A DNA stretch of 50,346 nt from Verrucomicrobiales bacterium (GTDB lineage Bacteria > Verrucomicrobiota > Verrucomicrobiia > Verrucomicrobiales > DEV007), in assembly GCA_028047635.1 (NCBI GenBank), contig JAOFXR010000018.1, positions 1-50,346 of the forward strand. Direction: 5' to 3'. The notes beneath the pieces were generated by a model. That model saw only the letters and a list, made by a program, of their open reading frames with translations, had not been told where the DNA came from and searched no databases. The number at the start of each line of letters is the position of its first letter. The stretch's first letter is position 1. Of this stretch, positions 1 through 50,346 are shown one piece after another. A program made the position numbers and the translations under genes.

Positions 1-2511
1 CGTCTCAATATCGTGGAGCGGATCCTGCTTGCCCGCCGCATTGGTAGCGGGGAGATGAAGCTCACTGCTAAGCACGTCACGAGCCTTCATGAGTTGATTC
101 CGCCGAATCCGGGGCAGGAAGCCTTTGTGTTTCGTCAGGCTCTGAGAGGACGGCGCACAAGTGGCGGGGGAGGAGGGAGCGAAGCTCTGGGCCTCGCGGT
201 GAACGGCATTGCTGCTGACTGGTTCGGGTTTACAGGAGGCGGTGTTATGCCTGCTCCGGTTGCTTCCGTTTCGACCTTTTCAGCGAGTGATGTGCAAATG
301 GTTGCTGAGGCAGAAGTGGCTGCTGATCCGTTCGCAGCTCCTGCTTTTTCAACGGGTGCTATTATGGGTCGAAAGGCCGTTCCCATGAAAGCCCTTCGAG
401 AAGAAGCTATTTCGGAAGCACTCTACCGTCGCCTCGAATCGACGAAGGAATGGGCCGAGAATAATTACTACCATCTTCCCATTGAGCAGCAACTGGCCGA
501 GCTCGTAACAGTGAACGGGTTCTGGAAAGACTTCGCGCGTTGGGATGGCAAGGGTGGCTTTTATTCCCGTGAATTCCCCGTTGCGACGGGAAGTTTCACC
601 GAGATGATGTTTGCTCTCAGCGTTCTCGATCTCCCCTTCAATGCAGAGGAGCACGAGTTCACGGTTGACGATAATGCCCTTAAGCTGATCGCCGAATCTC
701 CACTCGTTGTTTTTCACGAAGAAGTGAAAGAGGCGGTGCGTGCTGAAGAGGGCACTCCGATTCTCGTCAGTCAGAATTACTTCCGAACAGATGATCGACA
801 TCGATATGTCGACGGACAGCAAGTCGATAAATTTGTGACAGATGAGTTTCTTCGCGGTGTCGTTTACGGAAGCCAGGTCGTGGTGACCAACCCGACTTCC
901 TCAGCCCACCGCCTCGATTTGCTCGTTCAGATTCCGGAAGGTGCGATTCCTGTTTCCGGCAGTGACTACACGAAGTCGGAGTCAGTCCAGTTGAACTCAT
1001 TTTCAACTCAGTTGATTGAGCTCTTTTTCTACTTCCCGAAGACCTCGGGTGAATCGGGGTTCCCGGTATATCCTGTTCGTGTTTCGAAGAATGAAGAAGT
1101 CATCGCGGCAGGTGATGCGATCTCTTTCAAAGTGGTCGATCAGTTGAGCCATATGGATGAAGCATCGTGGGAATACCTTTCTCAGTATGGAACGCCGAAG
1201 CAGGTGCTCGACTATTTGGAAAACAATAATCTTGAGCGCATTGATCTGGGGCAGATCGCGTGGCGAGTGAGAGACGACGTTGATTTTTGTAAAAAAGTGA
1301 TCAGCGTGATCGGCTCGCATCACGCCTACAACGCCACGCTTTGGAGTTACGGGATTCATCACAACCTCCCTGGTGTAGCCGGAGAGTATCTCAAGCACCG
1401 CGAGGATTTTCTAAATAAGACAGGGCTTTGGATCGAGAGCGACCTTGTCTCGGTGGAGCCAGTCGAGCGCCATTGGCATCAGCATTTGGAATACTCGCCG
1501 CTCGTGAATGCTCGACGTCATCAATTGGGCCGCGAACGCAAAGTTCTTAATGATCGTTTCCGCCAGCAGTATGGCGATTTTCTCGAAGTCGCGAGCTACA
1601 AGACAAAACTTTCGGACGAGGATGCCCTTGCGGTTTCTGCTTATCTGTTTCTTCAGGATCGAATCGGCGAAGGGCTTGTGTGGCTGAAGAAGGTAAATCC
1701 TGACAATCTCACAACGACACTACAGTTCAATTATCTCAAAGCCTACGCGGCGATGTATGAGAACGAAGTGGGAACTGCGAAAGCAATCGCAGCCAACTAC
1801 CTCGACTATCCAGTCGAACGCTGGCGTTCGAAGTTCGCAGAGATCGATTCTCAGGTGAAAGAAATCGAAGGTGCCGCGAAGGCAGGTGATGGAGGTGATT
1901 CTCGCGAAGAGCAGATCGAGAAGCTTTCAGCGTCCGACTCGATGATCAACCTCACTGCGAACGGACGGGAAGCCAAACTGGTCTATCGCGCGGTCGACGA
2001 GGTCGTCGTGAACTACTACGAAATGGATCTGGAGTTTCTCTTTTCCAGTAAGCCATTCGTGTCTGGAGGAAGCAGTCAGTTCAGTGTCATTAAGCCAAAT
2101 GCGAGTGAACGGAGGCGGTTGCCGAAAGATACTGATACGATCACCCTCACGTTGCCTGAAGTTTTTGAGAGCAAGAATGTGCTGGTTGAAGTCGTGGCTG
2201 CCGGCCGAACTGAGTCGATCGCGATTTATTCAAATCAGCTCAAAGTGCAGGTCTCGGAAAACTACGGTCGCATTGAAGTGGCAAACGGCGAGACTGGCGA
2301 AGCGCTCAGTGCTACTTACGTGAAGGTCTATGCGAAGATGAAAAACGGGGAAGTTCGTTTCTTTAAAGATGGTTACACCGACCTGCGAGGACGTCTCGAT
2401 TACACCAGCCTGAGCACCAATGAGATCGACGAGGTCGAAAAACTCAGTCTCCTCGTCATGAGCGATAAGCATGGTTCTCTCGTGAGAGAAGTGAGCCCGC
2501 CGCAGCGGTAA
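1..2511 (+). CDS. C-terminal part of a very large secreted/envelope protein (5' end outside window)
   Basis: The frame is open from the first base, so the true start lies upstream and only the last ~836 residues are visible. I do not recognise a named family with certainty. The segment has a low-complexity glycine stretch near the start, then a long mixed alpha/beta region. A helical part around residues 540-620 ends in residues such as WLKKVNPDN, and the last ~150 residues look beta-rich. The final part (FKDGYTDLRGRLDY) resembles the macroglobulin-like beta domains at the ends of giant PVC-group surface proteins; that resemblance is an impression, not a domain match. No membrane segment is seen in the visible part. 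The stop is followed by a short intergenic region and an unrelated amidohydrolase gene. Confidence 0.75.
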   Translation, partial: RLNIVERILLARRIGSGEMKLTAKHVTSLHELIPPNPGQEAFVFRQALRGRRTSGGGGGSEALGLAVNGIAADWFGFTGGGVMPAPVASVSTFSASDVQMVAEAEVAADPFAAPAFSTGAIMGRKAVPMKALREEAISEALYRRLESTKEWAENNYYHLPIEQQLAELVTVNGFWKDFARWDGKGGFYSREFPVATGSFTEMMFALSVLDLPFNAEEHEFTVDDNALKLIAESPLVVFHEEVKEAVRAEEGTPILVSQNYFRTDDRHRYVDGQQVDKFVTDEFLRGVVYGSQVVVTNPTSSAHRLDLLVQIPEGAIPVSGSDYTKSESVQLNSFSTQLIELFFYFPKTSGESGFPVYPVRVSKNEEVIAAGDAISFKVVDQLSHMDEASWEYLSQYGTPKQVLDYLENNNLERIDLGQIAWRVRDDVDFCKKVISVIGSHHAYNATLWSYGIHHNLPGVAGEYLKHREDFLNKTGLWIESDLVSVEPVERHWHQHLEYSPLVNARRHQLGRERKVLNDRFRQQYGDFLEVASYKTKLSDEDALAVSAYLFLQDRIGEGLVWLKKVNPDNLTTTLQFNYLKAYAAMYENEVGTAKAIAANYLDYPVERWRSKFAEIDSQVKEIEGAAKAGDGGDSREEQIEKLSASDSMINLTANGREAKLVYRAVDEVVVNYYEMDLEFLFSSKPFVSGGSSQFSVIKPNASERRRLPKDTDTITLTLPEVFESKNVLVEVVAAGRTESIAIYSNQLKVQVSENYGRIEVANGETGEALSATYVKVYAKMKNGEVRFFKDGYTDLRGRLDYTSLSTNEIDEVEKLSLLVMSDKHGSLVREVSPPQR

Positions 2512-2618
2512 AAATCAGAGACGTAACAGGGTTAGGTCGATGCGTTAACCCTGCTGTGTCAGTACCTTTTGCAGGTTTTGAATTTACTTTTCCCGGCGAT
2601 TCCGGTTTCCTTAAACGC

Positions 2619-3458
2619 ATGATCATTGACTCACACCATCACTTTTGGGATTACGATGCAGCCGAGTATGGCTGGATAGGAGAGGGGATGGATATTCTGA
2701 AGAAGGACTTTGATCCCACGAATCTTCAATCTGAAATCGAAGCGGCCGGCGTTGATGGCGTAATCTCTGTTCAGGCGAGAACGGATGAGAAAGAGAATGG
2801 CTTCCTCCTCAACTATGCGAAGGAAAACGACTTCATTAAAGGAGTCGTCGGTTGGGTTGATCTAACGGCTGAGAATGCCTGGGAGCGTATTGGGAAATTC
2901 GCTGAGGCGGAGAAAGCGTTGGGTATTCGTGAAGTCCTCCAGGGAATGGAAGATCGCAGTTTTTGTCTGCGGGATGATTTCAATCAAGGCATTGGTGCGC
3001 TCCACGATTTCGGCCTTACCTATGATGTTTTGATCAAGAGTGATCAGATCAGAGCCGCGACAGAGATGGTCGATAAACATCCTATGCAGCTGTTTGTCCT
3101 CGATCATATTGCGAAGCCGGAGATTAGCTCGAAGGGCGTTGATGCGGAGTGGGCGAATGCGATTCGTGAGCTGGCGAAGCGGGAGCATGTTGCCTGCAAA
3201 CTCAGCGGAATGGCAACGGAAGTGGCCGCGGGCGAAACGGTTTCTCCTGAGTTGACGCGTCCCTGGTTTGATGTCGTTCTCGAAGCCTTTGGTGCGGATC
3301 GGCTTATGTTCGGGAGTGATTGGCCGGTTTCTCTGCTGCGAACGACCTACGGAGATTGGCAGGCCTGCGTGAAGCAATGGACGGCTGAGCTTTCGCCGGA
3401 TGAGCAGGCGGCAATTTGGGGGAAGACTGCGATGCGATTTTACGGAATTGACGGGTAG
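2619..3458 (+). CDS. Amidohydrolase family 2 protein (COG3618, sugar-lactonase-like)
   Basis: A 279-residue TIM-barrel metal hydrolase. The start at 2619 is chosen because MIIDSHHHFWDY is the family's usual N-terminus; an upstream GTG would add 21 residues without family character. The DSHHHFW motif supplies the first metal ligands, VLDHIAKPE carries a conserved His and MFGSDWPV carries the C-terminal Asp. Family members include L-fucono-1,5-lactonase and related sugar-acid lactonases that hydrolyse a lactone before dehydratase and aldolase steps. No signal peptide is seen, so the enzyme is cytoplasmic. With sulfatases and an SDR elsewhere in the window, a role in deoxy-sugar catabolism is plausible but inferred; the substrate cannot be read from sequence. 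Confidence 0.88.
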   Translation: MIIDSHHHFWDYDAAEYGWIGEGMDILKKDFDPTNLQSEIEAAGVDGVISVQARTDEKENGFLLNYAKENDFIKGVVGWVDLTAENAWERIGKFAEAEKALGIREVLQGMEDRSFCLRDDFNQGIGALHDFGLTYDVLIKSDQIRAATEMVDKHPMQLFVLDHIAKPEISSKGVDAEWANAIRELAKREHVACKLSGMATEVAAGETVSPELTRPWFDVVLEAFGADRLMFGSDWPVSLLRTTYGDWQACVKQWTAELSPDEQAAIWGKTAMRFYGIDG

Positions 3459-3467
3459 TTGATGCGA

Positions 3468-3495
3468 CAGCTATGTAGCTGAGGCCCGTGGCCTC
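3468..3495. terminator. Two adjacent small hairpins after the amidohydrolase gene
   Basis: CAGCTA-TG-TAGCTG (3468-3481) and GAGGCC-CGT-GGCCTC (3481-3495) are perfect inverted repeats directly downstream of the stop at 3458. No T-run follows, so a classic intrinsic terminator is not supported. They may act as a bidirectional transcript end between the converging amidohydrolase and peptidase genes. Confidence 0.4.
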
Positions 3496-3509
3496 GGACG
3501 GAAGGTCTA

Positions 3510-3565
3510 GGAATTTCCGAGCGTTAAAAGAGCGAGGTCGAGGCCCTCACCTACAGAGACAGCGC
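3510..3565 (-). repeat. Dispersed intergenic repeat, copy 1
   Basis: Read on the minus strand, this stretch (CTGTAGGTGAGGGCCTCGAC, then CTCGCTCTT) closely matches 36326-36380 on the plus strand, 33 kb away. Both copies lie at gene ends and outside coding sequence, which suggests a dispersed REP-like or miniature element. It ends at the stop codon of the M20 peptidase. Confidence 0.6.
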
Positions 3566-4935
3566 TACTGCTCACTACAGAGAAAGCTGGAGAGCATCGT
3601 CGTAAGGACTTCGCAGCCCCAGTGAAAACCCTCAATCGGGATGCGCTCGTTGTTGCCGTGAAAGAGCGACGCGAAGTCGAGGTCTTCCGGCATTTGGAGC
3701 GGATAGAATCCGTAGCAGGTAGCCCCAAGCGTTGCGTAGTTTTTACTGTCGGTGAATCCCTGAATGATCGAGGGAACGACGTGGGATTCGGCGTCACCTT
3801 TTGAAATCGCGCCTTCGATCGCTTCGTAGAGTGGTGTTTCTTTCGAAAAGGAAACAGGCGGCGATGTTTCCAGAATCTCAATTTCAAATCGAAGGCCTGG
3901 GATTTTCAGGAGAACATCTTCGAGTTCACGAACGAGATCTTCGGCGGTTTGGCCCGGGGCAAGGCGTCCGTCTATGTCAGCCGAGGCCGATCCAGGCACG
4001 ACATTAATGACTTTTCCGGCGTTAAGCCGAGTAGGGGTGGCGGTGTTGCGGAGAACTGCCTCCAGTGCGGCGCGACGCGAGGGCTCGTTGACCAGCAGTT
4101 TCAGAAGCAGTGGGCCGAAGGTCGGACTCAGAAAGAACGAGGCAACTTTTTGTGCCAACGAGCCTTCGGGGGCAGCAAAGCCGTCAATGAGCCTCGCTGC
4201 CTCTTCGCCGGGGTGCCAGGGAAGTGGGGTGTTATCAATTGCCAACACCGCCCTCGATAGATTCGCTGCGGCGTTGTCCTGTCCCGGAAGAGAACTGTGC
4301 CCAGGTGTGCCTTTTACGGTAAGACGCAGCCAGGCGACGCCTTTTTCAGCGACTTGGACAGGATAGAATCGACGTCCTTTGCGATGAACGGTAAAGCCGC
4401 CGACTTCGTTAATCACATATTCGGGATCACTGCCAAGAAGGTCAGGGTGGTTTTCGACAAGCCATTTGGATCCCCGATTGGTTCCGGCTTCTTCATCGCA
4501 GACTGCTACAAAAATAACGTCACGGTCTAGTTGTTCCTTCTTCTCCGCGAGAGCTTCGAAGGTGATGGCTGCCATGGCGGCAAACCCCTTCATGTCGATG
4601 GCTCCACGTCCCCAAATGCAGGTTCCATCGTCGTGTGCGGAAAACGGGGGATGCGTCCAAACCTCCGCGTCAGCGGGGACGACATCGAGGTGGCAACTCA
4701 GGATGAGCGGGCGGTGCTTGCTGTTCTCTGGAGTCGCTTCAATTTTGGCGACGAGATTGATTTGCTCTGAATTCTCCCCGACAAGGGTTGCGGCGATTCC
4801 TTGTGATTCGAATCGAGAGCGCAGCAGTTCCATTGCCGGCGCGACATTGCCGGGTGGGTTGGAAGTATCAATACGGATGAGTGCTTTGAGCAGCTCAGTC
4901 GCTGAGTCTCGTTGCGCTGCTCTGAATTGATACAT
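3565..4935 (-). CDS. M20 family metallopeptidase (ArgE/DapE/carboxypeptidase S-like)
   Basis: A 456-residue protein from the ATG at 4935 (MYQFRAAQRDSA). A longer reading from 5043 would overlap the next gene and adds unlike sequence. M20 zinc-site motifs are in order: SCHLDVVPAD (His ligand and catalytic-site Asp), WGRGAIDMKG (bridging Asp), CDEEAGTNRGS (general-base Glu-Glu) and HGNNERIP near the C-terminus (last His). The central insertion, with VKGTPGHSSLPG, is the dimerisation domain carrying the conserved His. The length fits the carboxypeptidase-S-like branch (~450-500). No signal peptide is evident. Likely substrates are N-acyl amino acids or dipeptides. It is separated by only 22 bp from the LolA-like gene upstream and may be the last gene of that minus-strand operon. 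Confidence 0.9.
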   Translation of the reverse strand: MYQFRAAQRDSATELLKALIRIDTSNPPGNVAPAMELLRSRFESQGIAATLVGENSEQINLVAKIEATPENSKHRPLILSCHLDVVPADAEVWTHPPFSAHDDGTCIWGRGAIDMKGFAAMAAITFEALAEKKEQLDRDVIFVAVCDEEAGTNRGSKWLVENHPDLLGSDPEYVINEVGGFTVHRKGRRFYPVQVAEKGVAWLRLTVKGTPGHSSLPGQDNAAANLSRAVLAIDNTPLPWHPGEEAARLIDGFAAPEGSLAQKVASFFLSPTFGPLLLKLLVNEPSRRAALEAVLRNTATPTRLNAGKVINVVPGSASADIDGRLAPGQTAEDLVRELEDVLLKIPGLRFEIEILETSPPVSFSKETPLYEAIEGAISKGDAESHVVPSIIQGFTDSKNYATLGATCYGFYPLQMPEDLDFASLFHGNNERIPIEGFHWGCEVLTTMLSSFLCSEQ

Positions 4936-4957
4936 TCTCGAAGAAAGTGGGCAGAGA

Positions 4958-5683
4958 CTACTTTCTTGGGCCGACTGATTTTCCACCGCCAAGTGCTTCG
5001 CGCGTGAACATTTTGGAAGGGAAGCTTGAAATATTGACGTCACTGAAACCGACTGTGATGGTTTTGCTGGAGTCTTTGATCACCATTTTGGAAAGGAAGG
5101 GACGACCGTTGGCCTTATTATTGTATTCCATCGTCGAGGTGCGGAGTAGCGTGTCGGATTTGGTGTAAAATTCAGCTTTCTTGCCGAGGTTACCGTTGGT
5201 GGTAACCCAGTATTTGATCTTCGCGTAGGTGTCTCCGAGCGAGTTAGCTTTCATGGTGTAGACGGTGGCTGCTTCGCCGTTTACTTCTCCACTTTCGGAA
5301 CCTACTACCTTGTAGCCATCGACGTAACTGGTGGAGGCAATGTCGCCGATCGCGGCGTCACCTGTGAGACGTTGGCGTTTTGAAACGGAAACGGGGCGGC
5401 TGTTCCCCGGCTTCCAGAACCACATGTCTCCATCTGCCTCTGCGAGATACTTTCTACCGACGGCATCGGCCGGCTCGATTACTTCTGCGACGATTTTTCC
5501 GCCCTGGGAGGTGGCGACGAATTTGGCGTTTTTGTTTCCGGTGACGCTGACTACCCAACGAACGCCGGTATTCCCTGTCATGATCCCGCGCGCCTGTTCG
5601 GCTTGCAAAAGAGCAGCATCTTGAGCGTGTAGACCTGTGAGACTGAATGTTCCGACGAGAAGAGCGATGAAGTAATTTTTCAT
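4958..5683 (-). CDS. LolA-like outer-membrane lipoprotein-sorting protein
   Basis: A 241-residue protein with a signal peptide (MKNYFIALLVGTFSLTGLHA, cleavage likely after the final A). The body has beta-sheet features of the LolA/COG2834 family: GDMWFWKPGNSRPV (a 'displayed substrate' strand), a central helical part around GDIAST, and paired strands KIKYWVTTNGNLGKKAEFY and TSTMEYNN. In COG2834 the half-barrel binds lipid or lipoprotein acyl chains. It begins 14 bp after the end of an FtsX/LolC-like permease gene on the same strand, an association common for this family. A periplasmic shuttle serving that transporter is the reasonable inference. No lipobox Cys is seen, so it is probably soluble. 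Confidence 0.82.
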   Translation of the reverse strand: MKNYFIALLVGTFSLTGLHAQDAALLQAEQARGIMTGNTGVRWVVSVTGNKNAKFVATSQGGKIVAEVIEPADAVGRKYLAEADGDMWFWKPGNSRPVSVSKRQRLTGDAAIGDIASTSYVDGYKVVGSESGEVNGEAATVYTMKANSLGDTYAKIKYWVTTNGNLGKKAEFYTKSDTLLRTSTMEYNNKANGRPFLSKMVIKDSSKTITVGFSDVNISSFPSKMFTREALGGGKSVGPRK

Positions 5684-5697
5684 GTGAGTGAGGATGG

Positions 5698-6942
5698 TTA
5701 TACGTGGCCGAGTGAGTCGACGATACTTTGTTTGGCAGCGCGTCGAGCGGGGGCGATGGCGGCAAGCGCCGTAAAGATGACGAGTAGGACGAAGGTAATA
5801 AGCAAATGAAAGGGCTGAACTCGAATTTCCCAGACGATTTCCCGCGCCGTCACAGGAGGCTCCCAGGTGGGTTTGATGGCGCCGATGGCGTAGGAAAAAG
5901 CGAGCACGATGATGAGTCCGGTAATGGCACCAATGATTCCGAGTAGGGCGCTTTCGGTTCCGAAAAGGCGAACCACTCCGGGCCGCTTCAGACCGATCGC
6001 GCGGAGCGTTCCGATTTCGCGGGTCCGCTCAACGACGGCCATGCCAATCGTATTCAAAACGGACATTGTGACGATGGTTGCGATGATGGCGAAAACGAGC
6101 CCAAAGATGATATCGAACATGCGTTTCGTTCGCAGGTATAATTTGGAGACATCATACCAGGGAATCACATCCCACTGATCTTCCCCGAATTGCTCGCGCA
6201 GTTTCGCGACGAAACCATCGGTATCGGCATTGTCCTCGAGCATGAATCTGACGCAGCTGACGCCACCCGTTTCGTAGAGCGCTTGGCCCAACTCCAGTGG
6301 CATAAAAATATAGCGGTTGTTGAGCGTTTCTGAGGCGACTTCTGCGATCTGCAAGACCTCTGCGTCGAGTGCGTTCATCTGGCCGTTCACGGTCGGGGAC
6401 AGGAGCATGATGGGCGAATCAATCCCGATTTTGAGATTCTCGGCCATCCCAGTGGTGATTGAGATGCCAAAAGGGGTCTCACTGGTGATTGCCTTTCCCT
6501 CGTAGGTAGAGCCGTCGGCACTCCGCAGCGCGGTCGAACGCGAGTGAATCGCCTCCCTTTCTTCGGGGACCATTGCCTGGGCGACAAAGAATCCGGTCTT
6601 GTTATCGAAATCGACATTTCCTTTTAGTTCCAGCAATCCGGCACTTACGAGAACGCGTTCGTCTTTATTCGCGAAGGTTTTGATATTTTTAAACTCGTCC
6701 TCACTAATCAGAAAGGCAGCGGGATCCGAGCCACCGTATTCGCGGGCTCCCTTTTTCCAGATTTGAACGTGACCGTTGACCTGTTCGTAAATATGGGCGT
6801 CCTCAATACTGGCGAACATGTAAGCGGTGAAGCCGGCGAGAATGTTGATCGCGGCGTAGCCCAGCGCGACCGCAGCGATCGTGGTGACCGAGCGTCGGGC
6901 GTTGCGAAGGAGGTTGCGAAGGGCCAATGAGATCCAGGACAC
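5698..6942 (-). CDS. ABC transporter permease, FtsX/LolC/MacB-type
   Basis: A 414-residue permease with one N-terminal membrane helix (around residues 17-40, after LALRNLLRNARRSVT), a large periplasmic domain (~45-260) and three C-terminal helices (~285-400). This is the four-helix arrangement of type VII ABC transporters. The region VVERTREIGTLRAIGLKRPGVVRLF is the conserved cytoplasmic coupling segment of the FtsX domain. No ATPase gene neighbours it in this window, so the nucleotide-binding partner must be encoded elsewhere. Because the LolA-like gene follows 14 bp downstream, I infer a role in lipoprotein or lipid extraction from the inner membrane; export of another substrate remains possible. 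Confidence 0.88.
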   Translation of the reverse strand: MSWISLALRNLLRNARRSVTTIAAVALGYAAINILAGFTAYMFASIEDAHIYEQVNGHVQIWKKGAREYGGSDPAAFLISEDEFKNIKTFANKDERVLVSAGLLELKGNVDFDNKTGFFVAQAMVPEEREAIHSRSTALRSADGSTYEGKAITSETPFGISITTGMAENLKIGIDSPIMLLSPTVNGQMNALDAEVLQIAEVASETLNNRYIFMPLELGQALYETGGVSCVRFMLEDNADTDGFVAKLREQFGEDQWDVIPWYDVSKLYLRTKRMFDIIFGLVFAIIATIVTMSVLNTIGMAVVERTREIGTLRAIGLKRPGVVRLFGTESALLGIIGAITGLIIVLAFSYAIGAIKPTWEPPVTAREIVWEIRVQPFHLLITFVLLVIFTALAAIAPARRAAKQSIVDSLGHV

Positions 6943-6994
6943 GATAAGAGGGGAAAGGGATTAGAAACTATTTGTAGCGGAATTTGAGATTCCC

Positions 6995-7345
6995 TCAAGG
7001 GCGTTTTCGACCGAACCATTCGTTCACCGGGTCTTTTAGCCAAAAGATCAGGAGTGGAATGCAGAAAGGGAGAAAGAGTGCGCTCGTCATTCCAATACAG
7101 ATCAGGACCATTCCGTAGACCCATGCCCACGGTTTAGGGGGGAGAAATGCCCCCAGGCCGAAGCCGATCGCGAAAATGAGGCTCATCAGAATGAACAGCC
7201 ACCCGAAGACAGCAATCCATGTTTCCGGCATTTCTGCCTCGGAGGGATCAAGGGTGAGAAAAAAAGCGCCACCTGCGATGCAGGCCACATAGACCAGAGC
7301 GAGGAAAATTGAGTAAACCCGAAACCAGATAATTGTTTGTGGCAT
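6995..7345 (-). CDS. Small polytopic membrane protein
   Basis: A 116-residue protein from the ATG at 7345, placed five bases after the stop of the DedA-like gene. A longer start at 7387 would overlap that gene and add a hydrophilic run. Three hydrophobic helices are visible (about residues 5-28, 40-65 and 72-100), separated by short loops such as LDPSEAEMPE. The end, KDPVNEWFGRKRP, is basic. I do not recognise the family. Its position between DedA-like and permease genes on one strand suggests co-transcription with envelope functions. Confidence 0.65.
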   Translation of the reverse strand: MPQTIIWFRVYSIFLALVYVACIAGGAFFLTLDPSEAEMPETWIAVFGWLFILMSLIFAIGFGLGAFLPPKPWAWVYGMVLICIGMTSALFLPFCIPLLIFWLKDPVNEWFGRKRP

Positions 7346-7350
7346 GACGG

Positions 7351-8088
7351 TTATTTTGACTGAAAAAGTTTCTTCACTTTGTTCCAAAGCTTCCGGGCCC
7401 GGGCGAGAAAAACGAGGCGGCTTCGTTTCGTGGCAAAGATCTCAAGAAGTTTCACGGTGAGCCAGATAAGCACTGCTGCTGTCGCGACGACGGGAATGGC
7501 CCATGCTTCATAGACCTTGAGCCAGTCGATCACCACTTCCCCTAGGTGAAGAGAACCACCCACGAGAATCACGGCAGAGAGGCCGCCTGCGAGAAACATG
7601 AAAAGCGAGAACCGCCATAGAGGGTAGTTCAGCACTCCGGCGGCCGCGTAAACGGGGAGGCGAGACCCGGGAAGAAGTCTCGATGAGAAAATGATCTTGG
7701 CGCCGTGCTCTTCAAAAAGCGATTCAGCCTGTTCGATCTGCGATTCTTTGATCATCCAGCGGAAAGGCGCGCGACGGAGCAGTGCAATTCCTCCAATACG
7801 GCCCATCAGATAGAGAAACATGTCGCCAATGTAGATTCCCAAAAATGCTCCCGTGAGCGCCCAACCGAAAGACAAAACGCCTTCGCTCGCGAGAAGGCCT
7901 GCGGTGATGCAGGCTAGGTCTTCGCTGATTAGAGTGGTCAGGGCAATTGCAGTGACGCGCTGCCAAAGTGGTAGCGTTTCGATCGCCTCCATCCGGTCTG
8001 ACATCGATCCACAAGAACTCAACATCATCGCAGCGAGGATGAGCAATGCCGCCCGCGTCACCGGGCTTGTGGATTTCAGGGTCGTCAT
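7351..8088 (-). CDS. DedA/SNARE-associated (VTT) membrane protein with lipobox-like N-terminus
   Basis: A 245-residue DedA-family protein. The VTT core covers ~45-190: a helix entering with ISEDLACITAGLLAS, a GDMFLYLMGRIGG segment, and the family signature FSSRLLPGSRLPVYAAAGVL, which carries the re-entrant Arg/Gly-rich motif of DedA lipid or flippase proteins. Further helices follow, then a very basic tail (RARKLWNKVKKLFQSK). The odd feature is the first 30 residues: a hydrophobic stretch ending LSSCGS, a convincing lipobox that DedA proteins do not normally have. Either the protein is lipid-anchored at its N-terminus or Cys26 is incidental. DedA proteins act in undecaprenyl-phosphate or phospholipid translocation in the inner membrane. 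Confidence 0.85.
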   Translation of the reverse strand: MTTLKSTSPVTRAALLILAAMMLSSCGSMSDRMEAIETLPLWQRVTAIALTTLISEDLACITAGLLASEGVLSFGWALTGAFLGIYIGDMFLYLMGRIGGIALLRRAPFRWMIKESQIEQAESLFEEHGAKIIFSSRLLPGSRLPVYAAAGVLNYPLWRFSLFMFLAGGLSAVILVGGSLHLGEVVIDWLKVYEAWAIPVVATAAVLIWLTVKLLEIFATKRSRLVFLARARKLWNKVKKLFQSK

Positions 8089-8141
8089 ACGAACGTGGGA
8101 CGGAAAAATGTATCTTAAACACCTTAACTAATTTCGGGCTT

Positions 8142-8672
8142 TTAGTCGCCGTTTTTTGCCTTTTTTTGATAGGTTAGCATTTCAGCTTCGAGTGAATTGC
8201 TTTTATCGCGATTCCATTGTTCCCGCGCCGTTAGTCTCCATTCCGCTGAAGATTCGAAGTCAGGAAAACGGACGGGGGAATTGATCTCTCCGTCAAATCC
8301 AACTTTGGTGACAATAAGCCGGTCGGCGAAGGGGATGGCAGCGTGATAAACGGCGCTGCCGCCGCAGACAACCAGTTCGCGGGCTCCGTTGTTTCGCGCG
8401 ACGGCAATCGCCGCGGGCACTGAACTCGCGACGCGATGGCTTTTCACTTCGGGCTGAAAGGAAAGGGAACGAGTCAGGACGATGGGAGTTCGGTCTCCGA
8501 ACCAGCCTGTCATCTCAAGGTAGGTGGTTCGCCCCACGAGCAGCCATCTTTTGCTCGTTCGTGCCCGAAAGTGGGACTTGTCCCTCGGCAGTGACCAGGG
8601 GATTCCTCCCTTTTTTGACCCGATGACCCTGTCTTGATTCATCGCAACAATCATCGTGACTTCGGGATTCAT
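8142..8672 (-). CDS. folA: Dihydrofolate reductase
   Basis: A 176-residue DHFR that reduces dihydrofolate with NADPH for one-carbon metabolism in the cytoplasm. The ATG at 8672 is chosen because MNPEVTMIVAMNQDRVIGS is the family's first strand; the longer reading from 8759 adds unrelated sequence. Conserved features are IPWSLPRDKSHFRARTS (substrate-site loop; the acidic residue sits in PRDKSHF), VGRTTYLEM (the NADPH-binding GRxTxE-like segment) and VVCGGSAVYHAAI (the GG-pair). The start codon overlaps the stop of an upstream 74-residue reading frame as ATGA, implying translational coupling. Confidence 0.9.
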   Translation of the reverse strand: MNPEVTMIVAMNQDRVIGSKKGGIPWSLPRDKSHFRARTSKRWLLVGRTTYLEMTGWFGDRTPIVLTRSLSFQPEVKSHRVASSVPAAIAVARNNGARELVVCGGSAVYHAAIPFADRLIVTKVGFDGEINSPVRFPDFESSAEWRLTAREQWNRDKSNSLEAEMLTYQKKAKNGD

Positions 8673-8893
8673 TTCATTAGTTCGTTCCAGGACTTCCTGA
8701 TTTTGAAATGGCGGAAGAACCCGAGGAAAAGTAGGACTCTGGTAAGGTAAATCCACCACGATTTCGTCGTATCGGTGAAGATTTGATGGATGATCTTATC
8801 GGTGAACTCGTCTTTAGTAAGAGCTATTGTTCCGCGAAAGTAAGCGGTTTGCATGCCATAGAGCCAGATGAGAATACCGCAGGAGAGGTTCAT
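8669..8893 (-). CDS. Small possible membrane protein coupled to folA
   Basis: A 74-residue frame whose TGA overlaps the folA ATG (ATGA). It has a hydrophobic N-terminus (MNLSCGILIWLYGMQ) and a second hydrophobic segment near residues 46-62 (WWIYLTRVLLFLGFF), with a basic C-terminus. No family is recognised. The four-base overlap is the best evidence that it is real; a short hydrophobic frame of this length could also arise by chance. Confidence 0.42.
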   Translation of the reverse strand: MNLSCGILIWLYGMQTAYFRGTIALTKDEFTDKIIHQIFTDTTKSWWIYLTRVLLFLGFFRHFKIRKSWNELMK

Positions 8894-9160
8894 TGGAAGT
8901 TCTCTGATTCAGTCCTAAGTCATCGAACATCAACGCGTAAACCGGATAGTAGAGCCTCGAGTTAAAGAAAATCCGGAAGAGAATGAACCATTTTGGATTG
9001 GCGGAAAAATCAGATTCCCGGAGGAAAGTGGCACAGGTTTAAGAGACATAAGTGAGGCTGGGAAACGGGAACACGAAACGTGGGGGGAGCGCAAGCGACT
9101 TCATTTCGTGAATATACTCTTGCCGAAGGAGCCGTTTATGTGCGATGAACCACACATACT

Positions 9161-10141
9161 ATGGACGAAACGCCTGCCAATTCGGATGTGCAATCAGTCA
9201 AAGCAATCCTCGCCGATGCGCGTGCTGAAGTTGCTAAAGTCATCATCGGCCAGGAGCGGGTCGTTGATCATGCCTTGATTGCGATTTTTACCGGGAATCA
9301 TATCCTCATCGAGGGCGTTCCCGGGGTCGCTAAGACACTTCTCGTGAGAACGCTCGCTCGTGTTCTCGGTAGCGAATTTTCCCGTATCCAGTTCACTCCT
9401 GATCTGATGCCCTCTGACATTACGGGCACGAATGTCTTCAATTTGCAGGAAAGCGCTTTCCATCTCGTGAAAGGACCCGTTTTCACCTCCTTTCTTCTCG
9501 CTGATGAGATTAACCGGGCGCCTGCAAAAACGCAGTCTGCCCTCCTTCAGGCGATGCAGGAGCGCCGGGTCACGATTGATGGGGTGACTCATAAATTGCC
9601 TGACAGTTTTACCGTTTTTGCGACTCAGAATCCAATCGAATACGAAGGCACTTATCCTTTGCCCGAGGCGCAGAAAGACCGTTTTCTGCTTCGGGTGGAG
9701 ATGGACTATCCTACGGAAGCGTCTGAGAAGCAGCTCGCGCTTCAATCACTTGGAAATGACACGCCGGAGAAAATTCTCGACAGCGAGGCTGTGAACTCAA
9801 TTCTCACCGCTGATCGCATCAAGGAGATGCAGGAGGCTCTCCAGGGAATTACGGTGAAAGAGGAATTGGTGAACTACGTGGTGGAGATCGTAAGGCAAAC
9901 TCGTGAGCAGGACAGTATTCAAGTGGGTGCCGGTCCGCGAGCCACCACCGCTTTGCTACTCTCCAGCCGCGCGCTCGCAGCCCTCGATGACAGGGATTAT
10001 ATCACGCCCGATGATATTCGGACGATGGCTTATCCAGTGCTTTCTCACCGCCTCGTGTTGCGGCCTGAATACGAGATCGAAGGCGTCACGATTGAAGAGG
10101 CAATTGGGAAACTTCTCGAAGGCGTTGCCGTTCCCCGCTAA
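9161..10141 (+). CDS. MoxR family AAA+ ATPase
   Basis: A 326-residue MoxR ATPase. Walker A is GVPGVAKT (residues ~52-59) and Walker B is LLADEINR (~112-119), followed by the MoxR-typical AKTQSALLQAMQERRVTI. Sensor 1 lies in FATQNPIEYEGTYPLPEAQKDRF, and the C-terminal lid holds GAGPRATTALLLSSRALA. MoxR proteins act as chaperone-like ATPases that help assemble or activate partner proteins, usually with a von Willebrand/DUF58 partner. Such a gene follows 40 bp downstream, so the pair is probably an operon. The ~265 bases before it (8894-9160) contain no gene I can support and presumably hold the promoter. Confidence 0.95.
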   Translation: MDETPANSDVQSVKAILADARAEVAKVIIGQERVVDHALIAIFTGNHILIEGVPGVAKTLLVRTLARVLGSEFSRIQFTPDLMPSDITGTNVFNLQESAFHLVKGPVFTSFLLADEINRAPAKTQSALLQAMQERRVTIDGVTHKLPDSFTVFATQNPIEYEGTYPLPEAQKDRFLLRVEMDYPTEASEKQLALQSLGNDTPEKILDSEAVNSILTADRIKEMQEALQGITVKEELVNYVVEIVRQTREQDSIQVGAGPRATTALLLSSRALAALDDRDYITPDDIRTMAYPVLSHRLVLRPEYEIEGVTIEEAIGKLLEGVAVPR

Positions 10142-10181
10142 CGCGATCAACAGTCAATCGCCCGGTAAGAGACTTTTCTAG

Positions 10182-11585
10182 ATGCGTCCAGTTCCCTACA
10201 TTCGACTCCTCTGGATTGCGCTTCTAGTCGTCGTCCCTGCCTTCACCGCCGTGGTGTATTTCGAGGGGCTGGGCAAATTGATGGGACTGGGTGCAATTCT
10301 TTTGGTGCTGGTCGGAGCGATTTGGGATTACGCCGCTTCGCAGAAGTTGCTCGCGGGCGTGGATTGCGAAATCCCTGATTTGATTCGTGGGACCAAGGGG
10401 AGGGAACTCGATATTTCCGTCACTTTTTACAACCGTGGGGAATCACTTGATTCACTGCGCTACGGACTGGCTGTGTCGGGCGAGTTCAAAATCGAAGGGG
10501 AAGTGGTCGGTGCCATCACTGCATTTGAGTCTGGAAAGAAGCGGACCGTTTCCTACCCGATTACCCCCTTGCGGCGAGGTCAGTTTTTTCTCGATTCGCT
10601 TCATATTGAAACAGCCTCGAATTGGAAATGGTGGATGCTTCGCAAAGGATTCGATCTCAAGGCCGAGCTTCGCATCTATCCGGATTTGGCATTGGAGCGG
10701 AAACGAATGGCTAGCCTGTTTTTGATGCGGGGAAATGAAGGCAGTCATGTCATTCGTCAGGTCGGTAAGGGCCGTGATTTTGAGCAGCTCCGCGAATATC
10801 AATCCGGCGACGACTACATTGATATTGATTGGAAGGCGACTGCGCGTCGTCAGTCACCAGTCACACGAACCTATCAAATCGAGCGAACGCAGGAAGTTTA
10901 CGTGGTCGTTGATCACTCGAGGCTCAGTGCCCGTGAAATCCATGTTCCGATCGAGGAGGCTACCGAGGGCGATTGGATGTATCAGAGGGAGTCAGCCGGT
11001 GGGGATACCATGGTCACTACTCAATTGGAGAAGTTTCTTCATTGCTCACTCGTGATGGCATCTGTCGCCGAGCGGCAGGGAGACCTGTTCGGCTTCATTA
11101 GTTTTGCTGACAAGGTGGATCGATTTATTCGAGGCCGTAACGGGAAGTCGCATTACAATATTATTCGCGACGCCCTTTACACGCTTGAGCCTAGAAAAGT
11201 GGCCCCCGACTACGAGCAGCTCATGATTTCGCTGCGTCAGCGTCTCACAAGGCGGGCTCTCATTGTCATGTTAGTAGACTTGAGCGATCCTTTAACGGCC
11301 GAGCAGTTTTACGAGGCGTTGCCGCTCGTCAGTAAGCAGCATCTCGTGATCGTGAACATGGTGCGACCTGAGAAAGCGAATCCTATATTCTCGCCCAATC
11401 ACGAACCCGAAAACGTTTCGGAAATCTACGAGAACCTTGCCGGGCATTTTGAGTGGCAGGAACTCCGCGAAGCGGGAAACAAACTACGTCACCTCGGGGT
11501 CGAGCTCGGAATCTCCGAACACGAAGAGCTCTGCACCGAGACGGTTACGAAGTATCTCAACGTAAAGAAGCGTCAGCTGATTTAA
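10182..11585 (+). CDS. DUF58 domain protein (MoxR partner, vWA-like)
   Basis: A 467-residue protein with two N-terminal membrane helices (about residues 8-25 and 28-48), a beta-rich periplasmic-type domain (~55-170) and a DUF58 segment marked by REYQSGDDYIDIDWKATARR. A vWA-like fold follows: YVVVDHSR has the first Asp and Ser of a possible MIDAS, and LIVMLVDLSDP is a later strand. The Asp-x-Ser-x-Ser motif is not complete (DHSRLS), so metal binding is uncertain. DUF58 proteins commonly pair with MoxR. The gene converges on the esterase gene with only 12 bases between stops. Confidence 0.92.
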   Translation: MRPVPYIRLLWIALLVVVPAFTAVVYFEGLGKLMGLGAILLVLVGAIWDYAASQKLLAGVDCEIPDLIRGTKGRELDISVTFYNRGESLDSLRYGLAVSGEFKIEGEVVGAITAFESGKKRTVSYPITPLRRGQFFLDSLHIETASNWKWWMLRKGFDLKAELRIYPDLALERKRMASLFLMRGNEGSHVIRQVGKGRDFEQLREYQSGDDYIDIDWKATARRQSPVTRTYQIERTQEVYVVVDHSRLSAREIHVPIEEATEGDWMYQRESAGGDTMVTTQLEKFLHCSLVMASVAERQGDLFGFISFADKVDRFIRGRNGKSHYNIIRDALYTLEPRKVAPDYEQLMISLRQRLTRRALIVMLVDLSDPLTAEQFYEALPLVSKQHLVIVNMVRPEKANPIFSPNHEPENVSEIYENLAGHFEWQELREAGNKLRHLGVELGISEHEELCTETVTKYLNVKKRQLI

Positions 11586-11597
11586 TCACTTCTTTGC

Positions 11598-12518
11598 TCA
11601 GGGCTGCGCAAAGTGCTTTTGATGAAAGCCCATCAATTCGTCACCTCGAATTTCGTAGATGCCGGAAGCTGAGTGAGCGATCTCCGGAGCAATGATCATA
11701 TCGTGGGGAATGCCGAGTGACTTGAGAAATTCTGAGTATTTCAGATTGAACTCATAGTTGAATCCTTTCGTGCCGACCCACAGCATAACCGGGAGGCGCT
11801 TTTTATCCTCGCGCTGGGCATAGCTCTCGGCGAGATCCCATGTGTTGTAGCCCGTGGCAAAAACAACATTTTCACTCTCGGCACCGTCGTTATCCTGGAT
11901 GCGTTTTTCCGGCTCGTAGCCAGAACCTCCGGGAGCAGCACAGGCGAAGAGTTCAGGGTATTTTAACATGATTCGTGTCGTGCCTCGACCGCCTTGACTG
12001 AAGCCTTCAATGCCAAGCTCACGAGTTCGGTACGTTTTCTGAATGTGCGGAATCAACTCCTTCACAAAAATATTTTCACCGGAGCCATTCTCTTTCTGAG
12101 GATAGTTATACCAGCTCATCGGTCCGCCGTTGGGGTAAACGTAGATCGTTGGTTGGATCTTCCCTGCTTTGATCGCTTCATCGGGGAACCTGGAAAGCTT
12201 GATCGATTTTTTCTCAGAGCCGGGACGACCGCCATGAAGATGAAATACGACCGGATACTTTCGATCCCCGGATGCTTCGTAGCCTTCGGGGAGATAGATG
12301 AAATAGCCGACGTCTAATCCCATCGATGTGCTTTTGAAGGTCTGATGCGAGAGGCCTTTCGGGAGGCCATACTTTTCAAGCCCGGCGGCTCCAATGGGGT
12401 TGTTCCATGCAAAGGGGGCAGGCGTCTTCTTTTTTTTCTCCTTGCTCGAAGACTGAGCCAAGGCACTTGAGGCAAGCATGAGCATGCAGAGAAAAACGGG
12501 CAGGGATTTGCGATTCAT
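11598..12518 (-). CDS. Secreted alpha/beta-hydrolase, esterase/feruloyl-esterase-like
   Basis: A 306-residue protein with a signal peptide (MNRKSLPVFLCMLMLASSALA) and then a lysine-rich linker. The alpha/beta-hydrolase domain shows YPVVFHLHGGRPG (oxyanion-hole HGG) and EGFSQGGRG (nucleophile Ser in G-x-S-x-G). A late His lies in APEIAHSASGIYE. It resembles the COG4099/esterase-D-like secreted enzymes that deacylate plant or algal polysaccharides; the specific substrate is unknown. It lies immediately upstream of the tRNA-Leu gene, on the opposite strand. Confidence 0.85.
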   Translation of the reverse strand: MNRKSLPVFLCMLMLASSALAQSSSKEKKKKTPAPFAWNNPIGAAGLEKYGLPKGLSHQTFKSTSMGLDVGYFIYLPEGYEASGDRKYPVVFHLHGGRPGSEKKSIKLSRFPDEAIKAGKIQPTIYVYPNGGPMSWYNYPQKENGSGENIFVKELIPHIQKTYRTRELGIEGFSQGGRGTTRIMLKYPELFACAAPGGSGYEPEKRIQDNDGAESENVVFATGYNTWDLAESYAQREDKKRLPVMLWVGTKGFNYEFNLKYSEFLKSLGIPHDMIIAPEIAHSASGIYEIRGDELMGFHQKHFAQP

Positions 12519-12653
12519 GGGGCGACTCTAATTCGAATTGAGGCGGGCGCAATCTTCGTGGCTGAGGGATGGGTAGCTTCATCGAGGTTGTGAAACGATT
12601 CACTTGCCATGAGCGGGCGTCCCGTGTATGAAATTAGCACTCTCTTTCCGAAT

Positions 12654-12738
12654 GCCGACATGGCGGAATTGGTAGACGCACCGGACTTAAAATCCGTTGA
12701 GTATTGCACTCGTGCGGGTTCGATTCCCGCTGTCGGTA
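12654..12738 (+). tRNA. tRNA-Leu (UAA anticodon)
   Basis: An 85-base class II tRNA. The acceptor stem is GCCGACA/TGTCGGT with a G-U first pair and discriminator A. The D arm is GCGGAATTGGTAGACGC, the anticodon loop is CTTAAAA with anticodon TAA, the variable arm is long (GAGTATTGCACTC) and the T arm is GCGGGTTCGATTCCCGC. The 3' CCA is not encoded (ATCTTT follows). The G-U first acceptor pair also occurs in the E. coli UAA isoacceptor. This intact copy sits at the left end of the genomic island and its 3' part is repeated at 22290-22348. The anticodon stem has a C-U mismatch at its outer pair (12681), where the right copy has A. Confidence 0.96.
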
Positions 12739-12740
12739 TC
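12682..12740 (+). repeat. attL: 59-bp direct repeat inside tRNA-Leu
   Basis: These 59 bases, from the anticodon arm to two bases past the tRNA end, are repeated exactly at 22290-22348. A tyrosine integrase gene starts 122 bp inside. This is the standard result of integration into the 3' half of a tRNA gene, with this copy keeping the tRNA intact. Confidence 0.95.
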
Positions 12741-12802
12741 TTTGGAAATCAACGGGTTGTGAGGGTTTTGATGTTAGCATTTGTTATGATTCTGCGGGAG
12801 TG

Positions 12803-12827
12803 AGTTCCACCTACTTTCCACCTAACT
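12803..12827 (+). repeat. Left 25-bp inner repeat, possible integrase arm site
   Basis: A 25-base sequence containing TTCCACCTACTTTCCACCTA is repeated exactly and in the same orientation at 22179-22203. Each copy lies just inside an att repeat (62 bp inside on the left, 86 bp on the right). Each itself holds a near-tandem TTCCACCTA unit, as expected of arm-type or Xis sites. Confidence 0.7.
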
Positions 12828-12862
12828 CTTGATTTCGACTGTATTCGCTCCTATTCTCGTTC

Positions 12863-14134
12863 ATGCGTGAAAATGAGGAGAGCATAAAGACACACATTGC
12901 GATTCCCCGCAAAAAGCAGAAAGAGCAGGGGCTTGGAAGCCGGAAAGGGAATGAAGTCAGCGTCACTAAGTGGAAGCACCGATTTTACAAATGGCGGGTT
13001 CGTTGGATAGAGGAAGGGCGGAAGCAGGAGAAGGGATTTAAGCGCAAGGATGACGCGGAGACGTGGGCGGAGGATAAAGAGAAAGCGCTTCTCAATTTTG
13101 GTGTGGGTGGAGCGCTCACGGCTGAAGAGCGGTCGGCGGTATTGGATTGCCGAGAGAGGCTTTTGGCCGTGAATCTAACTTTGAGAGATGCGGTAACCCT
13201 CGCTCTGGAACTTAAGGAGAAGGAAAGCCGTTCGATTATTGTCGGCGATTTGGTTCCTATTGTGATCGGGGAAAGGGAGAAGGCCGGAAGAAGTGAGCGG
13301 TATTTACAGGATTTACGTTCCCGGTTAGGTCGGTTTAAAACTGAGTTTCAGGGGCGATCTGTGGCGACGCTTACAAGGGATGAAATTACGGATTGGCTTC
13401 GAGGGTTAAAGCAAAGCCCAACCTCTCAGAATAATTATCTGCGGGTTGTTCGAGTAATGTTGAATGACGCTGTGAAACGAAAGTATCTCGATGAGAGTCC
13501 AGCCAAGCACATTATCGAAGCGAAAGCACCTCAGACAGAAGTGGGCACTCTTACTCCTGGCGAAATCTCAGTATTTCTCAGCAAAGCGCCGGAGGAGTTG
13601 GTTCCCACTATCGCGCTTGGCGCTTTTGCCGGGATACGGCGAGATGAGATTCGCGGCCTGAATTGGTCTGACGTAAATCTTACCCATAGGACTATTCGAG
13701 TCCGTCCTAAAAACGCAAAGTCGGCGCGCAATCGAATCGTTCCAATCGAAGACAATCTCGCCGACTGGCTTCAACCCTACGCGAATTGTGAAGGGCGGAT
13801 ATGGTGCGAAGGCGGAAACAGGAAGTTTACGGAAACCGTTCGAAAAATGGGATTCGGTGACCCGGGAACTGAGACAGTTGAAGAGAAGAAAGAGGGAATC
13901 CGATTCAAGGGGCCGTATCCCTCAAACGGGCTGCGACACTCATACGCGACTTACTGGTTAGCGAAGTTCAAAGACTCAGGGGCTTTATCCTTGAATCTAG
14001 GGCATACGAATAGCCGGATTGTTTTCGATCACTACCGCGCTCCTGTCGCTGAGAAAGACGCGACTTCGTATTGGGTGATCCGGCCAAAAGGGGCGGAAAA
14101 TGTGGTGGAAATGAACGGAAAGCAGGTCGCATAA
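12863..14134 (+). CDS. int: Tyrosine recombinase (island integrase)
   Basis: A 423-residue phage-type integrase. The N-terminal ~130 residues contain an arm-binding-like basic region (KHRFYKWRVRWIEEGRKQEKGF). A core-binding SAM-like domain follows (~135-225, with SQNNYLRVVRVMLNDAVKRKYL). The catalytic domain shows AGIRRDEIRGLNW (first Arg), NGLRHSYATYW (Arg of the H-x-x-R box; the usual first His is replaced by N/G) and LGHTNSRIVFDHYR (box II His and nucleophile Tyr). It lies 122 bp from the tRNA copy and presumably recombines the 59-bp sites. Its TAA overlaps the next gene's ATG (TAATG), so they are coupled. Confidence 0.95.
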   Translation: MRENEESIKTHIAIPRKKQKEQGLGSRKGNEVSVTKWKHRFYKWRVRWIEEGRKQEKGFKRKDDAETWAEDKEKALLNFGVGGALTAEERSAVLDCRERLLAVNLTLRDAVTLALELKEKESRSIIVGDLVPIVIGEREKAGRSERYLQDLRSRLGRFKTEFQGRSVATLTRDEITDWLRGLKQSPTSQNNYLRVVRVMLNDAVKRKYLDESPAKHIIEAKAPQTEVGTLTPGEISVFLSKAPEELVPTIALGAFAGIRRDEIRGLNWSDVNLTHRTIRVRPKNAKSARNRIVPIEDNLADWLQPYANCEGRIWCEGGNRKFTETVRKMGFGDPGTETVEEKKEGIRFKGPYPSNGLRHSYATYWLAKFKDSGALSLNLGHTNSRIVFDHYRAPVAEKDATSYWVIRPKGAENVVEMNGKQVA

Positions 14135-14853
14135 TGGCGTTAACTAAAAAGGGAATCGCGGCAAAGGTGCAATTGGCGGAAATCAAAAAACGCGAACTGG
14201 AAAAGGCTAAGTCACTTGGTTGGGCTGAGGATAATTCCTACTCTGCGAAAGAGATAATCGCTCTTCACGAGAAGCATTGTTCTCTTGTTTGCGATCATAT
14301 CCTAACCTACAAGCAAGGTGGGGCTCATTGGCAGTTAATGGAGGGCCATGTTGCTGATCTCGCGATTAGTCCGGTCTTGCGAATGGTGGATGATGCATTT
14401 CGAGAGCCTTCCATTTTGTCTGTCCCGCAGTTCCATGACCTTATGAAACGCATTGGCGTGAACGTCGCTTTAGCTGTGAACTCCAATGATGCTGAGTTTT
14501 TTCACCAACTCGCGCTTGTGATCGAGAAGCGGGCGAACGGTGGCAGCCTGACCGACCTTAAGCCGAAAGACTTGGGGCTTAAGGCTAGTAGGGGGCGGAA
14601 AAAGACTCCCCTTGATCTTTCCCGCGTTTTTCCACTTTCTCTTGTAAGAGTGATTGGGAGGCGGTTGAGGACCTATGCTTCAGAAGGCGAGTATCGAGCG
14701 GATCGTGTGACGCGTCAGGAGATTTGCGATCAGGTTCAGACGTACGGAGCCACGATTAGTGAATCGGAATTGTCTCGATGGATCAAAAGGTTTGAGTTCT
14801 CGCAATTCATGGAAGAACAGCCGATTGCGCAAAAAAGGCCGAAAAAGGGCTGA
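14134..14853 (+). CDS. Hypothetical island protein coupled to the integrase
   Basis: A 239-residue protein; the ATG at 14134 overlaps the integrase stop as TAATG and is preferred over an upstream GTG reading inside int. I do not recognise the family. A basic helical N-terminus (AKVQLAEIKKRELEKAKS) is followed by mixed helices, then a linker KASRGRKKTPLDLSRVFPL. The C-terminal part (VTRQEICDQVQTYGATISESELSRWIKRFEF) has the look of a helix-turn-helix. It may be a small replication or regulatory protein of the island. No membrane segment is seen. Confidence 0.78.
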   Translation: MALTKKGIAAKVQLAEIKKRELEKAKSLGWAEDNSYSAKEIIALHEKHCSLVCDHILTYKQGGAHWQLMEGHVADLAISPVLRMVDDAFREPSILSVPQFHDLMKRIGVNVALAVNSNDAEFFHQLALVIEKRANGGSLTDLKPKDLGLKASRGRKKTPLDLSRVFPLSLVRVIGRRLRTYASEGEYRADRVTRQEICDQVQTYGATISESELSRWIKRFEFSQFMEEQPIAQKRPKKG

Positions 14854-14898
14854 TTAGTCGCAATCGCGAGCAGTGCGCGGTCGTGCGTTTATGTTCGT

Positions 14899-15114
14899 GT
14901 GAAAACGACATACCTATTATCCAAAACTGAAATCGCCAAGGCACTAAGCCTTTCAACTCGTTCAATCGACAAACTTGTAGCCTCTGGGAAAATCCCAAGC
15001 GTTACCGTTGGCACGCGTCGTTTATTCGACCCCGAAGAAATTACAGCCGTCCTCAAGGCAGGAGTCGCTTCGCCGGACAACGGCGGACTAGATCGCCCTC
15101 CTGTCCAATCCTAA
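14899..15114 (+). CDS. Excisionase/MerR-like helix-turn-helix protein
   Basis: A 71-residue protein starting at a GTG. It is a compact winged-HTH of the HTH_17/excisionase family: LLSKTEIAKALSLSTRSIDKLVASGKIPSVTVGTRRLFD has the helix-turn-helix, the SGKIP wing and the GTRRLF strand. In integrative elements such proteins direct excision (Xis) or act as AlpA-type regulators. The position next to the integrase module supports either. The stop falls 12 bp before the next gene. Confidence 0.85.
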   Translation: MKTTYLLSKTEIAKALSLSTRSIDKLVASGKIPSVTVGTRRLFDPEEITAVLKAGVASPDNGGLDRPPVQS

Positions 15115-15125
15115 CCAATCGAACG

Positions 15126-15362
15126 ATGGTTGGTTTGAAATACGAGCGTGATAATCGGTGTGGAGTTTGTGGGCGCCTTACCCCTCCCCATTTGGAAGCT
15201 GGGAAGCTGGAAAAGTGGACACCGATCTGCACGTCTTGCCAGAACAGAGCCGACCTCAATTCACTAAATGAATTCTATCATGAGAAACGTAATTACAATT
15301 CCAGAAGCCAAGGAGCGAATAACTATTCCGCATCTCTGGGCGATCCTGACATTAAGTGGTGA
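15126..15362 (+). CDS. Small zinc-ribbon-like protein
   Basis: A 78-residue protein with two CxxC pairs, CGVC (about residues 12-15) and CTSC (about 36-39), spaced like a zinc ribbon. It contains a basic helix-like stretch (NEFYHEKRNYNSRSQG). The last 95 bases overlap the next gene in another frame, an unusually long overlap, so either the end of this gene or the start of the next may be wrong. The zinc ribbon could supply the DNA-binding element that the next gene's CHC2-like domain has lost; this is inference. Confidence 0.6.
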   Translation: MVGLKYERDNRCGVCGRLTPPHLEAGKLEKWTPICTSCQNRADLNSLNEFYHEKRNYNSRSQGANNYSASLGDPDIKW

Positions 15363-15567
15363 TCCCCCGATCAAGGACGGGGTTTATCAGTCTCCTTTTC
15401 GAGACGATTCCAGTCCCTCATTTTCCATCTTCGCCGGCGGTCGGCGATTCAAGGATCATGGAACCGGTGAGGGAGGCGACGCTATCACCTTCCTTGCTTT
15501 GGCTCGCGGAATTGATAACCGGGACGCCGTAAAGGAATTTGTGACCATTGCTTCCAGAGGGCTATGA
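15268..15567 (+). CDS. CHC2-primase-like small protein lacking zinc ligands
   Basis: A 99-residue protein (or 95 from the ATG at 15280). It has the shape of a DnaG-type CHC2 zinc-finger domain: PFRDDSSPSFSIFAGGRRFKDHGTGEGGDAITFLALARG. The usual Cys-Pro-Phe-His has become SPFR and the second Cys pair is missing, so the zinc site is not present. In phage and satellite replication modules this domain precedes a TOPRIM/helicase protein, and here the downstream gene starts within the stop (ATGA overlap at 15564-15567). It probably assists template recognition in the island's primase, but without zinc. Confidence 0.78.
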   Translation: MNSIMRNVITIPEAKERITIPHLWAILTLSGDPPIKDGVYQSPFRDDSSPSFSIFAGGRRFKDHGTGEGGDAITFLALARGIDNRDAVKEFVTIASRGL

Positions 15568-17774
15568 ACAATCAACTTAATTGGAGTAATGTCGCGATCC
15601 CCTTGGACGATGAAAGAATCTCTCACCTCGCGAAAGAAAGAGGCTATAGGCCTGAATTTATTCGCTGGTTTTCTGATCAAGGATTGATTGGGTGGAGCAC
15701 ATTCGGGGGCGGGCGATGGTGCTTTCCTGTTCATGATCAAGGTGAGCTTGTAGCCGTTCACCAGATCCCGCCGACAAAGGAAAAACACCCGTCTTATCAC
15801 CCTAAGGGAAAAGGCGTTCATCCTCTCATTGTGGGAGAGGTCGAAGCAGCTTCGCTAATCGCCGTTTTTGAGAGTCAGTGGGATATGATGGCGGCTATGG
15901 ATGCCGCTGAATATCATCTTAAGCCACGGGGCGTGTATCTCTCTACGCGGGGAGCCGGCAACCGCATGCCTCCTTCATTTGTAAGCATTTTGGAAAGTCC
16001 TATCTATGCCTTTATGCAAAACGATCCTGTGAAGAACGGGAAGTGTGCCGCTGAAGGATGGCTAAAGGGAATCGAGGCTCAGGATTCCGTTCCTGTGGTT
16101 CGAGTGGATATCCCCGAGGACTTCGCAGATCCTCAAGAGTGGCTGTTGAAAAAAGGAATGGAGGAATTCCGACTCGGACTTCGAGAAGCCATGAAGGAGG
16201 CGAAATCAAAAGTTCACTCTTCGAAGGGGAGCGGACCTGATGAACCTGATAAACTGACAAACCCTGATTTTGAAGGGGGTAAATCAGGTAAATCAGGTAA
16301 ATCAGGTAAATCAGACAGGAGGGAGGAATCTACTGAAGAAGAGCGCTCGCCGTTTCCAGCGGCATACTTACCCCGTATTGCTCAGCAATTAGTCAGCGGG
16401 TTCGTTAAAATGACGGATGGAAGGATGCCCTTGGCTCTTCCGAGTATTTGCTGCTTAGGCACGCTCTCAGCGGCAATTGGACCTTTCGTTAGAATCCGCT
16501 CAACCTCGATGGGTGATACAACCGGAGCGAATCTCTTTCTTCTCGCCGGCGCGGAAAGCTCAAGCGGGAAATCGATCCCTTTCAAGAGAATCACAAAGCC
16601 TTTCTTTCAGTATGAGAGTGAAGCTCGAGAGGCATTCGCAAAAGAGACTTACCCCAGACTCAAATCTGAAGCGGATCTTTTAGAGGCAGAGAAAAAAGGA
16701 ATTCTGAACAATGCGACAAGAGGAAAGGGAAAGCCGGAAGATCGCGAATCACTGGTTGAGATAGAGGCGCGATTGAATGAGATAAAACTCAAGCTCGACC
16801 CTCCACGTCTTTTCTGTGGAGATTCTACGAGTCAGGCCATGATTCGGCTGATGGCGCGGCAACATGGAACAAGCCTCTCTTCAATGAGCGATGACGCCAG
16901 AACCATCATGGAAATAATTGAAGGGAAACACAACAAAGGCAGTAACGCCGACGATGGTTTTTTCATTCAGGCGTGGACTGGAAATCCTTATGCATTCGAC
17001 AGGGTGACCGATAGGGAAAACCTTGTAATTGATGCCCCTTGGCTCAGCGCAACCTGGTTTGTTCAACCGGATAAGCTCACGTCATTATCAGAGAATGTTG
17101 AGACGTTCAGTTCAGGTTTTTTCCAACGGTTACTTGTTTGCAACTCTGGAGCAACTCCGCTGAAATTTTCAGCACGGAAAGACTGCTTTCCTGTGGAAGT
17201 TGAGAGCGCGTGGGAAGGATTAGTGAAAACACTTCTCGAGACATACCGGCGAAAGGAGGATTGCGAGGTCGAAATTGTGGAGCCATCCCAAGATGCAGAA
17301 AAGCTCCTGAGAGAATACCAGAACAGTTGCGTAGATTTGCAGACCTCCACCTATTCCGATATTCCGACGATAGCAGGTAAATGGGGAGAGAATGCCTGGC
17401 GAATCGCTCTCAACCTCCACATGGCAGATCACGGTGTAGACGCAATCAAAACCCGTTTGAGCTGTGAAACAGCGGAGAGGGCAATCGAGATCATGAACTG
17501 GTTTTCAAAGGAGGCTTTAAGATTGGTAGCGCCGGCACGTGAAGAAAAAGAGAATGCGAGGTCCGAACGGCTGAGAGAAATTCTTTCCCGACCAAAATAC
17601 GACCGATTGAAAGGTGCTTCTCAAGGCATTCTAACAAATAATCACGGATTCAGTCGTGGTGAACTCGAAACGCTTTGTGAACGATACGAGAACGTATTTC
17701 AAAAGATTGATAAGGATACGACTGAGAAAGGTGGGAAACCCACGTTTCACGTTCGATTGAAAACCAAAGTGTAA
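15564..17774 (+). CDS. TOPRIM-like/DUF3987 replication protein (primase-helicase type)
   Basis: A 736-residue protein. The N-terminal ~210 residues are TOPRIM-like (VFESQWDMMAAMDA around 101-114, AFMQNDPVKNGKCAAEGW around 149-166). A low-complexity linker follows (four GKS triplets, ~238-250, from a 9-bp tandem repeat), then a DUF3987 region from ~268. Walker A is AESSSGKS (about 330-337), and SMSDDARTI (around 439) is a likely Walker B. Such fused proteins make primers and/or unwind DNA during replication of phages, satellites and plasmids. It overlaps the upstream CHC2-like gene by four bases. The last ~100 residues (ERLREILSRPKYDRLKG onward) look like a winged-helix DNA-binding tail. Confidence 0.82.
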   Translation: MNNQLNWSNVAIPLDDERISHLAKERGYRPEFIRWFSDQGLIGWSTFGGGRWCFPVHDQGELVAVHQIPPTKEKHPSYHPKGKGVHPLIVGEVEAASLIAVFESQWDMMAAMDAAEYHLKPRGVYLSTRGAGNRMPPSFVSILESPIYAFMQNDPVKNGKCAAEGWLKGIEAQDSVPVVRVDIPEDFADPQEWLLKKGMEEFRLGLREAMKEAKSKVHSSKGSGPDEPDKLTNPDFEGGKSGKSGKSGKSDRREESTEEERSPFPAAYLPRIAQQLVSGFVKMTDGRMPLALPSICCLGTLSAAIGPFVRIRSTSMGDTTGANLFLLAGAESSSGKSIPFKRITKPFFQYESEAREAFAKETYPRLKSEADLLEAEKKGILNNATRGKGKPEDRESLVEIEARLNEIKLKLDPPRLFCGDSTSQAMIRLMARQHGTSLSSMSDDARTIMEIIEGKHNKGSNADDGFFIQAWTGNPYAFDRVTDRENLVIDAPWLSATWFVQPDKLTSLSENVETFSSGFFQRLLVCNSGATPLKFSARKDCFPVEVESAWEGLVKTLLETYRRKEDCEVEIVEPSQDAEKLLREYQNSCVDLQTSTYSDIPTIAGKWGENAWRIALNLHMADHGVDAIKTRLSCETAERAIEIMNWFSKEALRLVAPAREEKENARSERLREILSRPKYDRLKGASQGILTNNHGFSRGELETLCERYENVFQKIDKDTTEKGGKPTFHVRLKTKV
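16278..16313 (+). repeat. Four tandem 9-bp repeats (GGTAAATCA)
   Basis: GGTAAATCA occurs four times in a row inside the DUF3987 gene, in frame, encoding repeated GKS. The repeat sits in the linker between the TOPRIM-like and ATPase parts, so unit gain or loss would change linker length without a frameshift. Confidence 0.95.
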
Positions 17775-18050
17775 TTACTCTTCACAAATGGCGTAAATAT
17801 CATCGTGGTTCAACTCTTTCTGAATTTCTCTACAAGCGTCCAGATTACATCGAAATTGGTTGCTGCCGCCCTGGAATTTCATTATAACAAAGCCTGTTAG
17901 AGAATAGCCGATGATAGTTTTTGTGAGTTCCCTTATTGCTAATTGGTTAATACTGTCCTTCTCCCCTTGGCGAGATATGCGAATGTGGCTAGCTCCTGTA
18001 GGTGCTGCTGCATTTACAGCCTTTTGGTATTTGACCTGATTGTTTGCTAG
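17775..18050 (-). pseudogene. Open frame without standard start; tail copy 1 of the TPR-gene family
   Basis: A 91-codon open frame with a stop just upstream at 18051 and no ATG/GTG/TTG near its 5' end (the first Met is at 17882). Its last 20 residues (REIQKELNHDDIYAICEE at the end) match half of the tail ending the 18117 and 20440 genes. The upstream part (QLAIRELTKTIIGYSLTGFVIMKFQGG) looks protein-like. It is most simply a 5'-deleted gene, with its stop immediately adjoining the DUF3987 gene's stop. A true coding gene with a rare start is possible but less likely. Confidence 0.45.
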
Positions 18051-18116
18051 TTATCTCCAAAAATTCCAGATCTCCTTTTCAGGATTCTGTCTGATTAGCG
18101 AAAGCAATTAGGATAA

Positions 18117-18338
18117 TTATTCTGCACAAAGCGCATTCAAATCATCGTCGCTCAATTCCTTTTTAATCCCTTCCCAAGCGCCGACAGCATGCTTGAAGCA
18201 TTCTCGGGCCTTCTGATACTCTCCGACCTCATAAAAGGCTCTAGCCCGTGCATGATGGAAGCGGGCGGCATCTCTGAGGCTCCACTGCGGAAGAGTGAAG
18301 CACGTTGGCGACGGCTTGCAAAATGATCGCGCTAACAT
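18117..18338 (-). pseudogene. Truncated copy of the TPR-like gene (tail copy 2)
   Basis: A 73-codon frame whose last ~55 residues (RFHHARARAFYEVGEYQKAR, then ECFKHAVGAWEG, then KELSDDDLNALCAE) match the C-terminus of the 123-residue protein at 20440-20811. At DNA level, 18193-18224 and 20513-20544 are identical over 32 bases. Relative to that protein, ~20 residues of the middle are missing and the first ~80 have gone. It looks like a degenerate paralogue left by duplication and deletion. Confidence 0.7.
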
Positions 18339-18356
18339 TGCACTTCATTGTTGAGG

Positions 18357-19049
18357 TTAGTCTTCTTCAGTCTCCCTCGCTCGCGACAATGCCGAAGCGA
18401 AGAGTCCAGTGGGAACCGCGACGAGCCCTAGCCCTATTATAAGAATGAAAAAAGTGAGAACCCGTCCCCCGATCGTTATCGGATACACGTCTCCGTATCC
18501 TACGGTTGTTAATGTCACCACCGACCACCAAAGAGAGTGAAACACCGAACCGAAGGCTTCCGGCTGGGCAGCACGCTCGAAATAATAAATGCCTACCGAG
18601 GACAAGTAGAGGACGATCAATGCAACAGTTCCAAAAAGCACCAGTTCTTCCCTTGCGATTACAAACGCGCGGTGAAATCGCTGCATCGCCGCGCTGTATC
18701 GAGCGAGCTTGAGTAACCGGAAAAGCCGGAGCAGCCTAAACGCGCGGATCGAACGCAAATCGATGCCGGTCGAGAGGTAGAACGGCAGAATGGCAAGCAG
18801 ATCGACCACACCGAAGAACGAAAAAGCGTATGAAAGCCGAGGCCGACAAAGAAGCAGCCGCAGAATATACTCAATCGTAAAGATTGAGACTGTAATCACT
18901 TCAAAGAGCCGGAGGTGTCGCCGCCATCTTTCGGAGAGAGTTGGAAGCGTCTCGATCGCAAACGCAATAAGGGACAGGACGATCAGTGCCTGGATCAAAT
19001 AGTCCCAGCGTCCGAAAGATGCCCTGCCTTTGTCGTCACGCTGGATCAT
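18357..19049 (-). CDS. Voltage-gated-type potassium channel
   Basis: A 230-residue ion channel from the ATG at 19049. A longer reading upstream overlaps the small gene and is less likely. It has six membrane helices. S4 is SIRAFRLLRLFRLLKLARY, with regularly spaced arginines (voltage-sensor-like). The pore loop WWSVVTLTTVGYGDVYPIT has the K+ selectivity filter TVGYGD, and the last helix runs into a short acidic tail (ARETEED). The length fits a tetrameric Kv-like bacterial channel without a cytoplasmic RCK domain. Its start overlaps the stop of the upstream 72-residue gene as ATGA, so the two are translated together. Presence on a mobile island is unusual; a toxin-like or defence effector role is speculation. 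Confidence 0.92.
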   Translation of the reverse strand: MIQRDDKGRASFGRWDYLIQALIVLSLIAFAIETLPTLSERWRRHLRLFEVITVSIFTIEYILRLLLCRPRLSYAFSFFGVVDLLAILPFYLSTGIDLRSIRAFRLLRLFRLLKLARYSAAMQRFHRAFVIAREELVLFGTVALIVLYLSSVGIYYFERAAQPEAFGSVFHSLWWSVVTLTTVGYGDVYPITIGGRVLTFFILIIGLGLVAVPTGLFASALSRARETEED

Positions 19050-19264
19050 CGAATGAGGTATCCAATTATGGGGACAGCAATAAACGAAGCTCCGACAGTC
19101 AAAAATGCTCCGATAATAACGAGGCATCCTGCTGCGCCTCCTACCTTACGTTGGCGGCCGGATCGAGATAAGGGTATTCCAATCTTTCGCGATAGCTTAC
19201 TCTTGGCGGAAGAGAGGCCGGAGGCCCGCTTCCAAGAAAATGAGAAACCGTATTTTTTTGCCAT
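19046..19264 (-). CDS. Small basic protein with C-terminal hairpin helix
   Basis: A 72-residue protein beginning MAKKYGFSFSWKRASGLSSAKSKLSRKIGIPLSRSGRQRKVG, quoted here only to show the strongly basic N-terminal region, followed by a hydrophobic stretch (CLVIIGAFLTVGASFIAVPIIGYLI) that is one long or two short membrane helices. The SRSGRQRKVG motif recurs in small proteins of unknown function in other bacteria (from memory). The stop overlaps the channel's start codon (ATGA), strong evidence that it is real and co-produced with the channel. It may be a subunit or regulator of the channel, which is inference. Confidence 0.72.
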   Translation of the reverse strand: MAKKYGFSFSWKRASGLSSAKSKLSRKIGIPLSRSGRQRKVGGAAGCLVIIGAFLTVGASFIAVPIIGYLIR

Positions 19265-19395
19265 GTGCTTTTTTGTCGAACGGTATTGATCAGCGACTTG
19301 CGAAGCGAGTCCGCTGCATCGCTAGGGCAGGTTATATTTGGCGCAATATCTTGCGTCAAGATCAGAATGGAGATCGAGGACGGCGGTCTTGATGA

Positions 19396-19455
19396 TCACT
19401 CTTCACAAAGGGCAATCAAATCAGAATCGCTCAAGTCATTTTCAAAACCTAACTG
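19396..19455 (-). pseudogene. Tail copy 3: remnant C-terminal tail
   Basis: Read on the minus strand in the frame that ends at the TGA at 19396, the sequence encodes QLGFENDLSDSDLIALCEE then stop. This matches the shared tail (ELSDDDLNALCAE) of the TPR-like gene. It begins within the last few codons of the BRCT gene in a different frame, so only the tail survives and the body is gone. Confidence 0.6.
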
Positions 19456-20372
19456 TAGTCCTCCAGCGCATCCCAGAAATCTGATTCGTGAATGATCTGA
19501 ATTTTGTGCCCTTCTTTGCGGAGTTGCACTGCTTCCTCCACTTTTCTTCCATAACAAGAAAACGCCCAACATGGATTTCCTCCTGCACCCACAACAAGAA
19601 ATTCAGTCTTTTGCGATAACCCTTTTGCAAACACCCCTCCAAGTTTCGTAATTTGATCCGCGATATCGTTTCTTGTCGCCTTCATCGATGTTCCCGTAAA
19701 AGTAAACCTTCGTGCTTTGAATTCGATCTCTGGACAGTTTGAGCAGACCGCTGGGAGCTTCATCAACTTTGGCAGATTCCCTTTCACCCTTCGAGTTTCA
19801 TCCTTTAGCTGCTTAGCGAACGAATACTCGATAAAATCTTCAAAAAAGCCAACCAACAAACTCTGCTCTTCATCATCAATTTTGCCATCCTTGAGGACGC
19901 TCATCAGAAGTGAATCCAATTCGTCGTAGGGATACGACCCCTTTAATTGTTCGTTCGAGTTAATCCAATCCTGTAGGCCTTTAGCCTCTTCGAGCGAAAT
20001 GTGACCATCTGCCATAATACCATGAAGTATCCCCTGCAGTTTTTGAATCTGATTTGTAATCGCATCATAATATTCACTGTCAGGTGAGAGGTTCTTACAG
20101 AGCCATAGCAAGTCCTCTAATTCATCTTCATCAATTACTTGATCCTCCATAATCTCATCCAGTTTTGGAATAAGTTCAGAGAACGGAGCCCGGCTTGCTA
20201 CCTCGCGGTATTGATCGCACCAGTTTAGCACTTCGGCGATTTCGTCAGCATTGAGTTCATCATCTATGGATACACCCCGTAGGAGTCCAGTAAGTGTATG
20301 AACGGCTTTATCAACAATCTGCCGCTTAGTGAAATGTCTGTATTCTTTGTGATCTGGATGTTCGAGGCTCAT
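19449..20372 (-). CDS. BRCT-domain protein with TerB/EF-hand-like N-terminal repeats
   Basis: A 307-residue protein. The first ~195 residues hold four related acidic modules (DDELNADEIAEVLNWC, DEDELEDLLWLC, DGHISLEEAKGLQDWI, DGKIDDEEQSLLVGFF). These resemble TerB-like helices or degenerate EF-hands, with a D-x-x-I-x-x-E pattern. The last ~90 are a BRCT domain: RRFTFTGTSMKATRNDIADQI, LGGVFAKGLSQKTEFLVVG and IIHESDFWDAL match the first strand, the central phosphate-site loop and the last helix of DNA ligase-type BRCT domains. A BRCT domain typically binds DNA ends or phosphopeptides. The protein is cytoplasmic; its job on the island is unknown. Tail copy 3 overlaps its end in another frame. Confidence 0.85.
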   Translation of the reverse strand: MSLEHPDHKEYRHFTKRQIVDKAVHTLTGLLRGVSIDDELNADEIAEVLNWCDQYREVASRAPFSELIPKLDEIMEDQVIDEDELEDLLWLCKNLSPDSEYYDAITNQIQKLQGILHGIMADGHISLEEAKGLQDWINSNEQLKGSYPYDELDSLLMSVLKDGKIDDEEQSLLVGFFEDFIEYSFAKQLKDETRRVKGNLPKLMKLPAVCSNCPEIEFKARRFTFTGTSMKATRNDIADQITKLGGVFAKGLSQKTEFLVVGAGGNPCWAFSCYGRKVEEAVQLRKEGHKIQIIHESDFWDALEDYS

Positions 20373-20439
20373 GATTAAGAAAAGTGTTCGCTGTAGATTG
20401 AATAGAGCAGTGCTTAAATGAGAGCAACAAAGATCGTAT

Positions 20440-20811
20440 TCAAAGGAAAAGCGCGCTCAAGTCATCATCGATCAATTCCTTCCGAATACCATCCCAAGCG
20501 CCGACAGCTCGTTTGAAGCATTCTCGGGCCTTCTGATACTCTCCAATCTCATAAAAGGCCCTAGCGCGTGAGTGATGGAACCGCGCAACAGTGTGAGATT
20601 CACTTTCCCCGGCATATAAAAGCAGCTCCGCTATATGCTCTCCTAATTCCCATTGTGAGAAAGCTGTGAGGATACGAAGCCGGAGATCTAAAACCGGTGC
20701 TTTCGTCTTTTCTTCAGGTGGCAGTGATTCGATCAAGTCCCAGGCATCCGAAAACATTCCAAGTTCACAGTAGCCGGTAGCCTTTTTGATTATCTCTTGT
20801 TCGGAGCCCAT
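20440..20811 (-). CDS. TPR-like protein (intact copy, tail copy 4)
   Basis: A 123-residue protein from the ATG at 20811; a longer reading runs into the divergent HNH gene's start region. It is entirely helical, with TPR-like helix pairs: ATGYCELGMFSDAWDLIESLP and HHSRARAFYEIGEYQKARECFKRAVGAWDG. The C-terminus is KELIDDDLSALFL. It appears to be the parent of the truncated tail copies at 17775, 18117 and 19396. Only 25 bases separate its start from the divergent HNH gene, so promoters must overlap. TPR proteins bind partner proteins; no partner is recognised. Confidence 0.75.
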   Translation of the reverse strand: MGSEQEIIKKATGYCELGMFSDAWDLIESLPPEEKTKAPVLDLRLRILTAFSQWELGEHIAELLLYAGESESHTVARFHHSRARAFYEIGEYQKARECFKRAVGAWDGIRKELIDDDLSALFL

Positions 20812-20836
20812 GCCTTGTTGATCATCACCTGAAGCA

Positions 20837-21457
20837 ATGAAGTGGATCACAACAGTTTTAGCAATCGCAGGTCTAGCCTTTTCAGGCTGGAAAGCGTTCG
20901 AGGCGCTAGAGGCGAAGTCGGCGCAAAAGGAGGCAGTCAATTTGATCGCTCCGATCGTGGCGTATCGCGACATCTACGAATCAGGCCGAAGTCGAGAGGC
21001 AAACGACTTGCTCTTGAGGGCCGTTGCCTTGCTGATCAAAGCGGAGAACGAAGGCGGAGACCCTCGCGAGATCCTGAGAGTTGCCGAACGGATTAATAAC
21101 ACACCGGTGAACTACTCCGATTTGCTTACTGACTCCATGCTACGAAATATCAAGATTGCGCGGGAACTAAAACTGGATACGCCGGCGAACCTCGAGCTTA
21201 TGAGCGAAGGAAAAAGTCCCATTGTCGGCTCTGGCCCTTATACCGGTGAAAAGATTGAAGTAGATCACATCGTGCCGCGCTCACTTGCTCCGGATCTGGA
21301 CAATCTACTAATCAATTTGGAAATGATGCCGATGACGCTTAACAGACGGAAAAGCAACAAGGTGACCGAAAGGGCTGCGGCAATGGCGAAGAGGTTCTAT
21401 GAGGCCGGAGTGATGACGCCTGACTCGTTTGAACGAGTGATGAAAGCAAAGTCTTGA
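20837..21457 (+). CDS. HNH endonuclease-like protein with N-terminal anchor
   Basis: A 206-residue protein. The first ~25 residues (MKWITTVLAIAGLAFSGWKAF) form one membrane or signal-like helix. Residues ~30-120 are helical, and the last third is an HNH motif: VDHIVPRSLAPDLDNLLINLEMMPMTLNRRKSNKV has the DH pair, the Asn in DNLLINLE and the last Asn of SNKV. In this class the first His activates water and the others bind one metal. The hydrophobic N-terminus suggests location in or across the inner membrane, unusual for HNH nucleases. The stop overlaps a TTG in the next frame, hinting at coupling with the lipoprotein gene. Confidence 0.83.
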   Translation: MKWITTVLAIAGLAFSGWKAFEALEAKSAQKEAVNLIAPIVAYRDIYESGRSREANDLLLRAVALLIKAENEGGDPREILRVAERINNTPVNYSDLLTDSMLRNIKIARELKLDTPANLELMSEGKSPIVGSGPYTGEKIEVDHIVPRSLAPDLDNLLINLEMMPMTLNRRKSNKVTERAAAMAKRFYEAGVMTPDSFERVMKAKS

Positions 21458-21486
21458 TATTATCCCCGGTCCTGCTAGCGGTAGGG

Positions 21487-22134
21487 ATGCGGATGTTACT
21501 ATTGTGTTCAATTTTTCTATTCGGGTGCAAGACCCAGGAAAGTGATTCGTATAAGGCTTGGGTTGCGTCTACTCATGAGGTGGGAGTCGGGGATTCTACT
21601 CCGATGGAAGAATCTGCTATTAGCGGAGCAGAAAGGAGAAGTCAGAGACTTGCTGAGAAAGCGCACAAAAAAGGGTTTAGCAGCGTAGATAGCTTTAAGC
21701 GTGCGCGCTCAAAGGAGTTGGCGGAGGGGTTTGCTAGTATAGGGGCAGGATTAAGCTCCTATGGTGGCGCGGGAACCCCGTCATATTATACTTCGCCATC
21801 GAATAATTATTCCACCGCTTCAAGTCCGTCGCTGGCAGCAAGTCCTTCTAGGAAAAACCTAACCACAAATATTATTGGAGACACTGCATTTCATTCGAAT
21901 GGAACAAGCTCTACAAAGATTGGGGATACGACATATCACTCAGGTGGAACAAGCTCTACAAAGATTGGGGATACGACATACCACTCAGGTGGAACAAGCT
22001 CTACAAAGATTGGGGATACGACATTCCATTCAGGTGGAACAAGCTCTACAAAGATTGGGGATACGACATTCCATTCAGGTGGTGGGACAAGCACAAGGTT
22101 TGGAAATACGATTTACACGAGCGGGGTGCCTTAA
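21487..22134 (+). CDS. Repeat-containing lipoprotein
   Basis: A 215-residue protein from the ATG at 21487 (another ATG lies at 21493); an upstream TTG at 21454, overlapping the HNH stop, would add 11 residues. The N-terminus MRMLLLCSIFLFGCKTQ is a signal peptide with a lipobox (LFGC), so the Cys should be lipidated. A Ser-rich middle part follows (SSYGGAGTPSYYTSPSNN), then at least four 15-residue repeats of the form GTSSTKIGDTTYHSG with degenerate units before and after. Such repeats look like extended surface-exposed beta or low-complexity modules. Function is unknown; it is the last gene before the right attachment repeat. Confidence 0.78.
   Translation: MRMLLLCSIFLFGCKTQESDSYKAWVASTHEVGVGDSTPMEESAISGAERRSQRLAEKAHKKGFSSVDSFKRARSKELAEGFASIGAGLSSYGGAGTPSYYTSPSNNYSTASSPSLAASPSRKNLTTNIIGDTAFHSNGTSSTKIGDTTYHSGGTSSTKIGDTTYHSGGTSSTKIGDTTFHSGGTSSTKIGDTTFHSGGGTSTRFGNTIYTSGVP
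21901..22080 (+). repeat. Four tandem 45-bp repeats
   Basis: Four near-identical 45-base units (21901-21945, 21946-21990, 21991-22035, 22036-22080) inside the lipoprotein gene, in frame and encoding GTSSTKIGDTT(Y/F)HSG. Differences are few (tatcac, taccac, ttccat), so the array is a recent expansion. Confidence 0.97.
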
Positions 22135-22178
22135 GCCTGTTTAGTCAGCGAGCAGGTTCCATTCGCTCTATTCTAAAT

Positions 22179-22203
22179 AGTTCCACCTACTTTCCACCTA
22201 ACT
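22179..22203 (+). repeat. Right 25-bp inner repeat, possible integrase arm site
   Basis: An exact copy of 12803-12827 in the same orientation, 86 bp inside the right att repeat. It falls in the gene-free segment 22135-22289, which presumably forms the right arm of the attachment region. Confidence 0.7.
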
Positions 22204-22289
22204 TTGTCGAATGGCTGCGACTGAGTGCGCCTGAAAGTGATGCGGCCCCTATTCTACCGTTGAATCCTAGTTCCAAAAGAGTTCGCTCA

Positions 22290-22348
22290 CGGACTTAAAA
22301 TCCGTTGAGTATTGCACTCGTGCGGGTTCGATTCCCGCTGTCGGTATC
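22290..22348 (+). repeat. attR: 59-bp copy of the tRNA-Leu 3' part
   Basis: Identical to 12682-12740. It has the anticodon loop, variable arm and T arm but no 5' half, so it is not a functional tRNA. It marks the right end of the island. Just outside, 22354-22377 holds a short tandem AGTCAAAG repeat. Confidence 0.95.
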
Positions 22349-22481
22349 CCTAACAGTCAAAGAGTCAAAGAGTTAAGGAGGATTAAGCGCCAATGATCGG
22401 CGTGAGTTCTTAAGTCTGGTATACAGATATATACAGACAACTCGGGATTTCGTTCTAATTCGCTGCTATTGTAGCGTCAAA

Positions 22482-22546
22482 CTGATAGGAATTCGCTTTT
22501 TCAAGGGCTGCTCATCGGCGCGTCGGTCCTACCGATTGAGGGGGGC
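22482..22546 (+). repeat. R1: imperfect direct repeat, left copy
   Basis: Begins CTGATAGGAATTCGCTTTT and matches 24578-24643 at roughly three quarters of positions, same orientation. It lies in the 255-base gene-free stretch between attR and the sulfatase; I see nothing else there. With the other copy it brackets the 22604-24055 sulfatase and a gene remnant. Confidence 0.6.
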
Positions 22547-22603
22547 AGAGAAAACAGTAAAGACTTTCCTGAGGAGGGTTCAGCCGGCTCAACGATAGCG
22601 ACA

Positions 22604-24055
22604 TCAATAGTCTTCACCGTTCAAGCTGCGAGAGACGCTGCTCAACCAGTTTGATAAATCGACTTTCATCTTTTCGACCAGTTCCGGATGTTGGCTGGAA
22701 ACATCGACATCTTCGTGAGGGTCACTATTCAGATTGAATAATTTCCACTTCACTTTCTTCGAATCGGCAGAAGAAGACCGGTGAAGTTTCCAGTCCCCTG
22801 AAATCCATGCGGCCTGTCCGGGGTAAACACCCAGTGGAAATTTCTGGCGAGGCACTTTCTCGACACGTTTCGTAACTCGCGCGACCTTTTTGTCGCTCCA
22901 GTTTTCCAGAGTCGGCAAGACTTTTGAAACAGGCCCCATTGGATTGGTAAAATGCCCCGGAACATTGGCATTCCAAAATCCCAGATCTTTCGGCCTGGCC
23001 TCCACTTCACCTTTGAGTAAAGGAACTAAACTGATTCCATCCAGATCCGGCCCTGAATAGTCGACGCCGACAATATCAAGAAGAGTAGGAAAAATATCGG
23101 TGGTGCAACACCTCATAGAAGAAGATCGCGGGGCGGCAATTTTTTCAGGCCACTCAAGAATCGCGGGAACTCGAAGCCCGCCCTCATAGAGCTTGTGTTT
23201 ACTACCACGGTAGCCGCCAGTGCTGCCGACATTTTTAAGAGCTCCGTTGTCGCTAGTGAACCAAAGGATCGTATTATCCCGAATTCCAAACTCTTCCAGC
23301 CCATCACGCAACTGTCCGAATGCACGGTCAATGCCAGTTACTTCACCCAGGAAATCCTGATTTTTTTTCGGCTGGTCCGCATAAAGGGCCTTGTCTTCCG
23401 GTGCTGCCCGATGAGGATAGTGCGGCGAACCAAACCAAATTACTGCAAAGATCGGAGATTCCCCTTTCGTGGCTTCCGCGATCCATTCAAGAGCAATATC
23501 AACAGTTGCGGCGCTGCTCTCCCCGCGAATTTTCTCCTCGCGCCCCTCGTTACTCATCACGGGATTGTTGTCGTAAAAATTCGGAGAACTCACCCAGCGG
23601 TCGAATCCGTTCTTCCCGGGATTCACTGGACTGTCGGCGCGCACAGAGCCAAGATGCCATTTACCAAAATGACCGGTGAGGTAACCATTTCCCCGCAACA
23701 CCTCGGCAATGGTCGTTTCCTGAGGTCGAATGGAATGCCCCCAACTGAAGACACCCATCCGGTTGGGATGTCGACCCGTGAGAACACTGGCCCGGGTCGG
23801 AGAACAGGACGGAGCGGAAGCGTAAAAGGAATCGAAGCGGAAACCGGATGCTGCCGCCGCATCGAGGTTTGGGGTTTTCAGAACCGGATGGCCGTTGTAA
23901 GCAACATCACCCCAACCCTGGTCGTCGGACATGACGAGGACGATGTGTGGGCGGCTCTTCACTTCCGCGGTCAAGCTATCGCTTTGCTCCTGTCCGAAAG
24001 CACTGGCGAAAAGACCAGAGAGCAGAATGATGAGCGTTTGAATTCGTGTATTCAA
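22604..24055 (-). CDS. Secreted sulfatase (arylsulfatase-type, formylglycine-dependent)
   Basis: A 483-residue type I sulfatase with a signal peptide (MNTRIQTLIILLSGLFASAFG). HIVLVMSDDQGWGD carries the Asp pair of the metal site. CSPTRASVLTGR is the Cys-type motif whose Cys must be converted to formylglycine. YLTGHFGKWHLG holds the Lys-x-His active-site residues, and LWFTSDNGALKNVGSTGGYRGSKHKLYEGGLRVP holds the second metal-binding part and downstream Lys. The C-terminal part includes KWKLFNLNSDPHEDVDVSS, usual for secreted sulfatases. It cleaves sulfate esters, most probably on algal glycans, outside the cytoplasm; substrate class cannot be assigned here. Codon and base use look like its chromosomal neighbours. 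Confidence 0.95.
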   Translation of the reverse strand: MNTRIQTLIILLSGLFASAFGQEQSDSLTAEVKSRPHIVLVMSDDQGWGDVAYNGHPVLKTPNLDAAAASGFRFDSFYASAPSCSPTRASVLTGRHPNRMGVFSWGHSIRPQETTIAEVLRGNGYLTGHFGKWHLGSVRADSPVNPGKNGFDRWVSSPNFYDNNPVMSNEGREEKIRGESSAATVDIALEWIAEATKGESPIFAVIWFGSPHYPHRAAPEDKALYADQPKKNQDFLGEVTGIDRAFGQLRDGLEEFGIRDNTILWFTSDNGALKNVGSTGGYRGSKHKLYEGGLRVPAILEWPEKIAAPRSSSMRCCTTDIFPTLLDIVGVDYSGPDLDGISLVPLLKGEVEARPKDLGFWNANVPGHFTNPMGPVSKVLPTLENWSDKKVARVTKRVEKVPRQKFPLGVYPGQAAWISGDWKLHRSSSADSKKVKWKLFNLNSDPHEDVDVSSQHPELVEKMKVDLSNWLSSVSRSLNGEDY

Positions 24056-24165
24056 TGTAGTTCAATCAAGAGTGAGACTTCTACGGTAGAGATTCCTTTA
24101 TTCAAGAGATACAACGATTGCTCATCAGAGAAAGTTAGATCCACTCTTGCAGATATTTCCTGATC

Positions 24166-24577
24166 TCATGGTTTCTGTTCCAGTTTATTCGCCGGAATCA
24201 CGACTGCATTCTTGAATCCGGGCTGCAATTTTCCAAGATCCAAAGCAGCGGCGATGCGCGTCACATCGTCTTCGAGATCCAATTCAACCCGGAAGAATCC
24301 CTCCGCCCAGGGCCTGGAGTAGTGGAGAGGCTGCAAGGCAAGAAGGTCGGATCGGCTATCATATCCTGTTGATTCGTTCTCGCGGATCATGAGGAAGCCG
24401 TGGAAAAACGTTCCGAGGCGAGGATTCTTAAGGACACGTCCAGTGGCAATGGCATCCGGGGTGTCGGCAGGTTTCGCGTCGGGAGTTCTTTTTCGGAAAA
24501 CCCGAAGCTCACCTGCAGTCCCCACTTCATCTGCCGGCAGGCCGGCAACCCTCAGCCAGATTTCTGTGCCCCAGTAA
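24166..24577 (-). pseudogene. C-terminal remnant of an unrecognised gene
   Basis: An open frame of ~137 codons (SYWGTEIWLRVAGLPADEV at its upstream side, ending NAVVIPANKLEQKP). It has no good start codon other than an internal GTG at 24525, and runs into repeat R2 at 24578 before a stop. Protein-like composition up to the repeat border suggests the 5' part of a real gene was lost there. No family is recognised. A short genuine gene starting at the GTG (119 residues) is the alternative. Confidence 0.45.
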
Positions 24578-24643
24578 CTGATAGGAATTTGCTTTTACAA
24601 GGATTTTTATCGGGGCGTCGGTTCGGCCGGGTTTGAGGGGGTG
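24578..24643 (+). repeat. R2: imperfect direct repeat, right copy
   Basis: Begins CTGATAGGAATTTGCTTTT and matches R1 (22482-22546). It lies precisely between two truncated genes: the minus-strand remnant ends at its left edge and a plus-strand sulfatase remnant begins ~40 bases to its right. Confidence 0.6.
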
Positions 24644-24682
24644 CATCGCCAAAGAACCTAGATTTGTGATCACGTAATTCAT

Positions 24683-25126
24683 GTGTATCCGCGAGGAGGG
24701 CGGCTTGGGCGTGCGATTCGGACCAAGCGGTATCGTATCGTGGAGTGGAAGGTTCCCGGTAGCTCGGCGGACTCAGCTGAGTTCGAACTTTATGATTACG
24801 TGGAAGACCCTCTTGAGACGAAGAATTTGGCAGCTACACAAACAGAGACACTGGCGGACCTTCGAAAAATTCTTGCGACCCATCCGGAGGCAATGCCGCA
24901 GTATCGTATCATCACTCCCGAGCAACGCGCGAAAAAGGAAGCGGCGATTGCGAAACGGGTAGGGGCTTTCAAAAAGCGGGATCAGGATAAAGATGGTCGT
25001 CTCACGAGGGAAGAGTTTTTGATCGGGCAGCCGGACCCGGAGGAAGCGCCGAAGCGGTTTCCGATTTTTGATCGGAATGGCGACGGGACGCTTTCGGAGT
25101 CCGAGTATGTGAACGCTGGAAAGTAG
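24683..25126 (+). pseudogene. 5'-truncated sulfatase C-terminus with EF-hand pair
   Basis: A 147-codon frame that looks like the tail of an iduronate-2-sulfatase-type enzyme. YPRGGRLGRAIRTKRYRIVEW followed by FELYDYVEDPLETKNLA is the usual closing segment of such proteins. After it come two EF-hand loops (DQDKDGRLTREE and DRNGDGTLSESE), the usual calcium-binding addition in PVC sulfatases. The catalytic domain, including the Cys-x-Pro/Ser-x-Arg motif, is absent, so it cannot be an active sulfatase. The ATG at 24683 is where the family's sequence begins, so the break lies within a few bases upstream. Confidence 0.7.
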
Positions 25127-25266
25127 GGATTGAGTCGAGGGGTAGGTTTTTCTGTTAATCTTTTCCGGATTGTGACATTTGTTATTGATGCGTTTTAGCT
25201 CGTTGCCGGTGCGATTTTTTGAATCATCAAAAGGGCGGTGAGCAAAGCAATGCGAAACTGCCCCGT

Positions 25267-27627
25267 ATGACTAATCTTCGAATTCTTTTTTCGCTGCTTT
25301 TCACGATGAGTTTTCATTCAGCTGCCCCGGCCGCTGAGGAGCCACTTCTCAGTGAGGAGGGGCAAAAGAAAAAAGCGGTTCACGATTTTCTCTTCGACAC
25401 TTTTAGTGCGGACCGTAAGACGGTTTATCAGGGAACGAGCCGGACTCGTGGTTTGAAAGAACTTACTATTCTTGAGGCGAAACATGAAATTCGTGACGGC
25501 TCTGAAATTTTGCTCCCCGGGGGAACCGAGCGTATTGCCGTTTTGTTTCGTCACTTCGGATTTCATGGCGAAAACCTCGATCGGATTAAGGAGGTTCGGG
25601 TGTTTCCCTTCTCGCCTGAGAAAATGCCACCTCGCAGTGCTCAGGTGAACGACTTCTACCGGGTGCAGATGCCGACGATTCCGAAGTCGGCTGTCGATCC
25701 GGGACTGGTGAAATTTCGATTTCTGATGAAAGACAAGGAGGCTGTCTGCCGAATCGATGACGTCGTTTTCTATGCGCAAAATGCGATATCGCCGGAGTTC
25801 GATACGATCCCTTATCGGGATCTCGGCTCGGAGTTTCCGCGCGAGCGGGTTGAGATCAATGTTGATACTGCGAATGAGCTCTCGATTGGTGGAAGCGCAG
25901 ATCTGCAGCGCGAACGATGGTTTCGCGTTCATGAAACGCCGGGATCCACGCATGAGTCATTTCAGCGATGGATGGTCGAGCGTGGCTTTCTCCCCGCACG
26001 AGGTTTTCTGAAATTTACTCCGGCCCTGACAAAGCCCTGGAATGGTGAGCCACCACTTACGGAGCGCGAGGACAAGCCGGGTGCAGCTGACCTGACTTTT
26101 TTCGACAAGTATGATTCCGGAAGTCGCCTCCGCACTGCTATCCCTGAGTTGAAGGGGGAGTCGTTTTTGCAATGCTTCAACGATTGGCCGGAGTTCATGT
26201 CGGTTCCACTGAAAGGACGGGGGACACCACTGGAGGAGCGCTTTGATGAAGCCACCGCGCTTGCTGCCGCTTATGTCGCAGATCAGGTCAAGGACGCTGG
26301 TTACACCTCGACCTGGTGGGAGGTGAAGAATGAGAGTAGTGTAAAATCGGAATGGGACCACCACTTCGCGAAGGGCAAGGACGGTTGGGGGCTGCTCTCG
26401 GATTTCCACAACCGCATGGCCGATGCGATTCATGAGAGCACTCCGGAGGTGAAAGTGGGCGGGCCATCCTCGGCCTACATGCAGCTTCAGGTGCAGGATT
26501 TCGGGCTCTATCGGAGCCAGGCTCGCTTCATCGAAGAGACGCGGGGACATCTTGATTTCTTTTCGCATCACTTCTACGAAAATGCAGGGAACCTCGGCGC
26601 TCACGAACGCCGCGGACTCGGCTATTCCAATTACCTGCTCGGTCGCTACGAGGCATCTCTCGACATGTTGCGCGCCCACATGCACAAGGTGGATAATGTG
26701 CTTCCGATACTCATCACTGAAACCGGCTCACTACAAAATGGTCGGGAGCCGGCTGATAACTGGCTTCGGCTCTATGCGTGGAATGCCTACCTGACCAAAT
26801 CGATGCAGCGCCCCGATCAGATCGACCTGTTCATCCCGTTCATTTTCATGCACATGCCGTGGAATCCGAATAGTGGCGATGCCGCTTTTACTCCGAAGCC
26901 CGGGATCGACTGGAACCACAAATGCGACGATTTCGAGCCGACAACGATCGCCCACTTTTTTGATCTTTGGCAGGGATTTGATGGCAAGCGCCTCCCGGTT
27001 TCGTTTGCGCGGGACTGGCTCGATGTGGTTGCAGTCCACGAGGGAATTCAGATTTCACTGGCCGTGACGAATATGGGAGGAAAGCAAATTTTGGTCGACC
27101 TTTCCAAACTGGATAAGCAAGTGGGGGCTTCGAATACCACCCAAACGCGATTGAACTATCAGAAAGGTGAGGTCGTTTTTGAACCCGCTCATTCAGTCGA
27201 TCCTGCAGCGGTTCCAGTGGATGTGAACGAAACGACCGTGATCCGATTTTTGCTTCCGAAACCACTCGATCCTGACGGAATACTGCAGCAGGCTCGTTCC
27301 TATGCTGCGGAGACTGCCGTTGCAAGTGAGGGGCAGTCACTGCTGTTTCATATCGACACACACGGGAACAAGCAACTCAAGTCGGCGAGGCTCCTCGTGG
27401 GTATTCACCGTGTAGGCGGTCTCACTGATCCACTTGAGGTCAGCGTGAATGGAACACCGATAGCCATCGACACTGGCGATGCCGATGAGTTCAGCGAATT
27501 CTTTGCTCCTCTCGATGCTGATATTCCGGTATCGCTTCTTCGCGATAGCAATCAGGTCGTGGTGAAGGCTCAAAGCGGTTCTACTGTCACCTCGGTGCAA
27601 ATTGTCACGTCCGGGATTGTTGAGTAG
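25267..27627 (+). CDS. GH86-type glycoside hydrolase (beta-agarase/porphyranase-like)
   Basis: A 786-residue protein from the ATG at 25267 (MTNLRILFSLLFTMSFHSAAPAAEE is the signal peptide); an upstream start would only lengthen the leader. After an N-terminal beta region (~30-190) comes a TIM barrel. It has STWWEVKNESSVKSEWDHHF (acid/base Glu in the WEVKNE segment), HLDFFSHHFYENAGNL, and ILITETGSLQNG (candidate nucleophile Glu). Beyond ~560 are two beta-sandwich-like parts, one ending near VTSVQIVTSG. GH86 enzymes cut agarose or porphyran, both red-algal polymers. With the sulfatases around it, a polysaccharide-degradation locus is a sound inference; assignment to agarase rather than porphyranase is not. 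Confidence 0.78.
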   Translation: MTNLRILFSLLFTMSFHSAAPAAEEPLLSEEGQKKKAVHDFLFDTFSADRKTVYQGTSRTRGLKELTILEAKHEIRDGSEILLPGGTERIAVLFRHFGFHGENLDRIKEVRVFPFSPEKMPPRSAQVNDFYRVQMPTIPKSAVDPGLVKFRFLMKDKEAVCRIDDVVFYAQNAISPEFDTIPYRDLGSEFPRERVEINVDTANELSIGGSADLQRERWFRVHETPGSTHESFQRWMVERGFLPARGFLKFTPALTKPWNGEPPLTEREDKPGAADLTFFDKYDSGSRLRTAIPELKGESFLQCFNDWPEFMSVPLKGRGTPLEERFDEATALAAAYVADQVKDAGYTSTWWEVKNESSVKSEWDHHFAKGKDGWGLLSDFHNRMADAIHESTPEVKVGGPSSAYMQLQVQDFGLYRSQARFIEETRGHLDFFSHHFYENAGNLGAHERRGLGYSNYLLGRYEASLDMLRAHMHKVDNVLPILITETGSLQNGREPADNWLRLYAWNAYLTKSMQRPDQIDLFIPFIFMHMPWNPNSGDAAFTPKPGIDWNHKCDDFEPTTIAHFFDLWQGFDGKRLPVSFARDWLDVVAVHEGIQISLAVTNMGGKQILVDLSKLDKQVGASNTTQTRLNYQKGEVVFEPAHSVDPAAVPVDVNETTVIRFLLPKPLDPDGILQQARSYAAETAVASEGQSLLFHIDTHGNKQLKSARLLVGIHRVGGLTDPLEVSVNGTPIAIDTGDADEFSEFFAPLDADIPVSLLRDSNQVVVKAQSGSTVTSVQIVTSGIVE

Positions 27628-27701
27628 TTCTTGCTTCACCTGTCGCTGATCTTCCCTTAGTGTTCACCTCGAATACTTATTTTGCCTCCAATTTTTCTTT
27701 C

Positions 27702-28862
27702 ATGAATTCTCCTAAATTCCACTTCGCGAATCCGCTCTGGTCATGTCTCACTGCTCTGTTGCTCGTCGTATTTTCGAGCGAAGTTCTCGCGGCCGAACCT
27801 CTCGTCTTTGAAGGTGGTGACGGCCCGGGTAAGGGGAAGCACATTGTACTGATTGCGAATGATCATGAATATCGGTCCGAGGAGGTTTGCCCTATGATCG
27901 CAAAGGTCCTCGCAAAACATCATGGGTTTCGCTGCACGGTATTATTTGGGATCGACGAGGACGGGTTTATTCACGCGGGGGATGCTCCAATCCCCGGCTT
28001 GGAAGCACTCAAAAACGCCGACTTATTGGTTTTTGCGGCCCGCTTCATGAATCTTCCGGATGATCAGGTAGATATGCTAGTCGACTACTTCGAGCGCGGT
28101 GGCCCCGTTGTCGGTATTCGTACCTCGACCCATTGCTTCAACGGACAAAAAGGGAAATGGAGTAAGCTGAATTTTAACTACGGGGAAGAAGATTACCGAG
28201 GGGGACTCGGTGAGCAGATTTTCGGGAATACCTGGAATAAGGAGCGTGGTCAAAGTCACTATGGAAGTAATCACGAGATGGGATCTCGTATTTCCGCGGT
28301 ATCCGGTGCCGAGAATCATCCCATTCTTACGGGAGTGGGGCGTATCCATGCTTTTTCTGGCGCCTATAAATCGCAGCCTCCCTCTGATGCGACGCCGTTG
28401 CTGGAAGTGCAGGTTCTGAATACCTTCGGACCGAGTGACGATCTCAACAAAGATCGCGCGGTGGTCAACGCAGGATGGACTCGCGATTCCTACACGGCTC
28501 CTTCGGGAGAGAAGAAGAACGCGCGCACTGTTTACACTTCTTTTGGTGCATCGGAAGATTTTCTCGATAAAAATGCACGACGTTTTCTCGTTAACGCCTG
28601 CCTCTGGGCTGGCGGACTTGAAGATAAAATCACTGCCGATCTTGACGTGAATTTGGTCGGCAAGTTTGATCCTTCACCTTATAGCTCGAAGGCTTTCTTT
28701 CGCGTCGGCGTGAAGCCATCTGATCTTGCTGGCTGGGATACGCAGGTTATGCCAGCGGCGGCAAAGTTCGGGGGCGTCGACGAGCCAGCCAAAGGAATGG
28801 CTTCTCGTATTGAACGTGTCCTCGAGAGTCGTCCAGAGCTGGCGGCTCGCTTGAAGGAATAA
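27702..28862 (+). CDS. Secreted ThuA-like domain protein
   Basis: A 386-residue protein from the ATG at 27702 (MNSPKFHFANPLWSCLTALLLVVFSSEVLAAEP has the signal peptide), chosen over an upstream GTG. The ThuA fold (~30-300) shows HIVLIANDHEYRSEE (first strand and loop), LLVFAARFMNLPDDQ, GGPVVGIRTSTHCFNG (nucleophile-elbow-like segment, with a Cys near the usual position) and KNARTVYTSFGASEDFLDKNARRFLVNACLWA at the end. ThuA-like proteins are class I amidotransferase-like folds of unclear activity, often near sugar-metabolism genes in PVC bacteria. It is 74 bp downstream of the GH86 gene on the same strand and may share its transcript. Confidence 0.83.
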   Translation: MNSPKFHFANPLWSCLTALLLVVFSSEVLAAEPLVFEGGDGPGKGKHIVLIANDHEYRSEEVCPMIAKVLAKHHGFRCTVLFGIDEDGFIHAGDAPIPGLEALKNADLLVFAARFMNLPDDQVDMLVDYFERGGPVVGIRTSTHCFNGQKGKWSKLNFNYGEEDYRGGLGEQIFGNTWNKERGQSHYGSNHEMGSRISAVSGAENHPILTGVGRIHAFSGAYKSQPPSDATPLLEVQVLNTFGPSDDLNKDRAVVNAGWTRDSYTAPSGEKKNARTVYTSFGASEDFLDKNARRFLVNACLWAGGLEDKITADLDVNLVGKFDPSPYSSKAFFRVGVKPSDLAGWDTQVMPAAAKFGGVDEPAKGMASRIERVLESRPELAARLKE

Positions 28863-28868
28863 GCAGCC

Positions 28869-29159
28869 TTAACTCACTGGTGTCATCTCGTTGAGCGTGA
28901 ACCCCTCAACGGCACCATCGGTCGCGGCCTGGTAGTCTTTGATGTGTTGGCCTTCCATGTGGACCTGCCAGAGCGCATAAGACTCCCAGTTCTCGTAGAA
29001 CATGAAATGCGCAGGATTCTCGTTGTCCTGGTGAAGATCGTAGTTGATACAGCCTTCCTCCGCGAGCGTAGGCTCGATGAGCTTGATCAACTCGGATTTC
29101 ACAAGCGTAATCTGATCGGGCTTGGCGTGGATATGGGCGACGATGGTGAGTATTGACAT
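28869..29159 (-). CDS. Antibiotic-biosynthesis-monooxygenase (ABM) family protein
   Basis: A 96-residue dimeric alpha-beta barrel of the ABM/YgiN group: LTIVAHIHAKPDQ, EGCINYDLHQDNENPAHFMFYENWES and AATDGAVEGFTLNEM give the usual two-strand, helix, two-strand order. Known members oxidise quinol-like substrates or act as small electron-transfer monooxygenases without a cofactor. The protein is complete and its start ATG is at 29159. It converges on the ThuA-like gene with six bases between stops. Confidence 0.9.
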   Translation of the reverse strand: MSILTIVAHIHAKPDQITLVKSELIKLIEPTLAEEGCINYDLHQDNENPAHFMFYENWESYALWQVHMEGQHIKDYQAATDGAVEGFTLNEMTPVS

Positions 29160-29213
29160 GATTGGTTTTGATTGGGTGGTTCCTGAAGACTGAGCCGGTC
29201 TCTTAGACCCTGC

Positions 29214-29226
29214 CTGACACTGTCAG
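29214..29226. promoter_or_regulatory. 13-bp palindrome CTGACA-C-TGTCAG upstream of the Mo-enzyme operon
   Basis: A perfect 6-bp dyad with one-base centre lies in the 222-base divergent region between the ABM gene and the FeS-subunit gene. It may be an operator for either direction. No promoter boxes are clear. Confidence 0.35.
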
Positions 29227-29381
29227 TTTACCGATGGCTCTTCCGGGTTCAAGACGGCGCTGACCTTCGAGAATGAATAGACATTGGCCACTACGAAAAA
29301 AAGCGCGTGGTTTGAGTTGGCTTGGCCTATTTGAGTATCAAAAAATATTGTCTTACTATTTTAATCCGAATACCCTGACAT

Positions 29382-30062
29382 ATGGCAAAATCTGAAATCC
29401 CATGGGAAAACGTAGGCCCTGAGTTTAAAGTGAAGCGGGGAAAGGTCGGGATGATGCTCGACTTGAATCGCTGTGTAGGGTGTCACTCATGCAGTGTTAG
29501 CTGCAAAACTGAGCACGAGGTTCCTCTTGGCGTGTTTCGGATGAGAGTCCGTTATTTGGAGCGTCCTCAGAAGAAGACGCTCGCTTTTGCACCGATGCTC
29601 TGCATGCACTGTGAAGACGCTCCCTGCCTCAAGGCCTGCCCCAGTAAAGCAATCAAGCGCCTCGAAGATGGTCGGGTCATCGTGGAGGAATCAAAATGTG
29701 ACCTCGAGAAAGAATGTGTTTCGGCTTGCCCTTACGGAGCCATTTTTATCAACGAGGAAAAAGAAGTCGCTGAGAAATGTGATTTTTGTCATCACCGAAC
29801 CGAAGTCGGACTCGAGCCTGCCTGCGTCGCGACTTGTCCGTCTGGTGCGTTGCAATTTGGTGACCTTGAAAACCCCGAAGATCCACTCGTCAAATCGATT
29901 GAGAGCACTTCCGCAGTGCCGTGGAAAGAGGATGCCGAGACCAAGCCGACCGTTTTTTATGCTGGGCATGAGAAGTGGATGGAGTCCATGGCAAACACGG
30001 GCGTTCAGCTCGATCCGGAGGATGCTGATATCACCTACGAACAAAACAATTTGAAGAAATAA
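29382..30062 (+). CDS. Four-cluster FeS subunit of a DMSO-reductase-family enzyme
   Basis: A 226-residue electron-transfer protein with four cysteine groups: C31-C34-C37-C41 (CVGCHSCSVSC), C74-C77-C82-C86, C106-E109-C112-C116 (CDLEKECVSAC) and C133-C136-C148-C152. The third motif has Glu in place of the second Cys, so it probably binds a three-iron or differently ligated cluster. This kind of subunit passes electrons between the catalytic subunit and a quinone-side partner. It has no Tat signal of its own and would be carried with the catalytic subunit, which starts five bases downstream. The window has no membrane-anchor (NrfD/DmsC-like) gene in the operon. Confidence 0.92.
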   Translation: MAKSEIPWENVGPEFKVKRGKVGMMLDLNRCVGCHSCSVSCKTEHEVPLGVFRMRVRYLERPQKKTLAFAPMLCMHCEDAPCLKACPSKAIKRLEDGRVIVEESKCDLEKECVSACPYGAIFINEEKEVAEKCDFCHHRTEVGLEPACVATCPSGALQFGDLENPEDPLVKSIESTSAVPWKEDAETKPTVFYAGHEKWMESMANTGVQLDPEDADITYEQNNLKK

Positions 30063-30066
30063 CGGC

Positions 30067-32757
30067 ATGACTAAGGATAAATTTTCTAGAAGGGACCTCA
30101 TCAAACTTGGTTCCGGTATTGTCGCTGGTGGATTGCTTTCGCCGGCAACGCAGATTCTGACGGCTGCCGATAAGGGCAGCGCTGTTGATATAGCCAACTT
30201 GATCCAGGGCAAGATTGACTACACCAAAGCAAAGGCCACTCCCACGATCTGCTTCGGTTGCACCACCTCCTGTGGCGTGATTGGCTGGGTTCAGGATGGT
30301 CGCGTTCGGAAAATGGAGGGAAATCCTCTCGATCCGAATTCCAAAGGGAATAGTTGCGCGAAAGCACAAGGGGTCATTTCTGCGACCTACTATCCAGAGC
30401 GTTTGCTGTATCCTTTGAAGCGCGTTGGCGAGCGAGGCGGCGGAAAATGGAAACGTATTTCCTGGGAAGAGGCACTCACAGAGATCGCTGATAAAATGCG
30501 CCCATTGCAGGAAAATAACGTTCCTGAGGAGTTTGTTTTTCACTACGGCCGCGACAAGACCAAGGGCTACACCAAGCAATTTACGAATGCATTCGGGACT
30601 CCTCACCGTCTCAATCGACGGTCGATTTGTTCTTCGAATCGTCGTGCTCCGCTGATGAGCTACTACGGTAGGGAATTCGAATGGGAAACTCAGGATTTCG
30701 AGAACACGAAGTATATCGTCAATTTTGGAGGGAATCCAATGGAAGCCTATCAGGGCGGTCTCTTCATGATGCACCGGATTCGGCATGCTCAGGCAGAGAA
30801 CGATGCTAAAATGGTCACCTTTGAAGTTCGGCCGTCAGCGACTGCTTCGGTGTCGGAAGAATATCATCCTGTGATGCCGGGAACCGATGGTGCGATCGCG
30901 ATGGCGATGCTTCATGTGATTCTCGAAGAGGGATTGGAGAGCAAAGAATTCTGGGAGCGCTGGTCGAATTATCCGCTTGAGGACCTGCGCGAGCACGTTG
31001 CCTCGAACACGCCCGAATGGGCTGCAGAGATCACCAGTGTTCCTGCCGATGACATCAGGCGTATCGCGATCGAGTTTGCGAAAGCGGCTCCGCATTGCAC
31101 GACGATGTCGAACCGTGGTTCAGCGAAACACTACAACGGCGTTCAGGCGGACCGAGCCATTCGTATGCTCGATGTCCTCGTTGGGAATGTTGGTAAGCCC
31201 GGCGGTTTTTGTCTTTCCTCTCTGCGTGGATGGTCCAACCGCTACGGACAGGACGGCCTTCCGAAGCTTTCGATGCCCGGACCCAAGCCGAGTGATCCCC
31301 AACCCTGGGGAATCGGTGAAGGTTTCAACGAGGAAGCATTTAAGAAGCTTCCTGATTTTGTGCAGGAGAGGGTGAATGCCTTCCCTGACAAGTGGAGAAA
31401 CAGTTACTTCGGTGAGCTGGCTACTCCCAGCGAATACCCGCTCGCCTGGCATTGGTATCAGATGCGTGTCGGCCAGCTCGTTTATCCTTACATCAAAGAA
31501 GGGCGTCAAAAAGTGAGCGTCTATATGTCATTCACGCTTGGAGCAGCCTACGGATACCCTGAGGCCAATGCGGCTCGGGAAGTGTTGCTTGATGAAAAGC
31601 TGATTCCTTATCACATCGCGATCGACATCGGATACGGTGAGCAAACCGCGCTAGCCGATATCATTTTGCCGGAGGCTACTGCGCTTGAGCGTTGGGACCA
31701 CCACTCGACGAATAACTACGGATTGATTCCTTACACAGGCGTTCGTCAGCCACTCGTGAAACCGGCTGGAGAAACCAAATCCGTGCAGATAATTCTTCGC
31801 GATCTTGCACGTAAAATCGGAGGCGGAATGGAGCAATATTTCGTTCAAATGGAGGACATGGAGGCCTTTTACAAGGAGTGGTATAAAAATCTTCCCGTGG
31901 ATTGGGAGACCTTTAAGAAGCGTGGTATTTGGCAGGACGAAACTCGAGCCAAAGATTACGAACTCTATGAGAAGCCACTCACCGAAGCAGAGCTTGAGGG
32001 TTCTGAGGTCGTAGAGGGTGAAATTATCGAGAAGGAAGGAAAAGCAATCGGCGTCATGCAAAATGGCAAAGCCGTCATTGGTTTCGAAACTCCGTCGCGA
32101 AAGATTCAGGTATACGATGAGATTTGGCCGATCGCTGCGAAAGCAGTGGGACTTCCCATGGACGACGTGAACGCGAGTCCCATTGCGATCTACGACACGG
32201 TTCCTGAGCACCGGGATCTGCCTGAGGATCGCTACATTTTTTCGACGTTTAAATGGAATGTTCACACGCAGGGCCGATCCGGGCATTGGAAATACAATGC
32301 CGAGATCATTCACACGAATCCCGTCTTCATGCATCCGGATACCGGAAAAGCACTCGGCGTTTCAGAAGGGGACTCCGTAAAAATTTCGGTCTTTCGTCCG
32401 ACAGGTCAAACCTATCGCTCCGGTGAGGAAGGTGTCATGAATAGTTTCGAGAACCATGTTCGGTTTTTGAAAGGAATGCACCCACGAGTTGTGATGTGTT
32501 CGCACCACGTCGGTCACTGGGAACATGGTGCGGTTGGTCGGAGCGAGGACACAAGCTCAGGCCCGGTCGAAGGCATCGCGAAAGGCGGTGAACTTCCGGT
32601 CGATAGAGACATTCCCAAGAAGATTTGGTGGGCGAAGAAGAATGGTGGCATCGGAGGCGGTGTTCACATCAACGACGCATTGCCCATCAACCCCTGTCCG
32701 CTCACCGGTGGGCAGAACTGGTATGACAATGTTTGTAGTGTTGAGAAAGTGTCTTAG
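30067..32757 (+). CDS. Molybdopterin oxidoreductase, DMSO-reductase family, Tat-exported
   Basis: An 896-residue catalytic subunit with a Tat leader (MTKDKFSRRDLIKLGSG, twin Arg in SRRDL). An N-terminal [4Fe-4S] site follows (CFGCTTSCGVIG and, later, NSCAKAQG). The middle part has NRRSICSSNRRAPLM, in which the Cys may be the Mo ligand (cysteine-ligated as in PsrA/PhsA/TtrA-type enzymes). The end (~740-890) is the molybdopterin-dinucleotide-binding domain with KWNVHTQGRSGHWKYN and TGGQNWYDN. It probably acts in the periplasm on a sulfur, selenium or arsenic oxyanion, or another anaerobic electron acceptor; the substrate cannot be assigned. It forms an operon with the FeS and TorD-like genes. 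Confidence 0.92.
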   Translation: MTKDKFSRRDLIKLGSGIVAGGLLSPATQILTAADKGSAVDIANLIQGKIDYTKAKATPTICFGCTTSCGVIGWVQDGRVRKMEGNPLDPNSKGNSCAKAQGVISATYYPERLLYPLKRVGERGGGKWKRISWEEALTEIADKMRPLQENNVPEEFVFHYGRDKTKGYTKQFTNAFGTPHRLNRRSICSSNRRAPLMSYYGREFEWETQDFENTKYIVNFGGNPMEAYQGGLFMMHRIRHAQAENDAKMVTFEVRPSATASVSEEYHPVMPGTDGAIAMAMLHVILEEGLESKEFWERWSNYPLEDLREHVASNTPEWAAEITSVPADDIRRIAIEFAKAAPHCTTMSNRGSAKHYNGVQADRAIRMLDVLVGNVGKPGGFCLSSLRGWSNRYGQDGLPKLSMPGPKPSDPQPWGIGEGFNEEAFKKLPDFVQERVNAFPDKWRNSYFGELATPSEYPLAWHWYQMRVGQLVYPYIKEGRQKVSVYMSFTLGAAYGYPEANAAREVLLDEKLIPYHIAIDIGYGEQTALADIILPEATALERWDHHSTNNYGLIPYTGVRQPLVKPAGETKSVQIILRDLARKIGGGMEQYFVQMEDMEAFYKEWYKNLPVDWETFKKRGIWQDETRAKDYELYEKPLTEAELEGSEVVEGEIIEKEGKAIGVMQNGKAVIGFETPSRKIQVYDEIWPIAAKAVGLPMDDVNASPIAIYDTVPEHRDLPEDRYIFSTFKWNVHTQGRSGHWKYNAEIIHTNPVFMHPDTGKALGVSEGDSVKISVFRPTGQTYRSGEEGVMNSFENHVRFLKGMHPRVVMCSHHVGHWEHGAVGRSEDTSSGPVEGIAKGGELPVDRDIPKKIWWAKKNGGIGGGVHINDALPINPCPLTGGQNWYDNVCSVEKVS

Positions 32758-32786
32758 TGCACCGCTAAGCAAGACGACACCATTTG

Positions 32787-33335
32787 ATGAATACCACGAG
32801 CGAGGAAACCGGGGCAATTGTTGGGCTCTATCAGCTTTTTGCGCATCTTCTGAGTGAGGAGGTCAATCCGAAGTTGCGTGAGGTTCTCATCCAACCGGAG
32901 GTTCTCGCGGTGCTAGTCAAAGCGGAGCCTGCGGTGGAAGATTACCTCCTTCAGGACTGGGGCGATTCGGAATACGAAGCTGCCGCCGTCGATTTTTGCG
33001 ACACGTTTATCCTGCCCGACAGTGCGATTGCACCGCGGGCCGTCGCCTGGCTAGGAGAAGAAGACTTTGCTTCGGCTGAGGGAATTCACTCCGTCGTTGA
33101 GGCATTCATCGAACAGGGGAGCATCAAGGTGCCTGCCAATTTTGAGCAGCTCCCGCCGGATCATGCGTCGTTGCTTTTTTTCATGGCCGCAACGCTCCGA
33201 CAACTCGACTCGAAGCAGGTCGCCGATTTTGAGCAAGCGACCCTGGGAAGTTGGATTCACCCCTTCGGGCGCGCTCTTCAGGCCAACAGCAATCCTCTTT
33301 ATCGGGCTCTGGGTGTGTTGATCGAGGCTGCCTGA
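32787..33335 (+). CDS. TorD/DmsD-like chaperone
   Basis: A 182-residue all-helical protein from the ATG at 32787 (a TTG three bases earlier is the alternative). The family's features are LPPDHASLLFFMAATLRQL, the conserved P-x-D-H motif of TorD chaperones, and a closing helix (GSWIHPFGRALQANSNPLYRALG). It helps load molybdenum cofactor and holds the Tat leader of its partner until folding is complete. The gene is 29 bp after the catalytic subunit's stop on the same strand, so its partner is clear. Confidence 0.85.
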   Translation: MNTTSEETGAIVGLYQLFAHLLSEEVNPKLREVLIQPEVLAVLVKAEPAVEDYLLQDWGDSEYEAAAVDFCDTFILPDSAIAPRAVAWLGEEDFASAEGIHSVVEAFIEQGSIKVPANFEQLPPDHASLLFFMAATLRQLDSKQVADFEQATLGSWIHPFGRALQANSNPLYRALGVLIEAA

Positions 33336-33498
33336 ATTCGGGCTGATTATTTGAATTTACCCGGGTGAGCGGTGGACTTGATAGGGTTGGATCATTGATT
33401 TAACAGGGGTGAGTCTGTCTTTTTCTGTTATCGCAAAGTCAGGGCTTGATGAAATCTTTGTGGTGCTCCACGATCTCATACCATTGACCGTCAAAAAT

Positions 33499-33829
33499 AT
33501 GGAACTGGGGAGGACTGAATTTTCGTTGAATTTAAAAAAGTCTCGCTAAATCGTGCGCGTTTTACAGGGCTCTTGGATTTGAGACGGTCGAAGGCGCCGA
33601 AGCGGAAGGTTGGCTTGTCCTTGAGAAATCAGGACTTAGCATTGGATTGTATCAAGGGCATATTCCTGAAAATGCGCTCACCTTTTTCGGTGGTGACGTC
33701 GCAGCGATTGCGAAACATCTTAAAGAGGGAGGACATGAGATGAACTCGGGGCCGGAGAAAGAGGAGGATGGCTCGATTGGAGCGACGGTAAAAGATCCGG
33801 ATGGAAATTTGATCTACTTTAATTCGTAA
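33499..33829 (+). pseudogene. VOC (glyoxalase/bleomycin-resistance) gene with one-base frameshift
   Basis: The N-terminus MELGRTEFSLNLK is read from 33499. After a run of six A's (33534-33539) the frame changes to KSLAKSCAFYRALGFETVEG and continues to the stop at 33829 (DPDGNLIYFNS). Joined with one A fewer, it forms a normal ~110-residue VOC-fold protein: FYRALGFE, LGLSIG-type strand, KEEDGSIGATVKDPDGN. VOC proteins bind metal and small molecules. The frameshift is either real, making a pseudogene, or a homopolymer sequencing error. The rest of 33336-33912 holds nothing else I can support. Confidence 0.7.
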
Positions 33830-33912
33830 CTCGTTGCCGCGGTTGGAAGCGGGTTTTCTTTTTATGGATTTGGCTCTTGCAGGGAGTTCAGGATTCAACC
33901 TACGCTCTCGGC

Positions 33913-35466
33913 ATGCTGAGATTTCTTTGTCTGTTTTTGTTTGTTTTTCTACCTGCGTCTTTCACTCTGGGCAAAGACGCTCCCAATATCCTTTTTATCT
34001 ACACGGACGATCATTCCTACCGTGCCGTATCGTGCTACGAAGACTCTTACGACTGGATCAAAACTCCCAATATGGATGCCCTCGCTGATTCGGGAGTGCG
34101 ATTTGCTCATGCCACGGTAGGAACTTGGTGCATGCCATCGCGGGCCATGCTCCTGACCGGTCACCATTCCTTCGGCGTAGAGTCGATGAGGATGGAAGGA
34201 GATTATCCGGGAAGTGCTTATGATCCAGAGCAGTGTCGGTTCTGGCCTTCGGTTTTTCGCGAGCAGGGGTATCAAACGGCTCAGATTGGAAAATGGCACA
34301 CCGGAATCGATACCGGGTTTGGTCGGGATTGGGACTATCAGATTGTGTGGAACCGGCCTCGCTATCCCGAAAACTCGAAGGCTTATTACTACGATCAGTT
34401 GATTGAGAAAAATGGCGGGGACGCCGTGATGACGAAAGGTTACTCGACGGATAATTACACGCAGTGGGCGGTGGATTATATTAATGGAGAAGAAGGACGT
34501 GAGGAAGGTAAGCCGTGGTATTTATGGCTTTGTTATGGAGGGGTTCATGGTCCGTTTACTCCGGCTGACAGGCATCTCAATGACTATAAGGAAGTCTCGG
34601 TGGAAGATCCCGCTGACATTTACCCGCCTCGTGCAGGGAAACCAACCTACTCACGGAACGTCGAGCAGTGGGTGAAGGGGCCCGACGGTGAGCCGGTTCT
34701 GGCTCGAGGGAAATCAAAAGGCGGTATCAAGACTGATGGGAAGAAGACGCTTACGGAGTGGGTTCGCCAGGTGAATCAGGCAGTCAGTTCTCTTGATGAA
34801 GGAATTGGTAGGGTGATGGAATCGTTGAAAGAGTCAGGGCAACTCGATAACACGCTGGTGGTTTTTACTTCAGATCAGGGTTTTGCCTGGGGGCAGCATG
34901 GATTTCAAGTGAAGCAGGCTCCCTACGACGCTAATATTCGTTCCCCGATGATCGTGAGTTTTCCTGAGCGTTTTTCAAAGAGGTCTGTTTGTAAACATCC
35001 CATTGGTGGTGTCGATATTGTGCCGACTATTTTTGAGGTCGCCGGGCTCGAGCTTCCCTGGGAAATGCACGGAGACAGTCTCGTGCCTTTACTAAAAGAT
35101 CCGACTCAGAAGGAGTGGAACAATCCAGTACTTACCGTTCACACCGGTGATAGCTATGGAAGTGCTTCCAACGTCGTTCCCGTGGGCGATGATGAGGCGA
35201 GTCGCTCAAAACTCTATATGAGCGGAGACGTGCCCTGGTGGGTCTCATTGGTCGAAGCGGACCTTAAATATATCCGCACTCTCGTTCCCGGTGAACCTGA
35301 GGAACTCTACGACCTGACCGATGACCCGGCTGAACTGGTGAACCTTGCGCTGGACGCGAAACATTCTGAGACGGTGGTGCGACTTCGGAACGCGACGATT
35401 GCTGAGCTGAAGCGAAACGGAGCCAAGTTGGTTGAAACGATGCCCGCCGTCGCGGAACTCCCTTAA
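33913..35466 (+). CDS. Secreted sulfatase (second)
   Basis: A 517-residue sulfatase from the ATG at 33913 (signal peptide MLRFLCLFLFVFLPASFTLG), preferred to a start 12 codons upstream. Features are NILFIYTDDHSYRAVS (metal-site Asp pair), CMPSRAMLLTGH (Cys-x-Pro-Ser-Arg, Cys to formylglycine), TAQIGKWHTGIDTG (Lys-x-His) and VVFTSDQGFAWGQHGFQVKQAPYD (second half of the metal site). The end has the usual ELYDLTDDPAELVNLA segment. The family normally acts in the periplasm or outside on sulfated carbohydrates. The gene ends head-on with the SDR gene, their stops overlapping (TTAA at 35463-35466). Confidence 0.95.
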   Translation: MLRFLCLFLFVFLPASFTLGKDAPNILFIYTDDHSYRAVSCYEDSYDWIKTPNMDALADSGVRFAHATVGTWCMPSRAMLLTGHHSFGVESMRMEGDYPGSAYDPEQCRFWPSVFREQGYQTAQIGKWHTGIDTGFGRDWDYQIVWNRPRYPENSKAYYYDQLIEKNGGDAVMTKGYSTDNYTQWAVDYINGEEGREEGKPWYLWLCYGGVHGPFTPADRHLNDYKEVSVEDPADIYPPRAGKPTYSRNVEQWVKGPDGEPVLARGKSKGGIKTDGKKTLTEWVRQVNQAVSSLDEGIGRVMESLKESGQLDNTLVVFTSDQGFAWGQHGFQVKQAPYDANIRSPMIVSFPERFSKRSVCKHPIGGVDIVPTIFEVAGLELPWEMHGDSLVPLLKDPTQKEWNNPVLTVHTGDSYGSASNVVPVGDDEASRSKLYMSGDVPWWVSLVEADLKYIRTLVPGEPEELYDLTDDPAELVNLALDAKHSETVVRLRNATIAELKRNGAKLVETMPAVAELP

Positions 35467-36227
35467 TAAACGGCTCTACCGCCGGAGAGGTCGAAGGTGT
35501 TGGCGGTGCAGAATGACGCCTCGGGTGAAACGATCCAGCAACTGAGCGCGGAAACCTCATCGAGGGTCCCGCATCGCTTCATCGGGATTTTGTCGGTCAT
35601 ATATTTGACCTGGTCGGGGTGAATGGCGTCGACCATCGCGGTTCTGATCACGGCGGGGGCGATCGCATTTACGGTGATTCCCGTTTCGGCGAACTCTTTG
35701 CCGACTGACTTTACGAGGCCGATGACACCCGCTTTACTCGACGAGTAGGGGCTCATTCCGGCGTTGCCCTCTTTGCCTGCGATGGAGGCAAAATTGAGAA
35801 CACGCCCATAGTCGTGCTTTTCCATCGCGAGAAGGGCGTGTTTTGTCATGAGAAAAGTGCCCCGGAGATTGATCGCAGTTGCGAGGTCAAAGTCTTCGAC
35901 GGAGACCTGCGTGATGGGTGTGTTAGTCGGGCCTACGATGCCGGCGCAGTTGATCATAATATCGAGACGCTGTTCGGGCGATCTTCCTGTGACTGCCTGG
36001 ATTCCGGATGAAACGGCCCCTTCGTTGGCAATGTCGACGATCTCAAGATCGACTTTTAGTCCTGCTTCGGCGAATTCTCCGACGGCGGCTTCTCCGTTAG
36101 CGACGCTAACGTCAAACAGAGTCACGAGGGCTCCTTCGGAAGCGAGTCGATGGGCGACCGCCTTTCCGATGCCATCTGCACCTCCGGTTACAATTGCGCT
36201 TTGCCCTTCGAATCGATTATCAGTCAT
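35463..36227 (-). CDS. SDR-family NAD(P)-dependent dehydrogenase
   Basis: A 254-residue short-chain dehydrogenase from the ATG at 36227 (MTDNRFEGQ); the upstream start at 36314 reads through unlike sequence. Motifs are TGGADGIGKAVA (cofactor-binding TGxxxGxG), NCAGIVG (NAG), FASIAGKEG with its Ser, and the active-site YSSSKAG (Tyr-x-x-x-Lys). The closing part (FDLSGGRAVY) is usual for sugar- or sugar-acid-oxidising members. The nearest functions in the class are oxidation of L-fuconate-type acids, 3-oxoacyl carriers or aldoses; I cannot choose. It lies beside a sulfatase, consistent with a sugar-catabolism role. Confidence 0.88.
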   Translation of the reverse strand: MTDNRFEGQSAIVTGGADGIGKAVAHRLASEGALVTLFDVSVANGEAAVGEFAEAGLKVDLEIVDIANEGAVSSGIQAVTGRSPEQRLDIMINCAGIVGPTNTPITQVSVEDFDLATAINLRGTFLMTKHALLAMEKHDYGRVLNFASIAGKEGNAGMSPYSSSKAGVIGLVKSVGKEFAETGITVNAIAPAVIRTAMVDAIHPDQVKYMTDKIPMKRCGTLDEVSALSCWIVSPEASFCTANTFDLSGGRAVY

Positions 36228-36325
36228 GGGCTGAAGGTATCGAACTGTGTGGCGATTCGCACGCAAAAAGAGGGACGCGACAGTGCTATAGCGGTTTTGG
36301 TTCTTGGGGCGCACTGTATTCGATC

Positions 36326-36380
36326 GCGCCGATTCTGTAGGCGAAGGCCGCGACTTCGCTCTTCTACCGTTCGGATATCC
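36326..36380 (+). repeat. Dispersed intergenic repeat, copy 2
   Basis: The stretch GATTCTGTAGGCGAAGGCCG with CTTCGCTCTTCTACCGTTCG matches the reverse complement of 3510-3565. It lies in the 215-base gene-free segment between the SDR gene start and the metG end. Confidence 0.6.
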
Positions 36381-36442
36381 CAGTCCATGCGTCCGCGCCC
36401 ACGGGACGCTGTTACAGGTTTGCGGGAGGACTTCCTCCTCTC

Positions 36443-38482
36443 TTAACTCACACGTTGGCCGGGCTTGGCTCCGCTTCCGGGTTCGATCAGGTGAATGTCT
36501 TCTCCTCCGGGACCGGAGGCGATTACCATTCCTTCGCTGACTCCGAATTTCATTTTTCTCGGTGCAAGATTGGCGACCAAAACGACGAGCTTGCCAACAA
36601 GGTCGGCAGGCTCGTAGGCGGCTTTGATTCCGGCAAATACGTTGCGGGTTTCACTACCTCCGAGGCTCAAGGTAAGCTGAACTAGCTTACGAGCTTCGGG
36701 CACTTCATTCGCCTCGATGACGCGGGCGACACGGAGATCGACTTTGAGAAAATCATCTATCGTGATCTCGTCCGCAATCGGCGCATTGGTGATGTCTTCG
36801 TCGGAATCGTCCCAGTTCGAAGGCGTCGCAAGCGCCTTGGCTGCGGCTTCTGCTTCCTCTTTTGATTCAGCGATGATGGCTTCGATTCCTTTGGGATCGA
36901 CTCGCTGCATCATGTGTTTAAATTTCGTAATGTTACTTCCGACGAGAGGCGTCTTGGTCTGATTCCAATCCGTAAGTGCTTCGCCAAACAACTCACCGGT
37001 TTTCGTTGCCAGATCAGGAAGCACAGGAGCAAGGTAGATCGCGAGCGTTCGAAACAGGTTTAGTGAAACCGTGCAGACATCCTGAAGCTTTTGCGCATTG
37101 TCAGGATCTTTTCGGAGTTCCCACGGAGCGTTGTTTTCGACGAATGGGTTGGCTTGATCGGCTAACTCCATGATCATTCTCATGGCTTTGCTATAGTCGC
37201 CGTTTTCGTATGCTGCCGCAATGTCATCACCACGGTCTGCAAAAGTCTGAAAGAGGCCTTCGTCCTCAGGGTAGGTGGATGACAGCCCGGTGTCTTGAAT
37301 GAACTTCGCGGTTCGGCTGGCAAGGTTAACGACCTTGCCCACAAGGTCACTGTTGATCCTTGCGACGAATTCTTCGAGATTGAGGTCGAGGTCTTCGACT
37401 TTCGATGAGAGCTTCGTCGCGTAGTAATAGCGAAGGTAGGCCGGATTTAGATGCTCGAGATACTTGGCGGCTCGAACAAAAGTTCCTCGTGATTTTGACA
37501 TTTTCTCTCCATCGACGGTTAGGAATCCGTGGATGTGGACTTTCGTCGGCAGGTTGTAGCCTGACGTTTTCAGCATCGCGGGCCAGAAAAGTGTATGGAA
37601 ATACTGAATGTCTTTCCCGATGAAATGATGAATCTCGACGTCGTCATTCTTCCACCAGTCATTAAGTTTCTCTCCATTGGCATCGCACCACTGACTCGTT
37701 GCACCAATGTACCCGATCGGAGCATCGAACCAGACATACCAGTAATTTCCGGGAGAATCGGGGATCTCAAATCCAAAGTAGGGGCTTGGGCGGGAGATGT
37801 CCCAGTTGCGGAGCGGCTCGATGAGAAAGAAATTTTTCAGGTAGTTGGCGCTCTCTGATGGAAGCGTGCCTGATTGGGTCCATTCGTCGAGAAAGCCGTG
37901 AAGCTTCTCGATCTGCACGAAAAGATGTTTCGCCGAGCGAGTCTCCGGGGTGGTTCCCGAGAGAGTGCTGAGAGGATTGACGAGTTCTGCCGGCGTGTAG
38001 GTAGCACCGCAGTTCCCGCAGTTGTCGCCGGGTTGGTCTTTTGAATCACAATTCGGGCACGTGCCGCGGACAAGGCGGTCGGCGAGAAAGACGCCTTTCT
38101 CGACATCGAAAAGCTGGTCAATGTCTTCTTCGATGACCATATCTGCGTCGCGAAGTTTACTCCAGATTTCGTGGCAAACCGCGCGGCTCTCTTTGGAGTT
38201 CGTGCTGCCATAGTTGTCGAATTCGATTCCAAAATCAGAAAAGTCTTTCTGGTGAGCGAGGCTCATTTCGTTGATGACTTCCTCCTCGGTGCGAGCTTCC
38301 GCCTGAGCACGAATCGTGATCGCTGTTCCGTGAGTGTCGTCCGCGCAGAAATAGAGGCACTGGTTGCCTCGCATTTTTTGAAAGCGAACCCAGATATCAG
38401 TTTGTAAATACTCAACGAGGTGGCCGATATGGATCGGACCATTAGCGTAGGGCAGGGCGGATGTGACCAGAATTTTTCGCAT
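36443..38482 (-). CDS. metG: Methionyl-tRNA synthetase
   Basis: A 679-residue enzyme that charges tRNA-Met with methionine in the cytoplasm. It has the first-strand motif [14 protein letters not shown] (HIGH), a zinc-knuckle insertion (CPNC and CGNC, with DQPGDN between), the [11 protein letters not shown] motif (KMSKS), and a helical anticodon-binding domain (~400-560). A C-terminal OB-fold of the EMAP/Trbp111 type starts at [17 protein letters not shown] and ends in [13 protein letters not shown]. The full set of domains makes the identification firm. The start ATG at 38482 is the family's usual [12 protein letters not shown]. Confidence 0.97.
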
Positions 38483-38597
38483 GATTACAGTGAGGTTGCG
38501 GTTGTCTGCGACAGACGCGGGACAGACAAACCTTTATACCCAAACCGGAAAAAAAGCGAACCTCCACATCCCTCAATATAGGTGCGGGGAATTGACG

Positions 38598-39140
38598 CTA
38601 TTCAGTGGAGTCAGACGCAGAAGCTTTCTGCTCCCAGTGCAATCCACTGCCGCCAGCTTCTTCGACTTCGATCCACTCTCCGGGGAACGACTTGCGTTGC
38701 CAGTGGCGCCATTGCTCCTGCTGGACGTTGGTGATAGAAACGTCTTTCTCCTTAGCTTCGTGCTTGATGAGGACATCGCGATCTCGATTTTCTGCATCAA
38801 CCGTTTTCGTCACGTAGTCGCCATATTCACCGGCTGGTTTATTACGGATACTAATTTTGCCGAGATGATTTTCACCAATGATACGGCTGTTTTTCATCTC
38901 CTGAATCTCTGCCATTCGGTTGCGCTTTGTGTCCATCGCAGCGCGGTAATCCGCTTGTTGGGCGGACTCTTTTTCGGTGGTCGCGGCCGCATGCTGATAC
39001 ACGTGAACGTCCATGCTCAAGTCGACTTTGACTGGCTCGTCTGTCGTCACATTCACATTGAATGGATCAAGGCAGGACGACAATACCAAAGCGATGAGCA
39101 TGGGCAGCAGTAACGCTGAAATGTGTCGATGGGAGCGCAT
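38598..39140 (-). CDS. YnbE-YdbL-like lipoprotein (apparent fusion)
   Basis: A 180-residue lipoprotein. The signal peptide ends in a lipobox (LVLSSC, residues 18-23). Directly after it, DPFNVNVTTDEPVKVDLSMDVHVYQH resembles the short lipoprotein YnbE (CTPRIEV...EPITINMNVKIEHE). The C-terminal ~100 residues resemble YdbL/DUF1318: EIQEMKNSRIIGENHLGKI, AGEYGDYVT, then ITNVQQEQWRHWQRKSFPGEWIE. In E. coli ydbH, ynbE and ydbL are separate genes of one operon; here the last two appear joined. The gene lies 32 bp after a YdbH-like gene on the same strand. A role with that protein in an intermembrane bridge for lipid balance is inferred. Confidence 0.75.
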   Translation of the reverse strand: MRSHRHISALLLPMLIALVLSSCLDPFNVNVTTDEPVKVDLSMDVHVYQHAAATTEKESAQQADYRAAMDTKRNRMAEIQEMKNSRIIGENHLGKISIRNKPAGEYGDYVTKTVDAENRDRDVLIKHEAKEKDVSITNVQQEQWRHWQRKSFPGEWIEVEEAGGSGLHWEQKASASDSTE

Positions 39141-39172
39141 GGTGTTGGGTGCGTAAGAAGCATTGAATGAAT

Positions 39173-42100
39173 TTACTCAACCGCTCTGGCACTGGCGCGG
39201 GGCTGATCTTCAGTCCCTCCGTTGGTCTCTAAAGTTATGTTTCGTTCGTCGTGGAGATGTAGATTCAACCCTCGCGTGCCATAGGGGCCGGCGAATCTGA
39301 GTTCAAGACCTCCCTCTTGTTCATGTAGGGAAAGGCTACCGGCACCTTGCTCATAATCAAATCGTTTCAGCGCGGTCAGTCCGAGGGTGGTGAGGCTGCG
39401 TTGAAGTTGGTTCCATTCGGGAGGAAGCCCCTCCAAAATTTCGTCCAATTTGGTAATGTTGAACCAGCCGGGTGTTTCAAGGGTAATTTCCCCGGTGGTT
39501 TCTCCCGGGACTTTGCCTCGTCCTTCTGAAACAATTTTGACGGTGGCCAGTCCGTTCATTTTGAAATTTTCCGGGACAATGACATCGGTTAGTGGGCCGG
39601 TATCAAAGTCGGTGCCGGCGATCCAGGCGTCCCATTTGCCCGGATCATTCAGGTAAAAGTTGAACTCTCCCTCTGTATATCCTGAATAAGCATCGCCACC
39701 AAATTTCCCATAAACTCCGTTAGAATCAAAGGTCACGGTAAGATACAAATTTTCGGCTTCATATTTTCGGAAAATAGCCCGGTCTAGTGCAAATGTTTGC
39801 ACTAGGTTATTGTTTTCATCCTGCACCGGAACGTTGAATTGCACTTTGCCTTCGAGTCCGTGCAGATCCACTTTGTAGTCCTGAAAATGATAGATGTAAT
39901 CCTCGTCAGGGATTGATAGTTTTAACTCAATGGCACCGTCGGACATCTTCGTCGTAGCATTGAAAGGGAGGGGCACGAGAGCGATCGGAACGCCGGTAGG
40001 GGCGATTACAATTTTTCCGGCGGAAGCGTTGATCTCCTTTATCTGCCAGTCGGGCTCATTGGCGTCCGAACCTTCATTTTCGAATCCGACGCTGGCGCCT
40101 TCGTTTTGAGCACGGAAATTTCGTTGGTAGTCGATCCACCAGAAAAGCCCCTGGCCGACGTGCAGTGAGGGGCTGATCAGATCAATTTTTTGAATTTCCT
40201 GGCTGGCGAGGCCGGCGAGGGAGAACTCGACAAAGATGGTCGGAAGGCTTGCCACGGTGATAAATGAATTATAGGGATCCTTAATTTCGATTCCGCTTAG
40301 CTCAATTTTCTGCAAGGTATCCTGGGCGAGGAGGCCGTCGAGGGAGAGAGGGACATCTTCGAGTTTTGTTTCAAGCGCAAAGCTAAGACCTTCCATCTGG
40401 GGGATTAGTGCTTCGAACTGCACCTGACTGCGAGTGACTTCAATCTCGCCTATTGTCCAGGTCGGGAGGGGTTTGGTCTGCGGGGTATTCTCCGGTTCTG
40501 GATCAGTTGCTTTGTCTTCTTTCACTCCGCCGCCGCTCAGTTCCTTAATCCCGTTTCCGATCTTGAGAACGCCACCACTAAGTTTGATTCGATCAATGCG
40601 GCGTGTTCTTTGGAGATCCGTGGCCGTCGCGTCCAGTTCGATTTGGCGGACGGTGAATACTTCCTCTTCAGCGACGGGCAGAAATGCCTCAGGTTGATCT
40701 GCTTCGGGGAACAGAGTCGGAGGGCGGGGAGGTCCTACCATTTCGTAAAAGCGGGAGTGGTTGCTTAAGGTCACCTCATTGAAGATGAGGTGATAGAGAA
40801 AATCCTCCCTGTCTTTCGGGTTCGTGAACACTTTGAATTTCCCATTCAATTTGGGCACGGTTCCTTCGGCAAACTGGGAGTCAGCTACGATTTGGCCTCC
40901 TGTGATATCCAGTTCTGCGACCTTGTAGACGGGGCGGTTCAGCGGACGCGGAGCTTCGGTCTTCGGTGTGGCGGGGGTGAGCCACTCACCGAGTGTCTCG
41001 TCGGTAAAATTGATCGAAGGGCCCTTGATGCTGAGACTGGTAATGAGATTGGTTCGAGTGAATTCGGCCCAGCTCGCTTCCAACTCTGCGAGGTTGAATT
41101 GGAAAAGGGGTTCCTCTTCAAGCGCCGTTCCAGGAGCTCTAAGAGTCGCATTTTCCAGGGTCAGGAGTTGCCGGGCCGATGAGGAAAATCCTTCTGTGCC
41201 AAAGCTGAGGTCTGTGAGTGTTGCTGAAACTCTGGATTCAATGTGGGGCAGGGGATTTTCTCCAGAGGTGAATTCACTCATCAAGAAAGTTCCATCTTCG
41301 ATCCCAACGTTTTTGATTCGCCACGGTTTTGAGAGGTTTTTTGCAACGGGGGCGTCTTCCTCTGGAGGAGTGTCAGGGCTCTCAGCTGCTTGCTGCGATT
41401 CTGCAGGTGCTCGTTGAAATCGAGTCATCGATTGGTCGGAGAGCACGACTGAAATGCCATCTAACTCGATAGACTCCACTTCGCGTTCGTGAATTAACTG
41501 GCTGAGCGAGGCTAGTTTGATTTTGAGTTCATCGGCAGAGAGTAATTGGCTGTTCTCGTCGCCCACCAAAAGATCGCGGAGTGATAGCTGAAAGGGACCT
41601 TCGTTGCTGAAGCGGCCCTCAGAAAAGCGAAGCCCGCCGATTTGGAAATTGTTAATGAACGTAATATCAGGGAATGCAGGTTTGTCGTTCGCTCCATCGA
41701 ATCCGGTCGCTGCAAATTGTCCTTCGATCAGTTGGAAGTCGGTTACTTCAAATTCGAGGGGATTGGATTTAGGATGGGGGGCTTCGAGTTTGCCCGATTC
41801 GGCTTCTTCCGGAGCGGAGGGGGCTTCATGATTTTTCTGAAAAACCCACTCGGGACGAATATTCAGGACGGGGCGATCGATGATCAGTGACTCGATCACA
41901 AAACGGTTAAGCTGTTTACTGATTCTTCCGCTCGCCATGATCGACTTGATCTGGCTGGGATGGCTTTTTGATCCGATCTTGATGTCAGAAAGCCCGAGGG
42001 AAAGAGGCTCCCGGGTGAGGCCTGCTTCGTCGAAGGTCAGGGCATCGGTTTTGAAACTCCAGTTCGCTTTCACGGGTGGAAGCATTTCCAGATTGAGGGA

Positions 42101-42631
42101 AAGTTGGCTCTCCTTGACTTCAATGGTGTCGGTGAATTGCGCGAGACTCGAGAGGTCGAAACGGGCGGGCTCGCCTTCCGTGTTTTCGGTTGGAGGAGGA
42201 GTGGTGAGTGCGTCGAGATGTCCTTGTTTGAGGTTCAACGCGACACCATTGAGTTGGATTGCTTTAAGGCGTTTAGTTGCCCGTAGTTCGGCGAGGTCAT
42301 AGGTGATAGTGAGACTCTCTATCTCCGCCATCTTTTTCTCAGTATCCGACTGTTTGGGCGTCAGTTTGAGGTGGTCGATTGTGATTTCTCCGAGCTTTCT
42401 CAGGCGAATCGATTCGACCGATACTTCAAACGGCTCGATCAGCGAGGCGAGAGCCTGATTGACTATTTGAACTCGATTACTATATGCGAGCACGGCAATG
42501 ACAGAGGCAATAATCACACTCACCAGTGCTGCAACGAACGTCCACCCGAGAAATCGGAGGGTCCATTTGACAAAGCTGCGCAGCGGGCGGCGTGTATTCC
42601 GCCCGATGGGTGTGTGAGTGTGTTTCGGCAC
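39173..42631 (-). CDS. YdbH-like/AsmA-like giant envelope protein
   Basis: An 1152-residue protein. A basic cytoplasmic start (MPKHTHTPIGRNTRRPLRSF) is followed by one membrane helix (~28-52) and a long periplasmic part made of repeated beta strands, with features such as VESIRLRKLGEITIDHLKLT and many phrases of the type 'IEL..I.I..p'. The C-terminal ~250 residues match the YdbH/AsmA-like end (ITLETPGWFNITKLDEILEGL, TTLGLTALKRFDYEQGAGSLSL, LHLHDERNITLETN). AsmA-like proteins form long hydrophobic grooves carrying phospholipid between membranes. It is upstream of, and 32 bp from, a YnbE/YdbL-like lipoprotein, matching the gene set of the E. coli ydbH operon. It is longer than E. coli YdbH (879). 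Confidence 0.8.
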   Translation of the reverse strand: MPKHTHTPIGRNTRRPLRSFVKWTLRFLGWTFVAALVSVIIASVIAVLAYSNRVQIVNQALASLIEPFEVSVESIRLRKLGEITIDHLKLTPKQSDTEKKMAEIESLTITYDLAELRATKRLKAIQLNGVALNLKQGHLDALTTPPPTENTEGEPARFDLSSLAQFTDTIEVKESQLSLNLEMLPPVKANWSFKTDALTFDEAGLTREPLSLGLSDIKIGSKSHPSQIKSIMASGRISKQLNRFVIESLIIDRPVLNIRPEWVFQKNHEAPSAPEEAESGKLEAPHPKSNPLEFEVTDFQLIEGQFAATGFDGANDKPAFPDITFINNFQIGGLRFSEGRFSNEGPFQLSLRDLLVGDENSQLLSADELKIKLASLSQLIHEREVESIELDGISVVLSDQSMTRFQRAPAESQQAAESPDTPPEEDAPVAKNLSKPWRIKNVGIEDGTFLMSEFTSGENPLPHIESRVSATLTDLSFGTEGFSSSARQLLTLENATLRAPGTALEEEPLFQFNLAELEASWAEFTRTNLITSLSIKGPSINFTDETLGEWLTPATPKTEAPRPLNRPVYKVAELDITGGQIVADSQFAEGTVPKLNGKFKVFTNPKDREDFLYHLIFNEVTLSNHSRFYEMVGPPRPPTLFPEADQPEAFLPVAEEEVFTVRQIELDATATDLQRTRRIDRIKLSGGVLKIGNGIKELSGGGVKEDKATDPEPENTPQTKPLPTWTIGEIEVTRSQVQFEALIPQMEGLSFALETKLEDVPLSLDGLLAQDTLQKIELSGIEIKDPYNSFITVASLPTIFVEFSLAGLASQEIQKIDLISPSLHVGQGLFWWIDYQRNFRAQNEGASVGFENEGSDANEPDWQIKEINASAGKIVIAPTGVPIALVPLPFNATTKMSDGAIELKLSIPDEDYIYHFQDYKVDLHGLEGKVQFNVPVQDENNNLVQTFALDRAIFRKYEAENLYLTVTFDSNGVYGKFGGDAYSGYTEGEFNFYLNDPGKWDAWIAGTDFDTGPLTDVIVPENFKMNGLATVKIVSEGRGKVPGETTGEITLETPGWFNITKLDEILEGLPPEWNQLQRSLTTLGLTALKRFDYEQGAGSLSLHEQEGGLELRFAGPYGTRGLNLHLHDERNITLETNGGTEDQPRASARAVE

Positions 42632-42710
42632 TGCAGGGACTATATACGGGGCCTCGAAGAATGCGAGTCACTGTGTGGGGCCGAAAATCCCCTAATTTTC
42701 GAGGACAGCA

Positions 42711-43760
42711 CTAGCCGTTCTGTTCGAAGCTCGCGATCAGTCGCAGATTGTGAATCTCGGCCTCGTTGAGCCGGGTTTTAATTGTCTCAACCGAAGTGGT
42801 TACTGGGCGATAATTGCCGGCAAAACTCTGTGCGAACCTGCGGCCTCTTTCCGTTGCAAAAATATATCCATGACGAAGGTAAATTTCGTTTCGTGCCCTC
42901 CAGAGCACTTCGGTGGGAAGATTATGAACTTCAGAAGTCATCAGTTTTCGGGCGTGCGAGTTTACAAATATCCACGGGCCATGTCTTGGCGCGGGGGCGG
43001 TGGAAACAGGGCGGAGTTGTCTTTGAGGGTGCGCGCTCGCTTGATTATTACGCGCAGGAATCAAGCTGCTTCGTTCTCCTGCACTGACTCCTTCTACTAA
43101 TGCGATAGAGCTGACGACTCGTCTTACCTGACGGGTATCCCCTGTGGTTTTCGTTCCGAAGGTTGCTCTTCGTATGCCGTGACGATTCAACAGTGCGATG
43201 ATGAGATCCGTTTTTACTGCGTAGTTCACCGCCTGAGGAACATAGCCGCCGTTTTCCATTCGATCCATTGAATCAAGACCTGCGGCAACGACTCCGACCA
43301 CTTGGCCTGTGTCTGATACGACAGGTCCGCCTGAGTTTCCGGGTTGGACCGGAGCCGAAATTTGAATAAGCCGCGGATCATCCCTTACTCCAGAGAGAGC
43401 GTTGACGCGGCCCATGGTCACCTTAGGCTTACGACCAAGAACGGTGGGATCAGGAAATCCGGCTACGGTAATGGAGGATGCGTAGTCCAACGTTTCAGCT
43501 GATTTGAGTCCGAGATACCTTCCGTTCCAGCCCTGCACATGGAGGATCGCGAGGTCGTTGTCTCTATCGACAGCGATGACTCGGGCGGCGAGGGGACCGG
43601 TCGGTGTATGAACAACGACATGGGCACTATTTTTCACAACATGATGGCATGTTACGAAGACTCCATCCGAATTCACGGCAAAGCCGGTTCCGAACTGTCC
43701 AGCTTGCGATGACCCGGCGATAAGTGCACAGGCAGCAAGCATTGCGGCTAAATGTTTCAT
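42711..43760 (-). CDS. Secreted trypsin-like protease with C-terminal YARHG domain
   Basis: A 349-residue protein from the ATG at 43760 (signal peptide MKHLAAMLAACALIAGSSQA); a longer reading from 43880 adds unlike residues. The chymotrypsin-like domain has TCHHVVK (His), DRDNDLAIL (Asp) and PGNSGGPVV (Ser). It is the HtrA-type catalytic domain without a PDZ. A linker rich in Arg, Ala and Pro follows, then a YARHG domain of ~80 residues: FVNSHARKLMTSEV, LWRARNEIYLRHGYIFAT and FAGNYRPV, the last with the family's 'W/Y-Y-x-P' type end. YARHG domains occur in periplasmic or extracellular proteins and may recognise cell-wall or peptide material. The combination is uncommon. Confidence 0.86.
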   Translation of the reverse strand: MKHLAAMLAACALIAGSSQAGQFGTGFAVNSDGVFVTCHHVVKNSAHVVVHTPTGPLAARVIAVDRDNDLAILHVQGWNGRYLGLKSAETLDYASSITVAGFPDPTVLGRKPKVTMGRVNALSGVRDDPRLIQISAPVQPGNSGGPVVSDTGQVVGVVAAGLDSMDRMENGGYVPQAVNYAVKTDLIIALLNRHGIRRATFGTKTTGDTRQVRRVVSSIALVEGVSAGERSSLIPARNNQASAHPQRQLRPVSTAPAPRHGPWIFVNSHARKLMTSEVHNLPTEVLWRARNEIYLRHGYIFATERGRRFAQSFAGNYRPVTTSVETIKTRLNEAEIHNLRLIASFEQNG

Positions 43761-43866
43761 TTGGCTATTTCTCGGTTTTGAAGATTTGCTCGAAGCAAAT
43801 CGTCTGTTTGGGGTGCAGCAGGGCTGCGGAAGGGTGTTTCTCAGGCACCCTAATGTTTTTGTTATG

Positions 43867-43916
43867 GAAATTATAACCACATGGGAAAGGTATTACAACC
43901 TGTGATTTATAATTTC
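43867..43916. promoter_or_regulatory. Long AT-rich dyad upstream of the protease gene
   Basis: GAAATTATAA (43867-43876) and TTATAATTTC (43907-43916) are perfect 10-base inverted repeats around a 30-base spacer. The match extends inward (CCACA/TGTGAT) with one gap. TATAATTTC recurs at 43917-43925. It lies ~107 bp before the protease ATG and could be an operator or contain -10 elements in both directions. Confidence 0.45.
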
Positions 43917-43990
43917 TATAATTTCAAGGCAGTGCGGAACACTCCCTTGGTATTCTGAGGGCTTTCGCCCGGAGCCAGCTCTTAGCCTGG

Positions 43991-45403
43991 TTACGCTAAT
44001 ATGTCGTGAAGGACATTGCCGTGGACATCGGTGAGCCTGACGTCTCTTCCCGCGTAGCGGTAGGTGAGGTTTTCGTGATTCATGCCGAGCTGATGCAGCA
44101 CCGTGGCCCAGAGATCAAAAAAAGTAGTGGGACGATCAACTACCTTGTAACCGTAATCGTCTGTCGCGCCATAAACTGATCCTCCTTTGACACCGCCTCC
44201 TGCGAGCCAGACGGAAAATCCGAAGGGGTTGTGATCACGTCCGTCACTTCCCTGGGAGAAAGGGGTTCGTCCGAATTCACCGGTGAAAACGATGAGCGTT
44301 TCATCGAGGAGACCACGGGATTTCAAATCAGTGATGAGAGCCGCGATGGGCTGATCAACCTGATGTGCCATCGCTCCATGCCCTTCCTTTAATTTGCCAT
44401 GTTGGTCCCAGGGATTAGCCGCGCCGCCGGCACCGAGGCCTTCGGTGAGACAGGACAATTCGACGAACCGAACACCGCGTTCGACGAGGCGGCGGGCGAG
44501 AAGGGCCTGCTTTGCGTAGGCTGACATCTGTGGATCAGGATCATCAACGCCATAGAGTTTTCGCGTCGCCTCCGATTCCCCTGAAATGTCACACACTTTG
44601 GGAACGGCTGCCTGCATCTTAAACGCCGTCTCATAATTCTTGATCGCGGCTTCGACCTTGTCATTTTCTCCCAGTGCGGCTGAAAATTGTTTGTCGATCT
44701 GACTCATGAAATCTAATCGGCTTCGCTGAATCGAAGTCGCCTGACTGGGTTTAATGTTCAAAACGGGAGAGGGGTCATCCGCCTTGAGAATCGACGCCTG
44801 GTGTTGAGCGGGGAGAAAACCATTGCTGAAAAGTCCCACACCTCCGTGGGCCGTCGCGGCTCCGCCACTCTGAAGGACGCAATAGGCGGGTAAGTTTTCG
44901 TTTTCCGAACCGAGGCCGTAACTGATCCACGCTCCTGCACTCGGGTGTCCGAGAAATGGAAATCCGGTGTGAGCCATGAAGTTCCCCTGGGCATGCTCAT
45001 TGACTGATGTCGTCATCGAGCGAATCAAGGCAAGGCTGTCGGCGTGCTCAGCGGTCTTCGAGAAAATCTCGCTGATCTTCATTCCACTTTCCCCATATTT
45101 TTTGAAGTCGAATGGAGATCCGAATATTTGGCCATTGTTGTTGAACTGCGTGCGTTCGACCTTCATCGGCATCGGCTTTCCGTGCTCCTTGTTCAGGCGT
45201 GGTTTAGGGTCGAAGGAATCAACCTGCGAGACGCCACCGGACATGTAGCAAAGAATCACATTCTTCGCTTTCGGCGTTGCCTTTGGATCGGCTGCGAACA
45301 GATCACGATGAAGCATGCTCGAAAGAGCCATCGCGCCGAACCCTGCGGAAGTGCTCTCGAAAAATTGGCGGCGTGACGGTGAGGTTAGCGAATCAGTAGA
45401 CAT
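43991..45403 (-). CDS. DUF1501 domain protein
   Basis: A 470-residue protein with a Tat leader ([16 protein letters not shown], twin Arg). DUF1501 proteins have an alkaline-phosphatase/sulfatase-like fold: [20 protein letters not shown] is the first strand and metal-binding loop, and [26 protein letters not shown] is the second, with Asp/His ligands. The end is [16 protein letters not shown]. In PVC bacteria the gene is normally paired with a PSD1 gene; here its start overlaps the PSD1 end by 11 bases. The function of the pair is not established, but they are linked to polysaccharide use. No Cys/Ser-x-x-x-Arg sulfatase motif is seen. Confidence 0.95.
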
Positions 45404-48400
45404 AGATAAATTCCTTCAGGTTGAAAATTGAGTGGGCAAAATTCTGCCAGCGGGCGTTCTCGGAAAGTGGAAGTCCGATTTCATCGAGTTCTCGCTGGAG
45501 GTCGGTTGTCGCTCCGTTGAGTTCATCGATGCGGTTTTTTTGCGCTTCGGTTAGTGACTCGATGACGCGGGAGAGGCTAATGAAACTGGTGTCGCCATCT
45601 GCGATTGACTTCACTTCCCCGGCACTCAGAGCGCGATCAAAGAGGCGTGCATTATAGATTCGACCTTTCAAGGTCCGTCCTTTTGCGCTTGCGGTTCCGT
45701 GGCGAAGACCAAAGAGCACTTGCGATTGGCCTTTGGTAAACGATTGCACGGACCCTGCCTTGTAGCTTTTTCCGTAAGGAACGCCATTGCGATAGCCTCG
45801 AATGGATCCGTCAGCGTCGTAGGTGATTGTGATACTGATCGGGCTTTGAGAGGCTTCGATCTCCCCTATGCCATTGAAACTTTGAGTTCGTTTGTGTCGG
45901 TCGCTTCCAGAGAGCCAATGGGTGTTCCTTTTCTCGGCAAAGACAACGCTGTCGAAAGCCCCTCCATTCAGGTCCTGAACCGTCATTGCTCCGCCGCCTC
46001 GCTGAGCGAGGTCGTCAAGTGACAGCCGAACGTGCAGTGTTTTTGCTGTCAATGATTGGGACAGCGGTGGCGATTTCGCGAAACCTGTCCCGTCCAGAAG
46101 GAGGGCGCCATCTTCGAGCCGGGCATTTCCGACCAACTCGAGACCACGCTCTCCTGCTAAATCAGTGAGGCCTTTTGAGAAATCCCAAAAGCCGAGCGCA
46201 TCATGAGGCTGAGTTCCCGTAGTCGTTTTTGACTGCTTTCCGGTGACCGCTTCTTCAAGCGCCTTGCGAGCCGGGGTGAGGATAGATCGCTGCTCTGCCT
46301 TCATAGCGTTCAACTTCGCCTGAAGCTTGCTTCGCCTTTCATTGATCGTTGAGCCTTGTGCTTCTATTTGAGAAAGGAAAGCGCGAGCGATCGCTTTTTC
46401 GGATTCCGAGATTTCGCGCCCGAGGGCACTCTTCCACATCATCCCGATTCGCTCGTCTGCCTCAATCGCTGCGGTTGAACTCGCAAATTTGCCTGCGGTA
46501 TTGATGACAAATGCGCTGTTCAACATCGTCAACGATTGAGCGGGAACATTGGTTTCCGAACGGCGTCCAGTGGCAGAGAAGGGGACCGGTGCATCGTATA
46601 CACCGAGGAATGGATCCATCCGGTTTCTGATGACATTGATATAGACAGAGCGACGGGGTGTGTTTCCGGTAACCGGTGCCCCATAACGTGAATCATCGAG
46701 CATGCCGGAGACTTTCAGGAGTGCGTCCCGAATCGCTTCTGCTTCGAGGCGCTTCACTGTGAAATGGGAAAGTAGTAAATTGTCTGGGTCCTTTTCTTTA
46801 GACTCTTGACTGGGAATACTGGATCGTTGGAACGCTTCGGTTTGAACAAGGTAGGCAATGAGTTCTTTCAGGGACCAATCGAATTCATCCGAGAACTTGA
46901 CGGCGAGGGCATCAAGTAACTCAGGGTGGCTTGGCTTGTCTCCCATGCGACCAAAGTTGTCCGCCGTGGGAACAATTCCCTGTCCAAAAAGATGGTGCCA
47001 GACCCGGTTGACGATCACCCGGCGGGTAAGTGGGTTGTCCTCGCGGAGTAGGTTTTCAGCGAGCTCGAGTCGTCCGCTCTGCTTACTTTGGTAGGGCTTA
47101 GGATCAATCGCGTCGAGGAAACGGCGTGGCACTTTATCCAACGGTTTCTTGTGATCGCCTCTGTCATACAAAGGTTGGTTTGACGCGACCCATTCGTCGA
47201 GCCCGTGGACGCGTGTCGGCACGGTGATTTCGGATTCCCATTTTCGGTAAGTCGCGATCAGTGGCGATGTCTTGGGAAGTGTAGCCTGAGTGTTAGGGAG
47301 GATGCCTTCGTTGATTGCCCACTCGAGAAAGAGCGCCTGAGAATCGGTCAGTGAGTCTTCTTTCCAGCCTGCGAGTGATTTCGTCAGAGCGGACTTGAGG
47401 CGTTGGAGGAGGGTGCTGCCTTGCTCGTTCATGAGCGGGTCAAAATGCTCCAGAGTGGGCGCAGTGAAGGAATCGCTTTCCCCTTTTTTTACCAGCACTG
47501 CTTCACGAATCCCAAACCAAGAGCGATCTTCGTCCTTGGTTAGCAACGGGGCATCCTTTGCCGTGGTGAGTTCGATGTGAACTTCATCGCCTTTCCAGTA
47601 AGAGAGATCAAAACGATGCCATTTCCACGAAGAATCGTTTTTGGCTCCCAGTTCAGCGACTTTGAAGACAGTACCATTCCGAGGGTAGTTTTGAACGACG
47701 TAGCGAACCATTGAACTGCCGTCGCCCCGGGCTCTTACCAGTAACTCATACTCGTCGTTAAGAGAAAAGTCTTTTGAGGTGAGACGGGCGGCATGTTTGT
47801 CCGAAAGGAGATGGCTGTAGACTCCGGAGGGTAAAATCGCTGAGACGACACCGTCTCCGTCCGGGGAGATCGTGAATGCACCAGCGCTTGCTGTTTTGTC
47901 AGGCAATCCGTTGCCATATTTGAACCAGGAATCGTATTCGCTTTCGCTATTGAGCTTCCATCGGCCTGCGATTTCCTGTTTCTCCCATGCGCGACGTCGA
48001 GCGAGGTCGGCCTCCCATTTTTTGATGAAAGCATCAAGGTGCTTCTCTTGCTTTTGAAGTCCGGCTGGGAGCGTTACCCGGGAGATGGCTTCTTTCCAGT
48101 CGTGATAAAGGCTCGCGCGGATTTTTGGTTTCAGCTCGTTCAGCGGAGCCTTGTTTTTCTCAAGTGTCTCCTTCTTGTCGATCAGCTTTCGTCCGGGGCG
48201 GGTTGAACCGAAAACTCCGAATAGCGCGTAGTAGTCGGCCTGGGAAATGGCGTCGAACTTGTGGTTGTGGCAACGAGCGCAGGAAACTGTCAGTCCTTGA
48301 AACGCTTTCGTGAACACGTTGATTTGATCGTCCGTGAAGCGCACCTTTTCGTCGAGAGCATCGGTAGGAGCAAATCCGTGAAACACCATTCTCCAGTGAG

Positions 48401-49389
48401 CAGTCGCGATCATTGACTCATTGATTCGCAGCTCGTCGTTGTATCGTGGCTTTGCCAGGAGGTCGCCCGCAACGTGTTCTTTCAGGAGTTGGTCATAATG
48501 AACATCAGAATTGAGTGCCCTGATTAGATAGTCACGATAGAGGTGCGCGTTATCGATTTTTGGGTCACCTTCGGAGCCGTGTGATTCTGCGTATCGAATC
48601 CAGTCCATCCAGTGCCTCGCCCAGCGCTCTCCATAGGCAGGGCTGGCAAGGAGCGTTTCGGTGAGTTGCTTGAGTGCAGAAACCGAATCGAGTGCTGCCG
48701 CTTGGTTGAAACGATCCAGTTCTTCAGGTGAAGGTGGGAGTCCTGTAAGCGTGAAATAGAGGCGGCGCGCAATCGTTGCTGGATCGGCCGGGGGGGGCTT
48801 TTTCTAATTTGGCTACCTCTAGCTTCTTGTTGATGAACTCATCGACCGACGGAGCACTCGGAAGAGGATTGATCGGTTGAAAGCTCCACCAGTTCTTCCG
48901 TGTCTCGAGGATTGCTTCCCAACCGGTGTCCGAGGCGAGTTCTTCATCTGATGGGGGATTCTCCCGAGGGTCAGGCGCTCCCATAGCAATCCATTTCTCA
49001 AAGTCGGCGACGATAGGTGGATCGAGTTTCACTCCCGCCTTCGGCATCTCAAGGTCATACTCGTGTCGAAGCGCCTCCATGAGTATGGATTCGTCTGGCT
49101 TGCCGGGAATGATGGTCGGTCCAAGATCGCCACCTTTGAGAAGCCCCTCCCGATAGTCGAGGACGAGCCCCGCTTTCGCCTTGTCTCGCGAGTTGTGACA
49201 TTCGTAGCACTCCTGTGCGAGGACAGGGCGAATTTTAGATTCGAAAAATTCGATTTCCTCAGAGTTGAAGTCTGCTGCTTTGAGGAGGGGATGGGCTAAC
49301 AGCGAGGCACCTATCAGGGGTAACAGTGCGACCCAACCCTGTTGGGCGCCGTTCATTTGAGCGAGTGATCTTGAAGAATTGTTAGTCAT
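45393..49389 (-). pseudogene. PSD1 (cytochrome-type) protein gene with frameshift in a G8 run
   Basis: Reading from the ATG at 49389, the signal peptide ends near ADFNSEEIEFF. The PSCyt1 domain with one haem motif (CYECH) and a DUF1549 start follow (WWSFQPINPLPSAPS, then [15 protein letters not shown]). At eight consecutive G's (48790-48797, plus strand) the frame breaks: downstream, [25 protein letters not shown] continues the same domain in another frame. From there come DUF1549 (second Cxx[15 protein letters not shown]), a carbohydrate-binding/LamG-like insertion (~890-1010) and the DUF1553 end. With seven G's the protein would be ~1330 residues. It is translationally coupled to IclR upstream (ATGA) and DUF1501 downstream. 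Confidence 0.85.
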
Positions 49390-50171
49390 GAGAGAAGTCG
49401 CTCGCGAATAATGTTAGCGGTTGAGATGCACTCAATTCCTAATGATTCGAATTGATAGGGGTGCAGTCGAAAGCTTGGAGCCATTACCGTAACGGCTCCG
49501 ATGGGATATTGGTATTCATTCAGAATCGGAGCGGCAACGCAATGGATTCCGTCGAGCCCTTCAGAAAGATCGGTCGCGTATCCCTGCTTCACTATTTTAA
49601 GGCGGTCAGCGTCAAGCGCCTTCTTTGTGGCGAGCGTCGTAGCGGTGAACTTTTTCAATTTCACTCGCGACAGCCATCCGTTACGTTCCTGATCGGGTAG
49701 AGATGCAAGAATCGCTTTTCCCGGGGCGCATGAATAAAGGGGGACACGAAGGCCTATTGATCCCATCACCTGGACGGGGTGCTTCCCGGTTACTTGTTCA
49801 AGGACGATCCCTTTATCGTCACTCCGCACCAGGAGTTGGACTGTCTCACTGGTCGACTCACTGAGAGATTGAAGCGCTTCGTATGAACAAACCGCCAGAC
49901 TCTTGCCATTCACTTTCGGGCGAACCAGGTCGAAAAATTTATTGCTGAGAAGGTAGCGTTTGTCGTCTTCCCGTCGGTGCAGATAGCCGCGTTCGTGCAG
50001 CGTCGTAGTGATTCGAAATACTGAATTCTGGGGAATGGAAAGGCCTCGAGCCATTTCTGCCACAGAGAGCCCACGAGGGCTGTCTCCCAGTGTTTCGAGA
50101 ATCGAGAGCGTCCGGTCGGTACTGGGCGAGAGACTGCTGCTCGTAAGAGGGGTGGCTGAAGGGCTTTTCAT
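49386..50171 (-). CDS. IclR-family transcriptional regulator
   Basis: A 261-residue regulator: HTH at ~18-80 (TLSILETLGDSPRGLSVAEMARGLSIPQNSVFRITTTLHERGYLHR), then the effector-binding domain (GSIGLRVPLYSCAPGKAILASL, DGIHCVAAPILN, YPIGAVTV). IclR regulators usually control carbon-source catabolism and respond to a small acid or sugar derivative. Its stop overlaps the PSD1 start (ATGA), which places it at the head of the PSD1-DUF1501 operon. A 34-bp dyad (50169-50202) overlaps its own start codon, so autoregulation is likely. Confidence 0.94.
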   Translation of the reverse strand: MKSPSATPLTSSSLSPSTDRTLSILETLGDSPRGLSVAEMARGLSIPQNSVFRITTTLHERGYLHRREDDKRYLLSNKFFDLVRPKVNGKSLAVCSYEALQSLSESTSETVQLLVRSDDKGIVLEQVTGKHPVQVMGSIGLRVPLYSCAPGKAILASLPDQERNGWLSRVKLKKFTATTLATKKALDADRLKIVKQGYATDLSEGLDGIHCVAAPILNEYQYPIGAVTVMAPSFRLHPYQFESLGIECISTANIIRERLLS

Positions 50172-50202
50172 CTAAATACAGTTCTAAAGCTATATTTAGA
50201 TG
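50169..50202. promoter_or_regulatory. Candidate IclR operator overlapping its start codon
   Basis: CATCTAAATA (50169-50178) and TATTTAGATG (50193-50202) are perfect 10-base inverted repeats with 14 bases between. The left half contains the ATG of the IclR gene. The dyad's centre falls within the leader, a usual place for self-repression. Confidence 0.6.
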
Positions 50203-50260
50203 CGGGGGGGGCTATTCCTTTATCACGTTAATTTGGATTTGGCGGAAGCCCACTTCGGGC

Positions 50261-50346
50261 TCAGGCAAATTCAATTTCGCTGCGCCCACCGTGCAGGTGT
50301 TTGGCGATGTGAGAGAGAAGCCCTGCGATCACAATAGTGACGGCAA
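50261..50346 (-). CDS. C-terminal end of a gene entering from the right (partial)
   Basis: On the minus strand the frame ending at the TGA at 50261 encodes AVTIVIAGLLSHIAKHLHGG then RSEIEFA, a hydrophobic helix with a basic-acidic tail, so perhaps the last helix of a membrane protein. Only 28 residues are visible, and no family is recognised. A weak hairpin (AGCCC/GGGCT) overlaps the stop region, without a T-run. Confidence 0.4.
   Translation of the reverse strand, partial: AVTIVIAGLLSHIAKHLHGGRSEIEFA

What the first reader, a model, noticed from the sequence alone, without database searches (positions are those of the whole stretch)
17775..20811. Four copies of one C-terminal tail mark repeated cassette turnover in the island
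The tail (about KELxDDDLxALCxE then stop) ends the intact TPR-like gene (20440), a truncated copy (18117), an open frame without a start (17775) and a bare remnant overlapping the BRCT gene end (19396). Between the tails lie unrelated genes (channel plus small protein; BRCT protein). DNA of copies 18193-18224 and 20513-20544 is identical over 32 bases. The tail may act as a homology or junction point for exchange of island cargo.
Basis: partly seen in the sequence, partly recalled or inferred. Interest (0 to 1): 0.72.

Follow-up and report, generated by a model that had tools for sequence, protein, structure and literature searches.

The report
Decayed copies of an island TPR gene
The repeated protein "tail" is the ordinary end of one small helical-repeat gene, and its broken copies in a mobile DNA island of an environmental bacterium look like leftovers of past rearrangements of the island's cargo.

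Summary
The four copies are real. In a scan of the whole 50-kb window, both strands, they are the four best DNA matches to the 3' end of copy 18117; 19396 scores above all 100 shuffles, 17775 equals the best one. The tail is not a special module: it is the C-terminal end of a TPR protein family. 18 of 18 longer homologues displayed carry a DPDL-type motif there, and the island tails line up with it. Copies 18117 and 20440 differ mostly at third codon positions (14 of 21, P=0.002), so what is kept is protein, not a DNA site. The 32-base identity lies in the TPR core, not the tail.

Island-type TPR copies lie on nine contigs of this genus; six show a tRNA or tRNA fragment (no baseline computed), with differing neighbour genes. 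N-terminal fragments occur too (3 loci). In window and G127:C68 a channel+BRCT pair has TPR sequence on both sides.

Best reading: a tRNA island with PICMI-like core genes whose cargo zone was rebuilt repeatedly, leaving TPR remnants. Exchange by recombination between TPR copies is possible, unproven. An integron-like tail site is not supported.

The parts
12653..12740 (+). tRNA-Leu (TAA), integration site of the island
   Evidence: ARAGORN
12682..12757 (+). left att repeat (tRNA 3' part)
   Evidence: direct repeat with 22290-22365, 89%; 45 bases of the tRNA 3' end identical at both ends
12863..14134 (+). tyrosine recombinase (integrase)
   Evidence: PF00589 E 5.9e-11
14899..15114 (+). AlpA-like HTH_17 protein
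   Evidence: PF12728 E 6.3e-7
15268..15567 (+). small protein like a primase N-terminus
   Evidence: phrog_5629 DNA primase E 2.6e-7
15564..17774 (+). DUF3987 protein (helicase/primase type)
   Evidence: PF13148 E 1.4e-49; 74-75% identical relative in G155
17775..17885 (-). TPR remnant 1 (tail ...IQKELNHDDIYAICEE*), abuts the DUF3987 stop codon
   Evidence: DNA score 33 and HMM E 0.0009 in whole-window scans; extent (E 0.47 there)
18117..18311 (-). TPR remnant 2: 3' part of the TPR gene, upstream part out of frame, ending KELSDDDLNALCAE*
   Evidence: 118/139 nt identical to the 20440 copy; alignment to G068:C52 reaches about 18311
18357..19127 (-). ion channel (cargo); start by homology probably 19049
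   Evidence: PF00520 E 2.9e-37; 56-59% to G127:C68
19046..19264 (-). small 72-aa open frame, overlaps the likely channel start
   Evidence: no Pfam or PADLOC match
19396..19445 (-). TPR remnant 3: bare tail (ENDLSDSDLIALCEE*) just after the BRCT stop
   Evidence: DNA score 47, above all 100 shuffles; HMM only E 0.11
19449..20372 (-). BRCT-domain protein (cargo)
   Evidence: PF00533 E 1.4e-4; phrog_3989 E 1.9e-83; distant relatives (25% identity) in phages K139 and Kappa
20440..20811 (-). most complete TPR copy, 123 aa, last codons altered
   Evidence: TPR_2 E 1.7e-5 but under the gathering score; family profile
20837..21457 (+). HNH-like protein
   Evidence: PF13395 E 0.002, under cut-off
21454..22134 (+). 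protein with tandem 15-residue repeats
   Evidence: no Pfam match
22290..22365 (+). right att repeat

Best explanation
The 17775-20811 stretch is the cargo zone of a tRNA-Leu integrative island with the core genes of a satellite-like element (integrase, AlpA-like HTH, DUF3987 protein). A small TPR gene that is recurrent cargo in such islands of this genus was present or arrived several times. Each rearrangement of the zone (gain or loss of blocks such as channel and BRCT, by homologous recombination between TPR copies or by illegitimate joining) broke older copies and left their 3' ends. Shown: the four copies, their family, the att repeats, differing neighbours in relatives, the third-position bias. 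Inferred: number and order of events, the recombination pathway, and the function of the cargo (perhaps phage defence for BRCT and channel).
For: Four related copies at DNA level. The tail lines up with the C-terminus of the family: 18 of 18 longer homologues displayed carry a motif there, 16 DPDL, 1 HPDL, 1 DADL; MAFFT of 4 island-type and 6 longer sequences puts KELxDDDLxAL on ALxDPDLxxL. 18117 vs 20440: 14 of 21 differences at third positions, P=0.0018. att repeats. G075 has a mini-island of about 2.6 kb at the same tRNA-Leu site with an uninterrupted 129-aa TPR gene and its own tRNA duplication. In six copies that keep the C-terminal end (window 20440, G127:C68, G127:C124, G068:C52, G167:C57, G075:C90) the next gene on the 3' side is BRCT, LamG, a 208-aa ORF, trypsin-like, GrpB and a 220-aa ORF: six of six differ (the three window remnants are not in this count). 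Broken copies elsewhere: G068:C115, G089:C101 (two), G127:C68 (two), G068:C52 with an in-frame stop.
Against: All three remnants in this window are 3' ends and no 5' fragment was found, which random decay does not predict, though 3 of 3 is weak. The protein score of 19396 is near chance. For the short remnants 17775 and 19396 the third-position excess is slight (6, 5, 9 and 2, 3, 5 differences at codon positions 1, 2, 3). Divergence of the copies does not date separate events. Only draft contigs were available, and joins cannot be checked against reads.
Confidence: 0.78

Rival explanations
1. The TPR gene is a recombination anchor: incoming island DNA crosses over in a resident TPR copy by homologous recombination, so that cargo such as channel+BRCT is swapped between TPR sequences.
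For: Channel+BRCT lies between TPR sequences of the same orientation in the two loci where I saw both genes (window; G127:C68). Copies 18117 and 20440 share 139 nt at 85% with a 32-base identical run.
Against: In G127:C68 the two TPR parts cover nearly separate residues (19-72/77 and 75-121), which equally fits one insertion into a single gene. In G193 a BRCT gene lies near a DUF3987 3' fragment without TPR on a 5.5-kb contig. No before/after pair of islands was found. The channel was looked for only in fetched loci, not genome-wide.
Confidence: 0.25
2. The tail is a site-specific cassette end, like an integron attC site.
For: Different contexts end with the same short sequence; the island encodes a tyrosine recombinase.
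Against: No GTTRRRY within the scanned 300 nt at any of the four tails and two hits of its reverse complement; fold energies within 1.3 sd of shuffles. Integron integrase model: 2 matches in the own genome, 31.8 and 25.6 bits, cut-off 265 (genome 63% complete). Differences mostly third-position.
Confidence: 0.02
3. The tail is a C-terminal peptide tag added to different proteins (BRCT-tail made by frameshift).
For: The 19396 tail follows the BRCT stop at once, in another frame.
Against: Of 9 BRCT homologue loci tried the script printed 5 ends (L064, L069, L070, L071, L025); all end at WDA(V/L/I)(E/Q)D plus few residues without the tail. The other 4 (L065-L068) did not match its anchor and were not read, though one search aligns them to residue 305-307 of the window protein.
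Confidence: 0.02
4. 17775 and 19396 are chance matches.
For: 19396 protein score E 0.11; 17775 DNA score equals the best of 100 shuffles.
Against: Both are in exact stop-codon register, on the same strand within 3 kb, and rank 3rd and 4th in the whole window by DNA and by profile.
Confidence: 0.06

Closest known systems
PICMI phage satellites (PMC10803314, passages seen)
   Same: Integrase PF00589, AlpA-type PF12728 and DUF3987 PF13148 close together in a small island; the paper notes small ORFs and pseudogenes in non-coding regions
   Different: tRNA-Leu instead of fis; a Verrucomicrobiales lineage instead of Vibrionaceae; carries a cargo zone; no helper phage known
[quoted passage not shown]
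   Same: High gene turnover at one place in a small element; a distant BRCT relative (kp3) lies between cI and int of phage Kappa, next to glo, the position that the paper names as a hotspot in K139-like phages
   Different: There two conserved genes bound the hotspot; here the recurrent gene itself is duplicated and broken
tRNA-borne genomic islands (Islander, PMC4383910; listing and start of abstract seen only)
   Same: tyrosine integrase, tRNA 3' fragment marking the far end
   Different: nothing structural seen
Longer TPR homologues of the genus (open frames of 157-281 aa)
   Same: GY(I/L)xLxM..AW..L..LPP start and DPDL-type end
   Different: island copies are about 123-129 aa, lack a middle part in the alignment and are often broken

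Membership tests
TPR family of the genus | N-terminal GYxxLxM..DAW..LPPE block | tested here: met
   20440 copy; absent in the three remnants
TPR family of the genus | C-terminal LxDxDLxxL end | tested here: met
   17775 and 19396 keep diverged forms
TPR family of the genus | Pfam TPR gathering score | tested here: not met
   TPR_2 25.0 bits against 27; kinship rests on homologues
PICMI-like satellite | integrase (PF00589) + AlpA (PF12728) + DUF3987 (PF13148) together | tested here: met
   model as in PMC10803314 passages
PICMI-like satellite | integration next to fis (optional marker in the paper's results, mandatory in its search model) | tested here: not met
   tRNA-Leu
PICMI-like satellite | induction and packaging by a helper phage | not testable with these tools
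   needs phage infection
integron cassette array | integron integrase | tested here: not met
   0 matches over cut-off in the own genome, which is 63% complete
integron cassette array | attC sites at cassette ends | tested here: not met
   no GTTRRRY, two reverse-complement hits, folding like shuffles
tRNA genomic island | tRNA 3' direct repeats at both ends | tested here: met

The most novel reading that the evidence does not exclude
One small TPR gene serves as a shared landing and exchange gene for cargo in otherwise different tRNA islands of this genus (DUF3987 type, DnaB/AAA_25 type), so that its remnants are a fossil record of swaps and a bait for finding new defence-like cargo such as channel+BRCT.
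Probability: 0.2. Interest if true: 0.55.

Novelty: new member of a known kind. Interest (0 to 1): 0.3.

Why it matters
The remnants suggest that a satellite-like island in a little-studied bacterial lineage has a cargo zone that has been rebuilt more than once, and they give a sequence bait (the TPR family) for such zones in related genomes. If TPR copies prove to be the crossover points, it would be a simple natural case of a cargo gene acting as recombination anchor. Otherwise it is ordinary gene decay in an island.

Tried and rejected
Integron or attC reading: rejected. Tail as a protein tag on BRCT: rejected. TPR as a normal chromosomal neighbour of tRNA-Leu: rejected. Of 20 stretches fetched, 16 were scanned for tRNAs, plus L059; with the window, nine stretches hold a tRNA-Leu(TAA) beside the same chromosomal genes (window, L059, L157, L158, L163, L169, L170, L173, L176), and only the window and G075 (L059) have TPR there. 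Nine scanned stretches (L160, L162, L164-L167, L171, L172, L174) had no tRNA, and four short ones (L159, L161, L168, L175) were not scanned. Viral contigs: no relative of the N or C part. Phages and plasmids: no relative of the TPR protein at E <= 0.01. Genome contigs with the tail profile: 7 loci, of which 2 hold the tail (same lengths as the two G127 contigs) and 5 match only outside the tail, in Bacteroidales/Bacteroidia, Planctomycetota and Eremiobacterota. Structure from a single sequence: helices throughout, mean pLDDT 73, under 50 from residue 117, so it says little about the tail. tRNA link outside the genus: 1 of 6 stretches (L184-L189); also 0 of 1 for the longer G035 homologue (L190). 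DNA search of the genus with the 3' end: beyond the window copies and G127:C124 the matches are 16-35-base hits at E >= 0.0127 that I take as chance. Paper searches gave nothing direct on TPR genes in such islands or on remnants as exchange points (listings seen only).
Full report
The window is one contig (C90) of a draft genome of 3.18 Mb in 193 contigs, 63% complete. The finding lies in an island of about 9.6 kb between two copies of the tRNA-Leu(TAA) 3' end, 12682-12757 and 22290-22365. The plus strand holds a tyrosine recombinase, an HTH_17 protein, a primase-like small protein and a DUF3987 protein; then come minus-strand cargo (ion channel, small open frame, BRCT protein, TPR protein) and plus-strand HNH-like and repeat proteins. 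Integrase, AlpA (PF12728) and DUF3987 are profiles of the PICMI satellite model in PMC10803314 (passages seen); the fis site of that model is not met.

Check of the observation. With the last 66 nt of copy 18117 as probe, the four best ungapped matches in the whole window and both strands are 18117, 20437, 19396 and 17775, in stop-codon register (scores 132, 60, 47, 33; next best 23). The best scores of 100 3-mer shuffles have a median of 24 and a maximum of 33. A profile built without 17775 and 19396 ranks these third (E 0.0009) and fourth (E 0.11) among 1992 open frames; the best scores of 20 shuffles range from 5.5 to 10.8, so 19396 (9.2) is not safe on this test alone. Pairwise local alignments against 500 shuffles gave 0 for 17775/18117, 18117/19396 and 18117/20440, but 1, 4 and 1 for 17775/19396, 17775/20440 and 19396/20440. 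Copy 20440 ends ALFL and lacks the final C-x-E. Copy 19396 abuts, not overlaps, the BRCT stop.

What the tail is. The TPR protein at 20440 has homologues in 25 of 33 genomes of the genus at E <= 0.01, island copies included. The 18 longer homologues displayed all carry near their end a motif like the tail: 16 DPDL, one HPDL, one DADL. An alignment of four island-type and six longer sequences puts KELxDDDLxAL on ALxDPDLxxL. In another genus of the family the protein ends RLALDDTDLEPLWERLSSSL. The tail is therefore the C-terminal end of the TPR protein. Over 138 nt, 18117 and 20440 differ at 21 positions: 3 first, 4 second, 14 third codon positions (P 0.0018), so both seem to have been read as protein during much of their divergence. 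In the 45-nt tail part 6 of 10 differences are third-position, against 8 of 11 in the core: the tail is not better kept at DNA level. For the short remnants the pattern is weaker (against 18117: 17775 has 6, 5, 9 and 19396 has 2, 3, 5 by codon position).

Relatives. Of 189 genomes of the order, 4 have the C-terminal part at E <= 0.01, the own genome included, all of this genus. By my sorting, nine contigs of the genus hold island-type copies or fragments: G000:C90, G068:C52, G068:C115, G167:C57, G089:C101, G127:C68, G127:C124, G075:C90 and G155:C543. Six of the nine have a tRNA or a tRNA 3' fragment in the stretch fetched (Leu-TAA twice, Leu-TAG, Arg-TCT, Phe, and a Phe fragment beside an integrase). 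The other three are a 3.1-kb contig, an 11.4-kb contig with HTH_17 and a DnaB/AAA_25 gene, and a 32.7-kb contig (first 20 kb scanned) with the copy within 0.4 kb of its end. I computed no baseline for this link; outside the genus 1 of 6 stretches has a tRNA. In G075 the same tRNA-Leu site carries a mini-island of about 2.6 kb with an uninterrupted 129-aa TPR gene and a second tRNA 3' copy. The next gene on the 3' side differs in six of six copies that keep the C-terminal end, the three window remnants not counted. Broken copies are frequent: N-terminal parts in G068:C115, G089:C101 and G127:C68; C-terminal or internal parts in G127:C68 and G089:C101; an in-frame stop in G068:C52.

Channel and BRCT. 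G127:C68 carries homologues of both (56-59% and 68%), in the same order, with an N-terminal TPR part on one side and a C-terminal TPR part on the other. In the window the pair is likewise enclosed by TPR sequence (20440 and 18117). These are the only two loci among those fetched that hold both genes; BRCT was searched in 189 genomes of the order (9 with a match at E <= 1e-20), the channel only in fetched loci. This fits crossover in TPR copies, and in G127 it fits equally well an insertion into one TPR gene, since the two parts hardly overlap. The five BRCT homologues whose ends were printed, of nine tried, end without a tail. A distant BRCT relative lies between cI and int of phage Kappa beside glo, annotated as involved in phage exclusion, a place that PMC9122126 describes as an antiviral hotspot in K139-like phages (passages seen); that paper's main text does not mention BRCT. 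A defence role for the window cargo is thus an inference. PADLOC gave for BRCT a candidate model (PDC-S48, E 2.3e-7) and a weak ankyrin match (E 0.0099), and nothing for the channel.

Mechanism. Most likely the cargo zone between the DUF3987 gene and the right att site has been rebuilt several times, each time breaking or displacing a TPR copy. Three remnants at three places need several breakages; their tail identities to 18117 (20440 81%, 19396 78%, 17775 68%, over 54, 45 and 63 nt) are too short to date them. Which recombination pathway was used is not shown. Integron-type exchange is not supported. That all three remnants here are 3' ends, with no 5' fragment in the window, is unexplained but is only three cases.

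Verdict. Observation confirmed with corrections; interpretation partly supported. The phenomenon is a new member of a known kind: cargo turnover in a tRNA-borne, satellite-like island, marked by gene remnants.

Noticed in passing
window 22480-22506 and 24576-24602 (minus strand); relatives L032 1918, L007 1333, L034 3236, L058 11752: A dispersed repeat of the genus (around GGTTGAAAAAGCGAATTC) lies close downstream of TPR genes in G075 and G068 and between two TPR fragments in G089; window copies are degenerate. Six matches with up to 2 mismatches in the own genome, 0 for the reversed control.
   Followed up: partly
L058 9926-10078 and 14003-14131 against L010 11245-11421 and 4969-5109: In G089 the C part of TPR lies 5' of the N part, in G127 the order is the normal one with 6 kb between: opposite arrangements of similar fragments (107/124 and 47/59 nt identical), unexplained.
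   Followed up: partly
window 22366-26000: No DNA match to the 12.5 kb fetched downstream of the same tRNA-Leu in the closest relative at this site, G112, which shows only one tRNA copy there: the right flank of the island may be a further insertion or rearrangement.
   Followed up: no
window 21874-22098: Tandem 45-base repeats in a small protein of unknown family (IGDTTYHSGGTSSTK units) near the right att site.
   Followed up: no
L025 3662-5535 (G193:C171): A DUF3987 3' fragment lies near a BRCT gene without the rest of the DUF3987 gene: another rearranged region.
   Followed up: no
L188 10240-10725: In another genus a TPR N-terminal part runs into sequence that looks like the start of an IS1182-type transposase (recalled motif, no family search made).
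   Followed up: no
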